DNA from: Spirogloea muscicola
Lineage: Eukaryota; Streptophyta; Zygnematophyceae; Spirogloeales; Spirogloeaceae
Assembly (NCBI GenBank): GCA_009602725.1
Contig: WELB01000248.1
Coordinates: 72,930-136,929, forward strand
DNA length: 64,000 nt
Reading direction: 5' to 3'
Made by a program: the position numbers and the translations under genes. The notes under the pieces are model-generated. The model had not been told where the DNA came from, searched no databases, and was given only the letters and a program-made list of their open reading frames with translations. Positions 1 to 64,000 of this stretch are shown here, piece by piece; positions within the stretch are counted from its first letter, which is position 1; each line of letters begins with the position of its first letter.

Positions 1-76
<76 letters not shown>

Positions 77-106
77 CCTCCCCCCCTCTCCCTCTCTCTC
101 TCTCTC
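1..106. repeat. CT microsatellite
   Basis: An almost pure (CT)n tract with a few C-rich interruptions near positions 72-92. It runs directly into a LINE tail. It is simple sequence and I see no gene in it. Confidence 0.95.
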
Positions 107-440
107 GTCTGTCGGATTTGAGGCTCCTCACTCGTCGCTACTGAGTGGTCCATCCCTTACCCGTTCTGACATAGCGCTTTAGGCTCTGGCTCTGGCTCTG
201 GCCAGGGGACCCGATTCCAGGAACTCAGTCTCTGACCTGACGCTGCTTAGCAGGGGTTACTGAGTGCTTCGTAGCTGCTTCGTTTCTTTCGTGTGCTTGT
301 TGTACTTCGTACTTCCCCTGGCCCCTTCTCGTCCTTTGTTCATTCTTTTTTGGGCTGGCTTTTTCCAGCCCCTACCCTCAATGGGCGAGCCCTTCTCTCT
401 TTCTCTTTTAGGCTGGGAGAGGCCAGGCCAAAGGAACGGA
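107..440 (+). mobile_element. Two nested 5'-truncated LINE 3' ends
   Basis: The first piece (107-146) reads SLSDLRLLTRRY then stop, the C-terminus of the LINE whose long copy ends at 60439. It is cut at about 185 by a second piece (GSGQG-like, ending near 255) whose downstream sequence matches the start of the 3' UTR after 60439. This copy continues into the hairpin GGGCTGG (352-358) / CCAGCCC (365-371) and the motif GGGCGAGCCC, so it links the hairpin physically to the LINE 3' UTR. A second, reverse hairpin unit follows at about 408-450. The block sits just upstream of the GT61 start codon. Confidence 0.75.
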
Positions 441-586
441 CAAGGTCTGAAGGAGCCGGAGTGACCGCCCGTCCCGGTGTAGTGTGGGCCCTGACACTGG
501 AAGGGCTGCTTCTGTCATTACCTCAGCACACGCCTGGACCACTCTCGGGCAGTCGCCTCGCTCCGGCTCCGCTTGCGGCCTCGCCG

Positions 587-3340
587 ATGCCGCCTCGCCA
601 GCGGATGAGCGCCACGCTGAGTGCGGCACTTCAGGCACGGACGCCGCCGTCGCCGCCGAAGCAGCGGCAGCGCCGCAGCGCCCTGACGCGCCTCGCTTGC
701 ACCCTAGTGGTGGCTGGTGCAGTCTATGCCACCGCCGTGCACTGCCGTGGCAAAGGCGGCTCTGGCGGCGCTGGCGGCGGCAGACGACACTTTGATGGGG
801 CATTGCGTGAGCTTGCGACGAGCTCAGCACAGAACAACGATGCTGCGCTATCGGCAGAGGCTGCGGCGACGTGGGGCGGGTGGAAGCTGGAGAGCCCGTT
901 CGGATTCCAGCAGCAGCTGTGGGTCATGGCACCGGCTTGCTTCGACGGGAGCGGGCTAGCGGAGCTCGCAGGCGCCAGTTTCGTCTCACCGTCTCCAAAG
1001 GCTGCCGCTTCTCCCACCATGGTGCCACTGCTGCCATCAGAATCACTGGAAGAAACGCTTCGCCTGAGCCAAGCACGACTTCAGACGGGCTGGCACTTCA
1101 AGCGCAAGCCCGCTGGCTGGCTCGCCCGTGGCGCTGCCAACAACCGCATCGACTGGCGCCCCGGCACCACGTTCCTGCTTCAACTCTCCCGGTCCACCAC
1201 CAATGTTGCGCACTTGGTACAATCTGCTAATAGTCTCCTGCTTCTCGCTGCTGCCACCGGCCCGGCTCTTCGCCTGCCCGTACACAGGTGTGCTCTCTGC
1301 GCCCTGCCTCCTGAACCCAAATGCGAAAAGGCAACAGCTGGCCGGGGCTTGCTTAGGCACGGAGGGAGCACATACATACATGCCTTGAGTGCGTCCACAT
1401 CCATGTCAATAATTCAAGGTCCAAATATCCCGCCTCTTCCAGTCTAGTGGGGCCGCTTGCTTAAGCACATAAATGGCTTGCGCCATCACGGGCCTGCCAG
1501 ATGCTGTCGGAGCCTCCGTGTCAGAGAACGCCGGTATTCACGGTAGCTCTTGTCGTGTTGATTGGCGACCGGAAAGAGGATAGTCTCAGCTTCCTTCAGT
1601 GTCCCTATTAAGCATCAGCACCGATCTGTCAAATAGGTGACTTTACTTCTGCTGCTCTCTCTCTCTCTGCCTAGCTTGCTAGACGCTCATCCAGTGCAGC
1701 TGTGCTCAGGGTTTTGCTTCAGAGAAGCCAAAAGTTTGTGGAGCGGATGAGATTGCATGGGCCCAATGGTTTCCATGCTGTGGTGCTGAGAGAGGCCCTA
1801 AGAGCTGCATTGGAACAGCAATTAGGCCCTGAATGGCCTGCCTTCGAAGCTGCGGAGCTCATGCAAGATTCTCCACTGGCTAGTGACTCTGTCCACTTTG
1901 AGTCTTCGTTGCACAATGCAAGTGACAAGTACCCAGTGTGCTTTGAGCAGGCCATCCTTCCTGGCCTTCTCAAGGTGAGACCCGATGTCTTTGTCTGATA
2001 TACCTTGCTGTTGCAATTTTTTGACGTCCTCTTATGTGAAGATGTCTTACTTGCAGAGACTGTTCAGAAGGGTACTTTCTCCTGAGGTATTTTCAATGGG
2101 TTTTCTTCTTTGCATTCCAACCTGCTGATGGCCTTGAGATGGAACAATTGCTTCAATCGAATAGACAGGCCCCTTGCTGACATGGACCTGTCTGAGGCGT
2201 GACATCTCATTACTGTCCCCCTGCAATAAGTTTTGCACTCCCTTGGCAGATGGAGTACCACGAGGGCTGCTGACCTTGTGTCGACCTCGTCCATGACGGC
2301 AGGGAACTGTCTATCCAGGCGACATTAACGTCGCCGAAGCATTCCAACAGAGGCTTCACAAAGCCTTGGAGCTAGGCAGCACCTCTTCTGCGAGTGCTAC
2401 AAAAAGTGTGCAACTGACCTCAGCTGCCTCTTTGCAATATTCAACAATGCTTCAACTCCTTTATGTGCAAAGAGTCGGCAAAAGGCGCGTGTTTACAGAT
2501 ACGAGCGAGAAGGCCTTCCAATCGATGATCCGGAATCTAGGGCCAAGTGTACATGTTCGTACTGTGACATTTGAATCTATGAGCTTCAAGGAGCAATTCA
2601 TGGCATGTCAGAAAGCTCATGTGGTGGTCGCAATACATGGAGCGAACCTGCTCAACCCTACAATGTTTTCACGTGCTGGTACAGCAATCATGGAGATTGC
2701 GCCATACAAGGTAGTGTATTATGTAGTATGTAGTGGTCACTCTATATTGACAGCGTCACGCTGTTGCTTGTTGCAGCAAAGCCAATCGAAGCCCATCATG
2801 CCCGATGCTAGATGCTGTGTAAAGTTGGAGAAGATTGCAATGCACTCCAAGTTCTTGCTGGGCATCATGACAAACATCAACTTCCTTTGAACCAAATAGG
2901 TACAGCATCCCATGTACGAGGTGCAGGCCATTGCGACAGGGCTTGTTTATTATGGCCATCATTGCAGTCAGGGAACACTGCATGTGGAGGATAAAAATTG
3001 GGAACACCTCAGTCGCAAGGAATGTGCGATGAATGCTTCCTGCAAGGCCTTCCACACGCATGGGCGGAATGTCAGCCTGAGCGATGCTGATGTCGTGCAA
3101 CTTCAGGAATTATTGTCTGCAGCTTGCAGCTCTGCCAGACAAAGATTCGACTTGATTGGTGCAGATGACACCCTTCGTAAGGCTGTCAAGAAAAGCAATG
3201 CTTCAGAACCAGAGTTGAACTGCTTTCCGATGCCTTTTCATTATGCATCCTCACCGATGACATTAAGGCATCGGTATGATTGGATGAGCTCAGGCGGACT
3301 ACAGCGTCCGAGGACTTGCATTCTCAAAGAGATTGCATAG
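587..3340 (+). CDS. GT61-family glycosyltransferase, spliced host gene
   Basis: Predicted Golgi type II membrane glycosyltransferase of family GT61 (plant xylan arabinosyl/xylosyltransferases and EOGT kin). My model has exons 587-1287, 1710-1974, 2303-2710 and 2906-3340, all with GT-AG borders and matching phases, giving about 602 residues. An alternative first junction (1216/1675) also keeps frame. After the start there is a basic stretch (KQRQRR), then a hydrophobic anchor at about residues 34-52. Family signatures follow in order: CFEQAILPG in exon 2, LYVQRVGKRRVF and VVVAIHGANLLNP with EIAPYK in exon 3, and HPMYEVQAIATG in exon 4. HGAN is the conserved GT61 core. The frame is also open upstream into LINE sequence, so I chose the ATG just before the anchor. 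No internal stop is seen in the exons. The exact sugar donor and acceptor cannot be read. Confidence 0.82.
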
Positions 3341-5080
3341 ACTTGCATATTCAGTCATGTTGTAGAGTAGGAGCTACTGTTGCTTTGTGCTCTGCCGGCA
3401 CCTAAGATGAGGCGGCTCTAATTTCCGAACCAGTGCATGTCATCTTCACCATCCAGTCAAACACTAGGTGGCAAGTACATAGGTCTTGCACTTTGTGGCC
3501 TGGTGCGAGGAGAGCTATCTTCGACATCCTTCTGCTATTTTGAACATAACTCCCACCCAGTACTTGGGAGCATTGACGAAGCACTGGACAACCACAAGCT
3601 CGTGCGGTAAACAGCAGGCTACATGAGAGGGCTCTATACTCAACACTCCATTTCAAGACCGAGTGCACAGCACACATGGACTTCTTTGCAGGTGCACAGT
3701 GAGCATCTGGTAGTGATGTTTGCTGCACGAGTATTAAGTAGATTCCCCTGACTGTCGTCCAACTGTCAAGATGATAAGCAAAGCACAGCAGTCAGTCCTT
3801 TATAGCGAGCACGCCACATGAAAGTATACAACCGGCAATGCGGCTCAATTTTAAATTCTAATCATCACTTGTTAGGGGCCACCCACGTAAACGCTGGAGG
3901 GTGGGCTTGGTCCACACCTGTGGGGAACCTTGGCCGCCAGATTTCCTGCTGAAATACTTGCACAAGCCAAAAGCAAGATACTGTACAGGAGGTCCTTAGT
4001 TGGAAGACAAGGTACACACGTTGTTTGAGTCAGTTCTTGCCAATCGTTTTATGTCAACGAATGCTTGTTTGACGAGCAGAGCGAGTGGGCAGATTCATCC
4101 CCAACAATCAGAGTCGCCTGTGTGTGACCCTCGCAAGCCTGCGTCAGTGTCATTGCATGCGCTCGTGCAGCCGTGCAGCTTTACAAGTGTGCGATGTGGC
4201 TGGTGTGGCTGTTGAGGTAGCAGAGTGTCATTCGTTGTTGGCTGGTCAATCGTGGGCTGCTTCACTTTCACACGCGGCTAACTCCCTCCCTGGAATAGAT
4301 GACTCTTTGCCACCATCTACATGCTCAAGTGAAGGAGTCAATACGGAGCACACAATATGTATAAGCACAGAATTTCATGAGTAATTGCATGATCGCGCAA
4401 CATGCGGGTGGCGTCCATTCTTGAAGAGTGGGGAGAAAGAGAGCCCGCCGTGCTGCTATCACTATGTGATGCCCGGCAACAACGAAGATGATTAGCTTGA
4501 ATTGGCAGATGTGGCTGGTGGACCATTTCCAGAAGGGCTGAGGACCGCGTGCAAGCTCATCACGTTGGTGCTACAATGAGCTGATGTGATGCCTTCGCTT
4601 TAGTTTCGTCCTTACCTGTGTGCTGTAGGCCCATCCGGCCCTTTCAGACCTTGTCCATTTCTTTGGGCTGGCCTCTCACAGCCACTGCTGTCGATTTGGA
4701 ACAGAATCAGCGCTATTATGATATATCCCGTCGATGGCTCATTCATGTCGGTCTGACAAGGCTTATGAGGTGGCACCACAAGCAGACAATCGAGGCACGC
4801 ACCTATCTACTACTGTAGACCAGAATTCGCAAACACAGCACCTCCAGTTCAACTCCGCTCGAGTAAGTGCGGGTTTGCCTTTGGAACCGTCGATTGCACA
4901 TCACGAGGCCAACCCCATCCTATATCCCAACCACTCAAACACCGTGCGTATCTGCCGCTGGGCCGAGGATTTGGCATCCGAGAGGCAGCCCCATCCTACC
5001 GCCCGAAACCGCTCAAAAGGCCCGCAGAGAAGCCGGAAAAGTCCTTCCCACCAATAAAGCCCGCTCCAATGGGGATGACC
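3341..5080. other. Intergenic, no gene recognised
   Basis: This is downstream flank of the GT61 gene. Short open frames occur on both strands, but none has a recognisable domain, plausible splice partners or coding-like composition. The only structured part is a LINE 3' hairpin unit at about 4636-4700, where the sequence resembles the tail seen at 41280-41345. Confidence 0.6.
4636..4700 (+). mobile_element. LINE 3' hairpin unit
   Basis: A short copy of the dispersed LINE tail: CCCTTTCAGACCTTGTCC followed by GGGCTGGCCTCTCACAGCC. The two halves can pair as a stem-loop. No coding part of the LINE is attached. Confidence 0.7.
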
Positions 5081-5146
5081 CACTTTGACGAGCAAAGGCG
5101 GGTACCGGCCAGGCTACCGGCGGGTAAAGGTGGAAGGGTGAGGGAA

Positions 5147-5641
5147 TAGCAATCCCAGGCTACACTGGCCTTGGGGATTATGGGTGGAGGGGCAGGTCGG
5201 AAACAGCGGTCTCAGGCTACACTGGCCTTGGGATCGAGGGTGGAGGGGAAGTCAAATGGGCCAAAGAGCCTGCTCCAAAGAAAACAGAACCACTCTTTCC
5301 GACCGAAGGTAAGCGAGCGGAGGGCTGGGACCGAGTAGTTCGACTCGTTCGGCTCGTTCGACTCGTTCGGCGCGTTAGGTCGCATACTTGAGGAGCCTTC
5401 TACCGGCAAACTCCGTCAACCGGTACGTAAACCGGTGCTTTGGCTAGACATACGTGATCTTGCTCATCCCCATCCATGTACTGTTTGCATCTTCGTGAGC
5501 ATTCTGTACTGGTTCTAAGACCCTTCATTGGGCGTGAAAGTGGTTCTGTCCAAAGTCTCTTATTTGGGCTTGAAACTGGTTCTGTCCGAACTCCCTTAAT
5601 TGGGCGTGAAACCGGTCCTGTCCGAAGTTCCTTAATTGGGC
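5147..5641. repeat. Short tandem repeats upstream of the gypsy element
   Basis: Three small tandem arrays. Two copies of a segment containing CAGGCTACACTGGCCTTGGG occur at about 5156-5260. A cytosine/thymine-rich CGTTCGGCT-type array lies at 5339-5378. About three and a half copies of a roughly 39-bp unit (TTGGGCGTGAAACYGGTYCT) lie at 5528-5641. They may belong to the 5' leader or LTR of the gypsy element that follows, but I could not match them to a 3' LTR. Confidence 0.6.
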
Positions 5642-7098
5642 GTTATCAATATATCGTTACTGTTCCAAAAACCGATACTGTAACTGATGCTGTTACCGTG
5701 ACGATTACTGGACATCAGTTTCGGATCTAATCCTTGCATCACTGTTGTTTGCTTGGTGTTTCCGCTGCCTCTTTACTGGACCGAGTCGAACTCTTGTCTT
5801 ACTGTGTGGCTGTGATATCAAGCGATTCATACCAGTGCATGGACTTGAGATCAGGCAGAACCATTGAGTCTGTGATTGAATCTTCAGACGTTGTTGAGCC
5901 TGCAGTTGACCTTTCCGACATCGCTGCTGTGGTTGGTGCTACTGCAGACGACATTGAAGTTCGTCTTATCAAGCCCTGCCGTATTACAATGTCGAAGGGA
6001 GACAGGCCTAGATTTCAAGGTACGCCCGGTGGTCACTCTCTGCAAGAGGTTAAGGTCCACTTTGATGCGGAGATTACTCACCTTCGCATCTCAGGGGGCG
6101 TAATTAATCGTGAGGATCGTCTGATGCTACTGGGTCGGTGTTTCACAGAAGCGGCAGCTGCTGTTTATCGGAGACAGAAAGACAGTGTCTTAAACATGGC
6201 TAGGCCTATTCCGGATAATACAACTGAAGCACAAAGAGCGTTGGGTCCTCAATCAATAGAGGATACAGTTGGGGAGATGCTATCCAGATTGACTTGCCAA
6301 TCCGATAAATACAGCCATGTACAAGCATGCGTTAATGAGGTTCAATCGTATACCAGATGAATCCATAACTGCTTGTTATTACAGGTCCAAGTACCTCATT
6401 GAGCAATCAGAGACCAAGATAAGTCAGAAAGAATTAGCTGTCCAATCTCCGAGGGTTGTGGCAGGCACATCTATGGATCAGATACAAACTTTACTGTTGG
6501 TGCGCCGTAGACAACTTCAGGAAGATGATTATGACTTAGAAGATGTATACCAGGTCTTAATTGATAAGGAGAATGATGACTTTACGCTTCTCACAGTGGA
6601 GGAACGCTTTGCAGGCTTGGCGTTCCTATGGCAAAATTTCTGAACAAATTGCGGTAATGCCAGGATTCATATTGCCACACCCGTGGCTCCGCCTCTTGTC
6701 AGTTCATCTTCTTCCCAGAACCCTTCTATCCCACACTGTCTTCATTGCGGGAAGCGGGGACATATTAAGGAGACTTGCAGGCCCCTGCACCAAACATCGG
6801 AAGCTATCTGCTCTTTCTGCTCTAGGGCCGGACATTTAGACACGCAGTGTTGGCAGAAATACCCGGAGAAATTGCCTAACTTCATGAAGGAGAAATATGG
6901 TCAGAAAGGATTTCTAACCAAGTTGCGCAGTCTTCCGGATCCTCTCAAAATAGAGTCGATCAAATGGCATAACAAATTCAAGAATTGACCAAACAACTGG
7001 CAGCTGCCAAGGAGCAGACGAACTCTAAAGTAGTCTCGGTTGCGTTGCCCTACTCAGATCAGCAGGAGGATGAGGATACATACCCAAGACAGCACAAC

Positions 7099-7260
7099 CC
7101 CTGCAATTCAGATGGGTATGATGCTCACCATCGCCATGCTTATACTGTATCACTGCCAAGCCGTAATCCTCTTAAAAGCCCCTGCAATTCAGATGGGTAT
7201 GATGCTCACCATCGCCATGCTTATACTGTATCACTGCCAAATCGTAATCCTCTTAAACGC
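7099..7260 (+). repeat. 81-bp tandem duplication in the gypsy spacer
   Basis: Two adjacent, nearly identical 81-bp copies (7099-7179 and 7180-7260), each starting CCCCTGCAATTCAGATGGG. They lie between the zinc knuckles and the protease of the fossil element. The near identity of the copies suggests a duplication more recent than most of the element's decay. Confidence 0.85.
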
Positions 7261-7753
7261 GGGGAAAACAAATTGCAGCAGAGTGTCAGTTCTGGCAGTT
7301 CTCGTTATCCAGCGAGTTTCAGGTTGAAGGATGTTGAAGTTGACAGTGCACCTAGCTGCATCAAGTCTGTTCAAGCTAAGTCGCTTAGCAACACACTTCC
7401 CACCAATTTTTCTGTGTCAGCTGCAGTACTACTAAAGAAAATGTACTCCAGTCCTGTTCTAAGCTTTGAAGACCTTGGCTTAACGAAGATTCAATTGGGA
7501 GGAGCACATGCAAGTATCCAGTACTCCCAGTCAAATTGTCACCGTTCATTTGACTGATTCGCCCACAGTGATGACGACAGCAGTCTCAAACTCCTTGGCT
7601 GTTGACAACATTCCATGCAGGCCACCAACTGCATGAACCGAACAGCTTGCTGCTGTGGCTATGCTAGGCCGCGCCTCTTGTTGATGGCGAATCTTGTTGA
7701 TAGCGCGATCGCGCGATAAGACGATAACAGGAAAAAAAAGAGCTTTTCAAAAC

Positions 7754-7990
7754 ATGTATTTGCTAATTGTTACTTTGCCTCTCTTGGGCAGTTTTGTAGC
7801 AGGTGTCTTCGGTCGTTTTCTTGGTTACCGTGGTGCAGCTGTAGTAAGTACTACTTGTGTAATATTATCTGCAATTTTCTCTATAACTGCTTTTTACGAA
7901 GTAGCTTTAGGTGCAAGCCCTTGCTATCTGAAGATTGCTCCATGGATTTTTTTAGAAATGTTTGATGCCTCTTGGGGTTTCTTGTTTGAT
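7754..7990 (+). pseudogene. nad5: Nuclear insertion of mitochondrial nad5 (5' end)
   Basis: The translation starts [17 protein letters not shown] and continues for about 79 residues through [17 protein letters not shown]. This is the N-terminus of plant-type mitochondrial NADH dehydrogenase subunit 5, a membrane subunit of complex I. It is AT-rich compared with its neighbours and ends abruptly where gypsy protease sequence resumes. About 30 bases before the ATG may be mitochondrial leader. It is a fragment (the full protein is over 650 residues), cannot be functional in the nucleus, and must have landed in the gypsy element after that element was in place. Confidence 0.93.
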
Positions 7991-8959
7991 AGTCTTCGGA
8001 AGGAGCCATCAAGGTCTCCTTCAAGGATAAAACAGAGGCACCTATCCATGTCCTTGTGGACACAGGTGCACAACCCATCCTGATTGGTTCTCTCTTTGCC
8101 AAGTTGTTAAAAATTGGGAAGGATGACATGAGAAGTAACAAGGTCAAGATCACCACAGCAACTGGTACCACTGATAACGTTGTTGGAGTCACCAAAAGCC
8201 CGTTGCATATCACCTTCAATGGTCATGATCCTACAAAGCGTACTCCTTTCACAGCCATATGCATGATAACAAAAGCCACAACATACAATATATTGTTGGG
8301 TACTGAGACTTTGATTCCCTTAGGTTTTGGACTAGAATATTACCCTGAAGTGGCATGGTACAGACCTCAATGGAAGAATTCTGGTACACATGAAGTCTTG
8401 TTACCGTTATTGAGGGGTGGAATTCCAATATCACATCAGCTCATACTGATAGTGTTATGTTGGATACAGAAAAGGAGGCAATGAAGAAGCCAATTGAAAA
8501 TCCTGCAGAGAAGAAGTCTGAAATGCAGGCGGGTGACAATTCTAAGGGAAGGAGGCAGCAGTACAGCCACTTGACAATTCTTCTAAGAAGGACGCTGAGG
8601 GTTCTCCTGCGATCAATTCGCAGCCACCTTCGCCAGCATCCAGTGAGCAACTTGCACTCGCTTCCACTTCCAACGAACGCGGATTGTCAATGTCCGACAA
8701 TCCTGTATTGCAGCCGAATCGCCACCTAGTACCTCTATTCAATTCAGGCTTGACACCAGCAAATTTGGAGGCACTGGAGCATGCAAAGCATTGGGATCGA
8801 ATTCAGGCTGCGCGAATGAGTTTCCCTGTCATAGGGCACTATCGCGCTGCCGAGGCATGGTCACCTGCGACCTTTGACACTCAGGTGCAGCCCCGCACAT
8901 TGGTTCCACCGATGTCAACTCAATTGGCATATTATACGAGGGTGTCATCGAGTGGGACA

Positions 8960-9560
8960 TACGCGAAGCTGGCATCGTCCTAGTGAAACGTTTCGGTGGT
9001 GCAGCCAATGGACTCAAAGCGCTTCTCCAGAGTCACATTAAAGTGGCCAAATACATATATGTGGATGCAGATGAAGAAGCCAGAGCAGTGGCCAAGCACC
9101 ACATTGACTGGTTCTTAACCCAGTACCCCACTTTGGTGACCTAGCAGACTTTCAGTCATTGACACGTTATGTTTCCTCAGGACATCACCGCAGCAGCAAA
9201 GTCAGCTACAAACAAGCTGCCTAAGGTGGATCTTATTATGGCAGGTTTTCCTTGCGGTGGCTTCAGCTTACTTGGCAACGGGCTGGAATTGAAGCACCCC
9301 CAGACAGGTCTTATCATTACCATGATATAGTTGTTGCACGATAACCGCTCCAGACAAGCTACTCCTTATGGTATATTATTGAAAATGTGGAGCCCAAGCA
9401 TTTTGCTCGACGCGACTTTACCACGGTGTGTGACATTTTGGGTCCACCCACCAAGTTTGATGCAGCAAAGATGGGCTCGTTAGCTGATCGCAACCGTGTA
9501 CATTGGACCAACCTAGCACCGCAACAGATGCTAAAGACTTGTATCCAGCACCAGACTCGG
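8960..9560 (+). other. DNMT3-like C5-cytosine methyltransferase domain inside the gypsy fossil
   Basis: Between protease and reverse transcriptase the sequence shows motifs of C5-cytosine DNA methyltransferases in the right order: a motif I-like segment (FGGAANGLKALL followed by IKVAKYIYVDADEEA), motif IV with the catalytic Cys (AGFPCGGFS), LLHDNRS downstream, motif VI ENV (IENVEPKHFARRD) and a motif VIII-like DRNRVHWTNL. The spacing and wording (GL-ALL, LLHD, ENV, R-R-WTNL) resemble DNMT3 more than DNMT1 or CMT. The domain shares the decay of the rest of the element. By known biology such an enzyme would methylate DNA de novo; in this fossil it is only a remnant. Confidence 0.78.
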
Positions 9561-12299
9561 CCTCCAAACCTCTATGCCTACATGGCCCTCAATCCGGGCC
9601 GCGAGGTGGTACCAGTTCTCCAGGCATTTAACAGAGGTTTCTCCAATGGGGAATGTTGCGTCTGTATGACCTTTCCTACCTTCGTTGCAAATGAAGGTTC
9701 TGAAGACTTTCGTGTGATTAAAAGACAGGCAGGTCAAGGCATGGTCAAGGATTTAGCCACCGACAAATATGAGGAACCACACCCTCACGAGAGAGATAGG
9801 GCTATGGGTTACAATCCAGGAGAGGTCTCTTTTCTTCATTCATCTCGCAAGACCAATATCTGCATAATAGGGATTTCTTTCGAGGCAATCCCATGTCCTG
9901 GTTCACTAGCGTTGGTAATGCTACTCAAGTGCAGTATAGATTGAAGAAGAAAAGCGCGACAACCAACCCACAGGACATGTCGGATACAGATATCAACTTG
10001 TTGAAGTTATTTGATCCAGTAATCAGAGAGATTAATGATTTCTTACAATCACAGGCTAACAGGCAGGTATATCATTCTTTGCCAGACTATCAATGGCATC
10101 TTGGACCTGACCTGACCGCTGACAACAAAGCTCATTTGCTTCAACTTCTAAATAGCAGGCTTTCTGCTTTTGCTTTCTCATCGGCTGATTTGGACACCTA
10201 TATTGGTTCTAAATTTCACATTCAGCTGATAAACGAGCATCCTATCTTTCGTCAACGCTAACCAATGTCTAAATTTGAGAATGATTTCGTAGACAAGAAA
10301 TGCCAGGAGTTGCTAGCTATTGGTTTGATACAACCATCCAACAGCCCTTTTGCAGCACCCACTGTATTACCAGCTGAAAATGAGTTTGGTAATTACACAG
10401 ATCGGAGGATGTGTGGAGATTACCATCTACTCAATGCTTCCACACCTTTGGATCGATATCCCATGCCTACGCCTGAGGAGAATTTTCTTCTGTGGGTAAC
10501 AGTAAAATCTTCACAGTATTGGATCTTAGGCAAGGGTTTGACCAAATTGGTGTTGAGCATAACGACAGGCACAAGACCGCCTTCTGGGGGGTCAATGAAG
10601 GTGTTGGAATCTTATACGAATGGAGAAAATTGCCGTTTGGTCTTACGAATGCTCCTATCATGTTTCAACGTGTCATGGCTGTGCTGTTGAGACGCATTTT
10701 ACTCGCAGGTTGTTACATTGACGATGTCTTAGTATTCAGCAACAGTTTTGAGGAACATTTAAGCCATGTCGCAGTTGTGCTTAAAATCCTTCATCAGGCT
10801 GGCCTAAGATGTCACCCCGGCAAATGTCGTTTTGGCTTACCTGAGGTTGACTATTTGCGTCACCAGATACCACACAAGGGATTGTCACCGCAAGCTGCCA
10901 AAGTGCAAGCAGTTCTTGACATTCCTGAACCCACAAATCTCAAATCATTACGGTCGTTCCTTGGTTTGGCTAGCTACTATCGGCGCTTCATCAAGGATTT
11001 CAATTCCATAGCTCGGCCTCTTAATGATTTGTTGAAAAAGGATGTAAAATGGCAGTGGACTCCTCGTCACCAGGCGTTTAATCAGCTTCAAAATGCTCTT
11101 ACTCAGGATCCAGTTCTGCGACATCCCGATTATGCTCGACTATTTTACTTACACACTGATTGGAGCGAGGTTGGCATGGGCGCTGTTTTGACGAGAACAA
11201 ACATCATTATGTTATTGCTTATGCTAGCTGCAGTAACAATTCTACACAACAAAATCATTCAGCATATGAAGGGGAGTGCTTGGCTGCTATTTGGGCTATC
11301 ACTTATTTCCGACCTTACCTTCATGGTCGTTCATTTCAATCAATCACTGATCATCAACCATTACAATGGCTGTTGACTACTCAAAATCTCAGAGGCAAGC
11401 TAGCACGCTGGTCTATTCAATAACAGGAGTATGATTTCACAAACGGTCATCGTCCCGGTATTCAAAATCTGGACGCCGATGCTCTGAGTCAGAGTCGAAT
11501 CCCTGATGCAGATCCCAACCAACTTGCTCGCATGACCATATGGCATAGGACAATGTTTCCTTCTCGGCTAGCTCATGCCCTGAGGTCATCCACACATAAC
11601 AATTATGCGGCATACGCTCTCGACACTCCTGACAATACCTTCTTTTCTAAAGGTGTGTGGTTGGACGCACCAGTTTTACAGTATTTACAGACTGGTATTA
11701 ATCCTCCCGACTCTACAACAATGCAGAAGGATCGCATTAAACGCCGAGCACGTCGTTATGTCTGAACTGATACACAACTTATCAAACCCGATACTGAGTA
11801 CGGCAATCTCATCGTTGAACCCTCCGCAGTGCGGACACAAATAGTTCTCGATGTTCATGCCTCCTTAGGGCATTTTGGAGTCATGCACCATTTAGTCTGT
11901 TGGCCACTAAATACTGGTGGTCTGGCATCACAAACATGGTCAAATATGTTCTATCTACCTGCGAGGAATGTGATCGCATTCGAAGTACTCTTTCGTTAAA
12001 GTCACCTCAACTTCATCCGTTGCCCATTCACGGATTGTTCTATCGGTGGAGTTTGGATTTGGCTGGTCCCCGTCTGGGTAAACAAAGACCCTACGTGTTA
12101 ATCATGATTGAGCACTTCACCAAATGGGTTGAGGTGGTCATCATTCCTACCAAGTCTAGTGTACACATCGCTGAGGCCTTCTTAAACGAAGTATTATCCA
12201 GATTTGACGCTTGTGCTGAGGTACTCACCGATCAGGGCTCGGAATTGTAGAGTGAATTTCAACGTCTCTTAGACCAAACTTTCATGGATCACCGACTTA

Positions 12300-12960
12300 C
12301 CTCACGAGATCACCCCCATGCCGGGGGCCGACCTGTCGAGGCGCGCCAGGGTGGACACCGCGCCACCGAGGCCCTCGTGCGCGACTACCTGGCCAAGCCA
12401 GGTCGGTCACGTGCCAATCAGGTAAGCGTAACCATCTAGATTAACGCTCACAGTAAGTGGGAACGTTATAAACACCCTCTGTATGCACCTGGCTGGCTTC
12501 TACAGCCGCTCTTTGATATCAGCAGCAACATTTTCCGTTTTCCGCCGTCGCGCCCGCCTCGGCAGCCGGCCGCCATGGCTGGGGCCGCACGCCCCGCCGT
12601 TGGCGACACTTGGCGCGGAATCTCGCTTCAATCAAAAGCGTAAGGGAACGACTCAAACAGTAGAAGGACATCCGCTATCCAAACGGCAAAGGCCCACGCT
12701 CGTGGCGTCTCCTAGCTGGCCGCCCGGCTGACCTGAAGGGCGGACTGCGGCCGCCACGGCGGCCCTCCGAGGCCGGCATCGACAGGAGGAATAGTTCTGA
12801 ACAGTGAGATGAAATGTTGACCATTGCCATTGCTCATTCATTTGTTTCTGACGGCGATGGTTTCCCGCCCTCTGGTCTTTCTGATTTGCACTTGCTGACA
12901 AGAGGTCATTGAGCGCCTACGTGCAGGATTATACCAAGAGAAATTTCGTGCATTTGGCGC
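12300..12960. other. GC-rich edge of gypsy element, then repeat tail; no gene
   Basis: At about 12300 the base composition changes sharply from AT-rich gypsy sequence to very GC-rich sequence (12310-12400), which may still be integrase-related. At 12465-12545 lies a copy of the third repeat family (ACACCCTCTGTATGCACCTG with GGCTGGCTTCTACAGCC). The remainder to 12960 is GC-rich without a recognisable gene. Confidence 0.5.
12465..12545 (+). repeat. Family-3 LINE-like tail with hairpin
   Basis: Contains ACACCCTCTGTATGCACCTG, the hairpin GGCTGGCTTCTACAGCC and then GCTCTTTGATATCAGCAGC. Related copies lie near 24830-24890 (-), 48265-48315 (-), 49795-49860 (+), 54095-54130 (-), 51181-51230 (-) and 61892-61945 (-). 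The hairpin core is the same as in the main LINE tail, while the flanking sequence is different. Confidence 0.7.
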
Positions 12961-12962
12961 CT

Positions 12963-13835
12963 TTCGGCTCCTTTCAGACCTTTTGTATATTCCTTTCATC
13001 ATTCTTTTTTCTGGGCTGGCCTCTCACTGTCGTCGCCCTCTTAACCTCCTCCGCGATGCCCTGGCGGGCTTGATTATCCTCAATGGGCGAGCCCTTCATT
13101 TTGATGCGCGACGCCGGGCTACCGTGCGGTCGTGGAAGTCAACGACATCATGCCTATCACCACGGACGCCCAGGGACGTCATCATCGCCGCACACTTGAC
13201 ATTGTGGGCTTGCAACCTGGTGGAGGACCACGGGCCTTGGTCATGTCGTTGTTACGGAGGCGTATAAAGGTCCAGCACCGACACACATCGCTGGCCACGC
13301 AGTGAGCGGTGCTGAACAAAGAAAGCTGCAGCACTACTCCGATTACCCCCAATGCGACCAGCTCCTGCCAACGGCAGTCAACATCTTTGGCTGTCTGGGT
13401 CCTCGCTTCCACACTCTCCTGCAAAATATTGCCAATTAGGCTACACACGACGTGCAGATGATGTTCCGGCTGAGATGGGCCTGCCAGCTGCATATCTGTC
13501 GTTCTTGCGACGACGAGTTTCGGCCTGTTTGCAGCGCGCTTAGGCTAATGCTTTGCACCAGAAAGCTGGGCAAGCTCTACTTGGTGGCAGAAGGGCTTCA
13601 TATCTGACATCTAGTATTCAGGCATCGATTAGCGTCCTTAATGTTCTGACCCGTGGTTATTGAGCGGGTCAATCTGCTGTAGAGTATGTAGGTCGTTAGA
13701 TGTGCTTGCCTATATACTTGGCCATTTGGCCTTCGTTTGTTTTTATAATACGAAACCCTTCTACTGGAAGCGTCTTCTTCTTTGGGCGGGCCTCACACAC
13801 ACAGAGCCACTTCTTCTCACAGCCTTTTGGAGAGC
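12963..13835 (+). mobile_element. LINE tail unit followed by 5'-truncated subfamily-2 LINE
   Basis: A main-family tail (12963-13035, GGGCTGGCCTCTCAC) is followed by the C-terminal coding part of a second LINE subfamily (about 13045-13665). Broken frames give LLRDALAGL, TLWACNLVEDHGPWS, KVQHRHTSLATQ and LMLCTRKLG, ending SVLNVLTRGY then stop at about 13663. The 3' UTR contains CTTGGCCATTTGGCCTTCG at about 13717-13736, a mark of this subfamily, followed by a degenerate hairpin near 13785. Several frameshifts are present. The region corresponds to the endonuclease end of the element. Confidence 0.7.
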
Positions 13836-14239
13836 CGCTTTCTTCCTCTCCCCCTCTGGAGAAGCTACTTTCTCACATCATTTGCCCTCATTGAAAGAGC
13901 TGTTTCCCTTGGCACTGCAGAGCACTCTGTTACACTTCCACGCAGATAAGATTCACACAAATTGGAGTAAGCAAAGTACTCATTTGTTTCTTATTCTAAG
14001 GCTAAGGAACATAAAGGTAATGGATACCAAGGCTTCGCAGGACGCGCAGGACTGTTGGCCGGTCTGCTGAGCCCTCCGCCTGTCCCGGCGAGCTCCGCAA
14101 TATCACTGTTGCCCGCTGACGAATCAGGAAGTGGATCTCCCTGCTGGCGAATCGCAGAGTAGCCCATCCGCGGCCGCCACTTGCGCTGTCGAGATTGAGT
14201 TTTCCTCTCCGACTCCTCTTCGAGTCCTCTTCCTGAGGC

Positions 14240-14425
14240 AAGCGCGGCCAGATTAACTGGTGGCTGGGAGAGGCCAGCCCAAAAGAATGGACCTGTTCAC
14301 TTTCCGGCCCCTTCAGACCTTGTCAGCTCTTGTGGGGCTGGCTTTTCACAGCCCCTCGGCCCCTTCGAAAAAGCAAGCGCGGCCAGATTAACTGGTGGCT
14401 GGGAGAGGCCAGCCCAAAGGAATGG
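14240..14425 (-). mobile_element. LINE 3' hairpin units
   Basis: Two reverse copies (about 14242-14292 and 14376-14425) share AGATTAACTGGTGGCTGGGA then GAGGCCAGCCCAAA. A forward copy (TTGTGGGGCTGGCTTTTCAC) lies between them. They are tails without attached coding sequence. The tail variant ending in CACCAGTTAATCTGGCCGCG also appears near 41340, 44515, 49625 and 50300. Confidence 0.7.
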
Positions 14426-14764
14426 ACAAACACTCACTTCCCTTCCGGCTTGGGGCGCTCCGCGTTGATCTCCTGCCCGTTCCTCTGCTCTTGATCCTCC
14501 ATAGCTACCGCCCTCGGCGGCAGAGCTACTTTTGTCGTCCTCTCACTGAGGTGAAGGTGCCTCTCCTACAGTGTGCCTACTTGTAAGAGCTCTTTCGGTT
14601 CTACTTAGCCAAGCCTGACGAAGGCTTTCACTGCTGCGCCGGCCTCCTCTGCTCTCGCCGTCCTGCCTCCACAGCTTCCTTGTCATTTTTCTGCCATACC
14701 TCTCTCCTTGAGACTACCTTCTTTTCTTCGCAATCGGTCCATGCTAATGATAAAGGCAAAAAAA

Positions 14765-15272
14765 CCTTCCAACCAAGTCTCATAAGTTGATCATATCGAT
14801 ATCTTGGAAAAGCTGCACGAACCCAAACGTAGACAAAGAGAAAAAAAGTAGTTTAATAGAAAACCAGAAAGAACCTGGAATCCAGGTGAAAATTGCAATA
14901 TCTAGAGGTGGTAACCATCCTCCACAAAAGAAAATAGTACATAGACTACTCATAAGTATCATATTTGCATACTCTCCAAAAAAGAAAAGAGCAAATCCCA
15001 TAGCAGAGTATTCTACGTTATAACCCGCTACTAATTCCGCTTCTGCTTCTTGTAAATCAAAAGGAGCTCGATTAGTTTCCGCTAGACATGAGATAAAGAA
15101 TAGAATTAGCAAAGGAAATAAAGGAATACAGTACCATACTTGTTTTTGTGCTAACACTATTGCACTAAAATTGCATGAACCTGCACAAATTAATACAGTA
15201 ATAATAATTAAACCAATAGAAACTTCATAGGATACCATTTGTGCGGCGGATCGTAATGCCCCCAAAAAGGCA
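14765..15272 (-). pseudogene. nad1: Nuclear insertion of mitochondrial nad1
   Basis: The minus strand encodes [20 protein letters not shown] and continues for about 165 residues of NADH dehydrogenase subunit 1, including [33 protein letters not shown] and, in another frame, [14 protein letters not shown]. The frame switch comes from one missing T in a homopolymer in the segment around 14838-14850, so the copy is a pseudogene. It covers the C-terminal half of the protein without introns. Low GC compared with the flanks supports an organellar origin. It joins a nad2 piece head to head at about 15272-15283. Confidence 0.93.
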
Positions 15273-15282
15273 TACTTTGAAT

Positions 15283-15424
15283 TACCTGCTTATTGCTCTT
15301 TTTATCTATGTAGTTACTACTATTAATGTATTTGCCATTGTTTTATCACTGCGTCAAAATCATTGCAAATACATTACAAATTTGGGTGCCTTAGCACGAA
15401 CCAATCCAATTCTAGCCGGTAAGA
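15283..15424 (+). pseudogene. nad2: Nuclear insertion of mitochondrial nad2 fragment
   Basis: The plus strand reads [20 protein letters not shown], then LSLRQNHCKYITNLGALART and NPILA, which matches the interior of mitochondrial NADH dehydrogenase subunit 2 (the KY--LGALAKTNPILA region). It is only about 47 codons and is fused to nad1 on the opposite strand, so this is a rearranged mitochondrial insert. The downstream end, near ATTCTAGCC, passes into nuclear sequence. Confidence 0.85.
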
Positions 15425-15539
15425 TTTCGGGGGGTGGTGGCCGTCAGTGGGCTGCTGTTTAATCCTGGAATATCTTATGACCTATTCCAGCTAGGCCAAT
15501 GCCCAGACTTAAAGAGAGAAAGAAGCTTCCAGGAGAGGG

Positions 15540-16690
15540 CGGTGGTTGGGAGAGGCCAGCCCAAAAAAAGAATGAACAAAGTCCGAAGGGGCAGGGGAAA
15601 CGCTGAAGCACACACGGAATCAAGTAGCTACGAGACACTCAGTAACCCCCACTAAGCAGCCGCAGATCGGAAGAAAGGGCTCGCCCATTGAAAATAGGGG
15701 CTGGAAAAGCCAGCCCAAAAAGGGAGGAGCAAAGTACGAGAAGGGGTCCAGGGGAAGCGCTAAGAAAACGAGCACACCAGTCTCCTGGTAGCGGATCCCC
15801 TGGCTAGGGCCAGAGGCTGCAGCAAGGGCACGACCGGCACGGAGATGCACGGAGATGCACAGCGCGAGCCATGGAGCGCTGCATCGAGACGGCCAAGCGC
15901 ATGCAATAAATCTGCGCGAGCGAGCCTGCTGCATGGAAATCCACCAGCTCCCGAGGCTGCGGCAGGCGGTAGCGTGTCGTGAGAGCATGTGGAAGAGCTC
16001 GTGCCACCGAGCACCCGACGCACCGTGGGCGTCGATGGCGAGCGGGAAGAACTCGTCGTCTCGCGGGTGGTCAGCGTTTTCTGACTCCTTGGCTCGGGTG
16101 GCGTAGGCCACCGCATGCCCAGCCGTGGATGCAGGTTTCGTGGGCTGAGTGCTGTCAAAGGCGTCGGTATTCACCACGTAAAGGATGAGACGCGGCCCAC
16201 CAGCCAGGGGAGTGGCCAGGAGGTCGACGCGTCGGGCGTGGAGACCGTCCGCCCTCTGCTGGAGAGGCATGACGGCGGAATTTTCGGCGGCCACCGTGAA
16301 GCCGGCCTCCACGAGACTGGCATGCATGGAATTGCGGAGGAGGTCGTGCGCCGTCGTCCGCTCATCCACGTGGGCACACCGCAGGACGTGGGCAGCCAGC
16401 TCCGCAGGCTTGGCCCCCCGCTCACCGCATTCGCACTGGACCACGCCCTGGAGGCATGGTGGCGGCAGGCGTAGGAGTCGGTGGACTGCGCTGCGGAAGG
16501 CGTCGTCAGGGATGGTAAGCGCGTCGGTGAGGGGGAGGACCATCAGCCACGCCGCTGCCCCAGGGGAAAGAACAGCGCTTCCAAATTGACTGGGGAAGAT
16601 GCCGACCGCATTCGAGCGCGCCCGCGCAGGTCGGGTGCTGCAGGGCGGTGGACACAAAGGCCCGCCGGACTTCTGCATCAAGAGTGTCTC
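15540..16690 (-). mobile_element. 5'-truncated LINE (main family), endonuclease domain and 3' UTR
   Basis: A 353-codon open frame on the minus strand covers the C-terminal end of the LINE: CECGERGAKPAELAAHVLRC (zinc-binding Cys/His cluster), RADGLHARRVDLLA, DEFFPLAIDAHGASG and HLRAGRALAAASG. In the nuclease core the long copy has LLLDVVTTD, but this copy has LILYVVNTD, so a catalytic Asp is replaced by Tyr. The 3' UTR with two hairpin units follows to about 15540. It cannot move on its own, lacking the RT. Confidence 0.88.
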
Positions 16691-18850
16691 GCTAAGAGAG
16701 CCCGGCCGTCTCTTCAGAGAGTAGACCAGGGCTCATGCAGAAGATAAAGATGGTGAATGTAAACATTTGATGGCGAGCTGCCGTTCAATCAGGTGGCCAT
16801 CGTCTGATGGCTGTTGACTGGTCAGCCAGATGACTAGCGGTGACACGATGGAATGATTCGCTTTCTGGCTGGGCCCGTAAGTTAGAGAGAGTGGCCATAT
16901 CAAAGATTGGCGACCTATAAGGGGGGCGAATCTGAATGGCAACGCAATCTCAATGGTCGGCTGCTCTCCAAAGGAGAGTGGCCTCCCTCAGCCTGGCAAG
17001 GCCGCTGGAAGTATTTACTGATAACCCAGCTGACAAGCATTGTTGACTAGCCCCAACACCGGCTCAAGATGCGCCGTCGCTGTTGTTGGTGCACAACTTT
17101 GTCATTCCCATGGACTAACGCAGTACTCCTTTCTAGGTTACAGAATGGTGGTGGAGAGAGCATGCCCAAAAGCATGGACAGAATTGCGCAAAAAGCACAA
17201 ACGGCACTTAGCAACTTTATGTCAAGTGTCTGATAATCATCACAAAGCGTGCTAATTGCGAAGCCCGAACACGGCAATGCGCGCCTATGATTAAGAAGCA
17301 ACCACGTGAGTGTGCAGCAATGTCAGAAAAGCTTACACTGGCCCAACCCATACGACAACAACAAGTCCTAAGGTGTTGGGGCTAAAGAACAGAACTCTTC
17401 TCAAGGTTTCAGCTCCCATGCGGCGGGCCTGCTGGCCTTTCGCCTGCCTGCTTCCTTGTAGGCAATTCACCTCGAAGGGCATTCCCCTTGTTAGAGGCTC
17501 TATCACTTGAAAGATACGATTGGTTAGCTGGCATGTTGAATGCTGATGCTTCCAACAAGCTTAAGTACTATTGGAAAGCAGCTGCGTCCATCATCTGTCG
17601 TTTGAAAGGCTGACACTCTCAGCTCCCAACTCAACGTGCTGGACGTTACTGGGAGCTGCAATACTATCCATGCCTGCGTAGAAGGACTTCGGCCATTCAA
17701 ACCTCACTCAGTGGTATCTCACTCTGCAGCAGTCTGAGCAGTCTGAAATCAGTTTGTACGAGAACAGCCCCCCAAATACGAGGTAGCAAGCTCTTCTTCC
17801 CTAGTACGGTCTGCATGATAAGACGAAGGATGGCTGTTAGATGCGAATTAGGAATCTTCCAAGTATCTTCTTGACTTTTCCAAGTGCTTCTTGTCAGACA
17901 CTCAGACTCACTCATATCTAGCTCTCTGCATGGGCCGTAATACGTTGCTTAAGGTCGTCAATCTCGTAACATTCATATCAATTAGGGTGCGCATGGATCT
18001 CCTTCATGAGGTATATGCGGTAAAAGGAAGTGCAGCTGCTTCTGTGGCAGCGTCTCTGGCCTACTTTGGCAAATTTCTTTCTTATGACTGCTGTCTTTGT
18101 ACACGTAAGCATTATCTGTAAGGTGTCATCACAAGTTACTCGAATGGGTCCAACGATGGTGGCTGAAAGTCATGTAGGTCAAACGAAAATGAGCAAGTAA
18201 GATATTCTCCACAGCTTGTGCTGCCTTAGGCCAGTACTTGTTGGCGAGGGGCTGCTTGACTTGGACCGCGCTCATGCTTTCTATGACGTGCAAGAAGGCA
18301 GTGGTTGGCTATTACATCCAACTTGCCGTGCGGACGGAGCATAACATGCGGCGAATGATGGAGAATGGCACACCAGCTTCGTCAGCTGGGTGGTGCCAAC
18401 AGCAAGTGAGGAATGATGAAGGCCTTCGGATGATTCAAGAGAGACTTGTGTTATGAGGTTCTCCTGCCAGTATGATTCTATATCTCCTTGATTCTGATCT
18501 ATCAAAGACTTATTTGCCTAGATTTTCTGGATCCTGTTCGTCTGCAAGAGACAATGAGCTTTCTCCTCATGAAACTTTCCATGCTTGACCGATACTAGTG
18601 TGCTGGGAGCCCCGGAGTTGGCACTCACTCGTAGGAGTAGATGGCCAATGATGCGCTGCGGGAAAGGGGCCGCGTCTGGCTGGTATGTTGTGCCAAAGCA
18701 GCCAACAGTGGGGCCACCCTTGCTGGTGGTGCAGCAGAGCAGGGACGACGAGCCCGCCAATTGTCACCGCAGCTTCAGTGCAGTGCATGCAAGGAGGAAT
18801 GTCGACCTGGAAGCATTGTTGAAGCCCGAGCACTATTGGAGTGGATACTG
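16690..18850. other. Unassigned lower-GC stretch
   Basis: No conserved domain is visible on either strand. Short frames exist, for example 18238-18456 (+) and 18641-18874 (+, with CSACKEECRPG, which may be an exon of the Cys-rich family). Splice-like signals are present, so a poorly conserved host gene cannot be excluded, but none can be supported. Confidence 0.4.
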
Positions 18851-18867
18851 TTCGTGAAGATGGCCCT

Positions 18868-19030
18868 GCCATGACGGCAGCACTGGCGATGGCTGCAACG
18901 GTTGCAGCGACATTGGTAGCGGCTGCAAAGACAGTGCCGGCGGCAGCACTGAAGATTGCGACTTGGACTGGGGAGACTGCGGTGGTACAGAGGAGTGCAG
19001 GAAGTTGTGCCCTCCACCGTCACCTTGTTC
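18868..19030 (+). CDS. Cys-rich exon-like segment (partial gene)
   Basis: The frame gives CHDGSTGDGCNGCSDIGSGC, then CDLDWGDCGGTEECRKLCPP and PSPC: ten cysteines in about 52 residues, leading into a Pro-Ser stretch. The cysteine density and the step into PPPSP resemble the duplicated secreted Cys-rich genes at 51-54 and 62-64 kb. No start or splice partners could be assigned. A LINE 3' hairpin (GGGCTGGCCTTCAATAGCC) begins right after it, so the gene may have been cut by that insertion. The function is unknown. Confidence 0.45.
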
Positions 19031-20430
19031 ATTCAATCTGGGCTGGCCTTCAATAGCCATTGCTGATAGAGCTTCTTCTCCAGCGTCCCTTGACTCAACC
19101 CCACAGGAGCTGTCATTCAGTATTCCATCGGCTCATCAGTGGTTTGGCAAGCATACTTAGAGGTGGACATATGATGCGCAATCAATCTTTGGTTTCGTGT
19201 AAGATGAAGTCGCCAGCACGGTTCCTGCAGCTGCGCTTCGATCAGGCAACATGCGCTATGCGCCCGAATCTAGCGTCGGTGCAGAGCCCGTCCTGTCGCC
19301 CGTAGAGCTCAAAGAGGAGCCCACTTCTCTTCGGAAAGTAGCCGAAGGCCATAACCTTGCCTCGAAGGTTACGACCCACCTTGACCGCGCCGTATATGAT
19401 ACCGGCTAGGTACCGGGTCAGCGGTAAGGTGAAGGCCAGCCCAAACAGTAGGACAAGTTCTGTCCGAGAGCGAGAAAGAGTGGGGAGAGGAGGGCAGATT
19501 GAAAGCAGCTCTACCCATAAGGGGCTGATCGCTGTGACATGCCAGCCCACAGTAGGGTGGACAAGATCCGAAGGGGGGAGGGAGAAGCAGAGAGGAAAAG
19601 ACTGCCTATCGTGACAATCACTGGTTTCGCGGGAACGTGGTCTTCCTGCTCGATGTGGGGCTCTCCTCTCTTTCGTCTGTTGCTTTACTTGGTGGTCTGC
19701 CTCGCGTCAGCGCTTCTCCTCTTTACTCTCTTGCTGACTAGAGGTCACTGAGCTGGCACACTTAGGGTTCTGTATGTTCTCCGAGACCTTGTTCAGTCAT
19801 TTGTGGGCTACGCTGTCACAGCCCTCGGCCCCTTAACAAGAGCCGCTTCTTCTGGCTTGTAAGTTGCGCTTAGCCCTCGATAGCCACCACCCGCGTTCAC
19901 GCTTGGCCCTCCCGCTAGACCAGCCTTGAGCCTGCAGTACGACATCACCGCAAGCGCATCCAAGAACGAGGTACAAGACAATCACGGAGGCGCATTTTGG
20001 TATCAAGGCGATGGAGACGAAAGCGCAAATCAATTCCAATACTGCCGCGCGATGCCGACGAAGGCGCAACCCGGAATTACAGCTTCTGTGAGCCATACAT
20101 CATTAGTGGTTAGTCCTCAGTAGCAAGCATTAGCGAGAGGCCGGGAAGCTCCCCTCGACTATAGCGCCGCTGGCTCGCTAGCGAAGGTGTTTCGCATGCG
20201 CCTGTTCAACCCCCTCCAACGGTCCAGGGCCCACGCCTAGCACCTGCGTGCTGGCCGTGCTCTTCTAGCTGCGGCCTCTGGCCTTCAATTGATGCCGGCG
20301 CCCAGCACACAATTCGTTTATGCAGATAGTGATCATGACGAGGGTGACACCCGGGGTTGGACAGTGTGGTGGCGATCAAAGCCCGGAATGGCAGCGAGCC
20401 TGAAGCGTCCACCACTCGAGCAATCATGGG
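19030..20430. mobile_element. Scattered LINE 3' units and tail
   Basis: Hairpin units lie at about 19033-19056 (+), 19425-19460 (-), 19535-19575 (-) and 19780-19850 (+). At 20160-20290 (+) is a degraded LINE C-terminus (TTTCGCATGCGCCTGTTCAA, later GCGTGCTGGCCGTGCTC). The sequence between them shows no recognisable gene. Confidence 0.6.
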
Positions 20431-21307
20431 GTCATTGACTGGCTCTGGCGCATGATGGGGGCTTCTAAGCCATCATGCGCGCCATCCGCCGTGATGCAGG
20501 GCGTTAAGCTAAACGCCTCTGAACGCCAAAACGGTTCAGTTGTACACGACTCTTAGTGACTTGCTGAAAACACTGCCATTGCAAAGCCTTCACGTCCTCA
20601 CATACAGGCAAACTTCACCAGCCGTAGGACCCACAAAGGTTTGCCTGTAGCCATGCATTTGTACCCCCTGCTCGCGACGTCCACTTCTTTGAGCCCCTTG
20701 CAGCTATGACTCGCTTCTCCTATCCATTGGACCCTCCTTGAATACACTAATTACGGTGTGTCATATGACATATTCAAAGAAACAAATCAACATTTCATTG
20801 AGCTCATGTGCAATTGTTGTCGCAATATGACGTTCACAAGCCTATGATTACCACTTTACCCAGCAGCAGCAGATACGTGGCGTTGTGTGCATTGGTTAGC
20901 TTCAGAACAGTAAAAGTTTCGTTTGTCATGGTTTGACACTCACTCTGACAAATATGTATTACAAATAACGCTCACGACTAACAACATTTGAAGGAACGAT
21001 GGAGAGTTAAGATTTCACTTCAGGCTACTACTACGCACTTATGGCATTCGCGCACGTTCACTAAGTGATAGAAGCAAGCACTTGAGTCCAACGATTTGAA
21101 TAGTAAGTATGCTCTCATCTCAAGGCCTCTTCAAAGCAGCCTACACAAGTGTATCATTGTAGCACTCTTTGGGGACAATGTGTTCAGACAGGGCTTGAGT
21201 GTTCCAAGGCATACTAACTCAAGAGCGAAGTGCCCATGTCATCGAGAAACAAGCAGAAAGGTGACAAGGCACATGACTATATCTTGCAGAAAGCTTGGTG
21301 GTTGTCA
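20430..21307. other. No gene seen
   Basis: AT-richer DNA directly downstream of the neprosin gene. It contains only short frames and no repeats that I recognise. It probably includes the neprosin 3' UTR and intergenic sequence. Confidence 0.5.
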
Positions 21308-24300
21308 CTAACGCAGGCAGGCTTTGTTATAACCCAGGCCACCAAAAACGACAAATGCACCAGCACCTCCTTCCGAGTCATCAACATCGCCACCGATATC
21401 ATAGCAGTGCGCATTAGAGGTAACACCGATGAGACTTGATCCGACACTCACACCCTGGGAGTATCTGTTGACATATGCGATGTTGGAGATGAAAGCAGCC
21501 ACACCTGAGGCTGGAAAGTACCCATTGCCCATGTTTGTCTGAGTGTGCCGACCGGCGGGGTGGGTATCAAGGACCTCGCCACCAAATTGGGCATTACTTG
21601 CATAGAACTTGAGGTTAGGAAGAAGGGTACGCGGCCAGTAGCCCACCGCAGACTTTCCAATGAATACCCACCAATTGCCTGTCTTGGCATCCTGCAGCGT
21701 GAGGACACCCACCTTTCAAGAGGTTGTGGAAAGCAACGATGCAGGCAATTTACAAGGCCAACAAGGGCACAACGTCAGGAGGTTGTTGGAGAAGAAGAAC
21801 GCATGCAATTGCAAGGTCAACAATGACTTCATGATTGTGTCTAAAATGCACCACTACTAGACTGACGTAATCCTCGAGAATTCAGGGCTGGAGGCATGCA
21901 AATACTGATCAACGAAAAGCCCATTGTACAGCTGGGTAGATCTTGCAAAGTGACTCACCCTTACTATGCTCAGAGAGATTACGTATTGTGTCTTAGAGCC
22001 GGCTTTGGAGATGGGGCCGAGTATACCCCCAAGACGTATTTTGCTGCTCGTCTGAACAAAGCCTTTGCAGTCTAGATTAAAGCAGCCTGTCTTCCTGAAG
22101 CTATCCCTCTGCAAGAGGCAGTTCAGCATAGCAAGGAGGTCAATAGAGCCAATGTGGCTGTGACAACGTCAGCCATGGCGTGAACCGTAAGCCACGGACT
22201 TCACACCCAAAGCATGAAGTACTTACCGTCCAGTAGATGAACAGATGTGGTTGCTTGTCACCATACTTCCTGGGTCACACCTGAGGAACCAAACAGGACC
22301 TGGTGGTAGCCAATCATGAGGCTCTTGTTGAATGCTCACTGGGTGAATGCTTGGACGACAAGCGCATGGTAGACATCAATGACAAGGACCATTTGGCTAG
22401 CAATCATGTGCACAGAGTGCATCCCCAGGGGTTTCCCATGGAAGTCAAAGGACGTACAAACGAGCAGACATGGCAAGCAGCTTCTTGTATCTGTAGAGGA
22501 GTGGCCTACAGAAAGGCCCACTCGAGCAAGAGGTCAGAAAGTATACCTCCCAGCCGGCCTCAATGACTGTCAAATCCCCGCGTGACGCGCTTCCTGAATA
22601 TAGCCACATTTGGCTGGTACTGAACTCATTTGGGCTTTGCACATATGGATCATAAATGTTGAAATTTGCAGTGGCCCCATAGATGTGAGTAGGACCATAT
22701 ATGCCAACAGCAATCTGCAGCCCAGTATTAAACAGCTGTTCAATTCTTAATTTGGTCCTAATCACATTAAGGAACTGCTTCAGTGATGCTTGCATGTAAG
22801 AAGCGGGACCAATTCTAAGTGATACAGTGCTACTGAGGATCAAGAAGCGTCAGTGTCTGTGGAGATTCTCGGGGAACTTAAGTCAATCGCAACCTTACCT
22901 CCGCAACAGTGCCTGAGCTGCTGGCTGCTGACCGGTGCAATATATGCACTGGAATACCACTTGAGTCAGTCGTATTCTTGGCAGCAACTGGCTTCTCAGC
23001 ACCCTCTAGTAGAGTGTCAAAAAGCCCACTCCTAACTCCAGAGGGATATCTGGCCATGAATGCTGCCACTGAACCGGCAGCAAGGACTGCCTTGGCTGCC
23101 ACAAAGAAACAAACAGCAGTGGACCTGATCACCACACTCAGATCTGAGACTGCAGTCCGTCAGGGCTTTCCTTCAGCAATGTGCGAGTCCTGGAGACCTC
23201 TATCAGACATGACAATGCCAGGTGAACAGAAACACATCTATGTGGCTTAGCGGAGCTGTAGAAACGGCACAAAGATCGATGAGAGCCTGAGGTGCCCACC
23301 TCCGTGGCGCAACACAGGGATTGTTCCTTTTGGGCACGCTTCCTTCTTGCTTGGTGGCAAGGAATTTGGCCCAAGTGTTATATTGAGTAGCTTGGATGGC
23401 TTCATCTGAAGCCATGTAAATAAACGGGTGTTGATTTATGATGCAGCCAAGGCATTCTCGGATGCTGTGCACCTCCTCACGCTTCTACGTAGATTTCTTT
23501 ATTTCTGAGGACTTCTAAGATGCACATCCTATTCGGCATGCTGTGTTAACGTGCCTCGAATCAGGCTAACAACCTGAGCATCGTTATCATATGTTGCCCT
23601 TTCTCTAGCTCCAGGTATTGACACTTCCAAAAGGGTGAGTAGCACAGAGGAATTTGCAAGGAAGGCCCGGCAAGCATTGTTGTCACACAGGCTTGTAAGG
23701 GGCCTACCTGGATCTTGTGGTTCTTCATACTGGGATGTCGCAAAGAGTATTGATGTGTCACATTCACGCAGTCATATATGTCATTCTCACCCTCTCCCTG
23801 GCATCATGAGAAGAAGATGCTGGGTGTCAGGTATATCAGCTAATGATTGACAAGTCTAAACAGGGCAAGCAGCTGCATTGGACACAAGAGTGGCAGTCTC
23901 GTGAATCACTTACCTTCAACGTTGTTACAATTGGTGAACTGCGCTCGGCCAAGTAGGCATCGATCTCCTTCAGGTCCTGACCTGCATTTGAGACCTCTAT
24001 CTTTCGTGGGCAGCCTGACACAAGGTGTACGTCTCGCAGTACTTGACCAGAATTCTTAGCCAACACATGCTGCTCTACTGACACTCTTATCATGACTTCA
24101 GTTAACCCACTTTGCTGAACCCTTGGCTTGAAGCAGCATGGCTGAGCTGGCGTGTGAAGTAACACACTTTGCAAGTTACTTCCTCAATCTCCCACATGTT
24201 TGCAACCATTTGCTATGCATAGACTCGTATCAGCTTCCCTGCTCAAGCTTCTCTGGACATCAACGTTCTCACAGCAGCTAGTAAGGGAGGTTGGTTGTAG

Positions 24301-24397
24301 ACTGCCCTCTCTCCAGCGGCAGCTTACCTGTAGTCAAGCTGGCCACGCCCAGGAAGCAGCAGAGCAACAGGAGACGGTGGATCGGCGGGCTTGCCAT
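21308..24397 (-). CDS. Neprosin-family (DUF239) secreted peptidase, spliced host gene
   Basis: Neprosins are plant glutamic peptidases that cut after proline and are secreted as zymogens. Exons read on the minus strand: 24397-24328 (signal peptide MASPPIHRLLLLCCFLGVAS), 23981-23914 (QDLKEIDAYLAE), 23797-23708 (activation peptide with IYDCVNVTHQYSLRHPSMKN), 23405-23300 (CPKGTIPVLRH), 22714-22547 (HIYGATANFNIYDP, EFSTSQMWLYSG, VIEAGWE), 22269-22227 (KYGDKQPHLFIYWT), 22108-21959 (KTGCFNLDCKGFVQ) and 21691-21308 (KTGNWWVFIGKSAVGYWP, FGGEV, HTQTNMGNGYFP, FGGLGYNKAC, stop). Phases agree across most junctions. One or two middle exons (22715-23299) are unresolved, and the 22269 exon needs two carried bases that the 22547 exon does not supply, so a micro-exon or a break lies there. 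EAGW and GGEV carry the likely catalytic Glu pair. Confidence 0.85.
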
Positions 24398-24439
24398 TAC
24401 AAAGCCTTAGGCCTGTCTTCCGCCAGACGCGGTCCAACG

Positions 24440-24850
24440 TATGGGCTTCGACGAGGATAATGGCCAGCCTAGAAAGCTGAGGGGTGGGAGGAAGTGGCCT
24501 AGCTGGCGAGGGTCTGACCTTCGACAAGGCGGGGGTCAGAATAGACCACGGCCTGAAAGGCTGGCGGGAATGGGCAGCAGGAGAGTGTTGAGCAAGGGTC
24601 GGGGGGATGCTTATCAGTGAGTTGGAGGCTTGGGGCGGACGGCAGGAGGGAGCAAGAGATCGGGCCGGGAGGATGTGTGGAAAAGGCGAGGAAGGGGGGG
24701 AGAAGGGACCGGGCGTGTGTGCTGGCCGATCAGCTCTGGGCTTCAATGAGAGCTTACCCGGAAGGGGGGCGGTGCCGGTGAAAGGCCAGCCCAAAGAAGA
24801 TAAGACAAAGTCCGAAGGGGCGGAATTCTAGCAGAGCGGCTGTAACAGCC
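24440..24850 (-). mobile_element. Upstream flank of neprosin gene with LINE hairpin unit
   Basis: A LINE 3' unit (AAAGGCCAGCCCAAAGAAGA on the plus strand, about 24775-24825) lies about 400 bases before the neprosin start codon, followed by a family-3 tail at 24828-24890. The rest of 24440-24770 is G-rich on the plus strand. A 156-codon minus-strand frame there is probably leader or chance sequence. Confidence 0.55.
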
Positions 24851-25199
24851 AGCCATAAGCATACAGAGGATGTTCATAGGAAACCGAGGGGCTGCAAAAG
24901 CCAGCAGGTCATTTGAATGGGCGTTCAAAGGTACTGATATCCGAGGAGAAGTGATATCTGAGGAGGCAGGCGGGAAGCGGGGCGGGCTTTTGGCCGCGTC
25001 ATCTCAGCGTAGTCGCGCCGCCCGGGAATGCCGCCCAGACCAGACCGCCGCTTGACCCGGCTTGACCTTGCCGAGAAGACGCCTGCCGGAGTCACCGGAA
25101 ATTCTCCACACATCGAATCTGATTATTGCGGCTGCTGAAACTCAAGAATCGGCTGTTAAATGCCAGCCAATGCATACTGGTGTTCATGACGGAGCCACA

Positions 25200-25650
25200 G
25201 GCTAGGCAGACAGGGCGCCCTTAGTACCCCCGTGTCAGCAGTAGGAAGGCAGATGAGCTGAGGGGAGGAAGAGCAACCCCGCTGCGCAAGCCAGAGGCTG
25301 CTGCAAGGGCGCGACCAGCCCGGCGATGCCAACCAAGCGCCTGGGACGGCTGTAGGCATATAGATGAACGCATGCGGTCGCAGGACACAAGACCCGAAGG
25401 CACCGAGCCTCCAGGAAGTGCTGCACCCCGCCGGGTGGTCCTTGTACTTGTGCAACAGAATCTGAATTTGAGCAGGCGCATCGCCACCGCCTGTCCCAGC
25501 ACGAGGGGGGCGGGCAGCCGTCCGATGAGCCTCGAATACCGCACGAAGTACAATCTCATTGCCAGGGCCGGGGCGCTGCCGCAGCGCCTGCATTCCCAGC
25601 GAACCCTCCACAAAGCCCAGAATGCTCAGACCCGCCTTCAAAGTACATCC
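25200..25650 (-). mobile_element. 5'-truncated LINE C-terminus
   Basis: The minus strand contains WHRRAGRALAAASGLRSG followed by SSAFLLLTRGY and a stop at about 25221, the usual C-terminal end of the main LINE family. The upstream part is diverged and frameshifted. Boundaries are approximate. Confidence 0.65.
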
Positions 25651-26350
25651 CTTCTACACTACTTTGGGCTGACCTCGCCTCACATGGAAAGCTCCTACTC
25701 TAAAGCGATTGCCTCTGCGAAAGAGCTTTTCGATCTCCAAAGGCTGCCACCTCTAGGGAAGAGCACCTCCTTCGCAGCAACCGTCGTTTCTCCGACCTGC
25801 GGCTGCTTAGTAGGGGTTACTGGGTGCTTCGTAGCTACTTGATCCTGTGTGTGTTTCAGCGTTTTCACTGGCCTCGTCGACCTTTCTTAATGCTTTTGTC
25901 TGGGCTGGCCATTCACAGCCACCGCCCTCCCCTGGAAGCGTCCGTCTTCTGTCTGAAGAGCTTCTGGCACCGACTTCAGCGGAAAGCAGGCAGCCAGAGC
26001 CTAATTGACCCAGGCACGCCCGGTCTGGAGCCAGCCTAAGTCGCACCAGGTGGCTTCTGACTCGGCAGCCGGTGCGGACATGCTCTGGTCGATCGTGAGG
26101 GCTGGCTCCTGCTACTGTGCTCTCGGATTTGGGGTTGGTTGTGATCATTATAGGGTTTAGAGTGAAAGGTCCCACCTTTCGTCCTTCCCCTTGTTAGAAA
26201 TTGCTCGCCAATAGAGGGTAGGGGCTGGGAAAGGCCAGCCTAGAAAGAATGGACAAGGTCCAAAGGGTTACAAGGTGCCGAAGAAGGAAACCACAGGTAG
26301 ACACGAGAATATCGCAGATGGAAACTTAGTACCCACGAGTGAGCAGCAGC
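25650..26350. mobile_element. LINE tails on both strands
   Basis: A plus-strand unit at 25655-25850 ends in CTGCGGCTGCTTAGTAGGGG, the LINE stop region, followed by 3' UTR and a second hairpin (TGGGCTGGCCATTCACAGCC, 25900-25920). A minus-strand tail lies at 26205-26350 (AAGGCCAGCCTAGAAAGAAT). They form a convergent pile of tails with no intact coding region. Confidence 0.65.
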
Positions 26351-28780
26351 AAGTCGGAGTAAGTCGCAGCTAGCGCTGACTACCTCACCTGCCGCATTGG
26401 CCTCTGGGCACGCTACCTGCAGCCGACATTCGCCCATTGAACACGTTGTGCGAGCTGTACAAGAAATGCGGAAAAGAATGCGGCTGCTGATATGCATATA
26501 TAATACTGCTGATATACGTACAAGGAATATAACACCTCCCTCCTCCAGTAATCAGCCTCCCTGTTACAGCATTCAGCCATACGTTTCCTCCCTCTACAGC
26601 CATTCTATGTCCTCCAGCCTCCCTCTGACCACGACCAAGGCACCAGCAAGACTCACCTCCCTTCCACATAAAGAGCTAAGTATGTGGTCAAGTGTGCAAG
26701 GCGTTTACAATCCAGCCCAAAGGCCTACCTGATACTCATGTATCTCTGCGGCCTTCCCCACCTGTTTAACCAGGTTCCAGCCAATGAGAGTCTGATCACC
26801 GGGCTGGGAGTGAGATATCGCCATGCACATGCTGCATTGCACAACTGGCCCTAAAACAAAGGCACCCAGAAACATGTCAAGACCCCCTGACATTTTGATA
26901 GGCTACTGGAGGTGAGCGATGTCATGCCCATCACTACAGACGCCCAGTAGGGTCGTCACCGCTGCATCCTTGACTTTTGGTGTAGCTGACCATTGACGAC
27001 ATTATCTCAAGGCCCAATTTTCAAAGGTCTTTGTTGCTAGCCACGTGGTGATCATTGCAATGGAGAGTACAGTTGCATAATTGCTTTGACAAAGTGCTGC
27101 TCCTGCGTTGCGTGGCTGGTCAATTTGCTTCTCCGTCTTGCAACTCGCTTTCTCACGAGTTGGGGGATAGCTACTCACTTGAATTGCGTCTTTGTAGAGT
27201 CCACAATCATCATCTAAGTTGAAGGGCTGCCATAAGAGGGAGTAGCTGTGAGGAGAAAGATGGAGAAGAGCAGGAGTTAGGCAGAGCTGCCAGGCAGAGA
27301 GGACGCCTACTGAGAGAATGTCTAGCAAACATCCTACCAATTCCCATGAATTGGAAATGATCTCGCGTATTTTGAGCTGCGGTCAGGTAATCCGCAACAG
27401 AAGCCTTCAAAGCCTTGCAGCTGACAACTAGCGCTTTTACGTTATCAATTTTCTCTTTATTCCACCCCTTCGATTCTTGCCCACCCACCCCAACCTACCC
27501 TACCCTGCAAATCCCCGATTTAGTCTGCATGGCTAAGTCCATCTTGGTCTGGCTTTTGACGAAAGTATGGGCACAACGGATGCGCTTGGCTGGGGAGACA
27601 CTTTTTATTGCTGGGGCAGCATGATTTGCCAGCAGGGCAGAGGACAGTTACATCAGGAGCAGGTTGGGTGCACACCCGCTTCTACAGCAAGCACTCTCCC
27701 TGAGGTGTACATCGTGCCTAGTGATAAAGCTCACTTTGTTGCGACCATCGAAGAAGGTTGCACACAGCCGAAGTGGTGAAATCAGCCTAACGGATAATGC
27801 ATTGTCAGCGAGATCGCAAGAAGCTGCCTGACAACGACTAGGACCCTCAAAGTGCGTGCTATAGATGCATCTGGAGCAGGCATGACTTACACCCTGGCAA
27901 ACTTGGATACTGGGACAACATCCACAGGCTCAACAATGAAATGCGCCACAAAAGCAGCCAAGCTTCTTAATTTCCGATCACTCTAAGAAGTTGGCCAGGA
28001 AAGAGAGCCTTAGCAGGCTGAGGTCTCGTTCGTTGATGGTATGTACAAACAAATCACTCCAACTAACAACGGCCTTGCACCACCACCCAGAGATTATCTA
28101 CAATTACAGAACGCCAGTGCTGTGACAAATATGTCCATGTGCGTTATTGGCCATGGAGATTGCGGGACATTGCGGAAGTGCTTACTTCATAGCTGAGAGG
28201 AGCAAGAAGGTGGAAAAAAATAGCAGCACTTACTACATGTTGGCCTAGCCACTTGTAACTGCTGCATCTCTGGAGAGCTCGAAGCCGCTTGCCTCCGAGG
28301 AGGGCCAGTGTGGCGCCTTAGCTGTGACGTACTGATCCCTACACATACAGTTAGGGGTTAGGACGTCCTTATTGGTTTCAGGTTGCTGGGTTTTAGAGAC
28401 AAACCCCCAGCACGGTGAAGCACCACGTGTACCACGCAGCGGAAGACCTTGCCCTGAGGCGCAGCCGACAGGCGGCGACTCACCTCTCAGGTACCGGCCA
28501 GCAACTGTCCCCAAAGGGAGCAGCCACAGTCTACCTTCGGGAGAGCCGATAAAAATCCCAGGGACGGGTTGCGGCGTCGGGCTGCAGCAGCAGGCAGCAG
28601 CAGGCCTGCGTGGGCGAGCTGCGGCAGCAGGTGGCAGCAGGACTGCGCGCCTCTCTTTCGCTTGGGCTTCGCTGACTTGGACCGGGTGCCCTGAGGCTGG
28701 TCGCAGCCCTACTTACTGTGCTTCATGTGCCACCCTCCCCAGGGGTCTCTGGGAGGCTCGCCTCAATGGCCACCTTCGAG
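26350..28780. other. Unassigned region
   Basis: No domain was recognised. A plus-strand frame at 27567-27779 (GWGDTFYCWGSMICQQGRGQ and more) and a minus-strand frame at 27210-27488 are open, but neither has supporting signals. Composition is mixed and GT-AG-like sites occur, so an unrecognised spliced gene is possible. Confidence 0.4.
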
Positions 28781-29110
28781 AAAGCGGGCCCGACAAGGGG
28801 GATACGAGCGTGAGGGCGGCGGCGCCGCCATGCGCGGCGTGTAGCCGCCCTGCGCGGCGCCGCCAGGCGCGTTGCGGCACCGCCAGTTGCGTCACAGCGC
28901 CACACGCGTCTCAAGCATGTCGCTACGAGTGCGGCGGCACCGCCGGGTAGGCGGCGGTGCGGCGGCCATGCGCCGGCCGCACCAGCGGTGCGGCGGCGAT
29001 ACGGCGGTGAGTCGGCGGCCGCTCCGGCGGCGCGGCGGCCATGCCGCCAGAAGCCCGGCGGCCATGCGGCGGCAGCTCCGGTGAGCCGCGGCGCGCCGCG
29101 CGCCCACGTG
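28780..29110. repeat. CGG/GCC-rich low-complexity patch
   Basis: About 330 bases dominated by GCGGCGG and GCCGCC runs. It opens frames on all strands with Ala-, Arg- and Gly-rich translations, which is why long but meaningless open frames appear here. It could also be a CpG-rich promoter, but no downstream gene was identified. Confidence 0.7.
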
Positions 29111-29181
29111 TCGCACGCCAACGATACTGGGGCCGCGCGCCGTTACTACGCGTTACCTTTTAAACCAAGGTTAAACGGCAC

Positions 29182-29222
29182 GTAACGGGTGGGGACGTTA
29201 CATTATCGTCCCCACCCGTTAC
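29182..29222. repeat. Perfect 16-bp inverted repeat
   Basis: GTAACGGGTGGGGACG at 29182-29197 is exactly complementary to 29207-29222, with a 9-base loop (TTACATTAT). It forms a GC-rich hairpin outside any recognised gene. Confidence 0.97.
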
Positions 29223-29420
29223 ATTAGCTGACCAAATAAGTGACGACCGTCGATGCACTTCTTCATGTTAGAGACCGATTTTCCAGCAACCGGGCAAATC
29301 TCATACCCGTTTGCATTTATAGATGTCTGCTTTCACACAGATATGATACTATGCGTGAAGTAGAATGGAGCAAAGCAAGTAGACATTGAACCAGGATGGG
29401 CTGCCCAAATTGTTTTGATT

Positions 29421-29452
29421 TGTATGTGGACGTGTTTCCACGTCCACATACA
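29421..29452. repeat. Perfect 14-bp inverted repeat
   Basis: TGTATGTGGACGTG at 29421-29434 pairs exactly with 29439-29452 across a 4-base loop (TTTC). It lies 200 bases from the previous hairpin and is unrelated to it in sequence. Confidence 0.97.
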
Positions 29453-29569
29453 CATCTTGCCGCAAAGAGAGGGCTACATCAAGCAGAACGATGGCATCTT
29501 TGACGTTACTAATGAGGGCGAAAAGATTCTATTCAGTCGAGATGCTGGCTTTGGACAAAGAGACGAAGA

Positions 29570-29911
29570 GTGGCACCAAGAGACATGGCAGTGGAAGTGA
29601 AGAGGCTGCTCTTTGCGAACTGCGAACTCTTGAACGATAGCACCTGTACTATGGAAAGAGCTGCATGCAAGGCCTATTTCTTGCCAGGTACTGCAAAAGG
29701 CTTGTTCCACGCTCCTGTTTCTTGTGTGAAGGCAGGAAGTACATGTGGCGGCGGAACGGCAGCCAAGGACTGTAGGCGTTGTTCTGGATCCGGGTCTGGC
29801 GGTATGGTGTTTTGCTGCTCACACTATATCTGCTGCAGGCTGCCAGAAGCTGCTGCAAAACTTGGAGAAGTAGCGTGTGAATGTGAAGAGGATGTGGTAT
29901 CTACCAGCTAG
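29570..29911 (+). CDS. Cys-rich open frame, possible exon
   Basis: A 113-codon frame with ten cysteines concentrated in its second half: CVKAGSTCGGGTAAKDCRRC, later FCCSHYICC and ACECEED. The pattern of CC pairs and a final C-E-C resembles the C-terminal part of the gene copy at 62-64 kb (SRCTAKDAG, CMCDC), though the sequences are far apart. The start codon is uncertain, and an upstream frame at 29415-29600 may precede it. The function is unknown. Confidence 0.35.
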   Translation: MAPRDMAVEVKRLLFANCELLNDSTCTMERAACKAYFLPGTAKGLFHAPVSCVKAGSTCGGGTAAKDCRRCSGSGSGGMVFCCSHYICCRLPEAAAKLGEVACECEEDVVSTS

Positions 29912-31986
29912 AGGAAGGCCATTCCCAGAAATAAATATTCCAGAATTTAGCTGTCAGATCTGGTGCAGTCTGATGTCTGTGGCCCCAGGGAAACACAAAC
30001 TATGAGGGTGAGGCGGCTTAGTAGATGTAGAATCTTGCTTGTTCTCACTAGATGTTGAAACCTTGGAGTAGTGATTGTGGTAACATAGAAAATGCGGATT
30101 AGCTGAGTAGTCTTGACTCAGCCTATGTGTTGTGAGAGATCGCTCCCTGAAAGAAGGAATGCTCCAGCACATCATGTCTATCCTGTATCTGAGGCCGCCG
30201 CATTGCTATAAATCTGGGGTCCACGAAAGCCATACACCCTAGCTATGGCTTCCACCCACCCTGGGTTCCGGCGGAGCCTGTGCTAGTCTGAATGTCATGA
30301 ACTGCCATCAGCGGGTCTGAGACTGTGCTGCAGAGACGGTGTAACTCTGCTGGTTCTATGGAGGGGCGCATATGTCCAGCCGAGAGTACGGAGTGGAGAA
30401 GACAGGAAATTGTGGCTGTCTTTCACACTCAAGAGGTCCAGTACTGCGCTTGCCTTGGGCCGCCTTGCACCTTACACTGCTGCAATTTTGCCACTTAGGA
30501 GCATCGACTCTGGCTGGTTTTTCGCAGCCACTAACTTATGTGGCACAGCCTATAGCGACCTGCCAGCCACCTCTAAAAGTCCTTATTTTGCAGCAATGAC
30601 CTTGTGGAGGACTCTTATCCTAGTTGCTGAGGCAAGGGAATGTTAGTATATCCTAGTGAGAGAAGTACAGGACTCCTCCAGTGCGCAAGCTTAAATGCTG
30701 TCTAGTTGCCGACTTGCCTTGTGCCGCCGTCCAAAGCACGTCATGCATAGCGGCAGCAGTCTGCAACACCGGCGTTTTTCCAGTTTGACTGGCTCCTCAC
30801 AGACACCGGCTCTCACTAAGAACCAAATCAATCAGGGCAACTGCACCAACTCCAGCAGCTACTAGACTCTATCCTTATGCCAATTTTGACTAGCAACTCT
30901 TGCCCCACTTGTCCACTCCTCTAGCTGGCTTCTCAAAGCTATTGCTCCTTATGAGAATCGAGCATTACATCCAAGTCTCTCTTCACAACACTGCCGCGGT
31001 TGCTGCCTAGCTCACAGATGGGTGATGCTCATACCTGCTGTGCAGGCCTGGCCTGCCGGCCTGCGTGCTCCGCTGCTGCATGGTCTGCCTTATCTTGACA
31101 ACCTGTCAGGCAATGCTCACAATTAGTGGCCAACTTCGGCAAGAGATGAGCAAGATGTACTTTTGGCTTCTCTAAATGCAGACAGAAAGCAAGCTTTTCA
31201 GAACAGATTGTCAAGCTTAGCACTTTGCAAGTACAAACTTAAGTGCTGGAACTTGACCTTGGGCCAGCCTTAAAGCTGAGTTTGAATTGGGGCCATTTGT
31301 GGCCTGTGGGTTAAACATTGAGATGCGATACAATGCTGGCCCTCAAACTGCGTTCAAAAGCCTTGACGCCACACAAGTTGGGCAATGGACATCATGTAAA
31401 GCAATAAAGCTCAAAAACTCCCGTCCACGTACACAGGATGGGTCTCGCGTAGAGGCCTATTCAGTATGAGGTAGCGCATTGCATCTAGCTCAAAGCACTA
31501 GTTGGTGACAGCGATCTGCTATCATATGCATGCCAGCAATATAATCCAGCTGTTTGTGGGTTCCTGCCCTATTCTCGAAAACAAGAAAGGGCCTTCCGCC
31601 CTAAGTCTGTGACATTGCACAGGATATGTCATGTCGAGTCTAGTTTCAGTGCAACAGCAATCGCGCTTTATGAGGTTGTTATACTGGGCAGGCAGGGGCA
31701 CGTATGCAGACAAATTTGCTATCAGGCATCACGGGCCCTGCTCCAGTGCAGCAAATCTGGAAAATTGGAAATAATACCATGTCAGAGATCACAACCACTT
31801 TCTCTTACTAGGCACGGTGGCCACCACTTCCCTTTCAATCTCAATTCGACAATGACCTGTTAGGAGGCCTTCGCATCTCTTCACATTCAGGAGTGGTTTA
31901 CGTAGCTGCAGCAGCGACACTTTGGCAGCATAACTCTTTATTAAGACTTGCAGCAAGCACTTGCGTCTAGCAGAAGTAGACACTCT
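29912..31986. other. No gene recognised; degenerate LINE hairpins
   Basis: Lower-GC DNA. Degenerate hairpin units are visible near 30510-30535 (CTGGCTGGTTTTTCGCAGCC) and 30925-30950. No conserved protein domain was seen on either strand. Confidence 0.45.
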
Positions 31987-32797
31987 TCACACCTGGTTAG
32001 GAGGGCAGCAAAGGTACTTCACGCTGGTGGAAGTCTTGGCATAGCAGACACGCTTGGAAGGAACACACTGATGAGTGTTGGGGCAGCACACTTCCCCAGT
32101 AGGACAGAGGACAACAGCAGTGCTAGGAGGCGCCAGTGGGCATGCTTGCTGTTCCGGGACACAATGTCCCTGCGTGTGAACCGCCAAGGTAGAGTCACTC
32201 ATGTAGGACAAAGTCGTATCAAGAAGAAGAGACATCCAGAGTGACATTCAGAGGTCGTTAACCTGATATAAAGAGTAGCTCGAGGTGCAGCACTACGAAC
32301 CTGATAGCAGACTTGGTTGGAAGGACAGCAGCCGCAGGTTTTGTTTGCGCGAAGGCACTGCATTGCAGTCAAGCAGAGTAAATGTTAGAAGGTCACGATT
32401 ATGCAATCCCCAGTACATGCTATTTCTCCTGCCTGTACGACGATCGCGGCTTGCGGATACAGGCGATTGAGGATTTGAAGTGCTTAAGACGAGGACAAAG
32501 CAGGTCACGCGAGGAACTGACCAAGCAGCACTCAGTAGTACAGGTGGTAGGACATGCTTGAGCCTCCGCTTCAAAGGCTGTCGCCTGCGATGTACTTGAG
32601 AGTCCGTTAGAGGCGCTTTTATTCACTAAGCACAGTAGCTTCAGCCCTTGATACGAGTGCTCCTCTGGCGCCTGCACTTCATACAAACTCAGAAGTACTA
32701 CAGAAACGACCTGGGCACAGAGCTGGCAGACCTGACCAAACTCACCCCCAAGCAGCACAATGAGCAGGGCGGCGAATGCCGCAGCCTTGACTGCCAT
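31987..32797 (-). CDS. Small secreted Cys-rich (granulin-like) protein, four exons
   Basis: My model on the minus strand has exons 32797-32732 (signal peptide MAVKAAAFAALLIVLLGG), 32584-32522 (AQACPTTCTTECCL), 32357-32301 (CLRANKTCGCCPSNQVCYQ) and 32169-31987 (GHCVPEQQACPLAPP, LCPTGEVCCPNTHQCVPSKR, YLCCPPNQV, stop). All junctions are GT-AG in phase 0 and all exon lengths are multiples of three, giving 122 residues with about 20 cysteines. CC-P pairs (CGCCPSNQVC, EVCCPNTHQC) recall granulin repeats, but the spacing is not a textbook match. The signal peptide and disulfide-rich body suggest an extracellular or vacuolar protein. A splice alternative exists at the first donor (GTGAGT, 32745). The function is unknown. 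Confidence 0.6.
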
Positions 32798-33119
32798 CCT
32801 TGAGTTGCGGAGTAGGGCCGCCGACTAAAGCTGGAGCGGCAAGAAGAGCTTCTAGCAGTCTCCAGCAGCAGGTCGAGTGGAATGGGCGATTGAGCTGTGA
32901 ATGAGTAACCTAGCAAGTGGTCCCTTTCTCTACAAGGAGCCTTCTAAGTGCTGACTGCTGGCCAGCGAGGGGAATCTCCGCCATGGCCACGAGCTGGGCC
33001 TGGAGAGATACCTGGCCCGCAGGAGATGCCCAGAAGAACGAGGAGGACGGGCCTGCTGAATCACTGATCGTAACGGATAAGTCCCGTTGGGGTAAACATT
33101 AGACGAAGAGCTCCTCAAG

Positions 33120-33660
33120 AGGGGCAATATGAACGGAAGTAAGCTCTTCTAAGGGGGGCGAGGGCTGTGAAAGCCAGCCCGGAAAGAAAGGACAAGGTCC
33201 GAGGGAAGCTCAGTACCCACGAGTGAGCAACATCAGGTCTGAGTAGCTCGCTGCAGGGAAAGAGGCACTCCTCCGAGACCCAGAGGCGGAAGGGGTCGGA
33301 AAGAATAGAAAGAATAGAAAAGAAAGCGCGCCCAACGAGAAATGGGGCTGGCAGAGGAAGTGGCTCTCCCAATGGGGGCAACAAGAAGTGGTTCTCCAAA
33401 TAGGGGCAAGGGCTGTGACAAGCCAGCCTGGAAAGAATGGACAACGTTCGAAGGGGCCAAAATACGAAGGGGCCAGAGGCGCTAGCTCCAAACTAGGAAG
33501 GATGAATCACTCAATAGAAGAAGTGGCTCTCCCATTGGGGGCAAGGGCTGTGAGAAGCCAGCCCGAAAAGACTCGACAAGGTTCGAAGGGGCCAAACTAC
33601 GAGCTAAGCAGCGACTGCGGGGCCTGAAGAGGCTATGGCAGAACGGGGGAGGATGGACCA
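33120..33660 (-). mobile_element. Nested LINE tails
   Basis: Reverse hairpin units at about 33135-33200, 33345-33375, 33395-33465 and 33520-33590 carry CAGCCC/GGGCTG arms. A LINE C-terminal scrap at about 33203-33265 matches the end ASYSDLMLLTRGY. Each unit interrupts the one before it. Confidence 0.7.
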
Positions 33661-34390
33661 CTTAGTAGTTACGAGTGAGGAGCCTCACATCCGACAGACT
33701 AGCTGCCGGTAAACTATCCCCTGATGAAAGCCGGAGGCCGCAGCGAGAGCACGGCCAGCACGCAGATGCAAGGCGTGGGCCATGGACCGCTGGAGGGAGA
33801 CGGACAAGCGCATACGATACACCTGAGCCCACGAGCCAGCGGCGTTGAAGTCAGCCGGCTCACCGCGCCTGCGGGACACAGCGCGCCGTGCAAGCCTGGC
33901 CAACAGGTCGAGCCAGTGGGATCCGAGAGCCCCATGCACGTCCACAGCCAGGGGGACGAACTCGTCGGCAGCCGGGTGGGCGGCGTGTTTGGCCGCCTTG
34001 CTGCGAGCGGCCTTTGCCGCAGCGTGGCCAGCCCGCGAGGCAGAAAGCCCCGGGTTGGAGCGTTCGACCACATCAGTGGTGACCACATCGGCAATGATGC
34101 GCCCGCCACCGCCCGTCGTGGACGCCACCAGGTCGACGCGGCGCGTGTGGAGTCCGTCGGCCCTCTGGAGGATGGGCATGACAGAAGGATTCTCCATCGC
34201 AACTGTGTATCCGGCCTCCTGAAAGATGCCGAACATACCGTCGCGGAGGAGGTCGTGAGCGGCTGTGCGCTCGCCGCCAGTGGCGCAGCAAAGGATATGC
34301 GCCGCTAGCTCCGGCGGGTCCGTCGGCCGCTCCCCACACTCACACTCAATAACGAGGGAGGAGCTTCAAGTCCGACAGACTGGGGCTGGC
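33590..34390 (-). mobile_element. 5'-truncated LINE, endonuclease domain largely open
   Basis: The minus strand encodes ELAAHILCCATGGERTAAHD, RADGLHTRRVDLVA, RIIADVVTTD, DEFVPLAVDVHGALG and YRMRLSVSLQRSMAHALHLR, ending at about 33685. The frame changes once near 34230. The nuclease aspartates (RADG...D, ADVVTTD) are kept, unlike in the copy at 16 kb. The 3' UTR from 33685 to about 33520 is nearly identical to 36065-36258. Confidence 0.85.
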
Positions 34391-34479
34391 AGAGGCCAGC
34401 CCTAAATTAGTGGACAAATTGCGAAGAGTCAAAAAGATGCCAAAAAAGCGCTGAAACACGCAAGTAGGCAATTAACACG

Positions 34480-34850
34480 AAGGATGGTCACTTGGTAGTG
34501 GATAGGCCTGAGTTTAAGGCTGGCTTTACAGTTTGAAAGACCAGCTCAAGCCACTTGGGCTTACTAAGCTCTCATCCGATATTGTCTTGTGCATAGCTGT
34601 ATGAAATAGGCGCCTTTCGGCTCATTCGACCTTGTCCATTCTATTTGGGCTCGCCTTTCACAACAACAGCCCTATTTTGAAGAGCTGTTGTTCTGAAGAG
34701 CTGTCATTGGTTTTAGGGTTTAGAGGTCATGGTTTGGGGTTTATTTATTGCCCCCTCATGCGCCTTTCGGCCCTCCTCGGGCCTTGTTCAATCCTTCCGC
34801 GCTGTCCTGTCGGAAGCGTCTTCCTTCTTTCACACTTCGAACCTTGTCAA
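34480..34850. mobile_element. LINE 3' units
   Basis: Reverse and forward tail pieces surround 34380-34440 (-) and 34610-34665 (+; TTTGGGCTCGCCTTTCACAA). A further piece near 34765 (CGCCTTTCGGCCCTCC) leads up to the mitochondrial insert. No gene is present. Confidence 0.5.
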
Positions 34851-34851
34851 T

Positions 34852-34962
34852 AGTCTTAATAAAATTGGCTTATTTGGATTTTGGTCCATGATGGTTTTCT
34901 TATTCATTTTAACTGTTGGGTTTGTCTATGAATGGAAACAAGGAGCTCTAGATTGGGAATAA
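34852..34962 (+). pseudogene. nad3: Nuclear insertion of mitochondrial nad3 (3' end)
   Basis: Reads [20 protein letters not shown] then [16 protein letters not shown] and a stop at 34960-34962: the C-terminal third of NADH dehydrogenase subunit 3, with its normal end. It is followed 10 bases later by a tRNA gene, so the insert keeps a stretch of mitochondrial gene order. The frame is intact, but the gene lacks its 5' part. Confidence 0.92.
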
Positions 34963-34972
34963 TCCAGACTCC

Positions 34973-35045
34973 GGGCAATTAGCTCAGTTGGTAGAGTGCC
35001 TCGTTTACACCGAGAGAGTCAGCGGTTCAAATCCGTTATTGCCCA
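34973..35045 (+). tRNA. trnV-UAC: tRNA-Val (UAC), mitochondrial type, in nuclear insert
   Basis: A complete 73-base cloverleaf. Acceptor GGGCAAT (34973-34979) pairs with ATTGCCC (35038-35044). The D arm is GCTC/GAGT, the anticodon loop TTTACAC has anticodon TAC at 35006-35008, and the T arm AGCGG/CCGTT encloses TTCAAAT. The first pair of the anticodon stem is mismatched (C-A). It follows nad3 directly, so it is almost certainly a mitochondrial tRNA gene carried along, probably silent in the nucleus. There is no encoded CCA. Confidence 0.92.
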
Positions 35046-36310
35046 TCAACAAGATTCTCTTTTCGGGCTGGCTGTTCACAGCCATCGTCCCCATTGGGAG
35101 AGCCACTTCTTCGTTCACAGATAGCAAGCGCGACCTTCTTTCACAGCCCTTACCTTACCCCCACTGGGATCGCCACCATTCTTCTTTTCACAGCCCTCGC
35201 CACTTCCATAGCGCGGCCTGCTCGCGAGCGGCTGGGAGAGGCCAGCCCAGAAGAAAGAAGGAACAAATGTCGAAGGGGCCACTTCTCGCCACTGTCATCC
35301 AGCTCCTCCAGTGTAAGGCAATGGCTGTGAGGAAATGGCTCTCCGCGGTGGCTCTCACTACAGGGGCGAGGGCTTTGCATTTGCCAGCCCGGTAACTTTG
35401 ACCAAGTACGAAAGGGCCTGAAAAGAAGAAGTGCGCGCCCATAGAGAAGAGGGGCTGGCAAAGCCAGCTCAAAAAAGAATGGACAATGTCCAAAGCCAAA
35501 GAAAGAGGAGCCGGAAAAATGACTACACTACAAAATACTGTAGAACACAGAGCCGATGCAGAGGGAAGCTCAGTACCCACGAGTGAGCAACATCAGGTCT
35601 GAGTAGCTCGCTGCAGGGGAAGAGGCACCCCGCCGAGACGCAGAGGCGGCGGCCATAGCATGGCCTGCTCGCGTGTGGACGGCGTGGGCAAGGGAGCGGT
35701 GAAGCGACACGGCCAGCTAAATAGCGCTGAAAGACGACAGTAACTGGTGGCTGTGAGAGGCCAGCCCAAAGGAATGGACAAGGCCTGAAGGAGCCGGATG
35801 GCGCCGAAAGCAGGGTACTAAGTGCTGAAAAGAAAAAACAGAACTAAATCAGGACCGTGGAGGATAACCTAGTGATTACCTGGTAGCCCCTACTTAGTAG
35901 TCGGAAAGAAGTGAGCAAAAAGAAACAAGACTAAAACCTTCCTAGAAAGGCGGGGTGGGGGTGGGAGAATGGCGGCCAAGCCTGGGCGGCCGCGCCAGTG
36001 GGACGTGCTGAAGTAGGAGAAGGGCTCGCCCTAAGAAAAAGAGAGAAGGGCTCGCCCATTGAGGATAGAAGAAGTGCCTCTCCCAATGGGGGCAAGGGCT
36101 GTGAGAAGCCAGCCCGAAAAGAATTGACAAGGTTCGAAGGGGCCAAACTACGAGCTAAGCAGCGACTGCGGGGCCTGAAGAGGCTATGGCAGAACGGGGG
36201 AGGATGGACCACTTAGTAGTTACGAGTGAGGAGCCTCACATCCGACAGACTAGCTGCCGGAGGATAGGGGCTGGCAAAGCCAGCCCAGAAAAGAATGGAC
36301 ATTGTCTGCA
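35046..36310. mobile_element. Dense cluster of LINE 3' ends
   Basis: Hairpin units on both strands at about 35062-35110 (+), 35225-35270 (-), 35330-35400 (-), 35445-35490 (-), 35745-35800 (-), 36040-36135 (-) and 36262-36310 (-). A short LINE C-terminus lies at 35570-35660 (-). The 194-base block 36065-36258 repeats 33520-33718 almost base for base. No gene is present. Confidence 0.75.
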
Positions 36311-36770
36311 GGCCTCAAAAGGCCACAACAGTGCCAGGGAAGAAAATTACACACTAAGTGATGCAGATGGATGCTCAGTAACCCCGAGTGATTGAAGTAA
36401 GGCGTGGGCCGGGCGGGCAGCTGGAGCTGAGCGAGCATCTCTTCTGCCCCGGGTCCACCTGCGTGCCGCCGGTGCGGGGGCACGGCCCAGATGGGCCTGG
36501 CCACCGACCAGGCCAGACGGCCGTCAGATTTTTTGATTGAGAATCTTGCTGGCAAATAGTAAGCTGGTGCTACGCGCTTCCTTCTGGAGCGATGTCCATC
36601 GTGCGGTAGCGAAGCTCAAGTCGGCAAAGTGAGTTCCTATGTTGGACGGCAGCCGGGATAGATGATGCGTTGGGAAGGCCATGTCGAAGAGCTTCTGGAG
36701 GCGGCACAAGATATGCTCGTCTGACGACGTGTCGGCTAGAAAGGATATCACGTGTATTTGGAAACAAGCG
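36310..36770. other. Unassigned
   Basis: A minus-strand frame (36524-36778) reads SDEHILCRLQKLFDMAFPTH and may be part of a diverged LINE. Nothing else is recognisable. Confidence 0.3.
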
Positions 36771-37140
36771 AAGGCCAAATGGCCAAGTACAAAGGCATCA
36801 CGTACATAACCTACAGCAGATTGACCCGCTTAATAACCACGGGTCAGTACATAAAGGTTGCTACTCGATGCCCGAATACTAGATGGCAAATGCGAAGCCC
36901 TTCTGCTGCCAACTAGAGCTCGCCCAGCTTTCTGGTGCAAAGCATTAGCCCGAGCACGCTGCAGACAGGCCGAAACTCGTCGTCGCAAGAGCGACAGATA
37001 TGCAAAGGAGAAGCAGCTCTTACACAGAAGTGGGCTTCCAAAGCGGGCAAGGGCTGGGAAAAGGCCAATTTCGTGTATTTGAAACAATCCAAGGCCAATA
37101 TGGCCAAGTACGAAGGCAAAGCACATCAAATGACGTAGCA
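36770..37140 (-). mobile_element. Subfamily-2 LINE tails
   Basis: Contains the subfamily-2 3' UTR mark (GAAGGCCAAATGGCCAAGTA at about 36770-36790), the stop region VLTRGY at about 36830-36850 and upstream CLQRARANALHQKAGRALVG on the minus strand. A second UTR copy lies at 37060-37140. It is broken and 5'-truncated. Confidence 0.7.
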
Positions 37141-37160
37141 GCTAGCATCTAGCAGCTACT

Positions 37161-38376
37161 GGAGCTGCCAGAGGAGTAGGGCAGCAGTAGTGGCAGGCGA
37201 AGAAGTGGCAGGCGAAGGGATGGGGGGAGATAGGGAGGCCGGCAGAGCCCCTGGGGGCCTTTCCAGCGTCCGCTTCTGGAGCTGCTAGAGGAGTGAGGCA
37301 GTGGCAGGAGGAATGGAAGGGGGGGAAAAGAGATAGGAGGGCCGGAAGTGCCGATTGGGGTCTTGCCGACCTGTCCTGCTGGAGCTGCCACATTCCGGAG
37401 TGGGGCCGCAGCAGTGGCAGGAGGGATGGCATGGGGGGGAAGGAGGGCCGGAAGTGCCAATAAGGGCCTTGTCGACCTGGCCTGCGTCTGTTGCAGGAGC
37501 TGCTAGAGGAGTGGAGCAGCAGCAGTGGCAGGAGAAATGGCGGGGATGGAAAGGAGGGCTGGAAGTGCCGATGAGGGCCTTGTCGACCTGTCCTGCGTCT
37601 GCTTCTGGAGCTGCTAGAGGAGTGGGGCAGCAGCAGTGGCAAGAGGGATAAGGGAAGGGGAAAGGAGGCCCAGAAGTGCCGCTGGGGGCCTTGTTGAGCC
37701 GTCCTGCATCTGGAGCTGCTAGAGGAGTGGGAGGCAGCAGCAGTGGCAGGAAGGATGGAGGGGGTGGGAATGAGGGCCAAAAGTGCCGATGGGGGCCTTG
37801 GCGACCAGTCCTGCGTCTGCCTCTGGAGCTGCTAGAGGTGTGGGGAGCAGCAGCCGCAGCAGGAGGGATGGCAGGGGGGGGGAGGAGGGCTGGGGGTGCC
37901 ACGGAGCGGGGGGAGCCGTGCCGACTGGGGCCGTGTTGACCCGTCCTGCGTTCGCGTCTGGAGCTGCAAGAGGAATGGGAGGCAGCATTTGTGGCAGGAG
38001 CAATGGCCGGGGGGGGGGAAGGAGGGCCGGGGGTGCCACGGAGCGAAGAAAGCCGAGCCGATGGGAAGAAGGGCTCGCCCATTGAGGATAGGGGCTGGAA
38101 AAAGCCAGCCCAAAAAAGAATGAACATGGGGGCCTTGTCGACCGGACCTGCGTCCGCTTCTGGAGCTGCTCGAGGAGTGGGAGGCAGCAGCTGTGGCAGG
38201 AGGGATGGCGGGGGAGGGAAGGAGGGGCGGGAGGGCTGGGGCATTGGAGGCTGGGCCGAAGGGGCAGGATCTGCCGCGAATGCCATGGAGCCAAGGGGAG
38301 CCGTGCCGACCAGGGCCTTGTCGACCCGTCCTGCTTCCACTTCTGGGGCTGCTAGACGAGTGGGAGGCAGCAGGAG
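37161..38376. repeat. Purine-rich minisatellite, unit about 102-116 bp
   Basis: About ten units, each starting GAGCTGCTAGAGGAGTGGG or a variant, begin near 37161, 37277, 37383, 37498, 37608, 37710, 37826, 37961, 38162 and 38345. Within a unit a G/A-rich part is followed by GGGCCTTGTCGACC. The array opens long Pro/Ser-rich frames on the minus strand and Gly-rich frames on the plus strand, which I take as repeat artefacts. A LINE 3' unit is inserted in one repeat at about 38062-38125. The array runs into the assembly gap. Confidence 0.9.
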
Positions 38377-38657
38377 NNNNNNNNNNNNNNNNNNNNNNNN
38401 NNNNNNNNNNNNNNNNNNNNNNNNNNNNNNNNNNNNNNNNNNNNNNNNNNNNNNNNNNNNNNNNNNNNNNNNNNNNNNNNNNNNNNNNNNNNNNNNNNNN
38501 NNNNNNNNNNNNNNNNNNNNNNNNNNNNNNNNNNNNNNNNNNNNNNNNNNNNNNNNNNNNNNNNNNNNNNNNNNNNNNNNNNNNNNNNNNNNNNNNNNNN
38601 NNNNNNNNNNNNNNNNNNNNNNNNNNNNNNNNNNNNNNNNNNNNNNNNNNNNNNNNN
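38377..38657. other. Assembly gap (N)
   Basis: 281 undetermined bases between the minisatellite and a near-perfect GC palindrome. Confidence 1.
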
Positions 38658-38721
38658 CGCCCGCCGCTCGCGCCGCTGCCGTCGCCGCCGGCGGCGACGG
38701 CGGCGGCGCGAGCGGCGGGCG
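38658..38721. repeat. Near-perfect 64-bp GC palindrome at gap edge
   Basis: The left arm 38658-38689 and right arm 38690-38721 are reverse complements over 32 bases with a single mismatch and no spacer. It starts at the first base after the gap, so it may be a real cruciform-prone site that stopped sequencing or a fold-back artefact of assembly. Confidence 0.95.
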
Positions 38722-38759
38722 CGGGCGCCCCAATGGTCGGAAGCGGGAGGGCGGAGCGA

Positions 38760-40080
38760 GGAAGGGCAAGGGCTGTGAGAAGCCAGCCCGAAAAGCATTG
38801 ACGAAGTTCCGAAAGGGGACCAAATGAATGAGGGTGCCTAAAGCCACAATGACGGAGGGACCGGAATTAGCTATGTCAGAACGGGTGGACAGGGGCTTGG
38901 AAAAGCCAGCCACAGAAGAAACTTCTCGTGTATTTCAAACAAACGAAGGCCAAATGGCCAAGTACGCAGGCAAGCACATCTTAACTCCACCCTACGGTAG
39001 ATTGACACGCTCAGTAACCACGGGTCAAAACATGAAGGTCGCAAACCGATGCCTGAATACTAGATGGCAGATACGAAGCCCTTCTGCCACCAACTAGAGG
39101 TCGCCCAGCTTTCTGGTGCAAAGCATTAGCCTGAGCACGCTGCAAACAGGCCGAAACTCGTCGTTGAAAGAACAACAGATATGCAGCTGGCAAGCCCATC
39201 TCAGCCGGAAACACATCTGCACGTCGTGTGTAGCCTAGATTGGCTGTGTTTTGAAGGAGAGTAAGGAAACGAGGACCTAAGCAGCCCCAATGGGCGCAGG
39301 CAGGAGCTGATCACATTGGGGGTAATCGGAGTAGTGCTGCAACTTTCTCTATTCAGCACTGCCCACTGCGTGGCCAACGATGTGTGTCGATGCTGGACCT
39401 TTATAGGCCTCCGTAACCACAACGTCGACCAAGGCCCGTGGTCCTCCACCAGGTTGCACGCCCACAATGTCAAGTGTGCGGCGATGATGACGTCCCTGGC
39501 ATCCGTGGTGATGGTCATGATGTTGTTCAGTTCTACGACCGCATGGTACCGGGCATTGCGCATCAAACCCGCCAGGGCATCACGGAGGAGGTTGTGGATG
39601 CCGACCACTTCTGGTCCAGTGGGGCATCGCAGCATGTGAGTGGGGAGCTCGGCACCCTTTGCACGGAAACCGCACTCACGCTGGCGCACCCCAATCAGGC
39701 AATTAGGTGGGAGGCCAAGGAAGAGTTGAAGCAACGTCTGAAAGACCTCGGAGCTGATGCTGAAGGCGCTGGCCACGGCGTGCGAGTTGATCCAGTCTGT
39801 GGCTCCAGGTGTGGCGAGGGAAGTATGTCTTGCCAGGCTCCTTGGACTGTTCTGAATCTCTGGCAGCCTCTTCAAGCTTCTGCGGCACTCAGCATCCACT
39901 GCCATAACCAGTCTTGATTGTGCCCCTCTATCCGAAGCTTGGGCGAGGGCGGAGAATGGCGTGAGTAGGGGTTGTACCCACAAAAGGGTGAACCTGGTCC
40001 AAGAGCACCAAGAGTTGCCTTGCCCCTTTAAGGACATCGGCCAGCCCCGGAGCAAGGGTTTAGGCCCTCTTTTCGGCACC
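38760..40080 (-). mobile_element. Subfamily-2 LINE, longest copy, 5'-truncated
   Basis: The minus strand from about 40080 to 39010 covers the RT C-terminal flank and endonuclease end: GLPPNCLIGVRQRECGFRAK, ELPTHMLRCPTGPEV, LLRDALAGLMRNARYHAVVE, TLWACNLVEDHGPWS, then in shifted frames KVQHRHTSLATQ, ANALHQKAGRPLVGGRRASY and SVCDLHVLTRGY, with the stop near 39010. The 3' UTR with the GGCCATTTGGCC mark follows to about 38930, then a main-family hairpin at 38770-38800. It has several frameshifts. Compared with the main family it is less GC-rich and its nuclease block is quite diverged. Confidence 0.75.
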
Positions 40081-40560
40081 TCTTCTGGTTTTGAATATTC
40101 TTTTCTTTCTTGGCTGGCTCGGCCAGCCCCTCATTTGGCCATTTGGCCTTTCGTTATATTCAAATACACGACATTCTCTAAGGGCGCGCCATTCTCTCTT
40201 GTGGCGGCCTTTCTTTTGTTCATTCTTTTTGGGCCGGCCTCTCACAGCCTTGAAAAAGCGCCACTCGGCCCCTTCGGCGGCCTTTCTTTTGTTCAATCTT
40301 TTTGGGCCGGCCTTTACACAACTTTGGAAAAGAAGAAATGGCTCCCCCAATGGGGGCAAGGGCTGTGAAAAACCAGGCCGAAAAGATTTGAAGGGGCCAA
40401 ATGACGGAGGGGCCTAAAGAAGAAGTGGCCCTCCCAATGGGGGCAAGGGCTGCGAGATCCAGCCCGACCAGCCCGAAAAGAATTGACAAAGGTTCGAAGG
40501 GGTCAAATGACGGAGGGGCCTAAAGCGCTTAGCAGCTACGAAGGGGCCTGAAGATACTAT
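40080..40560. mobile_element. Five LINE hairpin units in about 450 bases
   Basis: Units at about 40110 (+), 40225-40250 (+), 40300-40320 (+), 40340-40395 (-) and 40425-40500 (-), with blocks such as CTTTCTTTTGTTCATTCTTT repeated. This is the clearest case of tails inserted into tails. Confidence 0.75.
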
Positions 40561-40594
40561 GTCAGAACGGGGGGAGGATGGACTACTCAGTACT

Positions 40595-40945
40595 TGTGAG
40601 TGAAGAGCTTCATATCCGACAGACTAGCTGCCGGAAAAGTATCCCCCTGCCGAAAGTCGGAGGCCGCAGCGAGAGCACGGCCAGCACGCAGATGCAAGGC
40701 GTGGGCCATGGACCGCTGAAGGGAGATTGACAATCACATGCGATATACCTGAGCCCACGAGCCAGCGGCGTTGAAGTCAGCCGGCTCACCGCGCCTGCGG
40801 GACACAGCGCGCCGCGCAAGCCTGGCCAGCAGGTCGAGCCACTGGGAACCGAGAGCCCCGTGCACGTCCACGGCCAGGGGAACGAATCGGGTGATCAGCG
40901 TGACTGGCCGCCTTGCTGCGAGCGGCCTAAAGCGCTACGGCGAAA
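40595..40945 (-). mobile_element. 5'-truncated LINE C-terminus
   Basis: Highly similar to 33670-34040: minus-strand SRRRGEPADFNAAGSWAQVY and HLRAGRALAAASDF-type sequence, ending near 40610. The upstream junction at about 40885-40945 breaks inside the VDVHGALG region. Confidence 0.75.
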
Positions 40946-41039
40946 CGGGTTGAGCAACTCAGTAGCTATGAGTGAGGAGTCTCAAAGGAAAAGCGCATTC
41001 CGGCTCCATCGGACCCATGTCAACCGGACCTCAACATTA

Positions 41040-41370
41040 TTCGCCTTTCACAGCCGTTGCCCCCATTGGGAGAGCCACTTTCTTATGAGCGAGCCACTTT
41101 CTCTTCAAAGAAGGAAGTGCTTGCCCATAGAGAAGAGGGCTGGCAAAGCCAGCCCAAAAAGAATGGACAGTGTCAAAAGCCAAAGAAAGAGGTGCCCAAA
41201 AAGGACTAAATCACAAAACACTACACAACAAAGAGGATGCAGAGGGAAGCTCAGTACCCGGGAAGCTCAGTACCTGTCTCAGTCCTTAGCACTCCGACTC
41301 CTTCAGACCTTGTCCATTCTTTTGGGCTGGCCTCTCCCAGCCACCAGTTAATCTGGCCGCGCTTGCTTCC
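41040..41370. mobile_element. LINE 3' units
   Basis: Units at 41040-41080 (+, TTTCACAGCCGTTGCCCCCA), 41130-41165 (-) and 41295-41360 (+, ending CACCAGTTAATCTGGCCGCG). No gene is present. Confidence 0.65.
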
Positions 41371-41990
41371 GTGAGTGAGCAACAGCAGGTCAGAGTAGCT
41401 CGCTGCAGGGAAAGAGGCATTCTGCTGAGACCCAAAGGCGGCGGCCACAGCATGGCCTGCCCGCGTGTGGACGGCGTCGGCAGGGGAGCGTTGAAACCTT
41501 ACCGCCAGGCGCATACGGAAGACTTGGGCGAGCGAACCGGCGGCGTTGAAGCCGGGCATGGCCCCTGGCAGACCCGGCCGCCGGTAAATGGCCTGACGAG
41601 CAAGCCGCTGGAGGAAATCCAGCCAGCGGCTGCCGAATGCCCCGTGTACATCTATCGCCAGGGCCGCGACTTCATCACCATCCGGGTGATCGGCATTGTC
41701 TTCCACACCCATCGGCTTTGTCTTTTCTCTTCTTTCCAGCGGTCCATGGCCCACGCCTTGCATCTGCGCGCTTGCCGTGCACTTGCTGCAGCCTCTGGCT
41801 TTCGTCAGGGGCTTGCTTGCCGGCAGCTAGTCTGTCAGATTTGAGGCTCCTCAACCGTAGCTACTGATTGGTCCATCCTACACCCGTTCTGACGTAGCGC
41901 TTCCAGGCTTCTCCGTCATTTGGCCCCTTCATATCTTTTTCAATTCTATTCGGGCTGGCTTTTCACAAACCTTGCCCCCATTTCCCAATG
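41371..41990. mobile_element. Two LINE C-termini joined in inverted orientation
   Basis: Positions 41385-41725 are minus strand (ALAIDVHGAFGSRWLDFLQR, FNAAGSLAQVFRMRLAVRFQ, SYSDLLLLTHG). At about 41735 the sequence switches to a plus-strand copy of the other variant (CAGCGGTCCATGGCCCACGC onward) ending near 41840, with its 3' UTR and hairpin to about 41990. The switch occurs in the QRS(M/P)A region shared by both, which suggests template switching or inversion during insertion. Confidence 0.75.
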
Positions 41991-41999
41991 CAAGAGCTT

Positions 42000-43010
42000 C
42001 TTCTTTCTTTTTCTCTTCACTTTCTTTGAGAAGAGCTTTTTTAAAGCGGTTGGCTTTATGTTCCACTCATACTACCATATCCAACATGAATTTATCTGCA
42101 AGAGTTGTCACATGTTTGGCCCACCTCGCCAGATGCTGGATGGTTCAAAGTAACAAGAATTTCTATGTTCAAGTTTCGATTCTTTGGAGGCCACTCAAAC
42201 CTCAACGTGCACAGCATGTACAAGGGTTGGACTGAGCAGCTATAAATTCCCTGTCGTACAATCCGAGCATCCATTGCGTCCCGCTGCACACATATGGTCA
42301 GCCTTCCGTCTCTTGTGTGACGCATACATGTAGCAGGCTGAATGCGGTCGTGATGCTGGAGTACAGGCTGAAATTGCATGTGCACAGCTCAGCTGCAAGT
42401 GCTGGAAAGCGATGTAGGTATGCAGTTGGTAAGGAAGCCAGCACCTGCCACTAAAAATGTATATTGATGAGCAAGAAATGTGGTAAGTTACAAGCGCGCA
42501 AGGAAGTTTACACCTGCTGCTTTGCTCTCTCCACTAGAAGCAGTTGCCACACACTGAGTAACTTTCACCTCAATTACCTACATCACGGCACTCGCATACA
42601 CCTGCCACAGGTGTAAGCCCTCTTGAACTAGAGGGCTTAGGTGTAGCGCACAAAAATGTACGTACTAACTGCTTGTATGTAGGACAAAGCATATGCACAC
42701 ACTCTTCATACAGGGAACATCTTTTCTGTCAGGTATGTCACTTGCTATGGAGAAGGCGAATCCTTGCTAATATCAGGTCAGGCGCCCAGCTTCAGCGGCA
42801 TGCTCGTACATGAAGGTTTGCAGTCTCCAGCGCAGGGACAAGTGCCTGCGGTCCCGCCAGAACCGCCAGTGTACTGCTCTACAGCCCCTAGATGAGCAAG
42901 TGGAGTCTATGAGCCTCCCTTACCGGTGTGGAGCCTTCGTAGGGGTCCTGACCATTACTGCAAAGCCTCAGGCGATGTGGCTAGAGAAAGAAACAGCTCT
43001 ACCAATGTAA
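42000..43010. other. Unassigned AT-richer region with one strong hairpin
   Basis: No gene recognised. At 42614-42639 the sequence TAAGCCCTCT / AGAGGGCTTA forms a perfect 10-bp stem with a 6-base loop, flanked by ACACC...GGTGT that could extend pairing. Confidence 0.5.
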
Positions 43011-43014
43011 GGCA

Positions 43015-43830
43015 ATGGCTGTGAGAGGCCAGCCAATTAATCAAGAGGTAAAGAGGGACTTCGTTCACAAGTCCAGGTACACTTGTGCAGCCCCACTGGG
43101 AAGAGTAGAAAGTGATTGCCCATGGACAAGAGGGGCTGGGAATTATAGCCTATCCCCACAGTCGTGGAGACACCCTCTGACTCCTAAACCCCAAAGTTTA
43201 GGAGTTTTTTAAACGGACAGAGGCGAAACAACTATTTCATATTGACAGTAAGGGCTGTGAGAGGCCAGCCCAAAGTAATGGACAAGGTCTTAGAGCCTAG
43301 TATCCTGTTTCTTGCGCCTTCAGCGAAAGGGGGGGGTTTGGGGCTGCAAGTTTTGGGTGAAGGCGTTGACGAAGTTGCTCGCCCATAGTTGACGAGGATA
43401 AAATGTGGGGCGGCGCCGTCAGCCAGGGGAGCTGCAGGGCTTCATTACTGCCGGCTCGCTTGCACAGGTCTTTCGCATGCAGCTCTCCGTCTCTTTCCAG
43501 CGCTCCCTGGCTCACGCAGTCCACACGCAAGCCGGCCGCGCTATGGCTGCTGCTTCTGGGTCGAGTTGGAATGCTTCTTTCCCAGCTGCGAGTTACTCGG
43601 ACTTGCTGCTGCTCACTCGCGGGTACTGAGCTTCCATCTACGGTTGTTTAATGTCTAGCTTATTGATAGTGTAGTGTCTAGCTATGTGGTTTTTCCTTAT
43701 CGGCAAGTTTTTGGCTCTTTGGATCGTGTCCTTTCTTTTGGGCTGGCCTTTCCTAGCCCTTACCCTCTGTGGGAGAAGAAAGGAAGTGCTCGCCCATAGA
43801 AGTGAGTGTGTAGTAAGAGATGGAGGGGCC
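43015..43830 (+). mobile_element. LINE tails and a LINE C-terminus
   Basis: Reverse hairpin units lie at 43015-43045 and 43248-43290. A plus-strand LINE C-terminus runs at 43405-43629: TAGSLAQVFRMQLSVSFQRS, AHAVHTQAGRAMAAASGSS, then SYSDLLLLTRGY and stop. Its 3' UTR extends to the hairpin at about 43740-43765 (GGGCTGGCCTTTCCTAGCCC). Confidence 0.75.
43180..43210 (+). repeat. Stem-loop followed by T tract
   Basis: ACTCCTAAAC (43180-43189) pairs perfectly with 43196-43205 across CCCAAA, and is followed by TTTTT. It has the form of a factor-independent terminator, but no bacterial or plastid gene precedes it, so the role is unknown. Confidence 0.8.
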
Positions 43831-44060
43831 TGTGTGGCCAAGTACAAAGGCAAGCACATTGACCAATGTACATCACCTGCTGCTAAGCTGACCCGCTTAG
43901 TAACCACGAGTCAGCACAGAGGTCGCTAATTAATGCCCAAATATCGGACGGCACGAGACATAGAGAAGAGTGGCTGGCAAAGCCAGCCCATAAAGAAGGA
44001 CAATGTCAAAAGCCAAAGAAAAGAGGTGTCGAGAGGGAGAGCAATTTCAATTTGCCAGCC
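43800..44060 (-). mobile_element. Subfamily-2-like tail and hairpin unit
   Basis: GTGGCCAAGTACAAAGGCAA and GACCCGCTTAGTAACCACGA on the plus strand are the reversed end of a subfamily-2-like element. A reverse hairpin (GGCTGGCAAAGCCAGCCC) follows at 43971-43990. Confidence 0.6.
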
Positions 44061-44107
44061 AGCCCGGGAACCCTCAGCTGGCAGGATCCAATGTCGAAAG
44101 CCCAAAT

Positions 44108-44272
44108 CAGCAAGGTATATCAGACAAAGACATTGGGTCTCACCTTGAGAAGGCCAGGAAGGATGGCCTGCTCAAAGCACACTGGGTACTTGTCACTTGC
44201 ATTGTGCAACGAAGACTCAAAGTGGACAGAGTCACTAGCCAGTGGAGAATCTTGCATGAGTTCCGCAGCTTC
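44108..44272 (-). pseudogene. Antisense fragment of the GT61 gene (exon 2 end plus intron 2 start)
   Basis: These 165 bases are the reverse complement of 1846-2010 with only two or three substitutions and no indels. They include the last 129 bases of GT61 exon 2, the GT donor and 36 bases of intron 2. At the right edge the sequence passes straight into a plus-strand LINE tail (CCGTCAGGGCGATGTC) at a point where both parents share CTTC. The fragment is not translated usefully. Intron sequence shows the template was not a spliced mRNA. Confidence 0.9.
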
Positions 44273-44554
44273 CGTCAGGGCGATGTCTTTCCGCCTGCTA
44301 GCGATTCAGACTTGCATCTATAGGTCTGAAGGAGCCGGAGTGCCAACGACTGAGACAGCAGCAAGCGGACTCTTAGTGACCTCTAGTCAGTAGATGCAAG
44401 TCTGAATAGCTAGCAGGCGGAAAGACGTCGCCCTGACGGAAGCCGGAGGCCGCCCAGTCCTTAGCACTCCGGCTCCTTCAGACCTTGTCCATACCTTTGG
44501 GCTGGCCTCTCCCAGCCACCAGTTTAACAATAAAAAACACTAAAACAAACAGAC

Positions 44555-44599
<45 letters not shown>
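44270..44599 (+). mobile_element. LINE tails ending in a 44-base poly(A)
   Basis: A LINE C-terminal scrap (44270-44330) is followed by an inverted copy of the same scrap (44390-44455), then a forward 3' unit (CTCCTTCAGACCTTGTCC, GGGCTGGCCTCTCCCAGCC) and AACAATAAAAAACAC before an uninterrupted A run at 44556-44599. Confidence 0.7.
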
Positions 44600-44600
<1 letters not shown>

Positions 44601-44719
44601 CAGCTATACTAAGGTGCCTAAGGAAACGAGTGGCACTAGTACGCACGGGTGAGCACAAACAGTATAAGAAGCAGTGGGACTTCCTGACGGTCCTGACGTC
44701 CTCTCCATCTCCCTCCAGC

Positions 44720-45020
44720 AAAAAGCGCACAAACAGCCTCAGCGGTCCATGGCCCACGCCTTGCACCTGCGTGCTGGCCGTGCGCTAGCTGCAGCCTCTG
44801 ACTTTCGTGAAGGGTATTTCTGTCCGGCTGCTAGTCTGTCGCATCTGCGGCTCCTCACTCGTGGTTACTAAAGTGATTGCATGCTACCGGGCAAGCTCTG
44901 AGACAGCGCTTTTGGCCCCTTTCGGACCTTGTCAGTTCTTTGGGCTGGTTGTTGGCATAGCCATTTTGCTTCTTTCATGCCATGTCCACCGCGGGCCTTC
45001 CTCTCCGATTGCCTAATTGG
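44720..45020 (+). mobile_element. LINE C-terminus and 3' unit
   Basis: Reads QRSMAHALHLRAGRALAAAS then SLSHLRLLTRGY and stop at about 44871, followed by UTR and a hairpin near 44940-44965 (GGGCTGGTTGTTGGCATAGC). It is 5'-truncated. Confidence 0.75.
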
Positions 45021-45320
45021 CAGGCCAACAACAACGTGACACCTGGCGGCTGCCGAGCCGCCGCGAGCTCGGCTCGAGTAGCGTGGCGCCGCGTCGCATG
45101 ACCGCTTGCGCGGTCCGGCCCCACGCACCCTGGACGGTGGCTCCCGCCTGAGCCACTTAGCGGCTGGGCCGGCACGCTTGGGCATGGAGGCCCGGTCCGC
45201 TTTGAGCCGCTTGGTGGGGCTCTCCACCTTCCTTCGCTAACGATTGGCGGCTGGCGTGTGCGCTTTTCAGCCGTCTCTGGCCCCTCCCCAGTCGCCCCTC
45301 CCTCCACTTGGCCACGCAAG
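45020..45320. other. GC-rich segment shared with 61.0-61.3 kb
   Basis: No gene is recognised. It contains blocks very similar to 61035-61280 (for example GCGAGCTCG, AGCCGCTTGGTGGGGC), so it is part of a repeat, probably another LINE-associated sequence. Confidence 0.5.
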
Positions 45321-45895
45321 GGCCACACGGAAATTTCGTGTATTTGAAACAAACGAAGGCCAAATGGCCAAGTACAAAGGGAAGCACATCTTAAGACCTA
45401 CATAACCTACAGTAGATTGACCCGCTCAGTAACCACGGGTCAAAATATAGAAGGTCGCTAACCGATGCCTGAATACTAGATGGCAGATACGAAACCCTTC
45501 TGCCACCAACTAGAGCTCGCCCAGCTCTCTGGTGCAAAGCATTAGCCTGAGCACGCTGCAAACAGGCCGAAACTCGTCGTCGCAAGAACGACAATATGCA
45601 GCTGGCAAGCCCATCTCACCCGGGAACACATCTGCATGTCGTGTGTGCCTAGATTTGCTATATTTTGGAGGAGAGTAAGGAAACGAGGACCTAAGCAGCC
45701 AAAGATGTCGAGTGCCGCTGGCAGGAGCTGATCACATTGGGGGTAATCGGAGTAGTGCTGTAACTTTCTTTGTTTAGCAATGCCCACTGCGTGGCTAGCG
45801 ATGTCTCTTCGATGCTGGACCTTTATAGGCCTCCGTAACCACAACATCGACCAAGGCCTGTGGTCCTCCACCAGGTTGCACGCCTACAATGTCAA
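45320..45895 (-). mobile_element. 5'-truncated subfamily-2 LINE
   Basis: Minus strand: NLVEDHRPWSMLWLRRPIKV, KQRKLQHYSDYPQCDQLLPA, IFGCLGPRFLTLLQNIANLG and, in shifted frame, ANALHQRAGRALVGGRRVSY with the stop near 45430. The UTR mark GGCCATTTGGCC follows at 45357-45370. It ends directly against the second gypsy fossil. Confidence 0.75.
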
Positions 45896-46810
45896 ATGTG
45901 AAAGGCTTCTTGACCACAGGAACAATCTACTCATCAGATCTGGTGAAGGAACCTGAAGTATCAGTGAAGCTATCGTTTAAGCTTCTCAAAGTAAACTCCT
46001 CAGCCTCCTTCTCCAACATGACTTGATATACATACTTGATGTCGTAGTGCTTCTTGATAAGCTGCTGCCTGCTTACTGTCAATAGATCGACTACATGCCA
46101 CAGAACTATACCAGCTACGACGCGCAATAAACTGTGCCGCTAAATCCTGTGGACTGGTAGTAGTCTCCGACTTCTCTATCAGCTTCACATGATGGAAGTA
46201 ACAGACTGTAATGATTTCATCAGGTTCACGCTGGAACCTCAGAAGATCCTGTTTGTGTTTCATTGTGTTTTCCGGGAACTGATTAGTGAACTGACGGAGA
46301 GTCTTTGCCACAGGATCCTCTATAAGTTGTGGACCGGCCAGCTTCTCTACATCACTTGCGGACTCAGGAACGGCTTTCCCCATGGACAAAATCTCATCCC
46401 TAATGCGCTCATACATGTATCCGGCATCCCCGGTGAAGTACTTCGCCAGTAGAGTAATCTTCGACTCCCTGCTCACTTTACATCCATGCATATCAAGTTG
46501 ACACAATTTTGCTAGAAAGTGGTCGTTAACTTTCAATAGGGTGGCACTACTGTGAGCACCTTGATACTTTGGTAGGTCTCCCGATGCCATGTTGGATCTC
46601 CGAATGCGGAAGTGTCACCACCACCACAGAATCCCTGACCGTTTGAGTAACTGCAGTCTCAGAAGATTGAAGTACTGCAGGCACAGATCGATCAGTGTCT
46701 ATCCGTTCTGTGCTATTTGACTTGTCCAGATTGACGACTTGTGGTCCTGACCTCAATCTCATGCAACAGCTGACGAGAGGTAGTCAAATAACAATTGCTT
46801 GGTATCCTAG
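45896..46810 (-). mobile_element. Second Ty3/gypsy fossil, gag region only
   Basis: A minus-strand gag capsid region related to the gag of the element at 5.7-12.3 kb (shared features: MRLRSG near the start, a YQG/FQG segment, IEDPVA/IEDTVG, a Tyr-rich CY-H/CYYRSKYLIE block). Only the 5' part of the element is present, the pol region is absent, and it has a few breaks. A short tandem array upstream (46890-46995) may belong to its leader or LTR. It is diverged from the first copy, so it is an older or different subfamily. Confidence 0.75.
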
Positions 46811-46889
46811 AAGCAATCTAACTCAGTAGCAACAGTCACCCTGGCAGCCTTGAGCAAAGTCCTAAGCAATGGTATAAGCAAGAGTCCGA

Positions 46890-46995
46890 TGCAATAGAAG
46901 TCCAGCTCAAGAGCAGTATTAGAAAGTCCAGTGCTAAGACAGGATTCCAGCGCTACGACAAGAGTCCAGCGCTACGATAAGAGTCCGGCGGTAGA
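46890..46995. repeat. About 21-bp tandem repeats
   Basis: Four or five imperfect copies of AAGAGTCCAGCGCTACGA, located on the 5' side of the second gag fossil. Confidence 0.75.
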
Positions 46996-46999
46996 CAAA

Positions 47000-47795
47000 G
47001 TCCGCTTTGCAAGTATAAAGGACGGTGGACTGTCTACTGAGCAGTTGTATCCAGTATCCAGAACCAAGTGACTCGTGGCCACTGTGTACCAGTCAGATGG
47101 TGCGATGCAAGCATACAAGTGTATCTTGAAATGCGAGCTATGTGAAAAAGCATACACAAGTAAATATGCAGTCCCTTGTCCACAAGATGATCACTTGTGC
47201 AAGGTCAGTCGATGCCAATCGATGATGGTACCACTAGGCCTCAATGCACAGCCGTAACTAATGCAATCTGAGACGTAGTGCTCAGCCTAGTGAAGCTTGC
47301 GATATGCAGCGCAACACTCGAGGCTGCTCACCACAGAATCACCACGACTTCTCGCAGTCGCGCCGCGAGTCCGTGCGAAGGTTTACCAGCTGCTGCGGCT
47401 CCTGCCCTAGGCTCTACGCTTCTATGGCGCGGCGTTGGCGCAGGCGTGGCTCGCGGCAAGTGGGTAAGACTTGCAAAGCGGACTGTTTAGCAAAGGTCGC
47501 TCGCCCCGACTTGGGCCGAGCGCGGCGAAGATCCTAACGCTGCCGACTAGGCCAGGTTCGGCCGTTGGCTACTCTGGTTGGCTGAGCTGGATGGCCGGCT
47601 GCCGTGGGCCGTCGCCCGTCGCAGTGGCCGACTCGACCGTAAGATGGTCATCTTCAGCCGTCCGTTGCACGATCGCCTCGCCACTGCTTCTGTAGCGCCC
47701 ACCTTCACGGTCTTGTGGGTGGTTGAGGTACCTTCAGATGGGCATCTTTCGTTGCCTGCGAATGGTCTGCTGACGGTCGGCGTCGCGCGTGGGCT
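47000..47795. other. No gene recognised
   Basis: Lower-GC sequence to about 47300, then GC-rich sequence with open frames on both strands lacking any known domain. Confidence 0.4.
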
Positions 47796-48010
47796 TTGAC
47801 CCTTGGGTCGCTTCGTTGTTGTTGTAGTCCGCGTCTGATGAGCGGTCGTCGTTGTTGTCGTCCGCATTTAATGAGCGGTCGAGGTTGTTGTTGTCGTCCG
47901 CATTGGAGGAGCGGTCGATGTTGTTGTTGTCGTAGAGAGAGAGAGGAAATGAGAGAGAGAAGGAGAAAGAGAAAGAGAGGAAGGAAGAGAGAGAGAGGGA
48001 AAGAAGCGGT
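47796..48010. repeat. GTTGTTGTCGTCC minisatellite and GA microsatellite
   Basis: About four units of roughly 39 bp containing GAGCGGTCG and TTGTTGTCGTCCGC (47808-47935), followed by a (GA)n/GGAAGA tract to 48005. Confidence 0.85.
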
Positions 48011-48049
48011 CCTCCATCCTTAGCGTGAGATGCACAGTGTATGACCCAG

Positions 48050-48880
48050 CCTAGGCAGCCATAAGAGGGAGAGAAAGAAGTGGTCCTCCATCCTTACACA
48101 CATACAAAAGTGGATGAGTCAGCCTAGGAGGCCATGTGGTAAGCCAAGTCAGCTGTCCTAGTCAGATCGACACAAATAGGCAGGATATAGCACGACAGGG
48201 GGGAGGGGGAGGAGAGGAGGGGGTGAGGGGGGGTTGGCGAGGAGGTGAAAGCGTGTTTCAAGTAATAGAATGCGGCTGCTGATGTTATAAGAGGGGCTGT
48301 AAAAGCCAGCCAGGTGTTTGGAGTGATGGAGGGCCTGAGTGGCCAAGTACAGAGGCAAGCGGCTCCACAGACGTGATCTCCTCTGGACCTTGTTCAGTCT
48401 TTGTAGGCTGGTATTTTGCAGCCCTCGGCCCCTTCATCACAGCTGCTTCTCAATGTGACGCCTGATGCTAAGCTGACTCGCTCGTTGAACAAGGGCTCTG
48501 CAAGAGAGGTCTAGCAGAGAAAAGAGAAGCCCTCCCAAACGGGACCGACTGCTGAGAATAGGCCACCCCCAAGGTCCAAACGGCCAGGGAAACTCCTAAG
48601 CACACAGCTTCGCATCACGCATCACGCATCGCGCATCTTATGCATGACACAGCTACGCAAGTGGCTGGTGGTACGTATGGTTCTCATAGCCCCTAAGAAG
48701 TAAGATTCGCCAGACAAGGAAAGGAGTGTGTTGAGTGATGGAGGGCCTGAGTGGCCAAGTACGAAGGCAAGCGGATTGACAGATGTACATCACCTGCTGC
48801 TAAGCTGACCGGCTCAGTAACCACGAGTCAGCACATAGAGGTCGCTAACTGATGCTCGCATGCCGGCCAAAAGGGCGAGT
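48050..48880. mobile_element. Assorted LINE-type tails, no gene
   Basis: Reverse family-3 tail at 48265-48315, main-type hairpin at 48390-48425 (+) and subfamily-2-like tails at 48735-48850 (-). The rest is simple or unassigned sequence. Confidence 0.5.
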
Positions 48881-49165
48881 CCCCTGATCGGAAATTCGTG
48901 TATTTAAAACAAACGAAGGCCAAATGGCCATGTACAAAGGCAAGCACATCTTAAGACCTACACAACCTGTAGTCGAATGACCCGCTCAGTACCCACGGGT
49001 CAAAACATAAAAGTCGCTAACCGATGCCTGAATACTAGATGGCAGATACGAAACCCTTCTGCCACCAACTAGAGCTCGCCCAGCTTTCTGGTGCAAAGCA
49101 TTAGCCTGAGCCCGCTGCAAACAGGCTGAAACTCGTCGTCGCAAGAACGACAGCTATGCAAGCCC
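48880..49165 (-). mobile_element. Subfamily-2 LINE tail
   Basis: The UTR mark GAAGGCCAAATGGCCATGTA at 48915-48935, the stop region near 48985 and the C-terminus LMLCTRKLGEL on the minus strand. It is nearly identical to 45340-45600, then ends at about 49160. Confidence 0.75.
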
Positions 49166-49319
49166 AAGCCCTGATCGATGAGGAGGGGGCAGACAGGTGG
49201 TGGGGAGGGGGCTTGGGCGGAAGCCACCGCCTCATCAGAACATTTGGGACGGGGCGTGAACAGCACGTCCCTCGGGCTTCAGTGGTCGAGCCCGCCTCCG
49301 CCATATTCCTTCCTCGCCC

Positions 49320-49560
49320 CTCAGCGCTCGCGCCCCTCGCGCTCTAAGTCAGGCCTCCGGCTTTCGTGGCGGCGCTCCAGCTCCCCAAGTTAGCTTGTCC
49401 GATTTGTTTGTGCTCTCCCGTGGGTACTAATGTCCCCTTAGGCTCCTTAATTTAGGTCTCTGTATTATGTACCTTGTTTAGTTTGCACTCGCCTCTGCTT
49501 TAAGTGTGTATTGGCTTGAAATGGCCTCCCTTTTCATTTCAAGCGCCCCGCGCGCCTTCT
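49320..49560 (+). mobile_element. Subfamily-3 LINE tail
   Basis: ASGFRGGAPAPQVSLSDLFV then LSRGY and stop at about 49430, followed by a UTR with GTCTCTGTATTATGTACC and TGTGTATTGGCTTGAAATGG. The same end and UTR occur at 61600-61790, and the UTR alone at 60515-60605. Confidence 0.75.
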
Positions 49561-49616
49561 CTCAGCTCATCTGACACTTCCTTATTGGCGACACGGGGGG
49601 TTACGAAGAAAAAGAA

Positions 49617-50400
49617 GCAAGCGCGGCCAGATTAACTGGTGGCTGGGAGAGTCCAGCCCAAAAGAACGGACAAGGACAAGAATGAAAGAAGGCGCGGTGA
49701 CTTGAAAGGAAGGCCAGTTCGAGCCTTACAGAGCCTTGCTGGTAGCGCCCTGTCTGATTAGGCGTCCTGTCTAAATTGGCCTCGTCAACAAGTCGTGTAC
49801 ACCCTCTGCATGCACCTTGCTGGCCTTTACAGCCGCTCTTCTAATATCAGCGACAAATTCTCCTTGCCTCCTCCACAAGCCGGGCGGGCGCACCGACGGT
49901 CGGTGCCCTGGCAGGCTCGCCAACAGGCCGGGCGGCTCGGCCCGGCGCACATCAAGAGGCCCGCGCCCAGTCAGCGCCGCCCCGCCATTTTTTCGCCGAG
50001 TGCTGCCCACCTGCGGCTCCTGTCAGGGCCGCCGGAGAACACCTCTCAAGAAGAGTCCCCCGTTCTGCCATAGCCTCTCAAGGCCCCGCAGTCGCTGCTT
50101 AGCTCGTAGTTTGGCCCCTTCGAACCTTGTCAATTCTTTTCGGGCTGGCTTCTCACAGCCCTTGCCCCCATTGGGAGAGCCACTTCTTCTTCTCAAGAAG
50201 TGAGCTCTTCCTGAGAGTCCGCTTGATGCTCTCTTCTCTCAGTCCTTAGCACTCCGGCTCCTTCAGACCTTGTCCATTCCTTTGGCCTGGCCTCTCCCAG
50301 CCACCACTTAATCTGGCCGCGCTTGCTCTTTCTAAAGAGAGGGAGAGCAGGGGGGGGCTGTGAGTGGACAGCCCAGAAAGAATGAACGAGGACTGAAGGG
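49617..50400. mobile_element. LINE and family-3 tails
   Basis: Reverse unit 49617-49675, family-3 tail 49795-49860 (+), forward tail 50085-50190 (matching the 33.6 and 36.1 kb 3' UTR in sense), forward unit 50240-50330 and reverse unit 50350-50400. GC-rich filler at 49870-50030 has no recognisable gene. Confidence 0.65.
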
Positions 50401-50937
50401 CCGAAAGGCGCCAAAATAATAGCAGTCTAGAAGGTACACTGCTATGGAGTTGCAAAGATGTGTGTGCATGACACAGCCTAAGGAGGGAAGGGGGGGAGGG
50501 AGAGGAGAGAATAAGGAGGGAAAAAGCGTGTTACAAGTTGTAGAGGACCTGAGTGGCCAAGTGCAGAGGCAAGCGGCTCCACAAACGTGATCTCCTTTGG
50601 ACCTCGTTCAGTCTTTTGTGGGGACTCATATCCTTAGCCACCTTAACATAGGGCTTCCTTTCACGTAGCCTTACTTTTTGCACTAATTTCTGCCCGAACG
50701 ATGTGTTGGCTTGATGTAGCCTCCAATTTCATGCGCAACGCGCGCCTTCCCATTCTTTCTCCCCTTTTTTTTTTCCCAACCAGCGGGCGGACGCTCGACG
50801 GTCGGCGCCCCGGCAGACTGACCGACAGGCTGGGCGAGATGGCCCGGCGCGTATGGGGCCCGCGCTCAGTCGGCGCCGCCCCGCCAATTGCGCCGAGTGC
50901 TGCATCAGCCGTCGCTTCCCCCCTCCCCCCCCCCCCG

Positions 50938-51077
50938 NNNNNNNNNNNNNNNNNNNNNNNNNNNNNNNNNNNNNNNNNNNNNNNNNNNNNNNNNNNNNNN
51001 NNNNNNNNNNNNNNNNNNNNNNNNNNNNNNNNNNNNNNNNNNNNNNNNNNNNNNNNNNNNNNNNNNNNNNNNNNNNN
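50938..51077. other. Assembly gap (N)
   Basis: 140 undetermined bases, flanked on the left by a C tract and on the right by a long A tract. Confidence 1.
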
Positions 51078-53906
<2,829 letters not shown>

Positions 53907-54285
53907 AGTGGTCGACTTGCCACTGTATGGAACTTGTGGAGCTTGATATGTCAGAACAGTGAGACTAGAAGTACACAGATCTGAAGTTCTCAACTTGCCC
54001 TGCCTTAGTGGACGACATGCACTAGTAGATCGCAGAGCTTGATCATTCAAACGAATGGGTCTAGAAGATTGACGACTACGAACTTAGAAATTGCGGCTGC
54101 TTATACTTACGGCGGCTGTAAAGATCAGCCTGTTCATCACAGAGAGACAGGGAGTGCAAGTTAGGGAGGCGGAGCCGTCAGGCTGGGCAACAGGGTCCTC
54201 TTAGTACTCCCGTTGGGGGGCTGCGTTGTCTGAGAGCCTACATCTTACGAATAGTATATGACAAGATTCTACATGCAAAAACCCG
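53907..54285. other. No gene; family-3 tail
   Basis: A reverse family-3 tail at about 54095-54130 (GCGGCTGTAAAGATCAGCC). The rest is unassigned. Confidence 0.5.
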
Positions 54286-54347
54286 CCCTAAACCCTAACC
54301 CTAAACCCTAAACATTGAACCCTAAACCCTGAATCCTCAACCCTAAA
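54286..54347. repeat. Interstitial plant-type telomere repeats
   Basis: Seven or so CCCTAAA units, some degenerate (CCCTAAC, CCCTGAAT), in 62 bases. The orientation is C-rich on the plus strand. Confidence 0.9.
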
Positions 54348-55010
54348 TCAATAATAGCTTCTGATATTTGTCTCTGAAATTTGCGCTACATGGTGTACTT
54401 TTACATTCGTGTGATTGCTTAAGCAGGCATGATGAGCAAGATTCACATGCAAGATGCTGCATCCACAGGCACACTATTCAGATGAGTGCAATTGTCAGGC
54501 GCCTAAGGGATTTGTAAGAAGCCCACAATGTCTAGCAGCAGACGCGCAAAGAAGTCCACACATGCAAGAAAAGGAGGACCATAATTAGTGATATATCCTT
54601 GCTATCATCCATGGAAAGCTTAAATATATCCTTGCTATTATCCGTGGAAAGCTTTGAGCGAGAGGAGAGGGAAAGACGAAGGAAATGGATAAAGCTGACG
54701 GGAAAGGGGGAGGTAAAGTTGATAAATTGCTCACAGGAACCGAGGATAGGGAGTAAAAAGCCAATATACGAAGGAAAAATATTGGCATGGGTAACGAATG
54801 CTCAACAATAGACGGCAAAAGTGGGAGTAAAAGTGTCTCGAATAGAGTGCAACGCGTAAGAGCGGAGGAGGATGGTGGAAGTACGGACCAGAAGGAGAGA
54901 GGGAGACTGTGGGAAAGAGTGACAAGTCGGGAGAGAGCGGCGGGGGTACAGGGTGAGTGCATCTGAGAAGCTTTGACTCAATGCTCTCAGACAAAGGCAT
55001 AAATTGACGT
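54348..55010. other. No gene recognised
   Basis: Two copies of ATATCCTTGCTAT near 54592 and 54626 with CCATGGAAAGCTT / CCGTGGAAAGCTT form a short direct repeat. Purine-rich sequence follows, without a supported gene. Confidence 0.5.
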
Positions 55011-55440
55011 ATCAGGCCCCCGGCCCCTTCGAACCTTGTCCATTGCTTTCGGGCTAGCTGTTCACAGCCGTTGCTTTCTTCGGGAGAGCCACTTCTTCCT
55101 TTCGGTCGGCCAAAAATGACAGCGCTCCCGAATGGACTGGTGGCCGTGAGAGGCCAAAGGTCCCTCCCTTGGCAGGGTGGACCCTGCAAGGGTTACCCCG
55201 GCATGGGCGGATTGCCCGCCCGCACCTGGGCGGGCACTTCTCCGTTAAGCAGCCCGCCCGTGCCTGGGCGGGCCACATGGCAATTCTTGTCACTTCTTCT
55301 CGGCCTGGCTTTCAACAGCCCTCGCCCTCTTCGAACCTTCGTCAGTTCTTTTCGGGCTCGCTTTTCACAGCCGTTGCCACCATTGGGAGACCCACTTCCC
55401 TTCACTTGCTCGTCAAGCGGCTAGCGGCTATGATGTAAAC
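55011..55440. mobile_element. LINE 3' units
   Basis: Forward units at 55018-55105, 55300-55325 and 55325-55400 (TTCGGGCTCGCTTTTCACAG). Between them 55190-55270 contains GCCCGCCC/GGGCGGGC inverted repeats that can fold. No gene is present. Confidence 0.65.
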
Positions 55441-55544
55441 AGCACCGGGTTGCCTGACCAAACGGCTTGTCCTTCCCCCTCTCTTCTCTGCTTCCGCTTG
55501 GGAACTAATGTCACCCTGTCACCTTGGGCACCTTAGCATAAGTC

Positions 55545-55675
55545 TTAAGGAATGGACAAGGTCTGAAAGGGCCGGATGGCGCAAGTGAGAGAGCCAGTTG
55601 CTCGGCCCTCGGCTCAGATGCGCCTGGCTCTTGCCTCCACATATGCTTGCCCGCGGCTACCTGCAGATGGTGTAA
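55545..55675 (+). pseudogene. Fragment of the Cys-rich gene leader fused to a LINE tail
   Basis: CTCGGCCCTCGGCTCAGATG then CGCCTGGCTCTTGCC and GGCTACCTGCAGATGG match 51481-51553 and 62195-62263, the region just before the signal peptide of the duplicated gene. It is preceded by a reversed LINE unit (AATGGACAAGGTCTGAAAGG). No coding exon follows. Confidence 0.7.
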
Positions 55676-55677
55676 CG

Positions 55678-56304
55678 CTATTTACATGGCTGGAATGTCA
55701 ATGCAGCAGTAATAACAGATGCCTGGAGACTAGACACCTCATCCGGCGGACAATAATTGACTGTCAGTGCCGCAGGAAAGGCTTGACAGATGCCTGGAGA
55801 CGAACATTTCACCAGGCTGACGACTGGGAAGCATGGATCCAACCTTGAGCTGAGAGCGGCGCAACCCGGAGTCGGTGACGCGCGAGACAGCATGGTGCTG
55901 GCGCTGAGACGGCGACGGGAGGCGGCAGCGCTGTAGACTGCCTTGACGGCGTCGTTAGCCGTGAGTGTTGACGGGAACGATAGACGGCTGACGATGGCCC
56001 GAGGTAGTGACCCGCCAGTTGCTATTGACGGGGCATCGACGGGGACCGTCAGTATGGCGGTGGTGGCCGACGGATGTGTAGATTGTCGGTGGTAGCCCGT
56101 TGGTAGCCGTCGACAGCTCGTGGACGGGACGTCACCGAGAGCCTGGGTTCCTGTTTTGCCACCCGGGCCCGTATGGCCGGGCTCGAAGTCCGTCGGGCTA
56201 TATGGGAAATCCGAGATGGCGAAGGGGTTGAAATCTCCACCCAACGTCCGATCCCTAGACCCTTGCCCCATCAGTCCGTTGCTCATTCTACATTGCAGCC
56301 CCAT
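55678..56304 (-). CDS. Unassigned 208-codon open frame
   Basis: A long minus-strand frame in moderately GC-rich sequence. It is rich in Ser, Pro and Thr, with no recognisable domain, signal peptide or repeat. It could be chance, part of a diverged mobile element or a real gene; the sequence alone does not decide. Confidence 0.2.
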   Translation of the reverse strand: MGLQCRMSNGLMGQGSRDRTLGGDFNPFAISDFPYSPTDFEPGHTGPGGKTGTQALGDVPSTSCRRLPTGYHRQSTHPSATTAILTVPVDAPSIATGGSLPRAIVSRLSFPSTLTANDAVKAVYSAAASRRRLSASTMLSRASPTPGCAALSSRLDPCFPVVSLVKCSSPGICQAFPAALTVNYCPPDEVSSLQASVITAALTFQPCK

Positions 56305-56384
56305 CCCAGTGCCTTCCCCGCTTTTCCTCGCGCAGCAGCTCGAGCTTGACGATCCACAGCATTACTCATAGGCGAGGTGAGCAA

Positions 56385-56545
56385 GCTGACTTCAAGGCCG
56401 CTGGCTCGCTGGCTCAGGTCTATCGTATGCGCCTCTCCATCTCCGTGGGTACTAATGTCACCTTAGGCACCTTAGTCTAGGAGGGGGAAGGGCTCGCCCA
56501 TTGAGGATAGGGGCTGAAAAAAGGTTAGTCCTTTGGGTTGGCCTC
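56385..56545. mobile_element. LINE tail scraps before the long LINE
   Basis: A LINE C-terminal scrap (AGGTCTATCGTATGCGCCTC) is joined to a subfamily-3 stop region (GGGTACTAATGTCACCTTAG) and then a reverse hairpin unit at 56470-56520 and a forward one at 56525-56550. Confidence 0.6.
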
Positions 56546-56549
56546 TCGC

Positions 56550-59500
56550 TAGGTCGCGGGCGTCGCCGCCGCCGCCGCCACCCCTCCAAAACCCCGGGCC
56601 GCCGCCGGCGTCGCCGCCGGCGGCACCCGCCGTAGGGTCCGCGGCGCGCCGGCCCCCTCCCGACCTGTTCCTCGCACCGCCGCAGCCCCAGCTCCCGCCG
56701 TCGCCATGCCGCCCGCCGCCGCCGCCCTCGCCTCCGCCGCCCCGCTCCCCGTCGCCCCAACCGCGCTTTCACGCGCCGCTGTCGGCGTCGGAGCCCGGAG
56801 TATCTCCAGGCGAAGCACCTTTNCATGCCAGCCCCACCGGCACGCCGCCCGCAGCGGCCGTCGCGGCTTGCAGCCCCATCGCCCCGGCCCTGGCATCTAC
56901 TCAGGCGGCGCATACCACGGAGCATACCACGGAGGCCATTACTCTATCGCCTCCCGCCCGAGAGAAGAGTTGGGCACCTGCGTTATCGCCTCCACCGCTG
57001 AGATGCGAGGGGACCCACGAGGTGACCACGCTCCTCCATCCTCAGCGTACCATGCCCCATGTGCTCGGCCCTGACGTCCCTGAGTGTGCTTCTCCGGCGA
57101 CAGAGGTGCCGCAGCCGCCACCGCCTGCCGAGCCATCGCCACCACTGCCGCCGTCGTCCCCCCCATCTCCCCCGACGCCGACTTCCCAACCATCCGCCAT
57201 CCCGCCTCTCGAACCGCCCAGCCTTCCGCAGTCGGCGCCATCGACGCCGCCCCCGCCACCGCCGCCTCCAACCCCGCCGAGCGAGCCAGCTTCGCCGCCG
57301 TTGCCCCCGCCTCACTCGCCCGAACCACTGCTGTGCAAGCACTGCCAGAGGACCTTCACCTCGCGGTCCGGCCGGGCCAACCACGAGCGAGCCTGTACGT
57401 GCAGTAACAACCGCGCGGCACAGGCGCGGAGCGCAGCGGCAGCGGGTGGTCGTCGGGGCAGACCAGGCAGGCCTCCCGCGTCGTCCCCGCCCACTCCTCA
57501 ACACTGGCAGTGGCTGGCTGGCCTCGACCTGGCCCCAGTCCACCGCCAGGCGGCCCTGCCGCTCCTCCGCCACGTTCCGCGCTGGGTGCGCCCGCACCTC
57601 CGCCGCGCGCTCCGCCCGGTGACGCAGCGGCTCGTCGCGGACCACCGGGACGAGGCGGCGTGGAAGTTATTCCTCCTCTTCCCCCGGCTGCTGCTCGGGC
57701 GTGCCTCTCCCGACAGCCGCATGCAGGGCCAGCAGCCACTGCTGGAGCGCGTCCAGTTGTTCGAGAGCGGGCACTGGGAGGAGCTTCTGGCTCGTCATGA
57801 CGCCGCCGTGGCAGCCTCTGCGGCCAACCGTGGGGGCACAGGGGCAGCGCCCGACAGGGCCGCCAGCGTCCGTCGGGCACTCCGCTTCGGCCACGCGGGT
57901 GAGCTTTCCAGGGCTGTGCAGGCCCTCGACGATGCGATGCTGGCGCCGACCAATGCGGCGACTCGGGCGGCCCTGGACTCCCTACACCCCCCGGCGAGCT
58001 CCCCCCTGCCACCGTGGTTGGCCGCCTTCGCTCCACCAGAGGAGGTGGTCTTGGATGCCAACGCCCTCAAGAAGGCTCTACAGACCAGCCGTCGCGCAGC
58101 CGCCGGCGGCCCCTCCCGCATGCTTACTGAGCACCTGTGGGAGATCTTCCTAGAGGGAGAGGCTGCGGACTTCAACGCGCTGCTGCAGATCTGCCAGCAT
58201 CTGGCCCGGGACAATGTGCCGGCCAGCATCCGCGGCGTACTGTGCACCAGCACGCTGCTCGCCCTTGACAAGCCGAGCGGGGGAGTCAGGCCCATTGCCA
58301 TTGGGGAGGTCCTCTACAGCCTGGTGAGCCGCGTTCTCTGGCAGCAGCATGCGGGGCCGGCGCAGGTGCACCTGGCGCCATATCAATACGGCGCGGGGCT
58401 GCGGAGTGGGGGCGAGGCCGTGGTCCACGGGGTTCGAGCAACCTTGGACCAACACCCAGGGTGGCTGGCACTGGCCGTCTACGTAAAAAATGCGTTCAAC
58501 ACCGTGGAGCGCGCCTGCATCGCGGAGGAGCTCCGGGCCGCCTTCCCCTCCCTGGTACCCTCTTTCCGCTTGGGGTACGGTCAGCCCAGCGACCTCCTCT
58601 GGAGGACAGGGGGTGACCAAGTGGAGGTCCTGCAGTCCCAAGCGGGCACGCGGCAAGGGGACCCCCTCGCCGGCTTCTTCGTTGCGCTCGCTCACCACCG
58701 GGCTCTGCAGGCTACCGGCGGCACATCCAGGGGTCCTCCTGTCCACCTTCGCCGACGACACCACCATGGTCGGCCCTCCGGAAGACGTGGCGGCGGCCTT
58801 CGTCACCTTCCAGCGGCAGCTGGCCACCCTCGGCCTGTCCACCCGGGCGTCGAAGTGTGCGGCTTGGTCCTCCTGCGGCCTCCCACCCACCCTGGCGCTG
58901 CCCCCCGGATGCCTGACTCCCGCAAACGGCTTCACCCTCCTGGGGGTCCCCATCGGCGCGCCGTCCTTCGTGGAGGGGCAGCTGCGGGCCCGCCTCGAGG
59001 AGCACCTCCAGCCTGCGGCCCGGCTCCCCGAGCTGCAGGATATGCAGCTGGCTTTGGCCATGTTGACCATGGCCATTGCGGAGCGACCCCAGTATCTGAC
59101 GCGGGCCACCCCGCCGTCCCCAGGGGCGCTGGCGGCTTACGCGGGTTTTGATGCAGGCATGGTGACGAGCCTGGCGGCCCTGGTCCGCCACCAGGGCTTC
59201 CCCCAGTCGCCTGCCGCCCTTCACCAGGCCACGCTTCCCCTCAGGTACGGCGGTCTCGGCTTGCGGCCGCTCGTCCGTTCCTGCCGGGCAGCGTACCTCG
59301 GCAGCTGGGCGCAGACATCCGTCTCCGTGGCCCAGCGTTTCTTGGTCCACGGCCAGCGTGCGCTGGAGCAGGCGGTGGTGGAGGTAGCCACGGGTGTGCT
59401 GCCTTTCCAGGCGTCGCTACGCTCCGCCCACCAGGAGCTGCTCGCGGTGCACCCGGACCTGGCGGGCCAGGCGGTCTCCTTTGCGCACCTCGCGCAAACC

Positions 59501-60439
59501 GCCGACCAGCGCGTCCAAGCGCGCTTCGCAGCCGCAGTGGACAAGGCAGCCTGCACCACCGCCTTGCTTCAGCTCCCAGAGGCCGACCTGCGCGGGAGCG
59601 CGCGAATCCACTCGGCCTCCTCCCCGGGGGCCGCGGCGTGGCTCCAGGCCCTCCCCCTCAATGAAGCCCTCGCACTCCCGGACGAGGTGTTCTACAGTGC
59701 CGTCCACCGGCTCCTGGGCCTGCCGCCGCCATGTCTCCAGGGTGTGCAACAGTGTGAATGTGGCGAGCGAGGGGCCGAGCATGGGGAGCTGGCCGCGCAT
59801 GTTCTGCGCTGTTCCCATGGCGGAGAGCGGACAGCGGCCCATGACCATCTCCGGGATGCGATGCATGGCATCCTTGTGGAGGCTGGCTTCTCGGTGGCAG
59901 CCGAGAACTCTGCCGTCATGCCGCTCCAGCAACGGGCCGACGGTCTCCACGCTCGTCGAGTGGACCTTGTGGCCACCCAACCAGCAGGCGGGCCACGTCT
60001 TCTCCTGGACGTGGTGACCACCGACTCCTATGACCGCTCACATCCAACCCAGTGTGCCACCAAGGCTGGGCATGCGGCAGCCTGCGCCGCTCGGGCCAAG
60101 GAGCTAAAATACGCAGATCACCTGCAGGAAGACGAGTTCTTCCCGCTCGCCATCGATACGCACGGGGCGCTGGGCGCTCGGTGGCTCGAGCTGCTCAACC
60201 AGCTCTCTCGTCATGCCATTGCCCGCCGCTTCCATGGGGAGCCGGTGGACTCCCATGCAGCAGGGTCGCTAGCGCAGGTGTACCGCATGCGCTTGGCCGT
60301 CTCGCTGCAGAGGTCTATGGCCCGCGCGCTGCACCTGCGTGCAGGCAGAGCCCTCGCTGCAGCCTCTGGCTCTGGCCAGGGGACCCGCTTCCAGGAACCC
60401 AGTCTCTCTGACCTGAGGCTGCTAAGCCGGGGTTACTGA
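56550..60439 (+). mobile_element. Nearly complete LINE with RT and restriction-like endonuclease (R2/NeSL-like plan)
   Basis: One long frame from the 5' side to about 58715 and a second from there to the stop at 60437-60439 together span about 1,300 codons. Order: Pro/Ala-rich N-terminus, C2HC finger CKHCQRTFTSRSGRANHERA-C at 57333-57404, RT palm with GGVRPIAIGEVLY, motif A AVYVKNAFNTV, motif B QAGTRQGDPLAGFF, motif C TFADDTTMVG at 58745, then CECGERG...HVLRC (zinc knuckle), RADGLHARRVDLVA, LLLDVVTTD and KELKYADH of the nuclease. Two defects are visible: a small indel between motifs B and C (about 58712-58722), and Tyr (58480-58482) in place of the catalytic motif A Asp. The nuclease residues look intact. 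No apurinic-type nuclease is seen. One base (56823) is N. The true 5' end is unclear. Confidence 0.9.
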
Positions 60440-61035
60440 GTGCTTCGTAGCTGCTTCGTTTCTTTTCTGTGCTCGTTGTTCTTCGCACTTCCCCTGGCCC
60501 CTTCTCGTCCTTACTTTAGGTCTCTGTATTACGTAGCCTTGTTTAGTTTGCACTCGACTCTGCTTGAACTGTGTATTGGCTTGAATTGGCCTCCCTTTTC
60601 ATTTCAGCCCCGCGAGCCTTTTCTCCAGCGGTCCATGGCCCACGCCTTGCACCTGGGTGCTGGCCGTGCTCTAGCTGCAGCCTCTGGCTTTCGTCAGGGG
60701 GATTGCTTTCCTTCCGCCTGAAAGTCTTTCGGATTTGCGGCTCCTCACTCGTGGTTACGAAGTCTTCATCCTGCCGGGCAAGCTCTGAGACGGCGCTTTG
60801 CCCCTTTCGGACCTTGTCAATAGTTTTGGGCTGGCTTCTCAGCCACTGCTGTCAATCTGGAAGCTTTCCTTCTGGTCACAGCCCTTGCCCCTTCCTTTCG
60901 GATTGTCCATTCTTTTTTGGGCTGGCTTTGCCAGCCTCTCTTCTCTATGGGCGCGCACTTCTTTTGGATGGCCACTTTCCTTCTTTCACCACGCCATGCG
61001 CACCGCGTGCTTCTTCTCCGATCGGCAGGCGAAGC
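60440..61035 (+). mobile_element. LINE 3' UTR followed by further LINE tails
   Basis: The 3' UTR of the long LINE (TGAGTGCTTCGTAGCTGC to about 60512) is interrupted by a subfamily-3 UTR (60515-60605). Then comes another main-family C-terminus (60625-60760, QRSMAHALHL-type in shifted frame) with hairpins at 60828-60850 and 60915-60945 (TTTTTTGGGCTGGCTTTGCC). Confidence 0.75.
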
Positions 61036-61380
61036 CGACCACCTGATACTTGGCGGCCACTGAGCAGCCGCGAGCTCGCCCGGCCACTGAGCAGCCGCGA
61101 GCTCGCCCGAGCAGCGTGGCACCACGTTGCATGGCCGCTTGCGCGGGTCCCGGCCCCACGCACAGTCTGGACGGTGGCTCCCCTGCCTGAGCCGCTTACC
61201 GGCTGGGCCGGCACGCGTGGGCACATGGTGCCAGGACCGGCCGCTTCGAGCCGCTTGGTGGGGCCCACCCTTCGCTAGCGGTTGGCGCTGGGCGTGCGGC
61301 TGCGTCAGCAATCGCTGCCCCCCCCCCTCCCCGTTGGCCCCCTCCCCCTTCACCGAGGGGACCATCTTTGCCCGTGTGCC
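61035..61380. repeat. GC-rich segment repeated at 45.0-45.3 kb
   Basis: Shares blocks with 45020-45250. It contains a tandem duplication (CACTGAGCAGCCGCGAGCTC twice at 61058-61105). No gene is seen. Confidence 0.6.
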
Positions 61381-61790
61381 ATGGATATCTACGGCGGCTA
61401 CGGCTTGAAATGGTCCTCTCTGATCCAGCATCTGGCCCGGCTGGTTGATGCGCGTCGTAGAAGTCGGGGGGGCAGCTTGTGCCACTCCAGCATTCCACAG
61501 GCCTTAGTTGCATACTATAGAATGCGGCTCTCGCTTTGTTTGCTGCGCTCGCAAGCCTTGGCTCTTCATCAACGTGCAGGGCGCGCTCTAAGTCGGGCCT
61601 CCGGCTTTCGTGGCGGCGCTCCAGCTCCCCAAGTTAGCTTGTCCGATTTGTTTGTGCTCTCCCGTGGGAACTAATGTCACCTTAGGCACCTTAGTTTAGG
61701 TCTCTATATTATGTAGCCTTGTTTACTTTGCACTCGCCTCTGCTTGAACTGTGTATTGGCTTGAATTGGCCTCCCTTTTCATATCATGCG
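61381..61790 (+). mobile_element. Subfamily-3 LINE C-terminus and 3' UTR
   Basis: MDIYGGYGLKWSSLIQHLAR, YYRMRLSLCLLRSQALALHQ, RAGRALSRASGFRGGAPAPQ and SLSDLFVLSRGN, then stop at 61672-61674. The UTR carries GTCTCTATATTATGTAGCC. It is the longest coding piece of this subfamily in the window and is 5'-truncated. Confidence 0.8.
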
Positions 61791-61891
61791 CCGCGCCCCG
61801 CGCGCCTTTCTCTCTTCACCGGCACGCCCAATCAGTCTCTCCCTCTTCTACTTCTAGAAAGCGGCCGTAAAAGGCGAATCGCGCTTCCAAG

Positions 61892-63700
61892 TTGACTGGT
61901 GGCTGTGTAAACGCCAGCCAGGTGCATACGGAGGGTGTTCGTGACCATGTAGCGGAGAAATGCGCGGGCGTAGCGAATCCTCCCTGGCCCCTTCCCCGGC
62001 CCCTTCACTCTCTCGTCTGGGCTGGCCTCTCCCAGCCACCGCCGTCTCCTAGAAGCGTCTTCCTTCTTCCTTGTCCCCACTATTGGCTCCAGCAGCCGCA
62101 CAGGGCCCCCTCGCTCTCTCCCCCTCTCCCTCTGCCCTTCCGTGGCTCGCCCCTCCCGCTCCCTTTCCCGCTTCTCAGAGAGTCCCGCGGCGCTCGGCCC
62201 TCGGCTCGGATGCGCCTGGCTCTTGCCTTCACATCTGCTTGCCCATCCGGCTACCTGCAGATGGGGACATTCAGTCTGGCTTGCAAAGCTCGGCGGCTGC
62301 GCTTCCGTTACCTCGTGCTGCTTGCCGCTGTCGGACTTTTCAGCTGCAGCCATGTCGAGGCTGTCAAGGAGGAGCTCGAGTACGCCATTCTCAGCGACGA
62401 GACGGGGGAGATGTTCCACGCCAAGGGGCTGCCAGTTGGCACGACGACCAACAGCGACGACTGCATCCTAGTGCATCACACAGGCTGCACTTCGAGGGCA
62501 AGGTGAGTGGACGAAGTGCCCACTTAGGTTTAGTGTTTAAGGTTCATGCTCTGAGGTGGCCGTCTCTTCTATGTCGGTCCCTTCTACTCAGTGCATCCCA
62601 GAACACAGGCAAATCTGCGCAGATCAGCAGAGGTGGGCATCTCGTGCAAGCCTTCAGGAACGCGGTCCCTGGAATTGACTATCTCCTTCTTGATGCGGCA
62701 GATGGGGCTGTGTGACGTGTGAGGCAGGAGATATGTTACGGCTGATCGCTTCACCAGCTGCCATGTCAATTTCGAGCCCGTGGAAGGAGCATCCTTAGTC
62801 CATAGACTTGTCAGGCTCTTAACCACATGACAGAGGGCGTCTTCAAGCTTGTGGATACTGGCTACTACCCCAGGCTCTTTCCAACAGCGCTACGCAAGTG
62901 CACCTGGCCTCATAGGCGCGTCCCTTCACTCCGGCTTAGCACACAAAAGTCTGTAATGATACCCAAGAGCGTTATGAAGGGCTTCAACGTGAGAGGCGAC
63001 TGGCAGGTGACGACTCCACGTGCTCAAATAATGGCTGCACAAACAAGCCGTGCAGCGGTGCTCCTGGCGGATCTGCAGGCAGTTGTGGCTGCGAAGGCGA
63101 CTGCACCCCTTCCTGTAAGATACTCCTCGATTCATTTTTGTCAATTCCCAGATTAGTCATACATAGTCATACATGCATTTGAAGTGTTGTGTTGAGTCCA
63201 AAGCATGGGGTCAGCCCTGGATCGGCCTGCACGTCTCACGAGTACTGCAATCGTCCAAACAGGAGTACTTATTCACGTCTAAAATGAAGTTATTTTATTA
63301 GCACCATCTATATCGTCAATGCTTGCAAATCAACTTTCGCTACCTGCAGTGTGATTACGGGATGATGACCATGGCTCCTACTTGTTGCTGCTACTTTCTG
63401 GCAGGCGGGTGCAATTGTCAAGATATAGGGACCAATGGCATCACCGACTGCCAGTGTGTATCAACAGCTTCCAGCAACGGCATTAAGGCTATGAGCTCTT
63501 CATCGCGTTGTTGCAAGGAGAGGTGCTATTACTCTCAGGCGATAACGTGCGATGGTACTAGCGCACTTGCTTGTTGCTGGTCGGCTGATGGATTGAAGAA
63601 GGATTGCTCAAGGTGCACGGCTAAAGATGCTGGTAAACCTCTGGCAGATTGTATGTGCGATTGCAAGACCCTGTTTTACAGAAGTACTGGTGTCTGCTGA
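61892..63700 (+). CDS. Secreted Cys-rich protein gene, copy B (exons partly resolved)
   Basis: Second copy of the gene at 51-54 kb. From the tail at 61892 through exon 1 (ATG 62261 to 62502) and the start of exon 2 (62592) the offset to copy A is exactly 10,711 bases with no net indel and about 1-2% change. Later blocks diverge more: GYYPRLFPTALRKC, CSNNGCTNKPCSGAPGG and GCEGDCTPSC near 62830-63115, and a 125-codon frame at 63323-63700 with CCCYFLAGGCNCQD, RCCKERCYYSQ, ACCWSADGLKKDCSRC and CMCDC before the stop. Cysteines are kept although other residues change, which suggests coding constraint. This copy lacks the Pro-Ser tract at the matching place. Some junctions are uncertain and it may be partly degraded. 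Confidence 0.55.
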
Positions 63701-64000
63701 ACCCCCCAGCCGCTTCTAAAGGCTCAAACTTGAGCGCACATTGCTGAAGATGATATCTCAGTAGTACGGCTAAGATGACGCCATTAGCAATGCTCGTGCC
63801 ATTGCTGGTGCTTGCATACAGAGTCAGAGCGGACATACAGTCGTTTAAGAGGATCTTGAATAGCAACCAATACAATGAGGGGTCTTTTCGCTACTGCGAC
63901 CACTGCTTGCAATGCTTTTACGGCATCCACTGGCTTGCTTGCAGGCCGGGATCTAACCCTTGGCCAGGGTGATGCTCTAGTACTGACCGGTGGTTGCGAA
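63701..64000. other. Window end, no gene assigned
   Basis: Positions 63775-63972 hold a short open frame (MLVPLLVLAYRVRADIQSFK) that could be a signal-like start of another gene running off the window, but nothing further supports it. Confidence 0.3.

Follow-up and report, generated by a model that had tools for sequence, protein, structure and literature searches.

Retrotransposons that are silenced by methylation are unexpected carriers of the silencing enzyme, and the known cases have left the purpose of an element-borne methyltransferase (MTase) unanswered. The question returns with a 64,000-nucleotide stretch of Spirogloea muscicola DNA (contig WELB01000248.1, positions 72,930 to 136,929 of the forward strand; hereafter the window), in which a first-pass annotation placed a DNMT3-like cytosine MTase inside a Ty3/gypsy element. 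At issue are (i) whether the MTase belongs to the element, (ii) how it is expressed relative to the reverse transcriptase (RT), and (iii) what it may do during replication.

The element in the window and its methyltransferase

Window positions 4714-12421 hold a broken, dead Ty3/gypsy copy with a resident DNMT3-like MTase. Its parts were delineated largely by alignment to L013, an open copy from the same genome (153-Mb assembly, 471 contigs), and are as follows:

4714..5302, plus strand: 5′ terminal segment "A", its start aligned to the terminus of locus L010
5830..7488, plus strand: Gag with a CCHC knuckle, and spacer, in several pieces (tblastn with the intact L013 Gag)
7667..7992, plus strand: start of a mitochondrial nad5, inserted within the element (plant nad5, E about 1e-33)
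8041..8418, plus strand: aspartic protease (PR), equivalent to L013 residues 647-772
8932..9884, plus strand: DNMT3-like C5-cytosine MTase, broken, equivalent to L013 residues 1026-1350, with PF00145 on 9217-9327
10043..10045, plus strand: position of the conserved stop by junction alignment, a leucine codon in the window copy, followed by CAATCA
10076..11480, plus strand: RT and RNase H, broken, end approximate (L013 alignment; Pfam)
11819..12421, plus strand: integrase (IN), cut off, start approximate (PF00665, E 4.2e-8 on 11819-12247)

The assignment to Ty3/gypsy rests on the order PR-RT-RNase H-IN, a gypsy-type RT, and a DDE integrase (rve). The RT matches PF00078 (E 4.9e-27) and PF17919 (E 9e-13) at 10477-11373, and its best relative of solved structure is the Ty3 RT (E 6e-76). 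An ordinary pair of flanking long terminal repeats was not found, and the element is filed by its domains. Weaker signals come from the protease (PF13975, E 2.5e-5, below the family cut-off) and from the CCHC knuckle, which matches below Pfam cut-offs only. Gag aligns in three pieces (5830-6300, 6302-6877, and 6973-7488), and the segment at 4710-5302 is 86% identical to L018 positions 14-594. The copy starts near 4714 and has lost its 3′ end: the last aligned L013 residue is 793 of 1037, at 12421, and neither the C-terminal part of the integrase nor a PHD finger was found in it. Stops at 9142, 9160, and 9328 together with frame changes in the MTase stretch, and the truncated integrase, bear out its earlier description as a fossil. 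The spacer between Gag and PR also contains an 81-bp tandem duplication (7098-7259, 96% identical).

The nad5 insertion between Gag and PR is clean; the positions that flank it are contiguous in L009 (3204/3208) and L018 (3010/3014) and are split only in the window. Because it lies inside the element, the insert is the younger of the two. A minus-strand nad1 piece at 14783-15289 matches a plant mitochondrial nad1 chain at 124 of 150 residues and is by its sequence another mitochondrial segment copied into the nucleus. Both pieces, being of plant type, fit a streptophyte host such as Spirogloea, a genus of the Zygnematophyceae. The host is further borne out by the protein P0093 (source name SM000026S08863, s26:99392-100210, minus strand), which matches C26:99395-100210 (minus strand) of the assembly in three pieces with 93-98% identity, so that contig numbering and positions correspond; PMC12290401 gives S. 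muscicola genes names of this style (SM000027S09592). Elsewhere in the window, a minus-strand Gag fragment of a second element lies at 45897-46611 (72-74% identity to L013 Gag).

All five motifs from which the MTase was originally recognized are present on the plus strand in the claimed order, spread over two frames: FGGAANG (8992-9012), AGFPCGGFS (9241-9267), and LLHD (9331-9342) share one, and ENV (9381-9389) and DRNRVHWTN (9486-9512) share another. The interval first proposed, 8960..9560, contains these motifs and falls short of the domain, which spans 8932-9884 and includes the C-terminal RAMGYNPG (9798-9821) beyond the proposed end. None of 20,000 base-shuffled versions of the segment had three motifs in order, the pattern having been chosen after the sequence had been seen. 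PF00145 matches 9217-9327 above its cut-off (E 1.8e-5, 24.8 bits; cut-off 22), while the flanking pieces 8878-9141 and 9345-9941 matched no Pfam family. With this domain and the PC, ENV, and R.R motifs in linear order, the protein is a C5-cytosine MTase, as had been claimed.

Likeness to DNMT3, also part of the first reading, emerges most clearly at the level of the family. A profile of nine related MTases from the Spirogloea genome finds, among solved structures, DNMT3A (E 1.5e-14), DNMT3B (3.2e-12), HaeIII (7e-10), and HhaI (2.6e-8), followed at weaker scores by DRM2 (8.7e-6) and DNMT2-type enzymes (0.012 or worse); no DNMT1 is named among its 59 PDB matches. A single-sequence query gives the contrary order, with HhaI first (1.2e-6) and DNMT3A behind (7.8e-5). 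A fold model of the relative P0085, built with nine others (mean pLDDT 51.8, confident in the first half only), retrieved DNMT3 complexes in all 50 rows among the matches listed. By these profile and fold matches the nearest relatives of the enzyme appear to be DNMT3 proteins, ahead of DNMT1, DRM, DNMT2, and bacterial MTases.

Conservation of the active site bears on what the domain does. Accessory domains of other retroelements serve binding or assembly tasks, and this MTase shares one frame with Gag and PR, so its fold could have been kept for nucleic-acid binding or particle assembly as part of a Gag-PR-MTase protein. Such a non-catalytic task is quite improbable, however: the PC-motif cysteine, ENV, and R.R..WTNL are present in 9 of 9 aligned rows (in the divergent L016 the cysteine lies within GWECQGHS), and binding would not demand them. 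That the substrate is RNA, either the element genome or mRNA, rather than DNA has been raised for SymbioLINE-Dnmt (PMC5890265) and would suit an enzyme packaged together with RNA. The proximity of the profile to DNMT3A and DNMT3B and the weak scores of the DNMT2-type tRNA enzymes make this highly improbable here.

The MTase is a resident domain of the element. The window segment has 109 matches in the genome (itself included, with pieces of one locus counted apart) and is therefore not unique to this copy; together with a PF00145 search they yield 101 MTase clusters, some of which are probably host DNMT genes. Of the 39 RT loci that represent the clade among the matches listed, 29 carry an MTase on the same strand, either overlapping the RT or no more than 3.5 kb upstream of it. 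The RTs of these 39 share 48% identity or more with that of L013 and were taken one per locus, nine second pieces excluded, from a list of 91 scored out of 1,120 candidates; of the ten loci that lack an upstream MTase, one (C142) proved to be an assembly gap, with N at 1,994 of 3,001 positions. The two counts rule out a host gene fragment that had landed in a single copy, and neither of the outcomes named with the first reading as refuting it was found. Open copies carry CCHC, PR, and MTase in one frame with RT, RNase H, and IN behind, so that the search for relatives of the same order, proposed with the first reading, was met with success. The order PR-MTase-RT itself follows from the L013-aligned spans of the window (PR 8041-8418, MTase 8932-9884, RT side from 10076).

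Trees of MTase and RT recover matching main groups, although some nodes are weak and a few differences occur (e.g., the L025 protease); this fits one old gain of the MTase. For the pair L012/L017, dN/dS is 0.15 in the MTase and 0.08 in the RT, and for window/L018 it is 0.19 in the MTase; dS of the MTase is below 1 in two of eight pairs, the other six being at or near synonymous saturation. These ratios indicate purifying selection on the MTase for one intact pair. L009 and L018 point to exchange between elements. Their third positions are 3-9% apart across most of Gag and PR and 31-58% apart in the spacer (401-560); the divergence is 30-69% for the MTase and 17% for the part of the RT that was compared. 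Judged from these values, the two loci are mosaic, with an exchange around the MTase and a breakpoint between PR and MTase.

A recurrent in-frame stop between methyltransferase and reverse transcriptase

Of 14 loci with a readable junction, 11, which differ in descent, have an in-frame stop that separates the MTase from the RT. The 14 comprise the window and 13 of 19 other fetched stretches, chosen non-randomly by strongest matches and longest open frames; the GC-rich subfamily L016, L027, and L028 gave no junction reading. The stop is UGA in six loci (L009, L015, L018, L020, L021, and L025) and UAG in five (L010, L013, L014, L017, and L022). Its column is identical in nine; L020 is off by one codon, and L017, placed by eye, is counted as stop-bearing because a TAG stands in its sequence (TAG CAATTA before QLPF). 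The stop is missing from the window copy, with its leucine codon, and from L012 and L024. Genome-wide, at least one stop occurs in 31 of 32 matches across the junction site, with positions checked in the fetched loci (at least one match, C134, which is L012, has its single stop elsewhere). The 21 spanning matches with exactly one stop divide into 10 UAG, 11 UGA, and 0 UAA. Among matches that do not span the site, 8 of 12 are without any stop.

The sequence context of the stop is also recurrent. CARYYA follows directly in 9 of the 11 stop-bearing loci, and a UAG in front of CARYYA constitutes the type I readthrough motif known from plant viruses (PMC5382211), yet the stop of the elements is UGA in 6 of the 11. 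In the TMV context, UAA and UGA are decoded in plants as well, at lower efficiency (PMC2754532). RNA behind the stop is clearly more stable than its shuffles in two of six loci (L017 and L018; z from 0.2 to -3.3 overall), and no shared fold or pseudoknot was seen across the six.

Most fetched copies are broken at further sites too, the stop is missing in three of the 14 loci, and two proteins from elsewhere lack it: P0082 (PR-MTase-RT-RNase H-IN-PHD in one 2358-residue frame) and the Closterium protein P0096 (MTase-RT-RNase H), whose MTase runs into the RT. The stop could thus be ordinary decay, and the MTase part of a single Pol polyprotein as in Klebsormidium. Decay is nevertheless a very unlikely source of a stop that occupies the same site in 11 of 14 loci, between linkers whose identity falls to about 31%, in two codon types, with UAA absent from the single-stop matches and CARYYA behind it. 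L013, moreover, is open over Gag-PR-MTase (1411 codons) and again over RT-IN-PHD (1037 codons), with a single UAG between.

We infer from this sequence pattern, and by analogy with the viral motif, that the stop is probably leaky and that RT-IN would be made by readthrough. Since the stop lies behind the MTase, the latter would be made at Gag level. Division of a polyprotein by an in-frame stop, the downstream part being scarcer, is likewise found in MuLV, SIRE1, and Tca2 (PMC2194720), and gypsy-type candidates of this kind have been proposed in rice (PMC2754532). Unlike in these systems, the Spirogloea stop stands behind both PR and MTase, directly before the RT, and in a CARYYA context. For Tca2, local sequence is insufficient for readthrough (PMC2194720). 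MTase-less sister elements, which could date the stop relative to the gain of the MTase, were not found.

The PHD finger and the ends of the element

Of the 39 clade loci, 19 have a PHD finger no more than 3.5 kb downstream of the RT, compared with 0 of 48 loci of ordinary gypsy RTs. Both counts are among the matches listed; the first, like the count at the GC-spacer junctions below, uses all 111 PHD matches listed. It forms the tail of the integrase in open copies such as L013.

Four of four loci with segment A before a terminal segment B (L010, L015, L018, and L021) start with TGT, end with GACA, and are flanked by 4-bp target duplications (ACGT, GAAG, GCGC, and GGCT, respectively). L025 has both ends, with B before A, and is without a matching duplication; L021 is rearranged inside, with MTase and RT on the strand opposite to its ends. 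The full repeat structure A-coding-B-A-B is seen in one locus, L010, as A-coding-B-GC-A-B with repeats 98% and 97% identical (junction at L010 8740-8786). No second A or B was found in L015, L018, and L021, which have either lost it by recombination between B copies or are single units.

The joined-ends pattern occurs at 26 loci, with the spacer GC in 19, and a PHD finger lies within 1 kb of 9 of the 19 GC-spacer junctions versus 0 of the 7 others. The reversed pattern, as a control, gave 6 rows versus 29. DIRS elements are not known to make a target duplication. The Spirogloea elements do not fall into the DIRS or tyrosine-recombinase class and have an rve integrase and 4-bp duplications instead; B-GC-A junctions and duplications occur beside a DDE integrase.

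Relatives, known systems, and a possible role in replication

The kind of element described here is already known from KnitGypsy-Dnmt3 of Klebsormidium and the Symbiodinium elements (de Mendoza et al. 2018, PMC5890265), a precedent in charophytes and dinoflagellates that the first-pass annotation had named correctly. Retrotransposons with adenine or cytosine MTases also occur in green algae (PMC6338049). The additions are a new host, the candidate leaky-stop layout, the PHD tail, the end structure, and a second domain order. KnitGypsy-Dnmt3 of K. nitens, likewise from a streptophyte alga, shares gypsy domains with a DNMT3-like MTase in the polyprotein, A-coding-B-A-B repeats (here L010), and purifying selection on the MTase, and differs in its host. 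The candidate leaky stop, PHD finger, 4-bp duplication, B-GC-A junction, and MTase mosaicism were not found in the text of PMC5890265 that was consulted, and its main text has 0 mentions each of PHD, readthrough, and Gag; K. nitens may share these features. SymbioDIRS-Dnmt3 and SymbioLINE-Dnmt of Symbiodinium are likewise retrotransposons with cytosine MTases, with tyrosine recombinase or LINE machinery as opposed to the DDE integrase of Spirogloea (PMC5890265). The DNMT3-like enzyme of SymbioDIRS-Dnmt3 showed de novo CG activity in yeast, while the Klebsormidium enzyme gave no methylation there, a result called inconclusive in that paper (PMC5890265).

Among 100 collected proteins, 65 have the RT before the MTase, 6 have the window order (1 in full, P0082), and 29 are uninformative. 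In Closterium the window order is divided between P0097 (Gag-PR-MTase) and P0096. The second order, RT-RNase H-MTase-IN-PHD, in which the MTase separates RNase H from the integrase, is found in P0001, P0008, P0083 (Cymbomonas), and others; the members of the RT-first group with an organism name are Haematococcus (P0070) and Cymbomonas (P0083), both chlorophytes. No description of this layout was found in the open-licence literature searched. P0001 and L013 are 31% identical in the MTase and 38% in the PHD-tailed integrase. The MTase of P0070 is below the Pfam reporting limit. The P0070 protein (Haematococcus lacustris) also carries an RT, an integrase, and a related MTase region, and has PHD fingers in two stretches, the best (225-269) far before the RT. 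In an RT tree three sets stand apart: the streptophyte type (99-100), the RT-first relatives (100), and four ordinary gypsy RTs of Spirogloea (100). Being unrooted, the tree fits one origin or two captures. Because the larger related group has its MTase behind the RT, supply at Gag level is not general.

For the streptophyte-type elements, the balance tips slightly toward a particle-borne MTase, supplied at Gag level, that marks the cDNA of its own element. In open relatives, one frame would yield Gag-PR-MTase and end at a leaky UAG or UGA, and occasional readthrough would add RT-RNase H-IN-PHD. The MTase, produced in Gag amounts, would enter the particle with the RNA and methylate the DNA copy of the element, by analogy at CpG sites, while reverse transcription proceeds or shortly afterwards. 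The PHD-tailed integrase would then insert the methylated copy with a 4-bp target duplication. DNA methylated in advance would resemble host DNA, or arrive quiet and less harmful to the host. CpG observed/expected ratios are 0.51-0.66 in element copies versus 0.65 and 0.72 in the rest of the window, at most slightly lower, and so leave no clear footprint of self-methylation.

The same leaky stop would yield much MTase unfused to RT-IN, which, freed from the polyprotein, might instead act in trans on host chromatin, methylating host DNA or older copies and dampening the element. Self-restraint of this sort is discussed in PMC5890265, and copies are many (101 MTase clusters, including the probable host genes). 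Action in trans is nonetheless unlikely, as purifying selection in a parasite would be maintained more easily by a benefit in cis.

A broader and rather doubtful proposal covers both domain orders. It posits a PHD-tailed green-algal gypsy lineage with an old, exchangeable DNMT3-like MTase module, placed before the RT and supplied at Gag level via the leaky stop in the streptophyte type, and behind RNase H in the chlorophyte type. This lineage would combine a DIRS-like circle cycle with a DDE integrase: B-GC-A would be the junction of a circle with joined ends, the integrase would trim the GC, and insertion of the methylated DNA, circular or linear, would produce the 4-bp duplications. On this view the clade would methylate its DNA as a regular part of replication.

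The leaky stop, if real, sets both the amount of MTase (Gag level) and its destination (the particle), and turns a vague question into testable ones on packaging and cDNA methylation. A wide green-algal family with two domain orders also allows a comparative test of the origin and loss of the MTase.
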